Source: Deuterostichococcus epilithicus (Eukaryota; Chlorophyta; Trebouxiophyceae; Prasiolales; Stichococcaceae). Taken from it: a DNA stretch of 64,000 bases. The DNA lies in NCBI GenBank assembly GCA_033439295.1, contig JAVTLE010000023.1:3198530-3262529 (forward strand), read 5' to 3'. A program made the position numbers and the translations under genes. A model generated the notes under the pieces. It worked only from the letters and a program-made list of their open reading frames with translations, was not told where the DNA came from and made no database searches. Numbering within the stretch: position 1 is the first letter of the stretch; each line of letters starts with the position of its first letter. This document shows, piece after piece, positions 1-64,000 of the stretch.

Positions 1-3000
1 CTGGCGGCAGGCCCATCACCTCGATGGCGACCACACCACCGGACCTGCGCAGAGGAGCAGTGCACAGAGAGGTCTGTCACGCATGCAGCACGGCACATGG
101 CTGGCTGCCGAAAATACGCTTCAAGAGGGCACCATGGCAAGTGCGACACCTCCCCGCCCGCCCCCCTACTTCCCCCCCAGATCGGCATCAGGACGCTGTC
201 GGCATTGGACATCGGACATAGGACATAGAACGCAGCAGCAGGCACACAGCCTGTCAGGTGCAGGCTGACCTGCGGGCGCCAGGCGGCGGCGGCGAGCCGG
301 GCGGGCTGCCCCAGACGACCACGCGGCCGCTGGCTGTCAGCGCGACGCAGAACGTGGCGCCGCATTCCACTGCTGTCGCGCCGCCATTGTCCGCGAGCGC
401 CTGTCGAGGGTACTGGCCAGCACATCAGTAGGAGGATAGCCTGCCAGCGGCTGCCAGACAGAGGCTGTTACTCCTCTTGCGCGCTGTTCTCTTGTGCAAG
501 CTGCGGCAGCGATGCTTCCGTCGAACACCTCAGGAAATGAGCCCTTAGGCAAGCGCTGTTGCAGTTTGAGACGTCTCGAGAGCCAGTCAAGAAATGATAC
601 AGCCACAACAACGACCCACCTCACGGACATGGCCTGAGACCTGGCTGGCGCTGGTGACCCACGACGAAGGCTGCCCAAGCTCACCGTTGAAGCCACCTAC
701 AGTGCATGGTCTTGATGAATGAATAGCTGGTCTGGCAACACATTCAAGGGTCACGAGCAATCTTGTCGCACCGAAGCACAGTCGCTGTAACAATGTGCGC
801 TTCTGTCTAAACCAAACCAGCAAAGTCTCCCATGAAGTTCAGGGTCAGGCTACCACAGTATGGAGGCACCCCTCACCTCCGCAGGTCCAGACTTCGCCGG
901 TGGCGGTCCGCAGCACCGAGAAAAACTTCGAGGCTGCAACACCTGTCACCCGCTGCCCGGCGATGCCGGCTGCTGCCTCTGCCGCCGCCTCGTCGTCATC
1001 CTCGGTGCCCAGAGACAGCAGCGGGTGCGCGTCGCGCCCGATGCGGATAGGCGTGTGGTGCTGCCCCGGCATGAGGCCGCCCTGCAGGTGCCAGTGCGAT
1101 GACATGAGTCCCCCTAAATTGCAGCGTGCATCTTTAGCGTCTTGCATGGCGGACTGCCCTGTGCACACGGCGATTATCATACACAGTGCGAAAGAGTCAA
1201 TGCGCCCTCACCATGCGGTCAAACACGCCAGCTGCCATCGTCGCCGAGTCGGCTGAGGCCTTGCCGCCCAGCCGGCTGCCAGGGGAGCCGGCGCGGTGCT
1301 GAAAGGAGCCGAACACGCTGTCCGACTCCACCGCCCGCATGCTGGCCGCGCCTGCAAACATCCTGCGGCGCAGGAGTATAGGCGGTTGTCTTCTCCCAAC
1401 TCTGCCGCCTGCAAACTTGCCATGGCGCCCTACAGCAGGACTGCAGGCCCTCAGGATGCAACATGGCATCGCGGTCATGCACGAAGTCTGGATCGAGAAA
1501 GTGAGGTCCGTGCAGAAACTTACTGGCGGGCGCGCTCGAGCTCCTCCTCTCGCTGCTTGTGCGGGATGAATGGCTTCAGGTACGCTGCGCTGTGCGAGTG
1601 GCTGCTCGGCTGGTGCCAGCTGTGGCTACCGCTGGCGCCGTGGCCACTGCCTTCTTCCGTGGCCGCCTGTGACCAGAAGCGCACTGTAGGAGGCGGGGCG
1701 CATCGCCGATGAAGTGCAACAGTGCAACCGCATGCTGCGGTTGTGTCAAACAGTGCTGCGAGCGACCGTGCCTGCATGAGCACACCGGGTCGCACCTACT
1801 CTGGCAGCCGTAAACACAGAACGCAGGCTGGCGCTGCTGTGCCCTGTGCCCCATGACTGCTCGAGGCCCACAGCGTCACGGCGGCGCCAAAGGGATGCCA
1901 TCTCCATGTGCAGCGGGGCGCGCATCGGCGCAGACCAAAACCATGCAGGGTGAGAGAGCCAAGCCCACCTGGCCGTCAGGCGCCGCCGAGTGCTCGCGCG
2001 CGACCTCGGCGAAGGCCTGCGCGAAGGTGGCCATGTTGGCGCCCAGCGCCCACTCCTGCCGCCGCTGCTTGGCCAGCAGCTCCAGCGGCGTGCCCAGCCC
2101 GCACTGCCCCTGTTGCAATCAATCGAACCGTGTCAGGTAGTCAAACCACGCTGCAGAGTCTCAGCGCACCAGATTCGGACGTCAGCACCATCAGTCAGCC
2201 ACCGCTGCTTGGTCGGTATTCCAACGGCGTGCCCGGCCCGAAATGCCCCTGACGCAGCAGCAATTCGAGCAGGTCGCAGATCGCAGTCCCCCTGAACGGC
2301 AGTCATCAGGGCCATGTATGCCTGTCTGGAATCCCGCCTTGCCCCTGTTGCGGGACCGCTGCAGGGAAAAGGTCGGTGCACCGCAAGTCCGCCCGCCCAC
2401 GGCAGCGACTGCCTGAGTGGCACCAGTATTTTGCTTGTGGTTCCTGCGAGCAGCACCCCACCTCCTTGTTCTCGCCGCATGACCAGACGCCGCCGTCGTG
2501 GTCCAGGAACAGGGAGTGGCTGGTGCCCAGTGCCGCCTGTGAGATGTTCGACCGCCCCACCAACGCCTCCACCCTGCAGTGGCGAGGTAAGCGGTGTTGG
2601 CCAGTCTCATTGCTCATGCCGGAAATCCATTGCACTATCCTGCCGCTAACAACAGATACACCACGCGGTCCGGTGTGCAGTGCAGTCCGTGGCATTGCAA
2701 TCGACATCTGAGGTATTGCACTGCCTTTTGCCTTGGTACTTGTCTGACCTGGTGGGCGCTGTGAAGTTGTCTGCGACGCCGTGGCCGAGCTTCCCTGCTT
2801 TGCCGCTGCCCCATGTAGCGACTGACCCATCTTTCAACACTGCTGCGGAGTGCAGACTCCCAGCAGAAAGGCTTGCCACCTCAGCATCTGCACCACACGA
2901 GCGGCTAACAGTGACAGTTTGTTAGCCATTTGCACTTGACGACGGTCAAGCGTGCATCCACACCTCGGTGTCTCGATGCATATGCTTCCCAAAACGATTT

Positions 3001-3127
3001 CTTGGGATTGTAGGTCATGCAAGGAGCGTCCAATCAACTGGTCTCACCGGCAAGGGTGTCCAGCTGCGCTGGTTGTGTCACAAGCGGCCCCTGTGACACG
3101 CCGCACTGACCCTCCGCATTCCTGCCC
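1..3127 (-). CDS. RCC1-repeat beta-propeller protein (partial)
   Basis: Minus-strand gene leaving the window at its left edge. Exons read as 3127-3048, 2887-2749, 2573-2462, 2109-1969, 1683-1524, 1362-1212, 1081-877, 696-625, 369-270 and 44-1, nearly all phase-compatible. Joined exons give repeated RCC1 blades: GRNAEGQCGV, HSAAVLKDGSVATWGSG, HSLFLDHDGGVWSCGENKEG with QCGLGTP, FFSVLRTATGEVWTCGG with FNGELGQP, and FCVALTASGRVVVWG. The family forms seven-bladed propellers used as protein scaffolds or exchange factors; which class this is cannot be told. A low-complexity insert rich in Ser, His and Glu (exons 1683-1212) interrupts the propeller. The phase between exons 2109-1969 and 1683-1524 does not match, so a small exon or other donor is missing there. 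The N-terminus lies above 3127 and was not resolved. Confidence 0.8.
2203..2262 (-). pseudogene. Decayed copy of an RCC1 exon start in the preceding intron
   Basis: The stretch 2202-2251 matches the first 50 bases of exon 2109-1969 and its acceptor at about four of five positions, in the same orientation, 140 bp upstream. On the coding strand it reads GHFGPGTPLEYRPSSG against GQCGLGTPLELLAKQRR and then loses frame. A shorter echo of the same acceptor (CTTGCCCCTGTTGC) is at 2337-2350. Confidence 0.7.
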
Positions 3128-3974
3128 CTGCATTATGCACAAGCGATTCGGCTCGGTCACCAGCCTGCACTTGCAAGGCAGGTGCTACCTGTGACCATGA
3201 GATGGGAGAAGGGCAAAACCGAGAAGCTGAATGCCTCACCAAGCAACGACGGACAGCAGCCGTCGGGAGTGAGCTGATGCGGTTTTGCGGCTTCTGAGAC
3301 CGTTACGGCAGGCTTGCATCGCCCCACGGCGTGCGAAGGCCCGCAGACGGAAGCACCTGACTCGGACCAAGCTGTTGCTACCCTGAAGGTCTGCAAGACA
3401 GTGTCTCACGGCTGCCTGGCGCAGACTTTCGACGGACTGCTTGACGGCGAAGACGCAAGACAATGTACATGTGTATCGCACGATCTGTCGCAAACGTGTC
3501 TTGCAATGGCAAAGCATGTGTCGGGCACGTTTGTTTTGCCCAGGTTTTTGCACTGAGGGCAGCAGTCAGCACTGCAGCAAAAGACGTTTGAGCTTCACAA
3601 GAGCAGTTCGACTCTTGCATTCATCTCGAGATTGCAGAAGATAACGCATCCAGCTTGTGGAAAATGATAACAGACTCAGTGGAGCGAGCACCGTTTTCCC
3701 AAACGACCCCAAACACGCCGCGAGTGTCTGGAACAGGCTGATCATCCCGCCTGGGTCTTTCTTATGCAGCCCACAACGTTTGTGGTCGGGACACATCCGG
3801 ACTTGAGAGGGATTCAATACGCCGGCGAGGCATGAATTCATGGACGCAGTCTCCGTTGCGCTGAGTATCAGATAGCAGGACAGCTCCGTTACGAACCACT
3901 GGCACTTGGCTTACGCGCGGTCGCAGCCCAGCTTATCCCGCGCCGGCGCCGGCGGCGTCACAATCCGCGCCGTC
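3128..3974. other. Divergent interval, unresolved 5' end of RCC1 gene
   Basis: Stretch between the last RCC1 exon I can place and the cyclin start codon. It should hold the promoters of both genes and the first exon or exons of the RCC1 protein. I could not identify those exons: a minus-strand open stretch at 3566-3841 shows no RCC1 pattern. Confidence 0.5.
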
Positions 3975-6254
3975 ATGGGGTCCAAATGGGTCTTCCGGCC
4001 GCGGGAAGTGCTGGACGCCAACTCACCGTCGCGGCTGGACGGCGTGTCCGCCGAGCGGGAGGAGGCGAAGCGGTTGGCGTACGCCGGGCTGCTGCAGGAC
4101 TGCGGCGAGGCCATGAAAATGTGGGATCCTCTCCACACGCAAATGCGCCAGTGTCTGCTGCAGCGCACCTGCGCGATGTGTGAAGTATTCCTGACACTTG
4201 CTGTCGACGTCTTACTCCACACCGTTTGGAATGTCGTCGCGCTCGCCCTGGTGGAGCTGTAGGATCAGAAAATGAGCTGTAGGATCAGCAAAGTGTCTGA
4301 CAAGGTCTGGTGTCAGCGCACGCAGCCAGATGCCGACGATCGCCACGGCCGCTGTCTTCTGCCATCAGTTCTACACAGTCAGGTCCATGCGCACCGATGA
4401 CACCTGGGTGCGCGCTTTGACGAGAACTTATCAGCTCCACCTGATGAACCTATCATCAACGACTCCTGTCACGCGTGGCGACAGATGGTATCCGATGCGC
4501 ACAGCACCCTTGGATCTGTGTGCACGCCAAGTGTGAACCACAACAGGGGAAGGCTTCTTCCTCGCGTCTGAGTCCCAGCTTGTGATGCAGGTGGTGGCCA
4601 CAGCGTGCCTGTTCCTGGCGTGCAAGGTGCACGAAGCGCCCAAGGCGCTGAAGGACGTCATCCTGGGCATGTGGACGATGCGGCACCGCGGCAAGCCCGG
4701 CCCGCTTGGGTGCATCCACGACAGGGTGCCTGCCGCTCTTCGTAGCACACAATCTGAAACCCCAAATTGGCACCCCGATATCGAATACAGGAGCTCGACA
4801 CCTGCACATTTGCTGCGTGCTCCATGCTGCTGCTGCTGCTGCTGCTGCTGCTGGCTGCTGCTGCTGCTACTACTACTGCTGCTGTATCCCTGCCGCCGGC
4901 AAGCTGTCCGGCCGTCCAGCAAGCACAATCGGCCGATGGTCTCAATGTCATTCGCCACCCGCAGGAATGGCAGGACACAGTGAAGGCGGCGGTGCTGAAA
5001 GCGGAGCGTGCGCTGCTATATGTCATCTCCTTCGACTTTCAGGTGTGCTTTTTGGCACAAGTCAGGCCGAAGTGCTCCGACCACGTGGTAGACAAGGTCG
5101 ACCCTACAGGAGGAGAAACTAGGTCTGCGCCTCCGTCCGGATTGTCGTCATTTTGCCGAGATCAGAACCTTATTTTACACGAGAATCACTACAAACAGCC
5201 TTTCGCTCAAGTGCACACCATGCTACGGCACAGACCTTGTGCATGATGCACTGACTTCAGTGCGGCTTTTGACCACAGGTGACACATCCGTACCAGCCGG
5301 CTTTGAAGTACATCAAACAGTTTGACCTGAGCAAGGACAACTCAGACCTTCCGCAGACGACTTGGGACATCATCACCCTGAGGTGCTGATTTTGGTCCTG
5401 ATCCCATGTCGATGCCGACTTTTGGCTCCTAGCCCCGGTGGCACGATGTCAGGTGCTGCTGCTGCAGTTACTGTTTTGGGGATCTGCAAAGCTTGTGCGA
5501 GCAATCGGTTCGCAGCGCGTCCCTTCATTCGAATATATGCGATGGTTCTTTCATGTCCTTCACCTCACGGGCAAAATCCTTTGTGCAGCCTGCGGACGAC
5601 GCTCAGCCTGCAGCTGAAGTACGGGGACATTGCAGCGGCGGCGGTCATCCTGGCGATGAAGCTGCACAAGATGGCGACACCGCTGAGCGACGGCCACCCT
5701 TGGTACCTGCTGCCTCCCGTCAACGCGGAGCCGGCCCTCATGGACGGTGCGCTTCCACGTGTGGTGGCTGTGGAAGATTGCAGCGGTCGGGCTCGCCACA
5801 CCCTCTCCCTGTCCCGCTTGCAGATACGCATGTCACCTACGGCACAGCCTGATGGACGGTGCATGGCCCCCGACCCTGCCTTCGCCAAAGCTTGCCATGC
5901 CGACGGAGAGCCCACAGCCAACGTGCGGGTGGCCCTGCAGTGGCGATGTCGCAGCTGCTGGAGGTCGCAGAGAAGCTGAAGCGGCTGCAGGCCAAGCGGG
6001 CGGCGCCCAAGGAGCTGGTCGCGCTGCTGCAGAAGCGCACAGAAGCCGACGCGGCGGCAGCCGCGGCGGCAGCAGATGAGGCGGCAGGCTCGCCGCCGTC
6101 GTTGCCGCCGCCGCCGCCGCAGCACGGCACCAGCAGCAGTCCCGAGGCGGTGGCCCCTGCTGACGGCGCGGCTACGCAGGAAGGCGATGGTGCTGGCAGC
6201 GCAGCGGCCCAGGCTATACAAGCAACAGGCGGTTTGCTAGAGGACCGGACATGA
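3975..6254 (+). CDS. Cyclin T/K-like regulatory cyclin
   Basis: Transcriptional-type cyclin (cyclin T/K/L group), expected to partner a CDK9- or CDK12-like kinase acting on RNA polymerase II. Exons: 3975-4120, 4326-4407, 4591-4709, 4904-5042, 5279-5382, 5589-5746, 5941-6254 (about 353 residues). Start chosen because MGSKWVFRPREVL matches the family opening. First cyclin box: NSPSRLDGVS, PTIATAAVFCHQFY, VVATACLFLACKVHEAP, LKAERALLYVISFDF; second box: HPYQPALKYIKQFDL, LRTTLSLQLKYGDIAAAAV. The C-terminal tail is a Lys/Arg/Ala coiled stretch followed by a Pro-rich disordered end. The fourth exon's acceptor is uncertain: 4904 keeps phase, whereas homology resumes only at 4965, and a CTG-rich run sits just upstream. 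Family assignment firm, subclass less so. Confidence 0.85.
4829..4880. repeat. CTG/CTA trinucleotide run
   Basis: Run of about ten CTG units, a GCTG interruption, more CTG and then CTA units, inside intron 3 of the cyclin gene immediately before the uncertain acceptor of exon 4. It is open in the coding frame and would read as polyleucine and polyalanine if retained. Confidence 0.85.
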
Positions 6255-6855
6255 CGGCTTTGCTGTCAATCCAAAGGGTCTGTCGGGTTTGATGGTGCTC
6301 CATCCTCTGCAACATTTTGCAGCTATCGAAGGCGCACTTGCTGACTATTAAGTGGGGTGTCCTTTTGAAGGGGTCCCCCCTCAACTGGCTTCGTGTCGGG
6401 TTCCCCTGGGCCCAGGAGGGCGCAATTGATGACGAAACCAAAGACCTGGAGCCACATGCGCCTCAGGAACCACCATCCATCTGTGCGCGTGCACCTGAAT
6501 CCTCTACAAGTGCAATCCTCCGTCGCGTTAGGCGTCCAGAGTCCTGCTCTGGTAAGCGCAGGCCGACTCGCCGACAGACCGCCAAAAAACAGGTGCAACA
6601 CTCTGCAACCTAGAACGCCTGCCACGAGCTGCATCAACATGCCGATAGATACTGGTGGCCGACCATCGAGACGCTCGCCGATTCTCTGACGCTTGTTGGA
6701 GACCGCTGTTCCACAAACATCACGGCCGCATTGCCGCTCCAAGTGCATCCACTCTTACCGCAATCAACATCAGTGCCAGAGTCTGCAGCGCCGTGCGCCA
6801 GCGCGACACTGACACAAGTCGTTTTGACACCCAACTGTGACATGCAGGCGACGCG
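6255..6855. other. Intergenic, cyclin to GAPN (tandem)
   Basis: About 600 bp holding the 3' end of the cyclin transcript and the GAPN promoter. I see no further gene, repeat or clear promoter motif. Confidence 0.6.
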
Positions 6856-9800
6856 ATGGGTGACTTTGTCAGTGAACTCAAAGACGGCGAGAACTACAAA
6901 TTCTACGTCAATGGCGAGTGGAAGGCGTCCACCAGGCAAGGGCTCCAACTGTGACACTGTGGCCTCGCACTAAATGTAGCATGATGGCCTCTGCATCCGC
7001 GAGCGGCTGCCACGGCTCTGACTCTTGCTGCTTCCCCATGCAGCGGCAAGACCGTTGGCATCCTGAACCCCCAGGTGCTGCGGCTCACTGCTCCACGTTC
7101 ACCACTCTTTGACTTCACGCAAGGGCGTGCGTTTCTTGTGACTGACGCTGTATCGTGAGTAACTGACGCTGGATCGTGAGGAGGGTGACGATGGAAAGGC
7201 TGAAGGCTGGGCGCACGACGCTGACGGCCTCTCATGTGGCACTGGCACCTGCGCACACAGGACAACAAGGCAGTCTACCAGGTGCAGGCGTGCACGCAAG
7301 CGGAGGTGGATGCCTGCTTTGAGGCGGCCAAGGCCGCTGGCCGTGACTGGGCGAAGACACCGCTGTGGAAGCGCGCCGAGTACCTGCACAAGGTCGCTGC
7401 CGCGCTGAAGGAGAACGCCCAGGTGTGGCTGTGCCAGAGCGACAGAAGGCGATGTGCAGACAGCGTCACGTCTGTCTTGGCATGGCGGACAGCAGCAAGA
7501 CGCTTTTGACCGGCACATGCAGGTACACGGTCACACATGGTCATACAGCGCTCTCTGTGGTCGGCTGACGCATCGCCTGTGCACCTGCTGCAGCCGATCG
7601 CTGACACCCTGGTGAAGGAGGTGGCCAAGCCGGCAAAGGACTCGCTGACCGAGGTCATCCGCTCCGGCGATTTCCTGAGCTACACCGCGGAGGAGGCCGT
7701 ACGCTACCTCGGCGCTGGCGACCTGCTGCTGTCCGACTCCTTCCCGGGGCAGGACCGCAACAAGCTGTGCCTGTCGCAGAAGGTAGGGGTTGACACATCT
7801 CCTGCTTGAAACGTGTTTTTCAATATCTGCAATAGTACGTGAGATGCAGTTCGAGATGCAAAACAAGTATGATCGAATTCTTATCATTCCCACCTTGACA
7901 TGTGTTCGATGTGGCTAATAGCACCTCTGGCCCCCAAGCAGCTCACCGAAATTCTCTCTGTCCTGTCTGCAGGTCCCTCTTGGTGTGGTGAGTGGAATTG
8001 CAGCATATATATGTTGCATTCCACCATCGTTGCATTCCACCGTCATTGCATTGCGCGGCTCTTCTTGCATCCCGCCCAAAACCATGTACTGATACCTCTT
8101 CCTTGTCCTGGAAGGTCCTCTGCATCCCACCGTTCAAGTGAGGGCACTTTCCTTCTGCCTTGCCGTATTGCACTACGACATTATGTCGTGGCATGATTGT
8201 TGTGCTGATTTGCCAAAAGTCATTCTCAAAAGGCGGCGTGTTCGTGCCATGCTGACACCTTTGTTTCTTGCATATGCAGCTAGTGAGCACCTCCTTCGTT
8301 CACATCCTGTGCTCCAGATCTTATGGCCCCCTCCTTGACCATTTACTGTTGATGAGCTCAGTGGTCTATGTCAGGAGCATGTGCGGGGGCATCGTTTCTG
8401 TGCTGTTGACGCGAGCGTTGCCTATCAAAGGAAGACGTCCTCATGTTCGGTGCTGAAGAGCTTCTCGTTGTTGTATCTGCAGCCCAGTGAACCTGGCAGT
8501 GTCAAAGATCGGCCCGGCGCTTATGGCGGGCAACACCGTGGTCGTCAAGCCGCCGACGCAGGGCGCCGTGTCCGCCATTCAGATGATCCAGGTGCACGGA
8601 CTCCCTGCTGGACTGCCTGACTCGGAGATCGGACGACTTGCAAGCGCGCAGGGGGGTGGCCCCAGGCAGAACAGTCAATGTTACTCAGGAGCCAGAACGG
8701 TGATGACAGCACATGCCATGGGATCAAATGGAGTGCCATGAAATCAACCACGAGGGTGTCTGAGCAGTGTGTGCCATTCCAATGCTCACTGTGGCGGATG
8801 ATCGCTGCTCGTCATGCAATGGACCACCCGACCACCCTCTGGCAGCGAGGACCTGGAATCGCAAATTAGTTGCTTGCACATGCGACGGCGCCTCTGGCGA
8901 GCGCCATGGTACATCATCCTCGTGGATGCGCGCAATCGGCGGCTGAACCGCTCAGCTCACCTGTTAAGAGCTGTGCGTGCCCGCATACTCCAGGCCTTCC
9001 ACAAGGCCGGCGTCCCCAAGGGCGTGATCAACATCGTCACGGGCCGCGGCTCGGAGATTGGCGATTACCTCACCGTGAGAACCCCATGCGCAATACTGTC
9101 TGCACACCAGGGTTTGAGCAACGCTTCCGCCTGACGAGCATGCCTCACAGCATGACCAAGCAACTTTATACTGCACCACCCAGCTGCTGCCACAGCCCGA
9201 ACACTGGAGGTTGCTGAGTGGTTGGGTCCGTCTTTGCGTGCAGACGCACCCGGCAGTGAACTGCATCAGCTTCACTGGCGGCGACACCGGCATCAGCATC
9301 TCCAAGAAGGCGGGCATGGTGCCCATCCAGGTGAGCATGTCGCACACTTGCCTGCAGCCCTCTCCCTTGCGATGGTCTGCGCCGTGGCGGTTGTCGTGAA
9401 GCCCTGATGCTGCAGCTGTGTTGGCAACTGTTCCCTGCTCAAGGCCATGCACACTTGTGTTTCGTGAGTCCCAGCTACAGTGGCTCCGTCGCTGAACATA
9501 TCTGCTGTGAGGCGCCTGCAGATGGAGCTGGGCGGCAAGGATGCCTGCATCGTGTGTGAGGTGAGCATCCTGCCGCCAATCCTGCGTCATGCCCACTGTC
9601 CAGCCGGCGGCATGCCAGTTTTCGAGTGTCATGTGACCTGCGGCCCGCATTGGTGCTGGCGTTCGGGTGCGACCTGTCAAGTGGTCGCCACGACTGCCGC
9701 AGGACGCGGACCTGGAGCTGGCAGCGAAGAACATCGTCAAGGGCGGGTACTCGTACTCGGGACAGCGCTGCACCGCTGTCAAGCTGGTGCTCGCGCACGA

Positions 9801-11526
9801 GTCCATCGCCGACGCGCTGGTCGAGAAGGTGTGAAGCTGGAGGAGGGAAGCTGGACAATCGGACCCTGCCCGAATTTCTCATCCGGGTTGTGTCGCCTGC
9901 GAGAGTGACTGATTGTGATGCAGTGCTCTCGCCGACCTCAGCACGAACTGCATGTCCCTGCCGTGCGGGACCTCTCACAGATGTGGCCGCGGGGTCCCAG
10001 ACCAGATGAGCTGGAGTCCGATCCTCGATGCTGTAGCAGGCCCATACGTCTGTGGCGTCCTCATACGTTCGCAGTGCCCCGCGCCACACCCGGCCCACCG
10101 CTGTGCCCCGCGCAGGTCAACGCGGGCATCGCCAAGCTTACGGTGGGGCGGCCGGAGGACGATGCGGCCATCGTGCCGGTCGTCTCCGAGTCGTCCGCCA
10201 AGTTTGTGGAGGGCCTGGTCAAGGACGCCCAGGAGAAGGGGGCCACCCTGTGCCAGGAGTACAAGCGGGAGGTGTGCCGCCTCAGAAAAGAAAAAAGAAA
10301 AACAAACCAAAACAAAGGATTGTGCGCCGAAACCGCAACAGCCCGGGCATGCCCGTGTTGTCGAGTTGTGGGTTGCCTGAAGTTGGTGCAGAGCGGGCAG
10401 GAGCTCCAAGCACCAGTCCAAGGTCGGCGGCTGGATCACGGAGATTCCTGAGGTTGAAACTAGAGTCACAAGGTCAGGCTCGTGGGTTCGGGCAGGTCGG
10501 AGCACAGGTGCTCCATGGCAGCTTTCAGGGATAGCCATTCACGTGCGCTCAGCTTGAGAAGTGCTCTCAGCTGGAGATGTAAAAAACACCGTTTTTGACC
10601 TGCGATTGCCTGTCCTCACGCAGGGCAACCTGATCTGGCCGCTGCTGGTGGACAATGTCACCACGGACATGCGGTTGGCATGGGAGGAGCCCTTCGGCCC
10701 CGTCATCCCCGTCGTGCGCGTCAAGGTCCGTTCGAAAACCTGAACAGCCTCATCTGCAGCTTTGCTCGCCTGCAGCATGCAGGATGAGCTGGGACCAGTA
10801 TAGGAGCTGCAGCTGATGCCTTCAGCAACCACAGCTCTGGCACGCATGTGTGCCCATCAAGCCGATGCATGCAGTCGGGTGCACTCGGGGCGTTCTCTGC
10901 TCTGTTCGACGTGCTGTTCCGAGCCGTCCTTTTGTGCCTGGTGTGCAGACTATTGAGGAGGCCATCGACCACACCAACGCCAACAACCTGGCGCTGCAGG
11001 TGAGACGCCCTGCTGCACATGCATCGTCACGCAGTTCCGCTGACGCGCACGGACTCAATGGACACCTGACGCAGCACAAGCGCATAGACGGCAATAACAT
11101 GTTGATCTGCAAATAATTTTTCGTGTTTGCTGCGCCGCGCAGGGCTGCGTCTTCACACAGGACATCAACAAGGCCATCTACATCAGCGATGCCATGGAGA
11201 CCGGCACGGTGCAGGTCAATGCGGCGCCTGCCCGCGGCCCAGACCACTTCCCCTTCCAGGTGTGCTTGTGCATGTTGCAGTGGGCCGCATGTCCTGACGC
11301 TGCATCGCAATCGGGGCAGGTTCCTGGCGGTGCTGACGGCTCAAAGACGGCGCTGCAGCAATTGCCTCTCCTGTGCAGTGGCGCCTGACTAGCATGTTCC
11401 TGTGTCCGCCAGGGCTTCCGAGACTCTGGCATCGGCAGCCAGGGCATTAAGAACAGCCTGGCGCTCATGATCAAGCACAAGTCGACGGTGCTGAACCTGG
11501 GCCACTCGTCCTACACCCTGGGCTAG
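6856..11526 (+). CDS. GAPN: Non-phosphorylating NADP-dependent glyceraldehyde-3-phosphate dehydrogenase
   Basis: Aldehyde dehydrogenase superfamily (ALDH11), oxidising glyceraldehyde 3-phosphate to 3-phosphoglycerate with NADP; cytosolic in plants and algae. Sixteen exons, all in phase, encode 493 residues (plant GAPN about 496): 6856-6935, 7044-7074, 7261-7422, 7594-7782, 7973-7987, 8115-8137, 8483-8591, 8994-9074, 9244-9330, 9522-9560, 9703-9828, 10116-10271, 10624-10725, 10949-10999, 11143-11259, 11413-11526. Recognised blocks: GDFVSELKDGENYKFYVNGE, SFTGGDTGISISKKAG (cofactor loop), MELGGKDACIV (catalytic Glu), SYSGQRCTAVK (catalytic Cys), WEEPFGPVIP, ETGTVQVNAAPARGPDHFPF. Start ATG 6856 matches the family N-terminus. 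No transit peptide is seen. Oddities: exons of only 15 and 23 bp, a GC donor in intron 1 (6936), and one missing residue in the usual PPFNYPVNL motif at the exon 6/7 junction. Confidence 0.95.
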
Positions 11527-12083
11527 GCCTCACGACGGACTGCGAAGCAGCTGCAGATGAGGGAGCGCCTGTGACCGTGCTGCCTGAATTTGATTTGCTG
11601 TGACGCCACTGAGCTTGAGGGGGGCAGAGAAAGCAACTGTCCATTCAGGTTTCATCAAGAGGTTCGCTGTTTGGACAAAACGGAGCGCAACAGGATCATG
11701 TTTCCTGCCGCGGTTCAATGTGCTTAGTTCCATATACCGATTCATCATTCTTGTGTGGCGGCGTGCAAACCGCTGCCGTGCGTTGGGACTGATTCGACTC
11801 CAGCTGGCTGTTGATGTGTTTGTGCCCTTGGCTTGACATGTACACTAAGCAGCGGATACCTAATGAATTCTGTAATGACCAGCGGACTTTTGCAATTGAC
11901 GCAAGCGCTGCTGCAACTGCCACCGGGAAGACTGACTCGGTACTGGGTGGGTGTGCACAGTACTTATCCTGAACTTGCATGTGGTAGCGCCACAACTGCT
12001 AGCACTGCTAATGCAAATCAGCGGCCGACTGCCAAACGCTGTTCAGCGGCCTTGGGTATCATGGGCACTACCCCTTGTCATGT
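11527..12083. other. Convergent intergenic, GAPN and Obg 3' ends
   Basis: About 560 bp between two convergent stop codons, presumably both 3' UTRs. A TGTAA element, the usual green-algal polyadenylation signal, occurs near 11870 on the plus strand. Nothing else recognised. Confidence 0.55.
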
Positions 12084-14721
12084 CTACTGTCTAGCAAAGG
12101 TTCGCATCTCGTCGCACAGTTCCTCCAACCCTTGTCGCTGCTTGCCAGACACGGCAAACACCGGCAGGTCCGTGCAGCTCCTGCGGGCGTTGCACCGGAT
12201 GTCAGATAGGGAATCGTGGAAGGTGCTGTCATCATGTTCCAACCAAACGTGTGGCAGTAGCAACAGTGCAGATGAAGTTGATCTGCCGCTTGAGGCGAGT
12301 GTCCGCTGCAGGTTGTGCTGCTGCACTGCTGCGCCCCACCTGTCAAACCCACCTCAGCCTCTCGAAGACAGCACACGAGATGCTCACCGCCCTGACTGAG
12401 CATCCCCTGAACCAGGCGGCATGCTTGGCGATGCAGCCTTGGAGCAATCACCTAAGCTCCTCGAGCGCGACCTCCGGCGCCGCCAGCGCATCGGTCTTGT
12501 TGCCAACGACCAGGGCTGGGATGCGCAGCAGCTGCGGGTCAAACAGGTGCAGCTCCCGCCGCAGCAGCTCCAGCTGCGTCGCCGGCGGCAGGCGTGGCGC
12601 GGCGTCGCCAAACAGCGCGCCGCTGAGGTCCAGCACGAACAGCAGCGCCCGCGTGCGCTGGATGTGGCGCAGGAACGCATGCCCCAGGCCCCTGTTGTGC
12701 AGTACATGATGTCCAACGTAAACGGCACCGCCAGCTACCTGTCTGTGTTCGGTCTTGTCATGAGCTGACTGGCGTGCGTGGACAGGAGCCGCTCTGTCCT
12801 AAAGAGCCAGGAGAGACGCACCTGTTGGCATGCGCGCCCTCGATGAGGCCAGGGATGTCGGCAACCGTCAGCGAGGCGCCGTCCGAGTACGCCACCGTGC
12901 CCAGCTGCGGCCGCAGGGTGGTGAACGGGTAGGAGGCCACCTGTGAGCGTGCAGCTTCCCGGGTCTGGGGTCAACCTTTCGCCGTCAAAGGTATGACCAA
13001 AAGGCAAAGGGGTTATGTGCAGCCCGCAGCTGTGCGTTTGCCACGAGGACGTCCGCGCAGTGGGCAGGCTGTGGCGCGCGTGCGGGCACTGGGTAGCTGC
13101 CAAAGCAATGTGCTTCTGCTTCTGCTTCTGCTCCTGCTTCTGCTTCTGCTTCTGCTTCTGCCGTGCAGTACTTGCGCTATGCCCACAGGCACAAGCGCAA
13201 GCAGCTCCCTTTGCACCTGGGGCGTGGCGCGGGAGATCCCGCGCAGCAGCGTGCTCTTGCCCGCATTTGGAAAGCCCACCAGCCCGATGTCCGCCAGCAG
13301 CTTCATCTCCAGCAGGAAATGCGCCGTCTCACCTGCGCGCACCCGTTGCTGGCGCGTAAGCACAGCCGCAGCAACTGGGCGGATGTTCTGGCCAATGTCC
13401 GGAGATGAGACACAGGCGGCCGATGCCGTTGGCGGCTCTGCGGCGCATGCCCATCTGGCGACCATATGCGGAGTTGACATATGGTCAACATAGGGTGACA
13501 GCTCACAGAGCTGAGCCCTGCACAGCAACGCTTCTTGGGACAGACACATACTCGCCTGGCTGCCCCGTCTGGTGCCACTTCGAGGCTGGGCGGCCGGGAA
13601 TGTTTTTGTAGGTTGCATTGCCGCGGCCGCCGGCGCCGCCCGCGGCAACGACTACGCTGTCCTCCTCCGCCACCAGATCCGCCACCACTGGCAGGTCCGG
13701 CCGCGCCGCCGCCGCCACCGCTGCGCCGCGCGCTGCGNNATCGGCGCCGGCTTCGGCCGTGCCGCTGGCGCCAGCGCTGGCGTGCTGTGCATGGGCCTCT
13801 GCCGCGGAATCGGCGGAGGCCACGACTGAGGCCGCCACGCCGCGCGGGACTGCATCTCGGCTGACGGCTGCAATAGTGCTGCCGCCATCTGGCAACCCGT
13901 CGTCGAATGTCAGCCCAAAGGGCGCAGCCGCCGCCGCCGAGGCGCGTGGCGCTTGCCGCTCACCGCCGTCGCTGCTGGGGCTGCCGCTGGACGCGTTTTC
14001 CTCAACAGGCGCTGCCATAGGCTGCCCGGGCGCGGCATCGCGGTACACAACGGTTCCCAGCGGCACGTCGACGACGCACGCGTGGCCGACGGCGCCGCGC
14101 CGGCGCTGCGAGGCGCCCCTGCCACCTCTGCCGCCCGCCAGCAGCCGCGGCACATGCGCCAGGCTCTTGACGGTGGCAGACGCTTGCAGGATCACCGCGC
14201 CGCCGTCGCCGCCGCTGCCGCCGTCCGCCGGCAGGTTCTTGCCTGCATGCAGCACGGGTGTGCAGCTTGGATAGAATCGTAGCCCATCGACCGTTCTGTC
14301 TCGATATACTGATGCAGTACCATCATCCGAGATCTCATGACATCAACATTAGAAAAATGTAGCTCAACGCACTCAGCACTCTCCATGCGCAGTTGCACAC
14401 CTTACCTTTGGCCGCGCTCCGCCACACGCTGACGGCTCCACTGCCGCCATTCCCGCCAACCGCCCGCACCCTCAAACGGTCCACAAACACGGTGTCCCGC
14501 TTGCGAGGTGCATCGTCGTGCGCTGTCTTCAGTAGTTGTGCGACAGGCCGAGCCTGTGTGCTGAGCGCTTGGACTGGCTGTCTTGACTGTGCGCCGGGCA
14601 GGGCGCATGCAAGATTCGGAGTAAGACGGGCGAAGTTGAACGGGAGCACCGCTTTCGGACTTGTTTGCAGTGACGAGCAGATGAGGGATGCACACCGGGC
14701 AAGGCGGGTGGTCTGGGTCAT
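12084..14721 (-). CDS. OBG: Organellar Obg/CgtA-family GTPase
   Basis: Obg GTPase needed for ribosome large-subunit maturation; the Arg/Ser-rich N-terminal extension points to plastid or mitochondrion. Exons: 14721-14406, 14242-13556, 13332-13217, 12940-12822, 12691-12452, 12180-12084, all in phase, 524 residues. The Obg fold is seen as [19 protein letters not shown], then [16 protein letters not shown] and [16 protein letters not shown] motifs: [11 protein letters not shown] (G1), [12 protein letters not shown] (G2), DIPGLIEGA (G3), GNKTDAL (G4), [13 protein letters not shown] (G5). An Ala-rich insert of roughly 90 residues lies between the two halves of the Obg fold in exon 2, where two Ns fall (13738-13739). 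Intron 2 uses a GC donor (13555); it is the only phase-compatible choice and restores [20 protein letters not shown]. Confidence 0.93.
13111..13162. repeat. TGCTTC hexanucleotide microsatellite
   Basis: About eight units of TGCTTC with one TGCTCC variant, inside intron 3 of the Obg gene. On the transcribed strand it is a purine-rich GAAGCA tract. Confidence 0.95.
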
Positions 14722-15733
14722 GCACGCGACTCAGATAATACGAAAGCTCGCCTCACACAGCGTGCGCGGCCACAGCAACGCCGATCAAACGCTTCTGCAG
14801 CGCTGTCTGACGTCAATTCTGAGTATGTTGCAATTGATTGGTATTAGATTGATAGCGGTTGCAATGTGGTTTCGGAACTGGGGCTTGGTGCCGATCGGGG
14901 ATGCTCCTGCCCCCTGTCGATTTCGTATTTTGGCTGATGAGTATGCCGCGGGGTGTGGCGGACCAAAGGACTTCGCACGATCGATTTTGTGCGGCTGGAA
15001 GGGGCGTGGTCACGAGTGCAGGCCGGCGGGGCGCCGGCGGCGGGGCAGAGGACCGACCCGGGTACGCGATGCAGGTGTGCCTCCACTTGCTGACGGGAGC
15101 ACGAGAGACTCCGACCTGCTCGGCGACTGCAATCCTCGATCACGGCAGTTCCGGGAGGGGAGCAGCAACCTCAATATTGCCCAAGCCGTTCAGAACAAAC
15201 CTTCGTGTACCAAACTGGCTTAATCCACCCACGGGTGCGCCGCGCCGCCAGCCCTACGATCGGAACGGCAGGTGGCGATTCGCGCTCACAAGACAGGTCA
15301 TCAGCGGGGGTCGTGTAGCAGGCTGCAAATCGCAGAGCTCAGCGACCCAGTGCACAAGTCAAGCCGTGTGGCACTGTGCGCCATGCCGGGTGGTCAATCA
15401 ATGGCGCCAGGCAATGCAACACCCCACGGCTGCCGTCTCACCAGATGGATTGAGCATCCTGACGGGCTGCGCTTCTCATAAAGCGCGGTCCAGACGTAGC
15501 CTCTAGAACGGTTTGAGAACGTTCACGAGACGAGCTTGCGCGAAGGTGGCCGGCTGGAAAGCGAGTACCAAAGTTGATTACCAACGCGCTGTCGCACGAA
15601 TCGATCCGGCCGGGCAACTGCCGCGCACTCTCTTTCTGCAAGTTGCGTGACTGGGGTCGTCAACTGTCAGACACAGCTCCAAAAGGGCAAACCTTGATCT
15701 GTGTTGCCCCCACGCCTAGCCTAGGTCTCGTGC
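14722..15733. other. Divergent promoter interval, Obg and CCCH gene
   Basis: About 1 kb between divergent start codons. It should contain both promoters and any unrecognised 5' exon of the CCCH gene. No convincing coding block, repeat or TATA element was seen. Confidence 0.5.
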
Positions 15734-18700
15734 ATGACAAGACGACGGCGCAGGCGTGCTCACAGACTTACCGAGGAGCAGTCGGCAGAGGTGAGGGTGG
15801 CCAATGGATTTGGCACTCGCCCTGTCGATCTATAGACTGTTCCTGCCTGCCGGAAGGGGGCAGCCTGTGGCTTTTGCTGGACTGTGGACAATGATCGGGA
15901 TACTCAGGCTGCAGGCACTCAAGCTAAAGCATTGCCTGCAATATATCGGACTGCCTTGGTGCTGGTGGTGTCCAGCCAAAGTTTCACCAAGCTCGCATTC
16001 CTCCAGCACGTCCCATCAGCCGTGGCCAGAAATGCCTCCCGTGCGGTGGTTCTTGCTCTTGATCTGGATCTGGCCTCACCTGGCATGTCGCTTGTTGCGC
16101 AGGGCCTGCCGGCAGGCTCGCCACAGTATGGACAGCCGCAACACCTCAGCGGCAGCATGGCCAATGGCACGCAGGCTCAGCTGGAGTCGCTGCTCGCGGC
16201 GACCTCGCAGTCGCAGCAGCCAGGGCATATGAACGGCATGCAGCACGACTACGGCGGCGCGGCCTGGGCTGGCGGCAGCGGCCTTGGCCGGCCGGGCGTC
16301 TCCCCAATGCCGCAGGTGAGCTGGCCACCTGCATATCTTATAAGCAACACGGCCTCCTCCTGCGGCTGCCGTGTGTACGCTGCATCATGTGGCTGACTTC
16401 CTCAATCCATGGCAATGGCCGTGTGCAATACTTTGCCACACAATCTGACAGTGCTGCAGTCCCAGGTTGGTTGGTTGCATGACACGGCGCAAGTCTGCTG
16501 ACCAGTAGATGCGTCTATGTCTGCAGGCAAACGGCGGATCCTTGCACAACAGCTCTATGCACAACCTGCTTGCTGGCCTGGGGGGCAGCATGCGTGGCAG
16601 CAGCGGCAGTGTCACCCCCAGCAGCATCCCAGGCAGCATGGGCAGCATCCCGAATGGCGGCCTGCCCGGGGGGCTGCCGCAGCACAGCACTGCTAGCTCC
16701 CTGCCTAGCGGCGGCAGCAGCGGCATCACCGCCGCCAGCATCGGCCCCGGCGGTGTGTGCATGGATTTTCTGTCCGGGCGCTGCCCCCGCGGCGCCGCCT
16801 GCTCCCTGAGCCATGCGCTGCCGCTGCCGCAGCTAATGCCTCAGCTGCCACAGGCGTCGCTGCCGCATGCGTCCACCCAGATGCAACAGCCGCCGCAGTC
16901 CTACGTGCAGGTAATAGTCAGCTTTGATTAACAGTGCACTTGCCAATGTTCCCCACACCTAACATGCTGTGCCAGCCAAGCCCATCTTCCGACCGGACGG
17001 TTGTTTGAGCCTCTGCTGACCCACTGCATGTTGACTGCAGCACCACCAGCAGCAGCAAATGGCAAACCTGCAGCAGCAGGGGATGGCCCATCAGCAGCAG
17101 CAGGGCATGGCCCATCAGCAGCAGCAGGGCATGGCCCATCAACAGCAGCAGCAGGCAGGAGCAGAGAACAGCGACAGCATCATGCTGCTGCGGGGCCTGG
17201 AGATGACGCGAGCCGCCGCAGAGGTCACCCGCCAGGTGAGGTGGCCTGCAGCCATCGCACTCGTTCTCGAAACCGACAAGTTGATGCATCCTTGCTGCGC
17301 TTGCGGCAATGTGTCACTGCAGTCCTGGCGCCGCAACATCCGGACGCGCCGAGGGAGCGTGGCAGTGTGTGGCAGATCCGCGCGGCTTGGGACGCGTCTG
17401 CTGTGCATGGAACAGGCGCACATGAGGCTCATGCGAGACGGTGTTTCCGGCCACAGGAGCTTGGGGCGGTGGTGTTGGGCCAGGCGCGGCTGCTGCAGGA
17501 GCAGGCCGCTGGTCTGGCCGCCCTGGAGAAGCAGGTAGGATCTTGATCCGATGTCATATTTCGTGTCGCAAAGCAGCCGCCAGCCTCGCTCTGCAGCCTG
17601 CTTTTGTGACCTTCATTCGGGTATCAATTGCTGCACCTCCATGCCGGCTGGACTCCCTGCAGGCAGCAGGCCATGCAAGATCACGACACACGCGCTGAGC
17701 GTCAGCACTCACCTCATGGTTGCAAGGATGGCAACCTCAAGTGCCTGCCCCGTCCACCGACAGCACCGCGGAGAACCCCCAACACCGCTGGCGACCATGC
17801 CAGCCTTCCCGTCAAACTTTGACACACCTCACAGCGCCTGCCGCGTCGAGCCGTCCTGCAGAAGGTTCCATACTTTGACTGCCTGCAGGTGGCAGACCTG
17901 CAGCGCTACTTCACGAGCGCGTTGCTGACGTTCGAGCAGCGGCACTGGGCGGCGCTACTGGGCAACGAGCAGCGCGTCACCAGCAAGGTGGAACAGGTGT
18001 GGACATTTGTTGTGTTGACATCTATTGCACCGTCTGCGAGCCTTTGCAAAGGCAGCTGGTGTCCCATAATCATTCAGGTCCATTTCATGCCCTCACTTGG
18101 GCTCCAGGCATGATCGGCAGCCGCCGCGCTGGCTTCAGATCTGAGTCGCCTGGAGTCTCGTGGCGCGGGCTGCCAGGAGCTGGTTGACGGACTATCCGCC
18201 TTAGCGTCGCGATGCTCAGCGGAGCTGCGGGGGCGCCTTTTGTGGCATGCCGATGGGCTCTGCAGCCATGCTGATGTGCCAGATGGTCTGCAACCGACCA
18301 AGGCGATGTGCATCATGCAGACCATCGGGCAGGTCGTGACGGCGATCGAGGGCAAGCTGGATTCCATGCGGCAGGCGCAGGAGGAGGACGGCTACATTCG
18401 CCGCGCGCTCTCCTCGAATGCCTCTACCGCCCAGTGGCCGCAGGCACGTTCTTTGCGAATGGCATAATGCAGCACCGTGCGGAAGCAGCGCAACTCTGAC
18501 CGCGTTGCAGCACGACCTGTTGTGCTGTTTCCTGTTCTGTTCTTGATCACTGCCCGCCCTGGCCCCCTGCCCGTCCTCACCCAAGCCTCTGGCGCTCACC
18601 GGTTGAGCCGTGTCCTGGTAGACGACAGCTCGAGTCTGTCTTGGGCATGAAGTCCCACTGTGTGCACTGGCTGTGCCGTGCAGAGGGGCCAGATGCCGCG

Positions 18701-19793
18701 CAGAGGGGGCGGCACAGCTGGCGCCCCCCCAACGTCCGATGACACGATGCAGGTGTGAACCTCCTTCCTTCCATGCTGGGTGCTCGTGCTCAACAGCGAC
18801 ACGGTACCGCATGCTGGTGCCACAGGACAGTGGGTGTCTGCAACTTGAAACGCGTCACAAGGGACGAGTTCACCTCGCTAACCCATTGTCTTGTCGCCAT
18901 GACCATGCAGCCGCACGGCCTGCCGGAGGCCCTGGGGCGGCTCAACATGGGCTCTGGGGAGGTGCGCCTGCCACCGAATTCGGATGCGCCGGCTGCCAAG
19001 TCGGCAAACTCGAACCGCCCGGGGCCCTCCCCGGAGCAGGAGGAGGTCGAGGCTCTGCTGCGGGAGATCTCTGCGTCTTCCGCGGGCGACAGCGGCAGCC
19101 TCGGCGAGCTCGCTGCCGCACACGGTGGCCCCACCGAACAGAACAGCCGCGCCGCCGACGGCGGCAAGAAGCAGCAGCAGCAGCACGACGACAGCCCCTG
19201 GCGGCAGTCGCCGACGTCGCCCCGGTCCGGCACCTCGCCAAACCGCCTGCGCGGCGGCAGCACGCGCGGCGTCAGCGGTGTGGACGGCGCCGTCCCACCC
19301 AAGGCTGATGGCGACGCCCACGCTGCCGGCGGCAGCGGCGGCGGCGGCGGCGGCGGCCGCAACGACCGGGACGATTGCGACGGCCGCGATGGAGATGGCG
19401 GCGACCATCGCTCCGTTGTCGGCAGCAACGCCGGGGGCCGGCGCGCCTCTAGTGGGCGGCAAGTGCCGGACGAGGTGGTCCAAGAGGTGAAGGAGATCCA
19501 GGACGAGGAGACCGGCGAGCTGCTGCGCGTGTTCGAGGAGCACCAGAACAGCAGCAGCGCCAGCGGCGGCAGCAGCCAGGGCGGCCGCAGCGGCGGCAGC
19601 AGCCGGGGCGGCCGCGCGCAGGGGCGGGCCCCGAGCGCCGGCGGCGCCCATGGCGGCGACCGNGCAGCGCACGGCCTNGCNGGACAGCNGCGCCAGCAGC
19701 GGCTCCGATGCCACCTCGGGCGACGTGCGGCAGCGCCTGCAGGCGGCGCAGCAGCGCGAGGGCGCGCGCTCCAGCGGCAACAGCGGCTCGTGA
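15734..19793 (+). CDS. CCCH zinc-finger protein with coiled-coil and disordered tail
   Basis: No orthologue recognised. Exons: 15734-15790 (tentative, Arg-rich), 16103-16315, 16527-16910, 17041-17235, 17457-17534, 17889-17996, about 18121-18443, 18684-18752, 18911-19793. If the first exon is wrong, ATG 16085 is the fallback start. A Gly/Ser/Gln-rich N-terminus leads to one CCCH knuckle, CMDFLSGRCPRGAACSLSH (C-x7-C-x5-C-x3-H), typical of RNA-binding fingers. Next comes a QQQQGMAH octapeptide repeated three times, then helical segments likely to form a coiled coil (MTRAAAEVTRQ, LQRYFTSALLTFEQRHWAAL, IGQVVTAIEGKLDSMRQAQ). The last exon is Gly/Ser/Arg-rich and disordered, with EQEEVEALLREIS and VVQEVKEIQDEETGELLRVF. 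Ns at 19663, 19678, 19681 and 19689 blur the frame; the TGA at 19791 suits the more protein-like frame after them. An mRNA-binding role is inference. Confidence 0.65.
17071..17155 (+). repeat. 24-bp coding tandem repeat (QQQQGMAH units)
   Basis: Three near-identical 24-bp units inside an exon of the CCCH gene encode GMAHQQQQ repeats, flanked by CAG codons. The copies differ by one or two bases, so recent expansion is likely. Confidence 0.9.
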
Positions 19794-20608
19794 AGGCGCA
19801 GCCGCAATTGTGGCACTACAGCCCGTCTGCTGCCGCCAGGAGCAGTAGCCAGGGCAGACAAAGAACAAGCGGGGTTGCAACTCACAGCCGCCTTTTTACG
19901 GGAATGTGACATACAATGAGAGCGCTTGGGCCAGTGGCTGCACCAATTTAGACCTCAAGCTGCAACGGGGACATCCTGCCCGGATGATAACAGGTGCAGC
20001 CCTGGCTCTTATAGCGGGCCGATTGTAGCTTGTATCACGCAAATGCGTCACCAGCGATCGCACAAGTTTCGATGACTTTGTCTGCTTTCAGACATACGCT
20101 TGGCTGATATGGCAGCGGGGGCGCATGCCAACCCTGCAGCTTGCAGCGGCTTTAGTGCCGGTGGAATGCCCATGCTGATGCGACATTCGGGTTCTGGGAT
20201 CAGGCATGCAGCCAGCAGAGCCTCTGCTTTCATGTTTGTGCACTCTGGTGCGAAAGCGTAAAGCCGCAAGGGCGAGCTTGACGGGTCAAGACCAACGTCG
20301 CAGGCTCGCCCTTGCGGCTCTCAATGCTTACAAGTGCAGCCTGGCCATTAGGTCTGGCAGCTCGCCCATGCTCTGTGTGGCTGGACTACAATGGTGCGTG
20401 GTGAGCGCTTACTTTTAGGACAACCTTACTGGGTTCGGGACCCGTTCAGTGTAAACCCCAGGCCTGCAACGCTCGCATGCTATTCACATGCACAAGCACA
20501 ACACCTGGACTGAATGATGAACAGCCGCCCGAGCATCAACGTGCTGTGTGGACACATTTGAAGATGCTACAGCGACGCTGATCACTTTTCCCTTGCCAGC
20601 CAGTAGTG
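19794..20608. other. Convergent intergenic with a strong inverted repeat
   Basis: About 815 bp between the stop codons of the CCCH gene and the C2HC-like gene. The only structure found is the inverted repeat at 20262-20319, listed separately. Confidence 0.6.
20262..20319. repeat. Perfect 16-bp inverted repeat, 26-nt loop
   Basis: Left arm AGCCGCAAGGGCGAGC (20262-20277) and right arm GCTCGCCCTTGCGGCT (20304-20319) are exact reverse complements separated by 26 nt. Either strand's RNA could form a stable GC-rich hairpin. The position between convergent 3' ends suggests a 3'-end or termination structure; a small-RNA precursor or a miniature element remnant are alternatives. Confidence 0.9.
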
Positions 20609-21693
20609 TTACTGCACCGTCGGGCACCAGAGCCGCTCATGCGCATCCCGTCTGGCGACACTGACGACGCCTCCGCATCGGTGGCACACGAAGCTCTCCT
20701 CCCCCAACATGGCTGCGCCATGGTCCACACACTCCAACCCCATCATGTCGCCCACCTGATCAGTTGGTGACAACGCATCTCAGAATCCGACAGAGTCTTT
20801 GCGATGGAAGGACGATGGCCTGCCACTCTGCATGGACACGCCACTGCTCACCATGTGTCGAAGCTCCGGCGGCCGCTGCTGCAGGCTTGCATTGCCCAGG
20901 CTGGCCGCCAGACTGTCCACCTGCTGCTGCGCGCCCAGCTGCTGTGCACTGCCACTGTGCGGCCAGGTCTGTGGATGACTGTCCGGCGGCCGCCCAGCAG
21001 GCACCTGCCACTGATGCTGTGGCTGCGCCTGCTGCTGCTGCTGCTGCTGCCGCTGCGGTGGCCAGCCGGTCAGCTGCGGCGCCGCTGGCGGGTGACTGAG
21101 GACGCTGCAGCCGCTGCGGGCCTGCGCGGCCGTGGCCGCGTCTGACGCAGGGAACGTAGCGGAGCCCGCTGTCGGCTGGCCAGACTGTAATCTGCAGGCT
21201 TGCAGCAGCTGCCCTAGCTGCTGCACCACGTCACTGGTGCCTGTTGCATTTGCATGCCCCAGCGCCTCTCGAACCCTGCGGAGCGAGGCACCCAAGTCAC
21301 CTTCACACCGCAGCTCTTGTTGAGCACTGCAGCATCGACGTTGCAGGGTGAAGGCCAGGACTGGGGCGTCATGGCAAATTTGTATGCATCGCACTCACAG
21401 CAGAATGGCGGAGTCCGCAGCCTGGGCCCCACCCAGCTGCTGAAGCGCAAAGATGACGGCCTGCAGGGTGTTTCAATTACAATTAGAGTCTGTTGATGCT
21501 ACGCAGCACACACATCAACACCGGGCATGTAACCAAAAACGCCATGTCATGACGAGCATGTACACGCCACCTGCAGCGCCGAATGAGCATCGCCATCCTG
21601 GAGCCGGGCGTGCGCCTGGCTAATGAGGCTCCTCACACCGTCATTGGAAGGTCCTGCGCCGCCTTGATCCGGTCGACTGTAATCCAGATTCAT
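20609..21693 (-). CDS. Small protein with polyQ linker and C-terminal C2HC-like zinc finger
   Basis: Not a family I recognise. Exons 21693-21571, 21460-21399, 21326-20792, 20755-20609 join in perfect phase into 288 residues with ATG at 21693 and TAA at 20609. The N-terminal 70 residues are helical and TPR-like (NDGVRSLISQAHARLQDGDA, SALQAVIFALQQLGGAQAAD). A second helical block follows (DLGASLRRVREALGHANATG, VVQQLGQLLQACRLQ), then a long Pro/Gln-rich linker. The C-terminus ends in a compact possible zinc site, FVCHRCGGVVSVARRDAHER followed by LWC (C-x2-C ... H-x4-C). The helical block and the end motif look conserved in style and the linker does not, so this is probably a real regulatory or adaptor protein of unknown function. 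Confidence 0.75.
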
Positions 21694-22138
21694 GTCTCAT
21701 CAAAAGTTCGCCTGCCTCCTGTCAGGTGTTGTTCTCTGTGCCTTGCCGTGCATACTCACCAGTGCGCCGCACAGATGCTGTTTCAGGCACGTCTTGCAGG
21801 GACGAGTGCGCGATTACACGAAGCAAAACATCTTCCAAGGCGGGTTTGATCATGCTCTGAGCACAGAAAGTGCATCGTGCATTCTGTGTCCAACACCTTG
21901 GCGATGCACTAGCGAGGGCCATTTGCCCCCCCGATGTTGCAAATGTCCAGAGCTTTGAGAAGCGGCACAGAACGCGTTTGTTGACTTTGAAGCAGTCTTG
22001 AGCACCCGTGAGACACAATGAATCAGCTGGCTTTCCAACCGACTCAACCTTGCAAGTGACGATGGGTGTTGCGGTGCGTTGCTCGAGTAGTTGAATGTGT
22101 ACCACCTGCACAGCAAGAGTCCTTCAGCACACATCGGA
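21694..22138. other. Divergent promoter interval, C2HC-like and TRS120 genes
   Basis: About 445 bp between divergent start codons. No TATA box or repeat recognised. Confidence 0.55.
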
Positions 22139-25100
22139 ATGGCGGGCACGACCGACCCTGTGCGTCTCATCGAGCCCGGCGCAACGATGTTCAGCGCAGC
22201 AGAGATCCGCGTGGTATGCAGGATTGCTCCGAAGACCAAGCCGATTTGCTCGCGTGACGGCGATGGTGTACTGCGCGTACAGCTCGAAGTCGATGTATGC
22301 AACGCCAAGCTGGCGCCTGGGTCACTCAGCACAGCTTGCGCCGCAATGTGACCGCCGCATGAGTGCGGCACTCATTTATGTGTCTCGCAGGCCATCGTGC
22401 CGGTGGGCGAAATGCCAGATGAGGTGTTTGCCAGCTACGCTAGCCTGATAACAACTTTCAGACAGGTCAGTCCCATGTCCCTTTCTTGTGTTTCCCGGCC
22501 GCTTGCTCACGACAGCTGGGCGCCAAATTTGCACCGTACGGTTTCACATCGGCAGGCAGGACTTTTCTTGGCATGGGTGGATCACCTACCATCTCTTGAC
22601 TCGCGTCGCTGTAAATATTGTGCGCCACTCGCGTTCAGGTGGAGCTGGCGAATGTGCGCTCATTTTACACTGAGGCGCAGAAGAGCCCCTTCAAGGCGCT
22701 GCCGTGGAAGAATGGCACCATGCACTTCCACTACGTCCCCCAGGTATCTGCACTGCGTTTCGTCCTCTGCATGGCTTGTCGTTTCCGACATTGCAAGGGC
22801 CCTGACATGCTCACTGATGAGGATGTTAATGCCCCAGCATCCGTCCGCAGGCTCTGCGACTGCATGTGATGCTCAGTCTGCTGTTCCTGCCGCAGGAGGC
22901 GGGCACGGACACCAGCCCGCTGGCGCCGCTGGCGGCGCACCGCCGCGTGCTGGGTGTCGTCGGCCTGGTCTACTGTCCCGCCATTGCGGACCTCGCAAAG
23001 GCCTACACGGCCTTCGAGAAGCAGTGCAGGTGGAACAGCCGCCTCCTTGCCTGCCTCGAAGTTGGTGTCTGGATGGGTCAGCAGAGCCCTTGCGCCGCAT
23101 GTCTGCTTCCGGCACGGGAGCGTCCCGTGCCATTCATGACGGGCACGTCCTCGTGCCCGCCTGGGCTCACCTGAGCATGAACGCCCACTTGGCGCAGGGC
23201 ATTCCCGGACGCAGTGACGGTGCGGTGCTTCGCCTTCGAGCCCAGCGACGCGCAGATGCAGCAGGACCTGAGCGCCATGCCCGGCCTCCTCATGTTTCCG
23301 CCAGGTGAGCCGTCCCTGCAGGGTTTGACGTCCTTCGGCAGGCAAGCCGCGCAGGCATCTGGCGCCTGGGGTCCCAAGCCCTGCTCAGAAGCATGGGACA
23401 TGCAGCTGCCTGCCCACCGGCGGCGGCGGTGCAGCATCTGTGCGTTGAGCACGCCGCTGGCGCGCCTCCACAAGTGGAGGCATGCCCAAGAGGCGGTGGG
23501 CACAGTCTCCGTGAAGCTGCTTTCACAGCAGAACCTAGAACCCTACCTTGAAGGACGTGCGGAGGTAGTCGTGCACGACCTGGCGGCCGGCCTCAACCCC
23601 AACACCAAACCCCCACCAAATCCGCTCACCCTACAACCAATCGCAGGCGATGCGACGGTGCTGGCCAACCACGCGGAGGTCGTCATGCACGACCTGGCGG
23701 CGGGGCTGCTGCTGGAGCTGGAGCGCCTCATGCTGACGGGCAGCGTCGCGGGCGTCGGCATGGCAACCTTCCTGGACACCGCGCCGGAGTTTCAGGCCGC
23801 GCCCGGGGCCGCGTCGGCGCTGGAGGCCGTCTCCAACCGCCTGTACAACGACGACGTGCGCTCAGCTGCACAAGATTCTGAACCTAAGCATGGTGTGAAC
23901 AAGCAACGAGTGCACCACACCGCCCCCAGGGCAGCCTCAGCGCTGGAGGCCGGCTCCCCGGCCGCCTCTTCGGCGACGATGTGCGCTCAGCCGCACATGA
24001 TAACAGACAGGCACGAAGCTGTGCTAGTCTCTCCTAGGGGCTTGTATTGTTTCGGCTCGATCAGTTGGGGACGGGCTTGCTGGCGGCTGCAGAAGGTGCT
24101 GAAAGAAATTTAATGCATGTACAATAATGTAACCCCCCGCTGCCTGCCGCAGGAGCTGCTCAAGAAGCGGCGCTATGGGCGGCTGCAGAAGGCGCTGGGC
24201 GACTACAGCCTCATGGCCGGCTCGCCGGTCGACGCCACGGACCACTATCAGACAGCGGCGGACCTTGGGCGCGCATCCAGCGACTTCATCTGGGCCGGCG
24301 CCGCGCTAGAGGGGCTGGCGCACGCGCGGGTGAGCAAAACACGCTCTCAGCCACCACGCCTCCGCCCCTCCTCTGTGAGCGCCGCTCCCGCCCGGTCTGC
24401 TGAGGCAAGTCCTGGCGATCGGAGGCAGCAGGGGGTGCAGTCACCTGGTGTGCGGCGTGTGCGGCCTGGTCAGTCCACCTCAGGTGCAGATGTACAACCT
24501 GCACCTCAGCAACCTGTGATCACCTCGTGCTCAGCTGCCACGCATCATTTGATGCTGTCGATGGAGCAGCAGCGCCCTCGCGCAGCGATGTTGCTGTGTA
24601 CCATTGGTGGCGCCGTGCATCCCTAAGGGCATCGTGCATCAACAATGGCATCGTTTCGTGCATGTGCGTCGGCGTGGAGACCGCCACGTGAATAATGGCC
24701 TCTCCAACGCCTCTGCGCACGTGCAGGTACTGCAGGCGGCTGTGGCTACCGGCGTCATGCGCACGCGCAGCGCTGGCGACGGCCCAAGCGGCAAGGCTGC
24801 AGCTGCGCAGCAGGCTACGCCCACCGCTTCTCTGAAGGCGAGTCCTGCTGCTTGAACTGGGCGACATGATGGCGCAGTTGCTGGCAAACCTCCACCGGTA
24901 CAAGTTCGCAAGCAATGGTCTTGCACTGCACCTCTAGGTTGGGTTGTTTGTCGATGTGGTTCAAATTCTGGAAATGCTCTGGGCATCAATTTGTAGGACC
25001 CCCGGCTGGCGACGATAAAGGCGCAGACAGCTGCCGGGTCGATTGCGAGTGCGGGCTCCGGCGGCTTTGGCGGCCGCTCCTTCTGGACCGCCCTGGCTTC

Positions 25101-28100
25101 CGCAGACATCGAAGCCGAGGTGTGCGCCCGCTGAAACCAGCTGCATAGCGTGGCTGATACTACTTTTCATGATAGGATCAATCTGGAACGTACCCTGTCC
25201 ATCATGTAAGCTGGAATGTGAAAGCTCAAGTTGGACTCGATGTACAAAGAGCCTGCCAGGTCTGAAACGACGACACGCTGCAACACAAACGGACTTGCGC
25301 CACGGGACTGCTTTCGTTACGCTGTGCAGGTCCGTAACTACTTCGCGGAGGCCAAGTTTCAGTACCGCCGCCGTGGCGGGCTGCCCCTGCTGGTCGAGGT
25401 GCGCTCTGCCCCGCATTCCTTCCCCGCCTGCACAGGCAGCGAGTCACGCCCGGGCGGCGCAGAACAGCGCTTCCGCACCCTCCGCCACTGACGCCGCGCC
25501 CCTTGCAGGCGCTCGAAACTCGCATCGTCAGCCAGCTGGGCACCCGAGTCCCCACCTCTGCAGCTCGGCGCCACAGCGACCTGCGACTTTGCAGCATGCT
25601 TCATCCCCCCTCGCCTTTGTTTCCTCCCAGGCGGACCTGAAGCTTGCGCGGCTGCTGGCGGGGCTGGGCGGTCCGCGCGCGCGCTCCGAGGTGTCGGTCC
25701 TGGTGTCCTCCATGGTGGAGGCGGGACACGCGCTGTCGCACGCCGCCGACCGCCTCGCCGTCGTCATCGAGGCCTCCCAGGTGGGACACCTTTCGGGCGC
25801 CCACACTGGGCCCCGACCTCGAAGGGCGCAGAACTCATTGGGGGCGCAAAACTCCATGGCCGCAGCCGATGCATCCCGCCGACTGCTTGGCCGCTGTATC
25901 CGAGGCCCCCCGGGTGAGCACAGGCTCCTCCAGAGGACGCCGCTGGAGGCAGCGACTCCCCGGAGTCGTGAACTGACCAGTGTGCTGTAGCACCCCGCCG
26001 GCCACCCTCTCTCAGGTGAACACAGCCTGAGCCAGAGGCTGAGACATGAGGCAATGACGCACAGAGTTGGTGTTGGCCTCCTGTCCCTGAAGACGCCGTC
26101 TGGGGAGTTGACAAACATGGACTGGACAAATATATTGGCAGTTGACACGAAATATTGATGGTTGACGCATGCAGGACTGCCAGTGCAGCTGCTCCTGAAG
26201 TCCTCCTGTCAACCTGTGGATTGTCCCATGCCGTAGAGCACAGGGAGATGATGCTTCATGCAGGCAGCAGACTCCGCGAATTTTGCTGAATATGCAAGGA
26301 AATTTGGCAACAGGGGGGTCTTTCAGCTGTAATGGCCTCGCCGCGAGGCCGGCAGCTCGGCAGCCTGTAGTATGTGCAATCCAGTATACTGGAGGAGGAT
26401 TGGGAATACTGAGCTGACTCGAAAGGCAGTCGGCGCTTGGCGCAGCATGTGGGCAGTGGACGCTGCAGGACTGCTCGAGTTTATTGATGCAAGAAAACAC
26501 GTGCAGCCTGGAATGATTTCCAGCAGCAACGGCCATGCCAGCATTGGCTGCACGGACGCACGACGGCCTGGCAGCCTGCGTGCTCAATCTTGACTGGCTG
26601 TAGGATGCTTGTTGACTGCAGTGTTGCTGCGAGCTTCTTTCTCTGTCCGCCGAACAGGTGATGGGCGCGGTCGGGTCGGCGCGCAAGCGTACGCTGATGC
26701 TGTGGCAGGCGGTCGAGCTGTCCCGGGCGGGCGACGCCCCCGACGCCATCACGCTGGACATCGCGCGGCGCGCCCTGGAGCCGCCGCCCGACCCGCGGCC
26801 GCTGCCGCCAGCGGAGGCGCTGACCAGGCGGCGCGCCCCGCTGGCGAGCGGCGTCCCCCGCCACTGGTCCTTCGTACGCTGCGGCTGCATCGAGGGTGCG
26901 CGCCGATGCAACACCAGAAATGATGCAAATGTAATGGTACTGTTGAATCTGAAACGCAAACATGTAACGAATTACCGGGGCCGGGACAGGGGTTCTGACA
27001 CGGACTTGGCGCCGAATTTGTGGCTGCGGCAACCGCAGCAGGCCTCCCTGGGTGGCCAGCCGTGCGCATGCTAACGGGCAGCACCACTGCCGGGCGCCGA
27101 CCACGGCCTCTTGGTGGGATGAGGCTGTGTCGCGGCTGCGGCGGCTTGCAGCATAAGCACGCATGCGTGCGCCTGGGGTCCTGACGCTCTGGAAGACCCG
27201 CTGCTGAACTCCGCAGGCGTGCTGGCGACGGCGATACTGGCGCAGCAGCACTCGGATGTTTGGGACGCGGCGGCGATGCTGCTGCGGGAGCACTCCTCGG
27301 AGCTGCCCGGTCAGCGGCAGGCGTCGCTGTTGGAGACGCTCGCTGCTGCAGCCAGCCTCATGGATGGGCCGCAGAAGTCGCGGCCTGGCCCGGGGTGAGC
27401 CGGCCCATGGACCCGGGATGCTGCCGGAGTAACAGCAACCTGCATCGGCTGCACCGGCCGCTTCACGGCCAGGATTCTCATGGAGTCGTCCGCGCCAGCC
27501 AGCACAACAGGAATGGGTCCATTTGAGATGTGTGCACAACTCTCTTGGGATGTGGTCCCGCAGGCCGCCACCACTGCTGGCGTTCCGGCGGCCGCTGCCG
27601 CCGCCCCCGCACCTGGCCCCCCGCTTCATCGACTTTCGGTCCCACCCGGCGGCTGTCGGTGCGGGCCGTGCCCCCGCCAGTACATCCAGGTTCACTCCGG
27701 GTGTAATCCAATCATTCAAGCAGCCTGGGCCCGGAGGCAGACCACTCGCCTGCAACCGTGCTTAGCGAACCCAGCGGCGGGCTGCCGTGCAACAGGCAGC
27801 CTGCAATGGCTGCGTGGCACCTGTTGCCTGCAGGCATGCAGGCCGAGCGCCTTGCTCGTTGCATCATCCCTCACAAACCATCGTGCGCACGCGCAGGCGA
27901 GGCGAAGGGCCCCTTCATCTTCACGCCCTTCTCGGCGCGGCGGGAGCCGGCGCTGCCGGAGGGCCCAGTGCAGTGGGTCGCCGGGGAGCAGGCGACCGTG
28001 GAGGTGGACATCAGTAACCCTACTACCATCCCCATCAAGGTGTGCCGGTCCTCTACACGACGGCTTGGCAATCGACCCCCTTGTTTGTTGTCCATGCCTC

Positions 28101-31100
28101 GGGCCGGCGGTCACGCACTGTGAACCAGTCGATCTCAGCGCCCCTCGCTGACCTGTCAGGCCTGTGATGCGCTTTACACGCAACTGCAAAATGCACAAAT
28201 CAAGCGTCTTGCAACCCCGCTTCTGCCGCCTGTTGTGCCCACAGGCACAACGGTCATGTTTGCTACAACACGGTCGCCCCCCTTTTGCGCCAGCCAAACC
28301 ACGAACTTGAGGCATACCCAGCACCTTGACATGAACATAAGGCTTCTTGCGACTTGGACTGCATCAGAGACTCTGGCAAGCACCAGCCACTCTGCATACC
28401 CTAACTGCACGCCAGTCTATAATGACATTCTGACGCAGGTGGAGCGGCTTACGCTGGAGGCGAGCTACGGGGGGGACCCATCGCTGCCGCCGACATCGCC
28501 GCTGGCGCGCAGCGTGAGCAGCAGCAGCGCCGCCAGCAGCCGTGCTGGTGCGGCAGCCGCGGCGTGGAAGCCTTCAGCGGTCGCGCTGTGGATGCCGCCC
28601 GGCACCAAGCCCACCAAGGTGCGCCGATGGTGTGGGTGGTCTGGCATGGGGACACGGAGTGATTGCATGGCGGCAGAGACGGCTTGCCGCCTGGGAGCCC
28701 CTGGCTGCTGCGGTACTGTTGGGATCAGATAGCAAACACTGGGGAGTTGACACAGTTTGACTGGGCAATATACTGGAAGTTGACACGAAACATTGGGAGT
28801 TGACGTGTGCAGGACTGCCGGTGCAGTTGCTTCTGAAGTCCTCCAGTCAACCTTTGGATCGTCTCATGCATTGCACAGGGAGTTGGTGCCCCATTTGGGC
28901 AGCAGACTCCGCGAAATGGCTGAGGATTGCAAGGGAACATAACAACAGCGGGTCTTTCAGCAGCCATGGCCTCGCCGCGAGGGTGCTTGGACGGCCGGCA
29001 GCTCGGCAGACTGTAGGCTCACGAGGCAGTATATTTGGGCTTTGCTCGTAGGCAGTGTATCATGTGCGGTCCAGTATATTGAGATCGGTCAGGAAGTACC
29101 GGAGCTGACACGTTGCAGGATTGCTGGTGCAGTTCTGCAGGAGGATCCCGAGTCAACCTGTCGTCCAGATGCATGCCGCTTGGCACGAGGCCGATGGCAG
29201 CCTCCAGTCGGGCGACATCGGAGCATCGCCTGCTGGATGCCTTAGGCTAGACGTCAACCACATGTTCAAATGCGAGAGCCACTGTGCCTGCAGCTGGCGA
29301 CCGGCCCCTGCTCCACCGCCGCGCAGGTGTCGCTGCAGGCTACGCCGCAGCAGCGGGGGCTGTACCACCTCAGCGGCTGCCGCACCACGGTGCTGGCAGT
29401 CACCTGGAGCCAGCCCTGGTCGCCGCAGCCGCCGTCGCTGGGTGGGGCGCCCCACAAAACTCTTGACAACCCCTTCTCCTAGTCCTTTGAGTACCTTGTC
29501 GACCGATTGCCTTGCCAGCCTGCTGAGCCGCGGGGCAGCATATGGCTAAACTCCTGCAGTCCGGCGGTTTGACCGTCTGCGGACCCACAGAATCGGCCCA
29601 GCATGTTCCATTCTTCCAAACCCAGCACACATGGGCCTGCGATTTCCTCGAGGCACGCAGATACCCGCATGCGCCATGCGGGTGTCGCTGTCGCTTGACA
29701 TCGCCGGCCCCTCGCACCATGTTCCTGATGCGCATCGCCGGCCGGGCACGCACCTTGACGTGCATACTGCATAAACATGTAACTGCATTAACACCCTTGG
29801 GGCGTATGTCTGCATGCCCAAGATCCATGTGCGCCGGTGGACTCGTGTCGCGCCCGCCGCGCAGGCCAGCTGCTGTCCCCGCGGCATGGGCGCGGCGCCA
29901 CTCCCGAGGAGGTGGGCGGCTCTGCGGCGGCGCGCGTCACCGTTGTCGCGCCGCTGCCGCTGCTGACCGCGACCCTGGAGGTGCCGGACGTTGTGGTCGT
30001 CCCCGCCGACCAGCCGTCACAGCAGGTGGGTGGAGCACGCACTATAAGGGGTACAACCGACCAGTGTGTAGAGGCCCAATGCCGATCCAAAGTCAATACA
30101 ATACCACAACAGAACACAAACACAGCAGAACACGCTGCGTGCAATGATAGCAAGCACACCCACGCCAGCTGCTAGGCGCCAGAACTGCAGAGTTGACGAA
30201 GTTTGGGCAATACTGGGAAGTTGACACCATTTAGTGGGAGTTGATGCGTGCAGGACTGCCAGTGCAGGAGCTCCTGAAGTCCCCAGACAACTGTTGGATC
30301 GTCTATCATCGCACACAGGGAGTTGCACCATTTGGGCAGCAGACTCCGCAAACTTGCTGAGGACGCAGAGGATGCAAGGGAACATAACAACAGGCGGGTC
30401 TTGTCCTTCAGCAGCCATGGCCTCGCCGGGTGCTTGGACGGCCGGCAGCTCGGCAGCCTGCAGGATTGGGCAGTGTATCATGCGCGGTCCAATGTAATGA
30501 GAGTGGACAGGAAATACTGGAGCTGACACGAAACCTTAGAGTTTACACGCTGCAGGACTGCTGGTGCAGTTCTGCAGGAGATTCCCGAGTCATCTTGTGG
30601 GCCAAGTCTTGCACCTTGGCAGCCAGCAGCATGCGGGCAGACAACTGGAATTGATGCGTGTTCTCGATGAAGACTGCAGGGGCGCAAGAACAGGAGCACT
30701 GGCAACTGCCGCAGTGCGAGTGCGCCACGCATGGTCGGTCACTACGGCGGACGGGAAGCGCGCCAGGCCAGTAACCTTGGCAGCTGGCAGGCTCCTCACA
30801 TTCATGCTCCGATCCTGCGCAGGGCGGCCCGCTGACAGCGGCGGCGGCGACGCGACCGCGGCGGGAGGACGTCTTCGCGCCGCCGGTGGGCGNCACGGCG
30901 CGAGCGGCGCGGGGCCNGCTGCNGGCCTGGGGCNNGCGCCTCGCCAACCGGGGCCGCCTGCCGGTCACCAGCGCGGCGGCCACGGTGGTGGTGCCAGATA
31001 TTCCCGGCGCCCGCCCCGGGTGCGGCTCCCTGTCATGGGCCAACGCTCCGGAAGGGGCCGCCCGTCAAGTTTGACGCCGTGGCCCAGATGCTCGTCGTCT

Positions 31101-34100
31101 TGAGGACACCGCAATGCCTGTGACCTGGCCAGTGTCTGCGGCGCTGGGCGGTGTGGTCAGGGCGTGTGGTCTGTCAGCACTGTGATGTGCAGCGCACACC
31201 ATTTTTGGCCCGCAAGGTTCCTGCTCGGCAGCAGGGACGTGGCAAGGGGTGTTTTCCAGCTGGTGCCTGTCCCTTGGGTTTGCAGGGCCGGTGCCGCGGC
31301 GGGGCTGACGGCGCAGGTCGACGAGGCGGTGCTGGCGGCGGCGCTGCCACTCGCGCCCGGCGCCTCGGTCACCGTGCCGATCTTCCTGCACCCCGCACAG
31401 GTGCGCCGCCGGCGCAGACCGATATGCAACTGTGGCTCACGGGGTGACCATCCGGCGTTGCCTTGGCGGCGGTGCGTGTCCTGCGCAGGCTGCAGGACAC
31501 GGAAACCAACATGCGGCAGCGCCGCAGGCGCCACGGCCGCCTCTTCGACCCCTGTACTGCCACACATGCTCCCATGCATGCCGTTCCCCCCCGCGCACGC
31601 AAATGTCCTGCGCCGCCCACATGACGATGTGCCGCCACTTCCGAGCATGTGGCGGCATTCACGGGCGGAGCCGACCGGTTGTGCCTTGCATGATTGCAGT
31701 CTTCCACGCCTAGTGATGGGCACACTCTCATGCGCAGGTGGCGGCATATGCAGGGGACGAGGACCTGGTGCTGGAGATACGGGTGGAGTACGTGTGCGAG
31801 GGCGCCGCCGCCCGGGGCAGCACCCTGGCCGGCAGCATTCCGGGCAGCCGCGCCGGCAGCACGCCAGGCAGCCCGGTGAGATTGTCCGGTTGACGCCCCC
31901 CAGCAGCCTGCAGGATCGCTGTCTGTGGGATCGAAGCTGCGCTTGTGTGCCTGCCCCCACGGCTGCATGCCTCATGGCGTCGGCGTGTGCCAGAAGTACC
32001 GCCTTGGCCACATGGCTGTCGCGCACCAACCCCGGTCGCGGCCCTCGACGAACCTGCCGCAAACATGCCGCGCAGGCGGGCAACAGCCCGTGCACCGGGA
32101 CCGGCGCCGCCGGCTTCAGCAATCTGCGGGACGGCGGCGGCGACGCCGCCGCGCAGCCCGCGGCGCCCGCCGGCGGCGCCCGCCAGCAAGGCGCTGGCCA
32201 GCAGGGGCCGCCGGGCAGCGCCGCCGGCAGCCCGAAGCGGGAGGCGGAGGCCGCGCTGCCGCTGGGCCGCCGCCTGTCGGTCCCCGTGCACCTGCTGCTG
32301 CAGCCCTCCGTGCAGGTGGGCGGCATCCACAAGCGAGCTGTCTCGGGCGGTGCCAGAGCTGCGCACTTGAAACCCTGTTGCAACCTCCTAACCTTCTACT
32401 GTAATCGCTGTGATGGCTGTAATGGCTTGCCCGCCTGGAACAAACTGCAGGTGTCGGCGGTCAACGTGCTGCTGTCGGACGACGGCGCCGGGGAGCCGCG
32501 GCCTGCGGAAGCGGCGCCGCCTGCCGCCTCCGACGGCGAGCAGGCCGCGCGTGCGCCCTCGGNGCGANGCGACGGTGACGGCGGCGTCGGCNGCGCCAGC
32601 GCCAGTGCCAGCGCCGCCGCGGCGCGGCCCGACAGCAGCTGCGTGCTGGAGGTGGACGCCGTCAGCCGAGTGGACGCTCCACTGGAGGTCCGTGTCGGCC
32701 GGCAGTCCCCAGCCGACGCAGTGTGCCATGCTGCGCTGGCCGTCCTCACTGGCGCTTATCCTGCGAATGTCGTGTCAATGCCTCATGCGCTCAGCAGCAT
32801 CAGACCAGGCTGAGGAGAAGGGGTCCTTTCAGCGTCAGTGCACAGAACCACGTTGCAAGAAGTCGAAGCCCAGACGTCGTCGGCAGGTGTGGGTGGGTCG
32901 GCGGCACGCAATCGAGCCGGGCGGCGGCCTGGCGGCGTGGCACGCGTGGATGCGGCTCGCCGGCGACCGCGGTGCGCGGCTGCTGCCGCCCGGGCGCCGC
33001 GCCTGGGTGCACGAGGAGCTTCTGACGGGCGCTGCGGCACTCGCCGGGCAGGCAGCGCCGCATGCGGCGGGCAAGCAGCAGCAGCAGCAGCAGCAGCCGT
33101 GGCCGGCGGCGAGGCAGCCCGCCGCGGCGGCCGCCGCTGCGATCTGCGAGCAGATGGTGCTGTACTGGCGCCGCCCGGACGGTGCGTGTTGTCGAGACTC
33201 CCTTCGAACGGTGCTCCCTATCAGATCCTGATGCTGTTATCACCAGTTATCAGGACTACTGGCATGCCAGCAGAGATTGTTCTTTCAGCCAGCAGTCCTG
33301 CAGCACGGTGTATCAGCGGTGAGACCACGCGCTCGGTGTTTCAGCGTACTGGTGTTCTCCACCAATAAAACAGTGCGAGGTTCGGGTCACTGCTGAAACG
33401 CTGTGCCGCGGACGACTGGCATGTGTGGCCGTACGGTCGCCGTCAAAATGCTAGCGCATCTGCACAGCAGTTGCACCGCTGTTCAACGTTGCTTCTCAGT
33501 GCGACTGCGACCGCCCATGCTGTTCAACGGACCCGCAGCATGGCGGCGCTCCGCCTCAGCGCCCTTGGCTCTCTTTATCCAAACCCCATGTGCCTTATCC
33601 GCATCCTTATCCGCATCGTCCGCGCGCAGGCCCCAACAGCGGCAGCGGCAGCAGCGGCGTGGGCGTGGTGCCCATTCCGGCGGAGCTGGCGGCAGCGGCG
33701 CTGTCCGAGGCGTCCCTGGCGCTGCTGTCGCCGCAGCAGCTGACCCTGCGCCTGAGCCTCCAGCCGGCAGGCAAGCCCGCCCTTGCGCACCCACTGCTGC
33801 AGACCCCATCCTTCGTTCCCTCACGGCAAGCATCCCTGCTCGTTGTCGCCCATGCTCCCCGTGACTGCTGCCTGCCTGGCAGTGCGGTGCAACATCTACT
33901 CCCTGACGGCAATGCCGCATGGTCCCGAGGCTCGGTGCATGCACCCAGGCGGTGGCGGCGCGACGGCGGCGGCCCCGGTGCAGTGGCAGGCGCGGGGCCA
34001 GGCGCCTGACGGGCGGCTGCAGCCGGCACGCTGGGGCGTCTCTGCGGCCGTGGGGCAGCCGCTGCGTCTGGATGTGCATCTCCTTAATAAGGTAAGTCTG

Positions 34101-34840
34101 ATGTCACTGATTGGCGCTGACCGAGGCCGGAGAGGTGGTGAATTGACGGTTGCGCCGCTCGAAGAGCATGCTTGGGTGACTCAGTGTGTGCATGCTGTGC
34201 CGCACGTGCAGCCGACCCTGTTACTTGCCATCCTCACCCCTGGCTGAGACTGGCCTTTCAGCCAGCCAGCCCCGCTGCGATTTGCTACCCAGATGCCGGA
34301 ATGCACGTGCGTGCAGCGCCTTGAGGCGGCGGTGGTGGAGGCATCCCTGGGCTGCGGCGACGGCGACGGCGAGGCAGAGGTGGCAAGCCCGACGAACGGA
34401 CGTGCGGCAGCCGACGCAAACCCCAACGTCTTGTGCGCCGGCTCGCTGTCAGGTGCAGCTCTGGACACTCCTCCTCTGAATCTTTTGAGCTTCGCATCCG
34501 CCGCCAAAAGGTGGGCGCTTACGTGCACTGCTGAGCATGCCATGCTGATGCTGTCACGGCCGTACAATGTGGCTTGGCTCCGGTTCTCGGCAATCCGAAG
34601 TCGGAGTAACGATGTGTTGCAATGTGGCTGGCGCCAGGCTTCCGGATGGCGGCCGAGGGCGGCGGCGGCAGCGGCAGCTACAGCCTCGGCATCTGCTTTC
34701 TGGCGCCCGGGCTGTACCCGCTACACCTGTATGATGTTGGAGTGGTGCCTGGAGCAGCAAATGGCTGCGACAGCCGCAGGCAGCAGACGAATGGCGCAGC
34801 AGGGGTCTCCGCACACGCTCTGCACGTGCTTGTGCAGTAA
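22139..34840 (+). CDS. TRS120: TRS120/TRAPPC9-like subunit of the TRAPPII trafficking complex
   Basis: Homologue of plant TRS120, a TRAPPII tethering subunit acting at the trans-Golgi and cell plate. I place 28 exons: 22139-22213, 22391-22465, 22639-22743, 22896-23029, 23198-23304, 23647-23855, 24153-24329, 24727-24837, 24997-25119, 25330-25398, 25631-25780, 26658-26895, 27217-27394, 27564-27679, 27897-28039, 28439-28618, 29327-29441, 29865-30025, 30823-about 31070, 31286-31400, 31738-31875, 32076-32315, 32451-32687, 32887-33181, 33630-33770, 33949-34091, 34293-34452, 34638-34840; about 1460 residues (Arabidopsis about 1190). Diagnostic blocks: AEIRVAIVPVGEMPDE, RSFYTEAQKSPFKALPW, VRCFAFEPSD, KALGDYSLMAGSPVDA, GPFIFTPFSARRE, VVAPLPLLTATLEV, LPLGRRLSVPVHLLL, CFLAPGLYPLHLYDVG. 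Introns 8 and 25 have GC donors (24838, 33771). Three introns carry a dispersed repeat and several hold decayed exon copies. Exon 19's end is unresolved because of Ns. Confidence 0.92.
23557..23594 (+). pseudogene. Decayed copy of TRS120 exon 6 segment in intron 5
   Basis: This intronic stretch matches exon bases around 23674-23711 at about 33 of 38 positions and still reads AEVVVHDLAAGL against AEVVMHDLAAGL in the real exon. It has no acceptor that keeps frame, so it looks like a non-functional duplicate. Confidence 0.75.
23926..23997 (+). pseudogene. Decayed tandem copy of the 3' end of TRS120 exon 6, with its donor
   Basis: Strong similarity to 23802-23872, the end of exon 6 plus its splice donor (GAC then GTGCGC in the real copy, GAT then GTGCGC here). 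The copies lie about 124 bp apart in direct order, a tandem duplication whose second copy has decayed inside intron 6. A shorter echo of the exon 7 start (GGCGGCTGCAGAAGG) lies at 24082-24096. Confidence 0.8.
25878..25918 (+). pseudogene. Probable decayed copy of the end of TRS120 exon 11
   Basis: Resembles 25744-25784 (end of exon 11 and its donor) at roughly three quarters of positions, including a matching GTGAG at the donor site. Weaker than the other exon echoes. Confidence 0.5.
26098..26483 (+). repeat. Dispersed intronic repeat, copy A
   Basis: In TRS120 intron 11. Shares with copies B and C the ordered landmarks GAGTTGACA, GTTGACACGAAA, a TGCAGGACTGCC block, CAGCAGACTCCGCGAA, GGTCTTTCAGC, ATGGCCTCGCCGCGAG and CGGCAGCTCGGCAG. 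This is the most diverged copy, with a degenerate 3' end. No coding capacity seen. Confidence 0.8.
28738..29165 (+). repeat. Dispersed intronic repeat, copy B
   Basis: In TRS120 intron 16, same orientation as copies A and C. Has both an 5' module (about 28770-28856) and a related 3' module (about 29094-29162), each containing GAC-rich half-sites, a CAGGAYTGCYGGTGCAG core and a GAGTCAACCT or AGTCAACCT ending. Confidence 0.85.
30187..30604 (+). repeat. Dispersed intronic repeat, copy C
   Basis: In TRS120 intron 18. Closest to copy B (long shared stretches such as TTTGGGCAGCAGACTCCGC and TGCTTGGACGGCCGGCAGCT). Its 5' module (30208-30296) and 3' module (30513-30600) are imperfect direct repeats of one another of about 85 nt. 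Confidence 0.85.
30893..30935. other. Undetermined bases in TRS120 exon 19
   Basis: Ns at 30893, 30917, 30923 and 30934-30935 lie in an extremely GC-rich exon. The frame before them (EDVFAPPVG) and after (RLANRGRLPVTSAAATVVV) is the same, but beyond 31040 two frames compete (WANAPEGAAR or KGPPVKFDAVAQML), so the exon end and the phase into the next exon are uncertain. Confidence 0.8.
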
Positions 34841-35473
34841 AGGCTTTGGCAGCTTGAAATGTTGAAGGTACATGGGTTGGGAGGTTGGGTGGTCTATAAA
34901 TAACAGCGATCAAGCTCGTGGTTTCATCATGTGTCACAATGAGATGCTCGGTTTCCAATCACCACTTCAAGCGCATGCTGACCATTCATGGCAGAAGCTG
35001 AGCCGTGTCACGGGCTGTAGCGGCTGCCACTCCACACTCGATAGAAAAGCTACTAGTTCTTATGCCACAAAATCATCTGAAGGAGGCAAACTAAGGAGTG
35101 CAGCTGCTGGCGTCACTACCCGCTCCGCCATGCATGAACATCCTGATAGCGTCGCCTCACATTTTCAAGCACTTACATAAATACAGATATTCTTTGCCGA
35201 GCCGCTCGCTGCCGGCCCCAGCTTGGACCCCTCGGCCTAGAGGCTTGACTGTGCTATAGCGTGTCCGCCGCTCGCCGCCGCACCCTTGCTACTGCAGCTT
35301 TGTTGCTGACCCCTTAGTAGATGCTCACACTTTGCTGAGCCTGGGACGTGATGCCGGGAAAAGCAAAGCGCCGACTCCAGCGCCCGGACTGAGAGGAGGC
35401 ACTCTGCGCGCTGCCTTCAGGGCAGGGCTTCCCTGTGCCCCGCCCTGCTGAGTTGTGCCCTCCTCGGCCGGCA
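34841..35473. other. Convergent intergenic, TRS120 and SEC14-like genes
   Basis: About 630 bp, visibly less GC-rich than the flanking exons. It contains a consensus TATAAATA at 34895-34902 followed by an 84-codon open frame (34929-35180) whose product resembles nothing I know; I do not call it a gene. Confidence 0.5.
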
Positions 35474-37662
35474 TCAGGCGGTGACGGCGGCTGCGCTGCC
35501 GTTAGCCAGGAACGCTGCCGCTTGCTTCTGAAGGGGCACGAGCTGCGCCTTGCCGCCAAACTCCTCTGGCAGCTCCTGCGGCCACACATGATCACATTCG
35601 GCAGGGTATTGGCGGTGGTGGATGTGGTCAGGAAAATTCCAGGTCAAACTCTGCTGTCTGCTTTAGTGAACAAATCGTCCTAGTGTCTAACCCTCCTCCC
35701 CTCTCTCTCTCCCTCACACTGTCATCGTATCACTGTTCTTCAGAATCGATTATAACACCACAACTTCCAAATCGTCACTCGGAATATGCCAAGGGGATCA
35801 GGACCGGGTGTAACAGTCATCGCCGTGACCCTGCCAGCAGCTTTCAGGAACCAAGGCCACGATCGACTGCCCACAGCATGCTGTGATTCACCCCGGGCAC
35901 ATCCATTTCAACATGGAGACTGCACGCACTGCTCCAGTCCTAACAGTGCCGTCACGCACCTCGGGGTCGAAGTTGCTGCGCAGCTGCGTGGGGTCGCTGG
36001 CGTACACGAACTGCACCTTCTTCAGCGTCTCCGCCTCAATGAACGGCGACACGCACTTCCAAAGGCCCCTGCATACCAAAGGGGCCAGGCCGCTCGACTT
36101 GTTGTGCGCTGGCGCAGGTCCAGCCGAGCCCCGGTGAGCATCCGGTTCGTCAAGCTGTGCACCATGACCATCACCAAGAAACGAGTAGGACCATGGTAGC
36201 GCGCATGCATTGGGCATAAGAGATCGGGCAAAAGTCCCGGCAAAAAGCGCACCAGAAGATGAAGGGGGCGTCAAACATGAACAGGACGCCCATGCGCTCC
36301 GGGTAGTGGTTGGCCAGCGTGTCAAACACCGACCGCGTGATCGGCACGTCCAGGTTGGAGATGCCCAGGCCTGCAGACGCATGGTGTGCAGCCGTTGAGC
36401 CGACAGCACCAGGACACTCGACAATGCGACGCTGCGCCAAGCAACGGCGTCAAGCCTTGGTGTCGTTGCATGGGTGCGCCCATCTGCCACGCAGACGAGC
36501 CAGCGGAGAAGCACACCTCGCAGGTCGAAGATGATGCACAGCTGACCGTCCGGATTGAGCGAATAGTCCACCTGCGGGAAACAGCACGGACCAATGTCAG
36601 CATATGATGCCAGCAGATGCGCAATAAAGGGCATCTGGTCCAGTTGCAGTACAGAGTGGCATTTGATCCGATCAATGCAAGAGGTCCACAGGAGGCACAG
36701 AGTGTGATGCCATCGCTCGCCTGCTCGCAGGCGCGGTCGAGCGCGTAGCAGATGCAGCGCTTGCACTCGTCCACTTTGCGCTGGCTGACGATGTGGTTGG
36801 AGGCCGTCACAACGATGCAGGGCCGCCCCGCCTTGTCGCGGCCTTGCAGGTACACCTTATCCGCGTCCAGCTCGTTCTGCACCTCCGACTGCAGGCAGTC
36901 AGGGCGGCAGCTTGCCCCCGCGTGCCCGCCGCACCACGTCAAGGTGTCACAGGCTCTGACAGCGGTGGGGAGCTGGGCGCCTCGTGGGTGCGCTGTGCAT
37001 GCAACAGCTGCACGAGGGTGCTCTCGGAGCCGGTCAAGAGGCACATGAGGCATGAGCATGTGCCGCCGCTCTTGTCACGGCGGCGCTTCAGCAAACCCAT
37101 GGGCATTGCCAGCAGCAATGCGATATTCGGCCCACTCACAAGGCTGGGCTGAACGTGGGCGCACTGCGCATGGAGCTCACAGCACGCGGATAGTCTCACG
37201 GTGAGAGGCTTGGTGGCCCGTCGGCAATCTGTGGCTGCGAGCGCATCAGGCAGGTGATCTACCACGAAGGCGGTGATGCGCCTAGAGGAGTCACTCACCT
37301 CGTCGATGCGACCGTTAGGCGCGATGTGCACCCGCCATTTCGCGTGCTCTCGCAGCCGCTTCTCTGCTTTATCGAGCACCCAATTGTCTGCCCTGAGCCA
37401 CCGCCGGAGGCACGCATCGTCCAGCTGCTCCCCGCCCTGTACGGATCAGAACATATGTCGCCGACGAGCATCAAAATAATGCGGCGCAAAGGCAGGTGGA
37501 TCCAGCATATGTAGCGTGCACGGAAGGCATGGTGTTCATATTGGAAACTGACGAGAATAGCACCTGCACCAGGTCGCGCTCGACTGCACCATCAGGCTGT
37601 GCCAGGCGTTCCCTGAGGGTGGCTACGAGCTGCCCATGGCTGGGAGCCTCCAGGCTGGGCAT
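35474..37662 (-). CDS. SEC14-like CRAL-TRIO lipid-transfer protein
   Basis: Phosphatidylinositol/lipid-transfer family (SEC14, CRAL-TRIO), a cytosolic carrier at membranes. Exons 37662-37570, 37436-37299, 36888-36721, 36571-36517, 36370-36253, 36068-35960, 35575-35474 join in phase to 260 residues. CRAL_TRIO_N helices: CLRRWLRADNWVLDKAEKRL and EHAKWRVHI. Lipid-binding domain: YLQGRDKAGRPCIVVTASNH, DGQLCIIFDLRGLGISNLDV, HYPERMGVLFMFDAPFIFW, VSPFIEAETLKKVQFV, then ELPEEFGGKAQLVP at the end. Length is that of the short single-domain plant and algal members. Intron 3 starts with GCGAGC (donor 36720); the only nearby GT is out of phase. Divergent from the KUP gene and convergent with TRS120, with no functional link evident. 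Confidence 0.93.
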
Positions 37663-38336
37663 CGCAATATTGCGCGGGAAGTGCGTCTGCGATCTAGCAA
37701 TGGGGGTACAGCCAAGTAAAAACTCAACGTTGAAGGCACTATCAGAGAAGCGTTCCCTCGGCGTGACCGGCCGGCAGTGCTCTGTGCCGCTCTAGGGCAG
37801 AGGTATCAAGTGACCCGCACCTGTGGACTGCGGAGACTCTACAGCGGTTGTTACGAGATCGGGATTTACAGAGCGATAACTCAGCGTAGAGTCTCCTGAC
37901 GAGAGGGCGTAACTTCTGAAATGACTGAGGATGACGAAGCAAAAAACCCTTCTTAAAAATTTGTTAGCCCGTCAACCTGCCTTGAACGAATTTCAAAGTA
38001 TCAGGAACCCTGCCAGGCAAACCATTCTGGCCTTCCGACCACGGGGACGTGTGGCTGCTCCTGGCGTAACCAGACCAGATGCAGAGTTGTCGCTGGTCTC
38101 AGTTGCGATCGCCTGGGATCCCGGTGCTCGTCTGATCGTCTCCGACCCCAAGTAGCTGGCGGTCGGGGGAGGAGACGCCATACAAGGTCCGGGAAGCCCA
38201 CGTTGGTGTATTCATGACACTGAACTTGACGGCAGGGGCCAGTGCATCCTGGCACCTGACATGCCTGCGCCTTATGCCGTCAGAAGAGTCACGTCCTGGC
38301 GCGTGTGCGTTTGCCAGGCCCTGCGCACCGGCCACG
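37663..38336. other. Divergent promoter interval, SEC14-like and KUP genes
   Basis: About 670 bp between divergent start codons, relatively AT-rich in its middle (37920-37990). A perfect 11-bp inverted repeat (GGAGACTCTAC at 37832-37842 and its complement at 37886-37896) lies here. No TATA box recognised. Confidence 0.55.
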
Positions 38337-41300
38337 ATGGCCAATGATGTCGGAGTCGAAGCGTCCTCTGCCGGCGCCCGGGCAAAGGCCCAGCCGCAGG
38401 CGAAGCGCGCCGGCAACCTGTCTCTGGGTACGGACACGGACCTCGAGGGCCAGCACAAGCCCAGATCCAGAGTGAGGGCCCTCTCCTGCTCTGAGTTCCG
38501 TATGCCAGCATGCACCCAGCAGACAACATTTCGCCCTGCTGCGGCCAAAGCAACGCTCGCTTGCTCTAGAAAATCGCCTCAAGGCGCTTTCAAAGCCGTT
38601 GAATTTCCTTCTAAAACCGCTAGGCTGCCGGCGCCCACGTTTCTGCGAAAAGCTTGCAGTTTGCTGCTGCTGATGGCGTGCTGCCGAATGACAACAGAAA
38701 CTCAGCAGGCAGCCGCCCCAACTGCACGGCACAGAAACTTACGTAGCTTGTATCCATTCATTGCGACATACAGAATCGAATGTCTAGGGTGTACTGCGTG
38801 CTGCAGAGCTCAGCTTCCTGGCAGGCTGTGCTGTTGATGCCAATGCACGTGCAGTAGTGACAGCAACATCTCTGGCCCGGGGTAGAGGGTGATGCGTTTC
38901 AATCACAGCCCTGTGAATCGTCGCGTATGCCACAACGCCCTTGTCTGCCATGCAGCGCCTCTGGAACGCACAGCTCCTGGGGTGCGCAGGCGCTGCGCAA
39001 TACAATTGCCTGATACAGGTGATGGTCACCTCCTTCCAAACTTTTCTTGCCAGCTATGTCAAAATGACGGCAGCCTTTTCCGTGCACCCGCAGAAGCAGT
39101 ACACGATGTGGACGCTGCTGCTGGCGTGGCAGTCGCTCGGCGTCGTGTACGGCGATGTTGGGTGGGCAATTTTTTCCTGCTGCTGCGTCATTGCAGCTGT
39201 GCATAATGATGCGACGCTTTGGCGTCACTGAAGGTAGCAGCCAGCGTCGGCTGCTCGTGCTTCACATCTGTGACATCGCGTAAGCACATTTAAGTCAAGG
39301 CTGAGCGACTGGTTATTGTTGTTTCCAGCACATCGCCGCTCTATGTATTTGCCAGCATCTTCACCGAGCCTCCGACGCCCAAGGACCTGGTGGGTGACCC
39401 CAGCCGCTTACCGCGCAACGATGGGCACCCTGCCTGCTGCCTGTGCGCGCGGATGGATCTGCTGAGCGCGGGCGGCAATATGCTTAACACGGTTCATGAT
39501 GTCGGCGCAGGTCGGCGCAACCTCTCTGATCATCTGGAGCATAACCGCCCTCGTTCTGCTGAAGTACTGCATGGTGGTCTTGAGAGCGGATGACCACGGG
39601 CAAGGTGTGACCTCTCCCGGACCAGCAGATGCAAACCTTGCCATGAATCAAGTTAGTAACCGCATGCTGGTTGCCTGGATGTTCATCCAAGTTTTACCGA
39701 TATCTGCACCGAAGCATTCGTGTCATGTTGCGCAGGCGGCACCTTTGCGCTGTACTCGCAGCTGCGGCGGCAGGGGACGAAGGCCGCACGTGACGACAAG
39801 GCGGCTCTGCAAGTGGCCACGCCGGACTGGCGGCAGCGGCTGATCGAGGGCAAGCTCACCCAGCAAGTCCTCCGCGTCCTCGTCGTGCTCGGTGAGGCCA
39901 GCTTCGTACCCATCTCCATGCATCATATCGGAACTGTTGCATCGACCCGTGATCGGGGTTGCACACGCTTGATGTAGGACCGCCTGTGCGGCTGCCTGGC
40001 AGTGCTATGGGTAGCCACCGCTCTGCTGCACGATATCGCAGGTGTCGGCGCCATCATGGGTGACGGCGTGCTCACGCCTGTGAGTGACCCCACTCTGCAC
40101 GCATTGCGCGTCTGGGAACGGGCACCAATTTGCTTCTGGAGAGTGCCTGCAGACAACATGTACACATCAGCAGCTCCTTGAAGCGAGCGTACGGCGCCAT
40201 GGCGTGCCCTTGCTGAGCCTGCCTGCGCTTGCACCAGGCCATCAGCGTCGTGTCCGCCTGCGAGGGGCTGTCCGTCGCAACCTCCTCCATCACCCGCAGT
40301 GAGTGTTCGGCGCTGATCGTGCACAAACTGCTGATGTTCGTTGATCAAGGCTGCGCATCAGTACTATGCCATCACCTTTGCCGACGATGCGCCTACCTTG
40401 ATGACAACGTTTGACCGTGTGCCCAACAGGCGACATCGTGGGCATCGCCTGCGGCATTCTTGTGGTGCTCTTCCTCATTCAGCGCTGGGGGACGAGCAAG
40501 ATCGCGATCGTCTTCTCCCCAATAGCCACTGTCTGGTGAGGACTCGAGGACGCCATAATGCAACTCCATGCCGCAGCCGCTGTGTTGGGACAAGCGTGTC
40601 CTCGGAGCCCTGCAGTGTGCCACGCTTGTTCAAATATCGGTACTGCTGTGCTCACCTCTGATTGGCCTGGCCGCCGGCAGGTTCACATGCAACTTCGTCA
40701 TCGGCCTGTACAACATCTTCAAGTACCAGCCCGGCATTTTCAAGGTGCAGCGCCTGATGTGGCCTGCACACATGATGCAGCGCTGCTCTGCCTGCTTCGG
40801 TCATGCGATGACAGGGCGGGCAATCACAGCAGTTGCACCAGGTGCACATAGGCTGCTGCGCCTGCAGAGGCTAGCAAACCCGTGGCCCATGCTACACAGG
40901 CGCTGTCGCCGCATTACCTTTTTGAGTATCTGGTCAACGGCGGCAAAATTGGATGGGAGAGCCTGGCAGGAGTCCTACTCTGCTTCACGGTGCGTGAACA
41001 AGAGCCTCTTCTGCTTCCGTCAGCGGGGGGACCCCAGACTAGCTGGAGCCATGCTGCCAGATTGCCACGCCTAAGGTGTGACACCAAGGCCACACGCGCT
41101 GCTGCAACCTGCAGGGTACCGAGGCACTGTTTGCCGACCTGGGCCACTTCAACAGGCATGCCACTTTGTCTCCTTCCAACGGCTGCATGATGCGTCTGCG
41201 CAAGCTTCCAGTGGGCTGGCTGCCATGTTCATGAAGGAGTTGATTCAGAATTTGCCGTCACGCCGGCCATGTACGAGTGTCATGCTGTGCATCGCATCTC

Positions 41301-44300
41301 ACAGCTGCAAGCTCCTTAGCCATGTGCTCTTGGCCTCTGGCGCACAGGCACGCCATCCAGATCGCCTTTCTCTGCCTGGTGTACCCCTCGCTGTTGATCA
41401 CCTACCTCGGCCAGGCGGCGTATCTCACGGTACGTAGGACATCTGGCGGTGCATCTCGTCTCTATCGCTTGCATGTTTGACGCAAGGCGGCCTTGTTCCG
41501 CTTGCAACTCCTGCCCTGCCATACGCCAGTCCCTAACACAGCACCGACAGCAAGGTCGATGCTATGGTGGCACTGCTTTCTCCGCACAGGTGCACCCCGA
41601 GAACGTTTCTTCCACCTACTTCAAGGCCCTCCCGGGCTGGTGAGGCGCCCTTATCTCCACCCTCGCTTGTGAAAGACATGTGCGCCGCCCGGCAGTGTCT
41701 CGCAGGCGCCGTCCAAACATCGACACTTTACTGCAAACGCCGCTCGAATTGTTGGTGCTGGAAGACTAAATCTCCAAAGTACACCGCCATGTTGCGCAGG
41801 ACATTCTGGCCAATGTTTGTGGTTGCAACGGCCACCGCCATTGTCGCCTCGCAAGCGCTGGTCAGCGCCTTGCTTGCTGTCTTGTATCTCTTGCACTTCT
41901 GCCTTCACAGTTGACATGCCACTTCCATGGTGGTCGACGCCCACCATGGTTGTCAGTATGCCTGTGCATGCTTGGACCCTGACCCTAAAGTGCAAGTCGC
42001 CCTGCCGCAGATCTCGGCTACTTTCCAGATCGTCAAGCAGGTACAGCATCGGAAAACTTCTTTGACGACTCTGTTGCTCTCGTGCCTGGGCTGCACCGGA
42101 TTGCTGCTTTGACAGCTGACACTATCGTCATGACACGCCGAGATGGGCTTGGAAATGCATCACAGGCCATCGCCCAGGGCTTCTTCCCGCGCTTCAACGT
42201 GAAGCACACCAATGAGAAGCACGAGGGCCAGGTGTACGTCGCCGTCATCAACTACACACTGATGGCGCTGACCGTCATCGTCGTTGCCACCTTTAAGACT
42301 TCGGCCAAGATCGGCCGCGCCTACGGTGCGCATTCCCCTGCTGCGTTCATTGTGTTCGCCCTTTAACTGCTGTCGCTCTGATGTGTGTCGACTATGCGCG
42401 CAGGCATTGCCGTCATAGCAGACATGCTTCTGACGACGCATTTCTTGACGCTGCTGATGGTCACCGTGTGGCGAAAGCACCTGGCCCTGCCCACACTCTT
42501 CTACATGGTCTTCGCCGCCATCGAGGTCACCTTCCTGTCGTCGGCCTTGCGGAAGGCGAGCGCCCTCCCGAATGAAACCTGAGAGCATCACTCGCCAGTG
42601 TCCTGGACCTGTATTGCTGCCATCAGAACCTTTTTCCAACCGCCAGGTCCGCTTGTGCACAACAGCCAGTGTGCACTGATGCCTTCCGGGTGTACCGCCT
42701 CGCAGGTGCCCACTGGAGGATGGTTCAGTTTGATGATGGCTGCAATATACGCGTGAGACCTGCCGCTTGTTCCTCTGTCACTTGATGTTGAAGATGCACA
42801 TAGCGCGTCCGAATTTTGAAATGATGCTGTTTCTGCGCACAATGCGTTCAATGAACCCAGATGAGTAATGGTTATACACTGCGCTTGCGCAGGTACATCA
42901 TGCTGCTGTGGTTCCATGGCGCCCGCAGCAAGAGCCGGTGGGTTGCCTCCACATTCGCTTTCTTGTCAAGACGTGTCCCGGAGCATGAGCACCAGGATAC
43001 TGTGCATTCGAACTCAGGGCATTGAAGCTGCAAACGTGTCTTGGAGCCACTGAAACCGACCGTCCGTCAAGCAGCGTTGCTTGCTGCTTACCAAATATGC
43101 CGCAGCCGGGAGGGCCAAGCTCGGCAAAGTGCGAAGTGGAAGTGGGACATCCAAATGAGGGCGGACACACTGCAGGTTCTTCGAGTCCAAAAAGCGCCAG
43201 CTGGCAGACCTGCTGCGCATCCGGCACCCGCGGGCGGAGGCCATCGCAGCAAAGGCGCAACCGGCGCTCGCCGCCGCCCGGGGCAAGCTGCAGCTGGCGC
43301 TGACTGGCGTGCATGTCAAGCGCACGCCCGGGCTGGCCATCTTCTACGACGAGTCCATCTACGGCCTGCCGCACGCGCTCGTCGAGCTGGTGTGTGTGCT
43401 CTTTGACTGCCGCGTGCGAGGCCTGACTGTCAGCAGCCCCGGCATGAACACCTGTGCAAGCGTCTGTGCGAAAGCTCGTTCTCAAGGTTTGTGTGCGAAG
43501 TGACTTGCTCAAATTCTGCACCTGCCATGGCCGAGCCAGATGTCTTGCTTGGCTGTTGCATGCAGGTGACGCGGCTCCCGGTGCTGCCAGAGCTGTGTAT
43601 CTTCCTGACTAACCGCTTCTGTCCCATCCCCATGGTCCTCGCCACGGTGCGCCTCCCCGGTCGCCTCTCCTAGCCGAGCCCCGTGTGTGCCAGTATATGT
43701 CGACGGCCGGTGAAAGTCCAGTGCCCATGCACCAAGAAACCAGCACTCAGAGCACATCACAGCAGCGCCGTGCACGAAAAGCCGGATGGAAGGAGAGTCA
43801 AAGCACGCCAAGTTCTCTCACTGGCGTCATCGGTCATTACACGTTGCAGGAGCGCTTCCTGGTGGAGCAGCAGGGCCTGCCGGGCTTCTTCCACGTCGTC
43901 GCCCGCTACGGCTACAACGAGACGGTCGTGCAGGACGCCGCCTTCGTGCAGGCAAGGGACCTTTACAGATGTCGCAAGGAGGACTTGCAGCTTGTCCGGG
44001 TCTGAGCTCGATATACCTGGCCCTGGAGAGGGCTAAGATTTCTTCAACAGCTCCCCTGGCATTATCCAGGGCAGCTGAAAATGAATCCCGGCAGCGGACT
44101 CCACATCATCTTGAGTGAGCCTCACATCTCAGCCGTATGTGTGTGTGACGCTCCGCAGGACCTGCTGAAGAGTACCATGGCGCTGCTGGCGCGTACGCTG
44201 CGTATCACCATGGTGGAGTCCCAGATTTTCAAGGTACGCCCTCCATGAAGACCAAATGAGAAGACGATGCGTGCGGGCACAGCATAGCAGCGCTGGAGGG

Positions 44301-46185
44301 CGGCCTGTGCGACAGTGCCTGTGCAAGCATCACGCAGGTGCATCGCACACCCGAGAAGCACGCTTGAGCTGGGCACGTTGGCAACTGACACAGCCCTCAC
44401 GAAGGCCTGAACGAGCCAGAACGGTGCTCCTGACAGGCCGAGGCTGCAGAGATGCTGTCGGAGGACGCAACAGCTTTGGTGGATGAGGCAGGCGGCGACC
44501 TGTACGGCAAGACGCACAACAGCGTGCTCAACGCCGACAGCTCCGACCCGCTGTCCGTGTCCATGACGGGCATCGACACCGAGATGCGCCGGTGATTGTT
44601 TTGAGTAACAGCCGATTGGGTCAGTGCAAGGCACTCGATGGGACTGTCAGCCCGCAGATGCATGTGCATGCCCCCTGCCGCCAGGACCTGAGATCTTCAG
44701 TGCAATTAGATGGAGAGCGCATGTGCTGTGCCTTGCCGGCATCACCTCAAACCCAAAAGCAGCTGCGGCGGTCTTGTCCTGATGCCGCGGTCCGGACAAT
44801 CTGCACCCGCAGGCGCCAGACACGGCGCCCAACCATTCTGAGCGCCGACGGCAACATCCGCTGGCCAACACTGGGCGACGTCGAGCTGGACGACTCTGCG
44901 GTGATGGCGAGGCCCATGCCCATGACCTTCCCGCAGGAGATGGCCCGCTTTGCGGACAAGGTATGAGACAGAGGCAGATCAGAGCAGATGCTGCTGCTGC
45001 CTGAGGGGTCCTGTCTAAACCGACTTTGAATGATCATTTCTGCAGCGCATCGTACACGAGCATGCCGTTGCCAGGCCAAAAGCATGCGGACCACCACTGC
45101 TTGCCCTCGAAAGCAGTGGCCGGTCCGGCGCGCCTCCTGTGCCGGAGATGCCGCGCAGCTGGCAGCCTCCGCTGCGGATCCCCGCTCTCACAACCCTGTG
45201 GTCAGACACCCGAGTGGCAGGACCGCAGATCAGTATGCTCAGGTCTATGCGCGGCCATGTGAGCCCGTCCGCGCTTGACTCTGACTCCCGACGCCCTCCT
45301 GCCCTGTAGGTGGCGCGCGTCATCGGCGGCAGCGACACCCAGATACCCATCGTGGCACGCGCCGGCGACCTGGCTGCGGAGCTGGCGCTGGTCGCCGCCG
45401 CGGCGCAGTCCCCCAACGTCACCTACATTATTGGCCGCTCCCACATCACGTGCGCGCTTCTGCCCTTGTGCACGCGCTCTACTTCTGATGCGTGCGCTAC
45501 ACCATGACTGAAGCTGCACGTTCCTCCAGCTGCACTCCAGATTCATATCAATTGGTGGGCAATTAACAGCGAGGTGCTTCCGTCAGACGTGCAGCGTCAC
45601 TGCTGACGCTGTGCCTGTGTGCGCTGCAGGCTGGGCAAGCCCACCTGGAACCTGGCGAAGACTTACGGCTTTGACATCCCCTTCGAGATCTTCGTCACCA
45701 ACACGTGAGCAATCAACCTCTTGAACAGCCCAACAGCCATGCCATATTTGCATTGTGCATGCGTCCACAAGGCCTGCGTGCCATTTTGCGTCTAGATGCA
45801 ACAGTGAGTGGCGCATGGTGCCCCGCGCAAGCGCAAGCTGTCTGCGTGTGGGCACACCAGGTGCATTGCAGGTCCAATCCTGATTTGCGTCTGTCTGCTG
45901 CAACAGGGGCGAGGCGGCCCACAAGGCGTTCGGCGTGCCTCCAGACAAGGTGAACGTTTCTCACACGCATGGACCACCCGTACAGTCGCACACGAGTCCC
46001 TGGCCATGCGTGAGGGGCCGTTTATGAAGCTGTGATGCATGGCATAAGATGTGACACCCTGCGTAAGAACGGGGCCATGTCAGGAGCTGAAACAACTGCA
46101 GTGCACCTCCGCCCAACCGCATATTACTGACTGCCATTGCTTTGGCAACCAGCTGCTGGAGGTGGGCCTGCTGTACACCATCTGA
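38337..46185 (+). CDS. KUP: HAK/KUP/KT potassium transporter
   Basis: Proton-coupled high-affinity potassium uptake carrier of the plasma membrane. Thirty exons, all phase-compatible, about 939 residues: 38337-38471, 39094-39161, 39329-39389, 39511-39604, 39736-39891, 40042-40079, 40238-40298, 40430-40535, 40681-40744, 40900-40989, 41115-41155, 41348-41429, 41590-41639, 41800-41860, 42011-42040, 42166-42325, 42404-42555, 42706-42752, 42893-42937, 43176-43389, 43566-43646, 43850-43951, 44159-44233, 44437-44591, 44813-44960, 45046-45258, 45310-45449, 45630-45704, 45907-45949, 46153-46185. Family signatures: LGVVYGDVGTSPLYVF, GQGGTFALYSQLRRQ, GDGVLTPAISVVSACEG, GTEALFADLGHF, IVASQALISATFQIVKQ, IYGLPHALVEL, and end LLEVGLLYTI. 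Hydrophobic membrane segments run to about 43000, then a long cytosolic tail with an unusual 71-residue exon (45046-45258). Introns 11, 17 and 22 have GC donors (41156, 42556, 43952). Exon 1 rests only on phase and an ATG. Confidence 0.95.
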
Positions 46186-47006
46186 GGATGAGCGGCAGAT
46201 ACCTAGCGAGTGGGTTGCTGGCCGGCCTGGCAGCCAAGCTCACCGCCTGCCTGGGCCTGTGGGCCAAGGGAACCTGCTGAGCATGCGCAATTGCTGCCAG
46301 CTCAAGTGGTGCAGCTCTCGGCTGCGGCGGAGAATTTCGGTTGCTGATGGCGCATCGCCACATCTCGCAACCAAATCATTTTGAAATTCAGTGGTCAGGG
46401 CGCAATGGGCTCATTTGGTGCCCCCGATGACATCGGGTGGGAAGTTGTTGATGGTGGCACCAGGGTGACGCCAGCTGGCGAGTCCATCAGGACAATTCTT
46501 CCGGCATCATCAGCTCTCCGCCAGCCTTTCAGGTGTCGTCATCGGCACACCCTACGTACCGATCTGCATGTCATCAATCCACATTTTTGGAATTTTTTGG
46601 CTGCTGGAGATTGCTGGAGTATTTACAGGTGCAACATTTCGCTCTTGGTAGGCCTAAAGAACTTGCGCTTGAGCTGCCTACATCTCTGTTGCAGCACCCG
46701 GTCCGTTTGATGATCCTCCACACCCACATGCCCCCACGGACCGCTCCCCGTCCTTTCCAAGGGCCTCCAGCCAGACCTACGCCACCTGCTGCTGCGCTGC
46801 CGCTTGTTGTGCAGCGCTGCCGCTGTCGCAGCTGCCGCCTGTTGACAACCCCAATATCACTGCTGCACCAGCTTCGCAGATGTGGCGGCCAGCGCGGGCC
46901 CTTGAAGCCAGCTCTTGCACCGGCTGTGCTGGCCAGCTGCGTGCGCCGTCGGTGAGTTTGGCTGGCAGCGCGGGCAGGCTGTCGCGGCTGTCGTGCAATG
47001 CTGCAC
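46186..47006. other. Convergent intergenic, KUP and GGPP synthase
   Basis: About 820 bp, presumably two 3' UTRs. I see no gene, repeat or hairpin in it. Confidence 0.55.
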
Positions 47007-50359
<3,353 letters not shown>

Positions 50360-50909
50360 GGCTGCCGCCAAGCGCGCGGCCGCGTGTGGATGTGCGAGAA
50401 ATGCCAATGTCCGGCTGACTGGCTGGCGCTTATATCTGAGTGAGTTGGCGATCGACCTGGTCTTCTCCGCGATGCAGCCTCGTCAAGATGCCTGAAACCT
50501 CAACAATCCGCGTTCTACTTTGTAGATGGGCATTTATGGTTTTCAAGCCGCAGCGTGAGGCGATCAGATGCTGTGGATTGTACATGAGGGGAATGAAACG
50601 AATTCGGTTTTACGACATGCAGGGGACATGACGATACCAGCAACAGCGGGGTTCGGTCCGAACCGTTCGGAGGTTTGGCTGGAGTGTATTGCTTGAATGG
50701 CCGATCTTTCGGTTTCAAGAGCCAATTTGAAAGCTTCTGGTGATCGCTGATCCCCCCTTTCAACCTGCAGAATCGGCCTGTGAATGCGTGACGGTGTGTT
50801 GCACCTGAAGCATCTGTTTTCCGGAACGAGCCTGCATCCGCGTCGTGCAAGCTCTGCGCTGTCGCATAACATCAATACTGGCATAAGATTGTCGGCTCAC
50901 GTCCGCTGT
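50360..50909. other. Divergent promoter interval, GGPPS and CPDase
   Basis: About 550 bp between divergent start codons. No clear core promoter element or repeat was recognised. Confidence 0.5.
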
Positions 50910-51982
50910 ATGGCGCACCCCACCGGAGGGTCCTACTCCATATGGGCCATGCCAAAAGGTGGTACCGCATGCGCGGTCACGTTCGACAGCATCGAATGTT
51001 ATGGTTGATTGCCTCGGAAAGGGTGTTATGCTCGAGACCCTCTGACCCAGGATCGACCTGAATGCACTTCTGTAGTCGTGAACGTCGCAGGCGCAGTGGC
51101 GGAAAGGCTGCAGCAGGACATTGACCGCCTCGCGGCGGATCATGTGGCGCCGAGCTTCCAGCCGCATGTCACTCTTCTCGGCGGCACGGAGCAAAGTGAA
51201 AAGGACGCTTTGAGAATCACTGCAGAGCTGGCGCAGGCGGTGTCGGTGAGCATTTCTGCCATCGCCCGGTAGTTGCAGCAGCCCGCGCCAGGTACAGCCG
51301 TATGCAAGATACAGCCAGATAGGTACATCAGCATGACCAAGCGCTGCGTGGTGGCTCTGCAGGCGTACAGAATCGAGTTCGACGACGTGTCCTACGGTTC
51401 CACATTCCACCAGGCGCGCCACTCCAGCGTAGCATCGCACCGTTCGAGCAGCTGGATGCTTGCCTGCGAACTTGGAGTTCACATGCAATGCTCCAGACCT
51501 GCGGCACTTGCAGCTTCGGTGCCCTGTGAAGCAGCCTCTGATGATTCTCGGCTGTGCACCACCAGTGTGTGTACATCCGCTGCAAGAAGGCAGACGCCAC
51601 TCTGCAAGCCGCGCAGCAGGCGCGGCAGGCATTTGGGGAGGACGCAGAGGCACACTACATGCCACACCTGTCGCTGCTGTACTCCGACATGGCCCAGGAA
51701 ACCAGGTGCGCATGCACATCCGGTCTCCGCAGATTTGCAGATGATGTGCCTCGTTTGCAAGGGTGCCCGGTCAAAGCCCACCGTGAGCGCGCCGTGACGT
51801 GCATGGTGGTGTGCCATATGCGCAGGGCTGAAGTCGCGGCGGCGGAGCAGCAACGACTTGTTGACGGCGATGCGCTGACTGCAGACGGCTTTGATGTCGA
51901 CAGCATCAGTTTGTGGTACACCATCGGCACGGACAAAACCTTGAGGAGCTGGAGGCTGGTGAAGGAATTCGATCTGTCATGA
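50910..51982 (+). CDS. CPD: 2',3'-cyclic nucleotide phosphodiesterase (2H family)
   Basis: Cyclic phosphodiesterase of the plant CPDase group, opening ADP-ribose 1'',2''-cyclic phosphate produced by tRNA splicing and other 2',3'-cyclic nucleotides. Exons 50910-50958, 51091-51245, 51363-51413, 51566-51705, 51826-51982 give 183 residues, against about 181 in Arabidopsis. The two 2H motifs are visible: FQPHVTLLGG in exon 2 and YMPHLSLLYSD in exon 4. N-terminus GGSYSIWAMPKG and end SISLWYTIGTDKTLRSW fit the family. Exon 3 ends either at CAG before GCGCGC (51413), which matches family length, or five codons later at a GT donor; both keep phase. Confidence 0.92.
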
Positions 51983-52438
51983 CCCAATTTTGCAGTTCAC
52001 AACGCACTTTCCTTCATTCCTTACGCTAGTCGAGCCTGATTCGCGGAGTTCAGAGAACAAATCAGAGCATCACATCACCTAGAGGCGTTACGAACATGCG
52101 GACCAGGCCCTGTAGGAGCCGTCACCACGAGGCCCCCGCCCAAGCGCCGCCGAGGCACTGCCATCGTCACCACAAGCCGGAGGCGCCCCGGCCATGTGGG
52201 CGCAGGCCTGGTCGCTGCTGCCTTGATGTAGAGCGCAGAGTGTGCCAAAGCTCCTAGGACCGGGCGCGCGCCGCAGAGGCTGGCTCCCTGCCGGTATTCG
52301 GCACCACGACGGCCAGTAGGATCTCCTGCGCTCAATTTGCCAGCGAAGCCCCTCAGCAGGACGTCAGGCGCAGGCTGCAGAAGCTGGAGCGGTTCGCTGA
52401 GCAGTCTGGACAGATTGAGCTGGCATGCTCGGGGGGCC
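51983..52438. other. Convergent intergenic, CPDase and API5/RRM/SPOC gene
   Basis: About 455 bp between convergent stops, GC-rich around 52080-52330. No gene or repeat recognised. Confidence 0.55.
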
Positions 52439-55400
52439 TCAGGTCCTGATGCGGGTGAGTCCCAGCGAACGCTGGAAGCGGAAGTAGACGCTGGAGATGA
52501 TCACCTGCGGCTCCCAGGCGACGTGCAGCTCGTCGCACACAGAGCGCGAGGGCGGGATGACGTACAGCGTGCGAGCTGGCTGTCCTGCGTCCGACGCGGC
52601 CATCTCCACCACGCCCGACCGCTGCTTGTCGCTCAGGTACTGCAGGCAGCAGACATACACATACAAACACTGTCAGACGATCAGCAGATGCAGGTTGCAG
52701 CTCCACCTATTGTGCCTCTTGTGATATCGTAAGAGGCTCATCAACTCGACATCATCAGCGAGGAGGTGCACCAACTCGGCATCATCAGCTCAACCATCAG
52801 GGGCAAAGGGCGGCGGAGAGGGAGGCTGCTTGCACCCCGAACTGTGCAGCTGCCATCTGCTGAGGACAGGGCAGCATCACACGGCAGCAGAAGGGGGGGC
52901 ACAGGGTCCCCGCACCTGCATGAAGCGCACAAAGGCGTGGCGGTTGGCGGCGCNGGCGCCGGCGGCCCGCCGNCGCACCGCGCGGTCTACTCCCGCCACG
53001 CCCGGCAGCTTCTGGCCCATGAGCAGCGCGGTGGGGATGCGGCTCTTGACCTCCAGCAGCTCCGGCCAGCCCGCGGGCTCCGCGGCGGCCAGGGTGCCGT
53101 GCGACGGACCCGGCGGCGGGCCGTCCAGGCACTCCACCTGCATTTAGCGTGCATGTGGCCTGTTTGGGCTCCGCGCTCGAGGCCTCGAGCAGTACGACTA
53201 GCACTGGGCTTGCACTCGGATGGCTGCAGCACATGCTGGCAGCGTTGGCAAACTTGGTTCTTGACCTGCATCTCCTCCCCATTTCTCCCTGGGTGGACGC
53301 CCAGCATGAGGTGTGCACCAGAAGTAGCTTCTCGAGCAGCCACCTGGCATGGCTGCACGCTCGGACGACCGAGGCGCCCTGTCCAGGTGGCGGCTGCTGG
53401 CGTCGGCGGCGGCGCCGCTGCTGCTGGTGCGCCCGCCGGCGCGGCTGCCGTGGGCGCAGCCACCGGGGTGGTGGGAGGCGCGGGCGGCCGTGGTGGCCCA
53501 GGTAGCGCCGCAGCCGCCGCCCCTGGAGCGGGAGGCGGCGCCCCCGCAGGCGGCAGCAGCCCGCCGACGTCCCAGCCGCGCCGCCGCCTGCCGCCGGCGC
53601 CGCTGCTCGCCCTTCCATTGGCCGCCGCCGGCGGGCCGCCGGAAGACGGCGTCGGCATGCTGGTGGCTGAGATCGCTCGTGACATACTGGCGTGGAGCGG
53701 CGATTGAGCGGGGGCGGCGGTGGGGGCGTCCGGCGGCGGCGGGCCACCCTGCAGCACCACGCGGATGCGGCCGGGGCCAATAGGCGCGCCGTCGAGCGCG
53801 CGTGCGGCGGCGGCCGCAGCACCGGGTGCGTGGAAGCTGATGACGGCGCCACCGCTGCTGCGGGCGAGCTGCCAGCGAGCCAGCTCCCCGAAGCGGCTGA
53901 ATGCGTGCAGCAGCTCGCGCTCGTGCACGGCCATGCTGATCTGCACGCTCGACGCATCACGGCGTGTCACTGGCTGTACCTGGCTTGCAGAAGACGTGAA
54001 CCCAAGGGCGCTCTGACATTCCTAAGAAACGCAGACGAGCCGACTGGCGTGATGGTGAGGCTGTGCCGGCGTGATAACACCAGCGTCCCTCGTGCAGCAT
54101 GATGCCAACTCTGTTCGGCCAAAGAAGCCAGGCCTTACCTGGCTGACCACCACGGTGCAGGCGGCCGTGGTGTCCCGCTGCCCGCCTGGCGGCGGCGCCT
54201 GCGCCTGCGCCCGGGCCCGCAGCGCAGCGAGCGCCGCGTCACCGATGGACGACTCTGCAAACTGCAGCATGAGCCCTGCACGGCAGCGTGTGGGCGATTG
54301 GCAGGCAGACAGGCACTGCGTCTCAAACGTGCACTGTGTCAAGCCCTGGACCTAGTCGCGGGTCACGGTCGGGTCGCGCCCGCCTCAAGTGCGTTGTGAT
54401 GTTGGTGTGTCGACTGGAGCGCAGGAGCACCTCAACCATTGATTGCAGTCGGTACAGAAACAGGATCCGCACTGACCTGGCCGAGCGCCGCCCACTCGCA
54501 GCACGCCAGAGACCTTCGGCAGATGCGCCGCGTCCAGCGTCGCCATGACATCAGCCTCGCCGGCGGGGTTGCACACACCACCCACCCACACGTGCGCCCG
54601 CTGCGGCTCCCACCTGCCGACACACCAAAGCATTGATGGGCTGAGTGCCTTGCGGTGCACACGGCACAGTATCGAGCTTGCACCTGGACAGAACCCTGCC
54701 ATTGCAGCTCCAGCGGGCTCCTCCTGAAGGTGCACCGCACACATCGACCCCGTGCAGCTACAAGAGCACCACTCGATCTTCTCAGACCAGTCGACAGCGC
54801 TCACCTGCCCCTGCTCTTGGGGGCCGACGCATCCTCCTCGACACAGAACTGCGCGTCCAAATGGGCACCGCCCCACGGCGACGCCCCGCACAGGTGCTCG
54901 TACGCCAGCGCTGCCTCCCTGCAGCTGATGGCATGCGCTTTCAAAACAGGGAAGGCCCAGGCAGGCGAGTGCGACCCATGCAGTTGCGTGTGCGACCGCC
55001 ACTGCCTCGTGATCAGTCCTGCCGATGTGGGTCTGTAGCCATGCGGCCCCGGAACAGTGTGCGAGTCTCAGCGCATTAATGAACTGAAGGGATCCGGCAA
55101 GATGGCGCACCGCATGCCGTGAAAAGCGACGAGGGCCTCGTCGCGGCGCGCACTCGGCAGAAACAGGATCTTCGCGACGCCGCCGGCGCGGGCGCACTCC
55201 GCGTGGAGTGCTGCCTCGCCAACATGGCGCGGCAGGCCGCCCAGCCACAGGTACGGCGCTGCGCGGCACAGCCCGCCACCCGGTCGCGCAGCCGCCGCGG
55301 CGTCCGCCGCGCTGCCCGAAGCCGCTGGCAGAGCCGCCGCCGCTGCTGCAGTGCCCGCGGCGCCGGCCGCCGCTCCCGCCGCAGGGGCTGCAGCCGGTGG

Positions 55401-57984
55401 CGCCGGAGGTGCCGCAGGCAGAGGCGCCGCTGTCGGGTGCGGGACGTGTGGCGGCAGCAGAATGGGCGACTCTGCCAGCTGTCCCTCTTCCAGGTCCATG
55501 TGGACATCCTCGTCGGACGCACCGCCGGCTGCGGTCGCGGCTGCAGCATTGGGCGTGACCGCCGGTGTGCCAACGCCGGCCGCCGGCAGCGGCGGCGGCG
55601 GCGGCAGCGCGACGGACGACTGCGAGGTGGAGCTCGGCAACGGCGGCGGCGCGGACGAGTCGGCACGCTGCGGCGGCGCCGGCTCCGGCAGCGGCGCCGC
55701 AGCAGGCAGTGCCGCCGCCGCCTCGGCTGGCAGCTCCTTCAGCAGCCGGTCCAGGAGCGCCAGCGCCTCCTTGGCCCGGTGCTTCGGCGGCTCTGCTGCA
55801 CGAAAGCATGAGGTCTCAGGGCCACCGTCATCAGGGAGATCGCCAGGAGGTGTCAGCACTGAACGAGAGACCAGCGACTCCAGCCATGCCCAGCGACATC
55901 AGCCATGCCTGAGGCTCAGGCGGTTCTTTGCTCCAATCACGACTTCAGAGCTTCTGAACGCGGTGCGCACACATGTGCAGAATCTGGCTGCACCGCATCG
56001 TCCGCAGCGTGACCCACCTGAGCGAAAGGGCTTTGCGGTGTTGCGCAGCCAGTGCTGCGTGTCCGTCTGTCTCGAAAGCACCTCCGCAGCCAGGCACTGC
56101 AACGATGCGCTGTTGGTTGCGTCCGTCGCATGGCCGTTGGGGGCTGCGCCCGCGATGCCCGGCGGCTGCGGCGCCGCCAGCAGCTGCTGCAGGAAGTAGC
56201 GGCTGCCGTCGCGGGTCTTGCCATCCTCCGCTTTCAGGCCCTGCAGCAGACGCAATTCTCGATCAGATACAGCTATCCGGGCCACCACACACCTGCCGCC
56301 GAGGATCCTGCAAGAGGGTCTGCAGCTGCAAGACACCCATGGGCGGCTGCGGCAATGCAAGATGCACAGCCCGACTCCCATGCAAATCCTACTGAAGGTG
56401 CGCATACGAGCACCGGCTGCTGCTGATAGCACACAAGCATTATGAGCTCTTGGTACTGTGGTCTCAACGCGCAAGAGTGGCCTCATCAGATCAGGGTACC
56501 TCTGCAGGACTGCAGCTCAGGTGACACATGTACTTTGTATCGAATCGCTGGCCACAGATGTTGCACTATGAAAGGTGGTGCAGCATGCTTGCAGTGCGAC
56601 ACAGGAGCTCGACTGGTAGCACACCAGAACTGCACCCCGCCCCCAAGCTACCCGACCAAAAACCCTGTGCTGCACTGTTCCATACACCGGGCGGCGAATG
56701 CAACCCATGCCCGCACAGGTTTGCAGCGGATCACCTGCAGGCTGGTGGCGAGCACGACCCGAGTTGACGTCCTGAAAGCTGCCTGCAGCGACTGCAGCGC
56801 GCAGGCCGGCTCCGAGGTGCCGCTCGCCGCGGAAGCTGACAGCCTGCCATTCGTCTCGGACGACAGCCGCCTGTGTGCACAAACAGTGAGAACGTCTGCA
56901 TTGCATGTGCTACATTTGCCTGATGCCATGGAGTCTGAAGTTGGTGGATCAAGGTGTCACTGCTTCAGGTCACATTCTGTGTGTCTTACAGGCTTCACAG
57001 ACTACATTTACATGGCAAAGTCCAACCAGCACCAGTGGGAAGGACAACGCATTGCTCGCCTGAGGAGCACTTCCGCGACCTTGGCGACAACTGCGCCCCC
57101 GGACGATGACGTGACCTTGCTGGCGGCCTCGCACACCTTTGCCAGGCCATGCAGCGCCTCTCGTCGCGCCGCCTGTGAGAGGTGCGACCCGTGGATCGGG
57201 TCAGCATGTCGATATGCCATGCTTGTGTGAGCTCCGCTGCCATCAACAAGCCTGACCCACTGAAAGGCAGGCATGCAGACAGTGGCCCAGCCAACAACTA
57301 TGCGATGTCCAGTGTTCACCTTGGACAGCACCCGCACACTTTCGGGGTCCTTCGATGTCGAGTGCGAAGCTGTGATGGTGATGAGCGCGGTCGATGCCTG
57401 CTCCAGCTTCAGCGGGAAGCTTCTGACGAACCGCGGGATGAGCCTGGCGGCCACCCGCTGCGCACATGTGCCGCCTGCCGGGTCACAGCAGGCTCAGGTG
57501 AGGGCAGATCGGTGTGCTGCGAGGCACTGGCGTTCCTCCTTTCGGTGCTCAAAGAGCCAGCGCCTACAATGTTGAAGTCTCCTGCTTAACACTGTCAAAA
57601 CCATGCACACATGGCATAACACATCGCCCGTGATGACTGTGGCACTGCGCGGCATGCGGCAAACTCTTGGCAAACGGGTCAGGTTCGCGCAAGCGCACCT
57701 TTGGCACCGTCCAAGAGGACACCAAAGGCTGCGGTTTTGTCGGCTGGCCCTGTGCTGTCGCTGCTGAGCTGCTCATACGCTGTGTACAGCGCTGAGACTG
57801 CCTGTCTGTGGCGCTGGCGCAGCGCCTGCTGGGCCTCGGACGACAGCTTCTCATGCTGAGTCTTGTGATCGGCAGGCGCTGGCTTCTTGGGGCTGGGGGC
57901 TGTGAGGCCGGCTGGAGCCTGCTTTCGCTTGGTCGAGTGATGCTTGTCACTGGTGTGGTGCTTCTGTGCAGTTGAGGACCCCAT
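52439..57984 (-). CDS. API5-like N-terminus fused to three RRMs and a SPOC domain (FPA-like)
   Basis: Exons 57984-57699, 57474-57320, 57172-57060, 56870-56735, 56240-56018, 55795-55111, 54918-54805, 54613-54477, 54275-54139, 53979-53344, 53137-52916, 52639-52439, every junction in phase, 1014 residues. After a basic, Lys/His-rich start (MGSSTAQKHHTSDKHHSTKR), residues about 60-200 match apoptosis inhibitor 5: LLDGAKGGTCAQRVAARLIP, RFVRSFP, REALHGLAKV, VAKVAEVLL. Then a Pro/Ala-rich linker; RRM1 AAPYLWLGGLPRHVGEAAL ... DEALVAFHGMREAALAYEHL; RRM2 AHVWVGGVCNPAGEADVM; RRM3 SSVQISMAVHERELLHAF ... GGAVISFHAPG; and a SPOC domain ending in TLYVIPPSRSVCDELHV. Three RRMs plus SPOC is the layout of plant FPA, which directs alternative polyadenylation. 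An mRNA 3'-end role is inference. Intron 3 has a GC donor (57059). Two separate genes would be the alternative, but no start or stop lies at the junction. Confidence 0.8.
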
Positions 57985-58364
57985 ACGGAAGCATGAGGGA
58001 CCTGCAATGAAGCAGATCGGTTGCAAAGGGTTCAGCAAGCAATGGGGGCTCTGGCGAGCGTCACCTCAGCGGGACAGCAAAGGAGGTGCACGGAGGTGAG
58101 GGCAGCAACGAGGCGAAGCGAGCAGGATGACAGCCGCAACGGTGAAGGTTGTGCAGTCTGACCGTATTCCGATCGCTGCTGCAGCCCGCAAGGCACTTAT
58201 GAGTACGTGTTTGTGACCCATGTATGGGTAGCTGCAGCACTTTAACCGTTTCTCGGCATGTAGTAGGGTTCTGCGACGCCGGCCGCCCTGTGCTGCTGTG
58301 CACAAAATTGCCGGACCATACTCTGGTCGACTGATCCACCTGGGCACCGGCAGAAGCTGCAAGC
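57985..58364. other. Divergent promoter interval
   Basis: About 380 bp between the start codons of the API5/RRM/SPOC gene and the DUF1499 gene. No recognisable core promoter element. Confidence 0.55.
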
Positions 58365-60079
58365 ATGGCAGCGTCAACGTTCTTGTCGGGATCCGTCGCG
58401 CTCGCGCCGGCCGCTCAGCGGAGGCGCACTCTCCCCTTCAGCAGTGCACGCCAGGCCACAAAGATTGTCACACGCGCAGTGGCTGGCCAGCAAGATGCCG
58501 GGTGCGTTTGGTGAAGGAGCAATGACATTCGATGTCCGGAGCGATCCCTTACTTTCCAGATGTCTATGCGGCTCCTGCAAAGCATTCCATGCAACTCCTC
58601 CAAAGGACTGTGAAGCAAAGCCGCGGACGTTGCATTGCCTGATTGAATGCAGACGCCGTGAGGTCCTGCTGAGGAGCGTCAACATGGGCGTCCTGGCGTC
58701 CTTGTTCAGCTTTGGCGCCGTTGATCGCCCCAAGGACCTCGGCATCCAGGTACAGTTTGACGGCGGCGTCACCGCCGCGGCAAGGAAGCAACACCAGCAC
58801 GCCAGCCATCTCAAAAAGGGGGTTCCAGCTTGCATCAGACGCACTGCTTCTTCTTGACCTCTTTGTTGTTGTGACTGCAGGACTACAGTGCTCAGGGAGG
58901 TGGCAAGACACTTGGCCTATGCCCCAAGTCACCCAATTGCATCAGTACAGCGGGACTGGATGACGATAAACACTACGTGCCGCCATGGCAATGTGAGATG
59001 GCTGAAATGATTCTTCCTGCGTATTGCAGATTCGTGACAATGACAGACTGCTGCAATCGACATTGCACGGCAGTGCCCCAAAATCTGGCGGTCCGAGTGG
59101 CACGCTGATGATGCCATATCTCTGAGCGGCAAGGTCCACCAGTCACCTCGTTTCAATTATGCAGAGGCACTGCTGTGTGATGTGCAGACAATCCGGAGGA
59201 GGGCCGCGGTCGCTCGAAGCCAATCTCGCAGGCGGAGGCCATCGAAGAACTCGTGCAGGCGGTGCGCCCCTCTGCGAGAGACTCACATGAAAAATTCATG
59301 TACATAGCTGAGCAACTTTCAGGAGGCGTGATGATGCCAGGCCTGATGATGGACCGAGGCCGCCTGGCGGAAATTGCATGGAGGCTGCAGGAAGGTGTAG
59401 GCTTGGTGGTGAGCAATCTGGGTGATGGCACTTTTCCCAGAAGAACCCTGGCTGCCGCAGGTGTCCAGTCTGAAGCCGGACAAGTTCGAGCCGAAGCTCA
59501 TCTCACGCACGGACGACTACGTGTACTTTGAGTTTTCCTCGCCGACGTTTGGGTTCATTGACGACGTGAGTCCTGCGGCATGTTATGCTGTGGGCACCTC
59601 GTGGCCGCGCACATGCACGCAGATGTGCCAACGATTCATGTTGTAATTTTGGTTCATCGCCCCGCGAATGTCACATCTCGCCAGCAGGCCAGCTGTACGA
59701 CTTGACTACCGCCCTGGGATTGCACGATGCCTTCCCGCTCTGCAGATCTCAACACGTGGAGGGTCAATGATTGCAGGTGGAGTTCTTCTTCCCCGGCAAG
59801 GACTCGACGGTGGAGTACCGCAGCGCCTCGCGTATCGGCGAGTCCGATGGCGACATCAACCGCAAGCGGATCAGGTACCTTGTTGTACCTAGATTGTTGC
59901 GTGGTGCTGTCTTGATGTTCAGTCAGTTGGTGATAGTGCACTCGCATGGCCGATCCCACCTGCAGATGGCGGGCACCTACAGATGACCAGGCGTGCTCCA
60001 ATGTCTGTTGTGCGTGAATTGGCGCAGAGACATCCGGAAGGTGCTGCAGCAGAAGGGCTGGAAGTCCATCGGCTACTGA
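58365..60079 (+). CDS. DUF1499 thylakoid-lumen protein with transit peptide and Tat signal
   Basis: Plant/algal lumenal DUF1499 protein, function unknown. Exons 58365-58501, 58653-58749, 58881-58992, 59188-59261, 59461-59565, 59777-59874, 60028-60079 are in phase, 224 residues. Exon 1 encodes a typical chloroplast transit peptide (MAASTFLSGSVALAPAAQRR, no acidic residues, Ser/Arg/Ala-rich). Exon 2 encodes a twin-arginine lumen signal, RREVLLRSVNMGVLASLFSF, its first Arg adjoining the splice junction. The mature part has LGLCPKSPNCISTAG, DDDKHYVPPW, NPEEGRGRSKPISQAEAIEE, KLISRTDDYVYFEFSSPTFG, EYRSASRIGESDGDINRKRI and end VLQQKGWKSIGY. The two cysteines (CPKSPNC) could bond in the lumen. Location is well supported; activity is not known for the family. 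Confidence 0.92.
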
Positions 60080-60447
60080 TGCTTGCATTGGCCCAGGACG
60101 AAGCCGTTCGTTGCTGTTGGCCTCTCCGGAAATCCGTTTCAGCTCACCATCAAGCGTCTGTGGTGTCAGGACACATCTATATGCACTCTTGACTGTGTCA
60201 TCTGCTCAGGGAACGTATTGAAATCTCCGGCGTCTTCTGAGAAACACTTGCTGCTCTCTTCTGCGCAGTCGTCATCAGCGTCTAGCTGTCCAAACTCCCT
60301 GGGCTCTTGATGACCATATATCCTGCTAGAATTGTCTCATACCACAACAAGTCTTTGTGGTGCTCCGTGTACAGCATGCTTCTAGCAGGAACAAACCTGT
60401 TGCACGAAATAAACCTCAGCGTATGCAGTATAAGAGCACATGCGGTC
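60080..60447. other. Convergent intergenic, DUF1499 and CTF4
   Basis: About 370 bp between convergent stop codons. No feature recognised. Confidence 0.55.
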
Positions 60448-63400
60448 TTACGCCTTGTTCTTCTTGCGGGCAAAAGGGTTGCCACTGCCCACAGTCTTGC
60501 GTTTTGGCGGCGCCAGAGCTGCCTCTGGCGCTTCCAGGTCAATTGCCTCGCGCTGCGACATCGCACTGACCCGCCTGCACACGGGTGACTGCACTCAGCA
60601 GCAGACGAAAACGCCCTTACCGCAGCCTAAATTGGAGGCGGGGTAGCTCAAATCGAACGTGCCACACAGTGTATCTTGAAGGCCGACAAGGGCCCCGTGC
60701 CCCATGTGTTGCACAGCGGCACCGGCAAGGTCTTACAGCAGCAGGAGCAGAGGCGCACTTGCTGTGCGGGCTGGAGACGGCGCCATGCGAGGTCGCGGCG
60801 CGGCCTGCCGGGCTGCGCGCCGGCGATGCCGCTGGCGGCTGCTGCTGTTCGTCATCGTACTCAGCTGCCTGCAGAGCAACATCTGTCAATTTGAGTGCGC
60901 CAGCTGCTGCTGTGGAGCTGCAACAGACAGGGAATCTTCTCAACTCGCCAGCTTTCAAACTCCTTGCCCCCGCATCCTGCAAGCATCTGGCAGGGTTGGC
61001 GCCTCGACCCCATCTCGGCATTATGCTGCCATTGGACGGCAAACTCACACCTGCGCGACTCTCCAAAAAGCTGCCAAAGTACCCAGCACAGCAGGGCTGG
61101 ACTGGAGGTGTGACAGCAACCACCAGGCCCGTACCCGCTGCTGCTGCCGCTGCGGCAGCTGCGGCGACGCCGGCTCCGCCGCAGCAGCGTCCACGTCCAT
61201 GCGCCACTCCAGCAGCGTCGTCAGCTGCTGCTCCAGGGCTGGCTCCCGAAAGTGCGCCGCCAGCTTTCGGGCGCCGTCCACCTTCTCCGTCAGCTGCAGC
61301 CCGTGCGCCAGCTCCAGAACCTGCGCCGGCCTGCAGCCAGATCGCCAACGTCTCAAGTCTTCAGAGACTTCATCAACAATCTCCCCAGTGTACAAGCAGA
61401 TGAGCATCTGCTGCTCTGAGAGCTTGCAGCGCCGCCGCTGACCGAGGCCAGGGGCTGTGGGCTGCAAGACGATTTCCTCGCAGCCATGCAGGCTGCGAGG
61501 CAGTTGGGCAATCGAGGCATTTTGGTCTTTCTTTCCCACATCGTATCTTTCCCACATCGTAAATGCCAACCCCAGCTGCTCGTGCGCTCGCCTGCATGCC
61601 ATCCTCGCAGAGCGGGGTGCACCTGCGCGGCGACGAAGACCGGCGTTCCAGAACCCTGGCGCAGGCGGGGGAAAGGTGTAGGGGTCATTCAAGGAGCGCC
61701 TGCCGGCACGCGCGCCTGGTGGGGTTGCGGCGCAGCGCCTCCACGCAGATCTTGAGAGCGGCATCGTCCGCCTGCAGCTGCCGCAGACGCACGCCCTCCT
61801 GCAGCTCCGGGACCGTCTCCTCATCGGCGGCGTCCAGCTCCGCCTGCTGCCGCCGCAGCTGCAGCGCGTGCCTGCGGGCGCACGGCGGAGGGTTCAGAAT
61901 GTCAGGGTTTCAGGGGGTCCAGGGGATTTAGGGCGTCCAGCTCCGCCAGCCGCCGCCGGCAGCTGCAGTGCGTGCCTGCGGTCGTGGCAGAGCCTCGGCG
62001 TGAGGCGCGGCGGCGTAATGCAAGGTGGCAGCAGGCAGATGTGCTGGTGTGAGATGTCCCGGCGGCGCGGCGAGCGGCGGATCCGCCTGGCGGCCGCCTC
62101 AGCTTGCTGCCCTGGTGGCCCTGGTGGCTCAACAGGCATGGGTGTCATCAGGACCACGACAGCTATGTGGGATTGACCCCTTGCACAGACACACACAGGG
62201 AGTGCCCGACACGGGCTGCCTAGGCTGTCCACTCGCAGGTGCTTGCATCCGTAGGGGCTTGAGCTCACCACAGGTGGTCGGCCTCATGGCGGTCGGTGGC
62301 GGGGTCGGTGGCGATGATGGGCATTTCCAGGGGCATGGAGCTCATGACCGGCCTCGGGTTTGGCTGCACCACGAACCACAGCGCAGTCGTCAAATTTGCA
62401 CTGCGGCCTTCGCTGATGAGCTGCCGCCCAGAGCCCAAGTGTGGTTGGAGCGCTGCGCAGCTCGATCAGGTCCAGGAGAGTTTCTGCAGGCACGGCACAG
62501 CGCGGCAAAGTAGCCCGTTGTGACGGCCGCATGATTTCTGGGCAACGCCATCTCTCATTCCTCTCCGACCACCGAAAAGCACCTGTCGCTTGAGTTCCGA
62601 CAGCTGTCTGGACCTGAACGAGCTGGCACTACAGTCAGCGTGTTTCCACCTCTTTAGACGGCGCCCCCGGCGCACCTGGGGCCACGGCTGGTCGCCGCCC
62701 TGGCACACGACGCAGATGAGCTGCCGCCCCGCCTCGTCGACGGACACAGGCCAGTACACCTCCGCCCCCTTGCGCGACGCCGCCTCTGAGAACAGCTGCA
62801 CCCAGGCGCCACCAAAGTCGGCCGTGCGCGCCTGCAGCACCCTGCGCCGGCCAGGCCGCGAGATGAATTCGTTCAAATCTTAAGGTTGCTACCCGTAACC
62901 TCACCGATTGGCCTTTGCTAGTCGTTTGCATGCAGCCATGCACAGGGGTCGGGACCTTACAGTGGCGTCGAATGTGCTGCACATTGGAGGCAAGCCGGTC
63001 CCTCTGGAGCTCGCAAGGAGTGCTGTATCGCTTCTGTTGGCAAACTGCGGAGGTGCATGCGGGAGCCTCTGCGACTGTGAAACCCTGCAACTGTGAAACC
63101 CTCTGCACCCCGGGTGGCCGAGTGCGGGGCGCACCCGTCTGAGTCCATGGAACACAGGGTGCCCTGGTCGCTGAAGGCGAGCCACGTGAGCGTCGCGCCG
63201 GGCGACAGCGGCAGCGCCCCCCGGTGCACCTCCGACCGGAACGTCATGTCCCACACCGCATACTGCAGCGCCTGCGGCGACGGGTGTCAGATGATCAGTC
63301 GTCGTGCACGAGCAGATTCATGGCAGCCGCATGCCACCTACCATGCCCTGACCAGTTTGCATATTCACAGGCTGCATCCACACAAATCAGATGCAGCAAG

Positions 63401-64000
63401 GTCGGACTGACGATTGCGGGATTCGACAACTGGCTGCAGCTGCTGCCAGCCATCAAGCGGCGCAAGGAGAGCTCCTCTGCAGAGCAACTGGATAACACAG
63501 GATGGACAGAGGGGGCACCTGGTCACGCTGCGCAGAGGGCGCGCCGGCGTGCCACACCACCGCCAGCAGGTGGTCCGCCGCCGCAAGCGCCGCCGCCTGC
63601 CCTTGCAGCGCCACCACCCCCGTCTGCAGCCCTGCAGCGCCCCACATACTTCGCGGTCGGCATCGCTTCTGTGGCAAGCGCTCAAATGCGGCTCGACTGG
63701 CAACTGCTGACTCGTGTCCGACGGGCACTGCTTGCTGGGACGCTGATACACCCCCGCAGCCCGAGAATCGGAAGGTGCTACCTTGTCGTGCGGAGCTGTC
63801 ACATTGCACCAGATTGCGGGCAACATGCAGGTGCGCCGAAATGCAGACATTCAAACACCAGCATGGCAGCCGCCGCCGGCCCGGCCTGGCCGGCAAGACA
63901 GGCGGGCGCCGCACCTGAGAGTGCAAACAGGCGCAGCACGCGGGCTGAAGTCGCGGCGGCGGCAAAGTGCCGGCCCGCTGCCAGGGCCGTCACGTCCTCG
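60448..64000 (-). CDS. CTF4: CTF4/WDHD1 (AND-1) replisome adaptor, C-terminal part
   Basis: Replisome scaffold linking the CMG helicase with DNA polymerase alpha. The gene enters from the right edge, so its N-terminal WD40 repeats are outside the window. Exons placed: 64000-63915, 63631-63519, 63271-63135, 62841-62676, 62363-62269, 61871-about 61710, 61330-61135, and last 60574-60448; one or more exons between 61135 and 60574 are unresolved. Matches to the trimerising propeller domain: TALAAGRHFAAAATSARVLR, SGLQTGVVALQGQAAALAAA, DHLLAVVWHAG, VWDMTFRSEVHRGALPLSPG, ATLTWLAFSDQGTLCSMDSD, AWVQLFSEA, QLICVVCQGG. Helical part: LDAADEETVPELQEGVRLRQ and QVLELAHGLQLTEKVDGARK. The end is basic (PPKRKTVGSGNPFARKKNKA), like the peptide that closes many CTF4 proteins. 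The donor of the 61871 exon is either GTGCCG at 61709 or GC at 61715; both keep phase. Confidence 0.85.
61931..61984 (-). pseudogene. Decayed copy of a CTF4 exon start in the preceding intron
   Basis: Closely matches 61829-61880, the start and acceptor of the CTF4 exon (GGCGTCCAGCTCCGCC, then GCAGCTGCAG and GCGTGCCTGCG), same orientation, about 103 bp upstream. It could act as a decoy acceptor. Confidence 0.75.

Follow-up and report, generated by a model that had tools for sequence, protein, structure and literature searches.

The minus strand of the 64,000-nucleotide stretch of Deuterostichococcus epilithicus DNA analysed here (the window) carries a chain of 12 exons (E1 to E12), running from 57984 to 52439, that probably forms a single gene for a Spen-family (FPA-like) RNA-binding adaptor with an N-terminal API5-type HEAT module. 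Spliced in frame, the corrected model encodes 1001 residues, in which Pfam recognises API5 (E 9e-8), SPOC (E 3e-7) and RRM_1 (E 4e-7). The RRM part and SPOC are placed on one polypeptide by the unbroken 717-residue frame of a relative, P0001, and from the sequence we infer that a single mRNA contains the 12 exons.

Gene model and exon chain

The sequence-only reading had proposed 12 exons and 1014 residues, and exactly this was reproduced by splicing before the acceptor of E10 was moved from 53979 to 53940 on the basis of the P0001 comparison and coding statistics. This correction shortened the protein from 1014 to 1001 residues and raised the Pfam score of RRM3 alone from 21.0 to 25.3 bits. 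The exons do join into an open frame, as that reading had it, but the compatibility of their phases proves little because, across 214 kb, a loose rule would also join in frame 257 of 280 neighbouring coding segments of the same strand. Splice sites are GT-AG in all introns but one, which has a GC donor after E3 at 57059. Introns other than that between E4 and E5 measure 147-276 nt, the E5/E6 intron (222 nt) being similar to the others. Coding log-odds are quoted in pairs, in nats, for a model trained on the window and for a held-out model trained on 150 kb elsewhere.

E1 (57699..57984) opens with the start ATG at 57984 and encodes a basic N-terminal tail, after which the API5-like HEAT segment begins (splice model; +18.4/+8.5). 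API5-like sequence continues through E2 (57320..57474), which contains GGTCAQRVAARLIPRF and is recognised by Pfam API5 and human API5 (+20.5/+9.1), and E3 (57060..57172), which precedes the GC donor (splice model and Pfam; +13.1/+4.6). The final exon on the API5 side, E4 (56735..56870), is covered by the Pfam match only in its first residues and scores +13.1/+8.2 in the model frame. Its opposite strand scores +6.1/+11.1, against +8.2 for the model frame in the held-out model, and is preferred by the held-out HMM, in which the model frame has a posterior of 0.02. Between E4 and E5 lie 494 nt (56241..56734), an intron if there is one gene and the sole remaining site for a boundary if there are two. 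Two extra in-frame micro-exons within these 494 nt (56501-56469 and 56319-56293), giving a 14-exon model, were dropped because of their non-coding log-odds (-4.6/-6.4 and -1.6/-2.1).

The RRM-SPOC part and the E5/E6 junction

E5 (56018..56240; +27.1/+24.3) is an internal exon with a TGCAG acceptor and contains no in-frame ATG. E6 (55111..55795), placed by identity with P0001 and coding scores, comprises a conserved junction segment, a long Ala/Pro linker and the start of RRM1 (about 55256); within it, 55379-55440 is assigned to the opposite strand by the held-out HMM. The remainder of RRM1 lies in E7 (54805..54918). Against Pfam RRM_1 the domain reaches 14.9 bits in the model piece, short of the cut-off of 20.7, and 22.1 bits when taken from P0001. 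E8 (54477..54613) holds the first part of an RRM2-like segment, which has 53% identity with P0001 there and matches no Pfam family, and E9 (54139..54275) holds the end of that segment and the first strand of RRM3. E10 (53344..53940, with the corrected acceptor) carries RRM3 until about 53776, a Pro/Ala linker and the start of SPOC from 53388. The HMM coding segment for this exon begins at 53940 in one run and 53949 in another, and 53354-53564 is assigned to the opposite strand by the held-out HMM. SPOC (Pfam, residues 847-968) continues through E11 (52916..53137; +43.0/+44.4), which contains two N, and ends with the stop codon in E12 (52439..52639; splice model and Pfam).

Of the proposed FPA-like order of three RRMs and SPOC, the FPA-like identity and SPOC hold, and RRM1 and RRM3 are recognisable, RRM1 above the cut-off only in P0001, but RRM2 found no match in Pfam or in the PDB sequence search. 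SPOC scores 31.0 bits in the model against a cut-off of 25, and 38.1 bits in P0001. Among solved structures the SPOC part is closest to that of Arabidopsis FPA, at E 0.049 when one sequence is the query and 4.4e-4 when a profile of two sequences is used.

P0001 is encoded in a single unbroken frame on a 2.6-kb contig and spans the E5 segment, the RRMs and SPOC. Its nine matches in the 46.8-Mb genome all fall at this locus. Identity with P0001 is 58% in SPOC and 60% over 56 columns across the E5/E6 junction, where the conserved part of E5 is 56111-56018. The splice from 56018 to 55795, singled out by the sequence-only reading as the key test of the fusion, is thus crossed by the unbroken frame of P0001, and a gene boundary there is unlikely. 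Neither a gene end near 55900 nor an independent start for the RRM/SPOC part, either of which that reading would have taken as a sign of two genes, is seen in coding statistics: read-through of E5 to its stop scores as non-coding (-6.8/-14.5), and E6 before its first in-frame ATG (55499) scores +60.3/+58.8. The E5/E6 segment itself matched no Pfam family, the lowest E values being 0.35 and 1.7, and its hits in the PDB were rejected as a 14-residue stretch repeated in designed proteins.

The E4-E5 gap and the API5-like part

The linkage of the API5 part to the RRM/SPOC part hangs on 56735 to 56240 and not on the junction that had been named for it; coding statistics favour the proposed single gene. 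No relative found spans the E4/E5 junction (56735 to 56240). The gap is longer than every other intron of the model, which agrees with a tandem pair of genes, one short, API5-like and made of E1-E4 (ending by read-through at the stop at 56648 or close to it), the other an RRM/SPOC gene with its first exon within 56648-56241; gaps of at least 480 nt make up 17.9% of in-frame-joinable gaps in the 214 kb. This arrangement, which we consider doubtful, would also fit the predicted start of P0001, some 59 residues upstream of the E5/E6 junction, inside the E5-equivalent segment and without an API5 match, and the ease of in-frame joining noted above does not discriminate against it. However, that start is not conserved here, and if the protein set came from a bacterial gene caller, the first M of P0001 could stand for a GTG, TTG or ATG inside the true frame. 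Upstream of E5 its frame stays open as far as 56516, and therefore an upstream ATG is available, but in this frame the 3' part of the gap (56468-56241) scores -29.2/-36.2, and reading E4 through to its stop gives -8.8/-10.3, both non-coding. The coding signal of E5, an exon without an ATG, starts at its TGCAG acceptor (segment ends at 56244 and 56247, against 56240). One gene is favoured because coding statistics show no RRM/SPOC coding start in the gap (56734-56241).

A single locus might instead yield both a full-length fused mRNA and shorter ones, the latter arising by premature polyadenylation in an early intron or from an internal promoter, which appears unlikely. FPA offers a precedent, being autoregulated in Arabidopsis via intron 1 of its own gene (PMC8116057), and P0001 might represent, in a relative, the shorter product. 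Intron 3, which follows the GC donor, contains two TGTAA motifs, the only ones on this strand within 51000-60000, and UGUAA is used by late-branching green algae (PMC1868727). However, predicted gene ends show no enrichment of TGTAA downstream of them (38 sense vs 36 antisense over 127 stretches, each of 800 nt, the gene-end set being crude); the motif therefore lends no support, and premature polyadenylation through it in intron 3 was rejected.

The N-terminal part had been called API5-like; this holds, but for a fragment corresponding to roughly the initial fifth of the API5 profile. The domain search proposed for the model returned API5, RRM_1 and SPOC, with RRM2 unmatched and API5 confined to the start of its profile. 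The Pfam match (31.8 bits, curated cut-off 27.4) covers model residues 64-191 and profile positions 2-109 of 536, and falls short of the family length of about 500 residues (HEAT and ARM-like). In the PDB sequence search human API5 was matched at E 7e-8 across about 110 residues, and three API5 sequences were the only matches of this part below E 0.4. Model residues 65-149 align with human API5 at 19.8 s.d., and with a sequence taken as Arabidopsis API5 at 12.1 s.d., above shuffles, with 0 of 500 shuffles as high in either case. Although the match is restricted in extent and low in identity, a chance helical-repeat resemblance, the N-terminus then being just an uncharacterised Spen region, is very improbable given the score above the Pfam cut-off, the exclusively API5 matches and the distance from shuffles. 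Past residue 149, none of six later segments of the model or P0001 exceeded shuffles against API5, and a continuation of API5 homology through E4-E6, visually appealing when the alignment was forced, was likewise not above shuffles. The C-terminal half of API5 is not recognisable in the model, and the module appears from its sequence to be a truncated API5-type HEAT. Apoptosis inhibition is unwarranted as a function because the API5 part is a fragment.

Searches of the genome detected no second copy of either half, at a limited sensitivity that diverged stand-alone genes could escape, and only one SPOC match, E12 (E 0.025). No stand-alone API5 was matched, but these searches are uninformative because they missed this locus too. 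The API5 part had no relative among predicted proteins (7999 and 108 candidates). Neither the SPOC part, the API5 part nor P0001 had a match in viral contigs, and the SPOC profile had none in prokaryote genomes, where no eukaryote is expected. No paper treating API5 together with a SPOC domain or FPA was found in the open-licence literature.

Known systems, proposed function and meaning

Like FPA of Arabidopsis, a Spen-family protein, the model has RRMs followed by a C-terminal SPOC, and the SPOC of FPA is its best solved-structure match; unlike FPA, it adds the N-terminal API5-like module and the conserved E5/E6 segment, and its RRM2 is not recognisable. RBM15 and SPEN/SHARP share the Spen architecture and gave SPOC matches in the PDB search that were weak, and weaker than that of FPA. 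None of FPA, RBM15 and SPEN/SHARP is known to carry an API5-like module. API5 (AAC-11) of animals and plants is matched over its first ~110 residues, including the DG.KGG...R.AA..IP.F motif, whereas the rest of its HEAT half and its ARM-like half are not recognisable in the model, which adds RRM and SPOC.

By analogy, the model is best read as an RNA-processing adaptor of the Spen/FPA type that carries a truncated, API5-type HEAT module for docking. FPA is described as having three RRMs and a SPOC that may bind the polymerase CTD, and as promoting poly(A) site choice (PMC8116057). API5 is a UAP56-binding protein with a role in mRNA export (PMC7293033, PMC10813780), a link made both in human cells and in plants. 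In the model, the RRMs would bind pre-mRNA and the C-terminal SPOC, as suggested for FPA, would dock on RNA polymerase II in its phosphorylated form or on partners in 3' processing. The HEAT module, held on long Ala/Pro linkers, may, by analogy with API5, recruit a partner in mRNA maturation or export, such as UAP56 or a TREX component, and the protein would thereby couple mRNA 3'-end choice to export.

The Rosetta-stone hint drawn from the fusion by the sequence-only reading is taken from one genome. Tentatively, a lineage-specific fusion may have replaced both separate proteins here, hard-wiring 3'-end choice to the export machinery. If true, such a natural fusion would provide separate evidence of API5 and FPA-type proteins acting at the same step, and would predict for plants and animals that API5 and Spen proteins, stand-alone there, come together on shared transcripts.

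Gene model and domain content

Splice sites and reading frames were used to rebuild the gene, which lies on the minus strand, and a 12-exon splice model matched exactly the 1014 residues proposed by the sequence-only reading. The acceptor of E10 (53344-53940) was shifted from 53979 to 53940, because the related predicted protein P0001 is without the 13 intervening residues, because the better splice site there reads TGCAG, and because the coding signal begins at 53940 in the held-out model and at 53949 in the window-trained model. The final model (57984-52439) has 12 exons and 1001 residues. Two extra in-frame micro-exons were discarded on coding statistics. A GC splice donor (CAG|GCGAGC) follows E3 at 57059-57058 on the minus strand, and the SPOC exon E11 (52916-53137) contains two N, one of which gives an undetermined residue in the model. 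An acceptor-like TGCAG lies at 58006-58002 on the minus strand, approximately 18 bases 5' of the start codon, so that a 5' intron or upstream exon is possible; on the same strand the window-trained model gave further coding calls at 52111-52228, 52260-52388 and 58263-58442, and the gene ends may therefore extend further.

In Pfam searches, residues 64-191 matched positions 2-109 of the 536-position API5 profile (31.8 bits against a cut-off of 27.4; E 9.3e-8), residues 658-717 matched RRM_1 (E 3.8e-7) and residues 847-968 matched SPOC (E 2.9e-7). Among solved structures, FPA was the best match of the SPOC part. Human API5 chains were the sole PDB matches of the N-terminal part below E 0.4. API5 likeness was confirmed for residues 65-149, where none of 500 shuffles reached the score against either human API5 or an Arabidopsis API5 sequence, later segments being unsupported by this test. 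As for the three RRMs originally read, RRM1 reached 22.1 bits in P0001 but was weaker in the model, at 14.9 bits, and RRM2 was recognised by Pfam in neither protein, its segment being 53% identical between them. In the PDB, a two-sequence RRM1 profile matched known RRM proteins, among them PABP, Sex-lethal and TIA-1, which ranked under designed helical-repeat proteins.

One gene or two

A simple, annotation-free coding model was trained once on the window and once on 150 kb elsewhere in the genome. Both versions were initialised with part of this gene's exon set. The window-trained model recovered 12/12 exons, all of them in the model frame; the held-out model, trained on the 150 kb, recovered 11 in that frame on average, with E10 partial (0.39 model frame, 0.38 opposite strand). 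The held-out model placed E4 (56735-56870) on the opposite strand, with direct log-odds of +8.2 nats for the model frame and +11.1 for the opposite strand.

The SPOC part matched one of 2108 candidate predicted proteins, P0001 (E 3.7e-38), which has 717 residues and comes from a single 2576-base contig under the source label 'lgn'. Its frame is unbroken across the stretch that spans eight exons here (E5-E12), and it is therefore taken as transcript-derived, an intronless gene copy being the alternative. The N-terminus of P0001 lies approximately 59 residues ahead of the E5/E6 junction, and SPOC forms its C-terminal end; neither alignment nor Pfam search found an API5 match in it. The junction from 56018 to 55795, which the original proposal singled out for checking, is supported by P0001, which reads through it with 60% identity over 56 columns. 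The conserved segment CLAAxVLSxQxDTQxWLRxTA...PKHRxKExxALLDxLL (residues 30-85 of P0001; 56111-56018 and 55795 to approximately 55722 in the window) matched none of the families searched.

A gene end near 55900, or an independent RRM/SPOC start in E6 (55111-55795), either of which would have separated the two halves, does not fit the coding scores, since both models rejected read-through of E5 (56018-56240) and strongly accepted E6 5' of its first ATG. Both models also rejected 56468-56241 and read-through of E4 as coding. Two genes with a boundary inside 56734-56241, the second having a very short first exon, are the less likely alternative. This 494-nt gap is the largest within the gene, but 17.9% of joinable gaps in 214 kb reach 480 nt, a set that may itself include missed exons and gene boundaries. 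The compatible phases first offered for one gene are a poor argument, as an in-frame join is possible for 257 of the 280 neighbouring segments on the same strand. A single gene is moderately favoured, and its product is probably a Spen-type protein with an N-terminal API5-type module. Confidences in the rival readings do not sum to one, because they overlap: two products from one locus are compatible with a fusion.

Genomic copies and surroundings

Searches of the genome returned this locus only, with seven matches (up to E 10) for the API5 part, one for SPOC (E 0.025) and nine for P0001. The API5 family and the Arabidopsis API5 sequence matched nothing in the genome and missed even this locus, so diverged stand-alone genes are possible. 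Within approximately 1.5 kb on either side, the coding signals of the held-out model lie on the plus strand, except a weak minus-strand call at 51827-51870 (posterior 0.51). Upstream, plus-strand frame 59413-59646 weakly matches DUF1499 (E 5.6e-4, 20.8 bits, just under the 22.6 cut-off); downstream, plus-strand frame 51545-51982 scores 21.7 bits (E 1.9e-4; cut-off 21) against cyclic phosphodiesterase of the plant type (CPDase). TGTAA, reported in use by late-branching classes of green algae (PMC1868727), occurs on the minus strand of 51000-60000 only in intron 3, at 57012 and 56990, and showed no enrichment past the predicted ends of genes across 214 kb.

Proposed function

The API5 domain is described as widespread among eukaryotes (PMC5982838), and the Spen family, to which FPA belongs, is described as having three RRMs together with SPOC as its defining features (PMC8116057). 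Searches of the open-licence literature for API5 with 'SPOC domain', API5 with FPA, and 'SPOC domain' with algae found no papers. The probable protein would be a new combination of known domains. API5 is reported to bind UAP56 directly in human cells, and one plant API5 to bind related helicases (PMC7293033; PMC10813780), and FPA to promote poly(A) site choice (PMC8116057). By analogy, the RRMs of the algal protein would bind pre-mRNA, SPOC would connect to phosphorylated polymerase or 3'-processing factors, and the HEAT module may dock an export or maturation factor.
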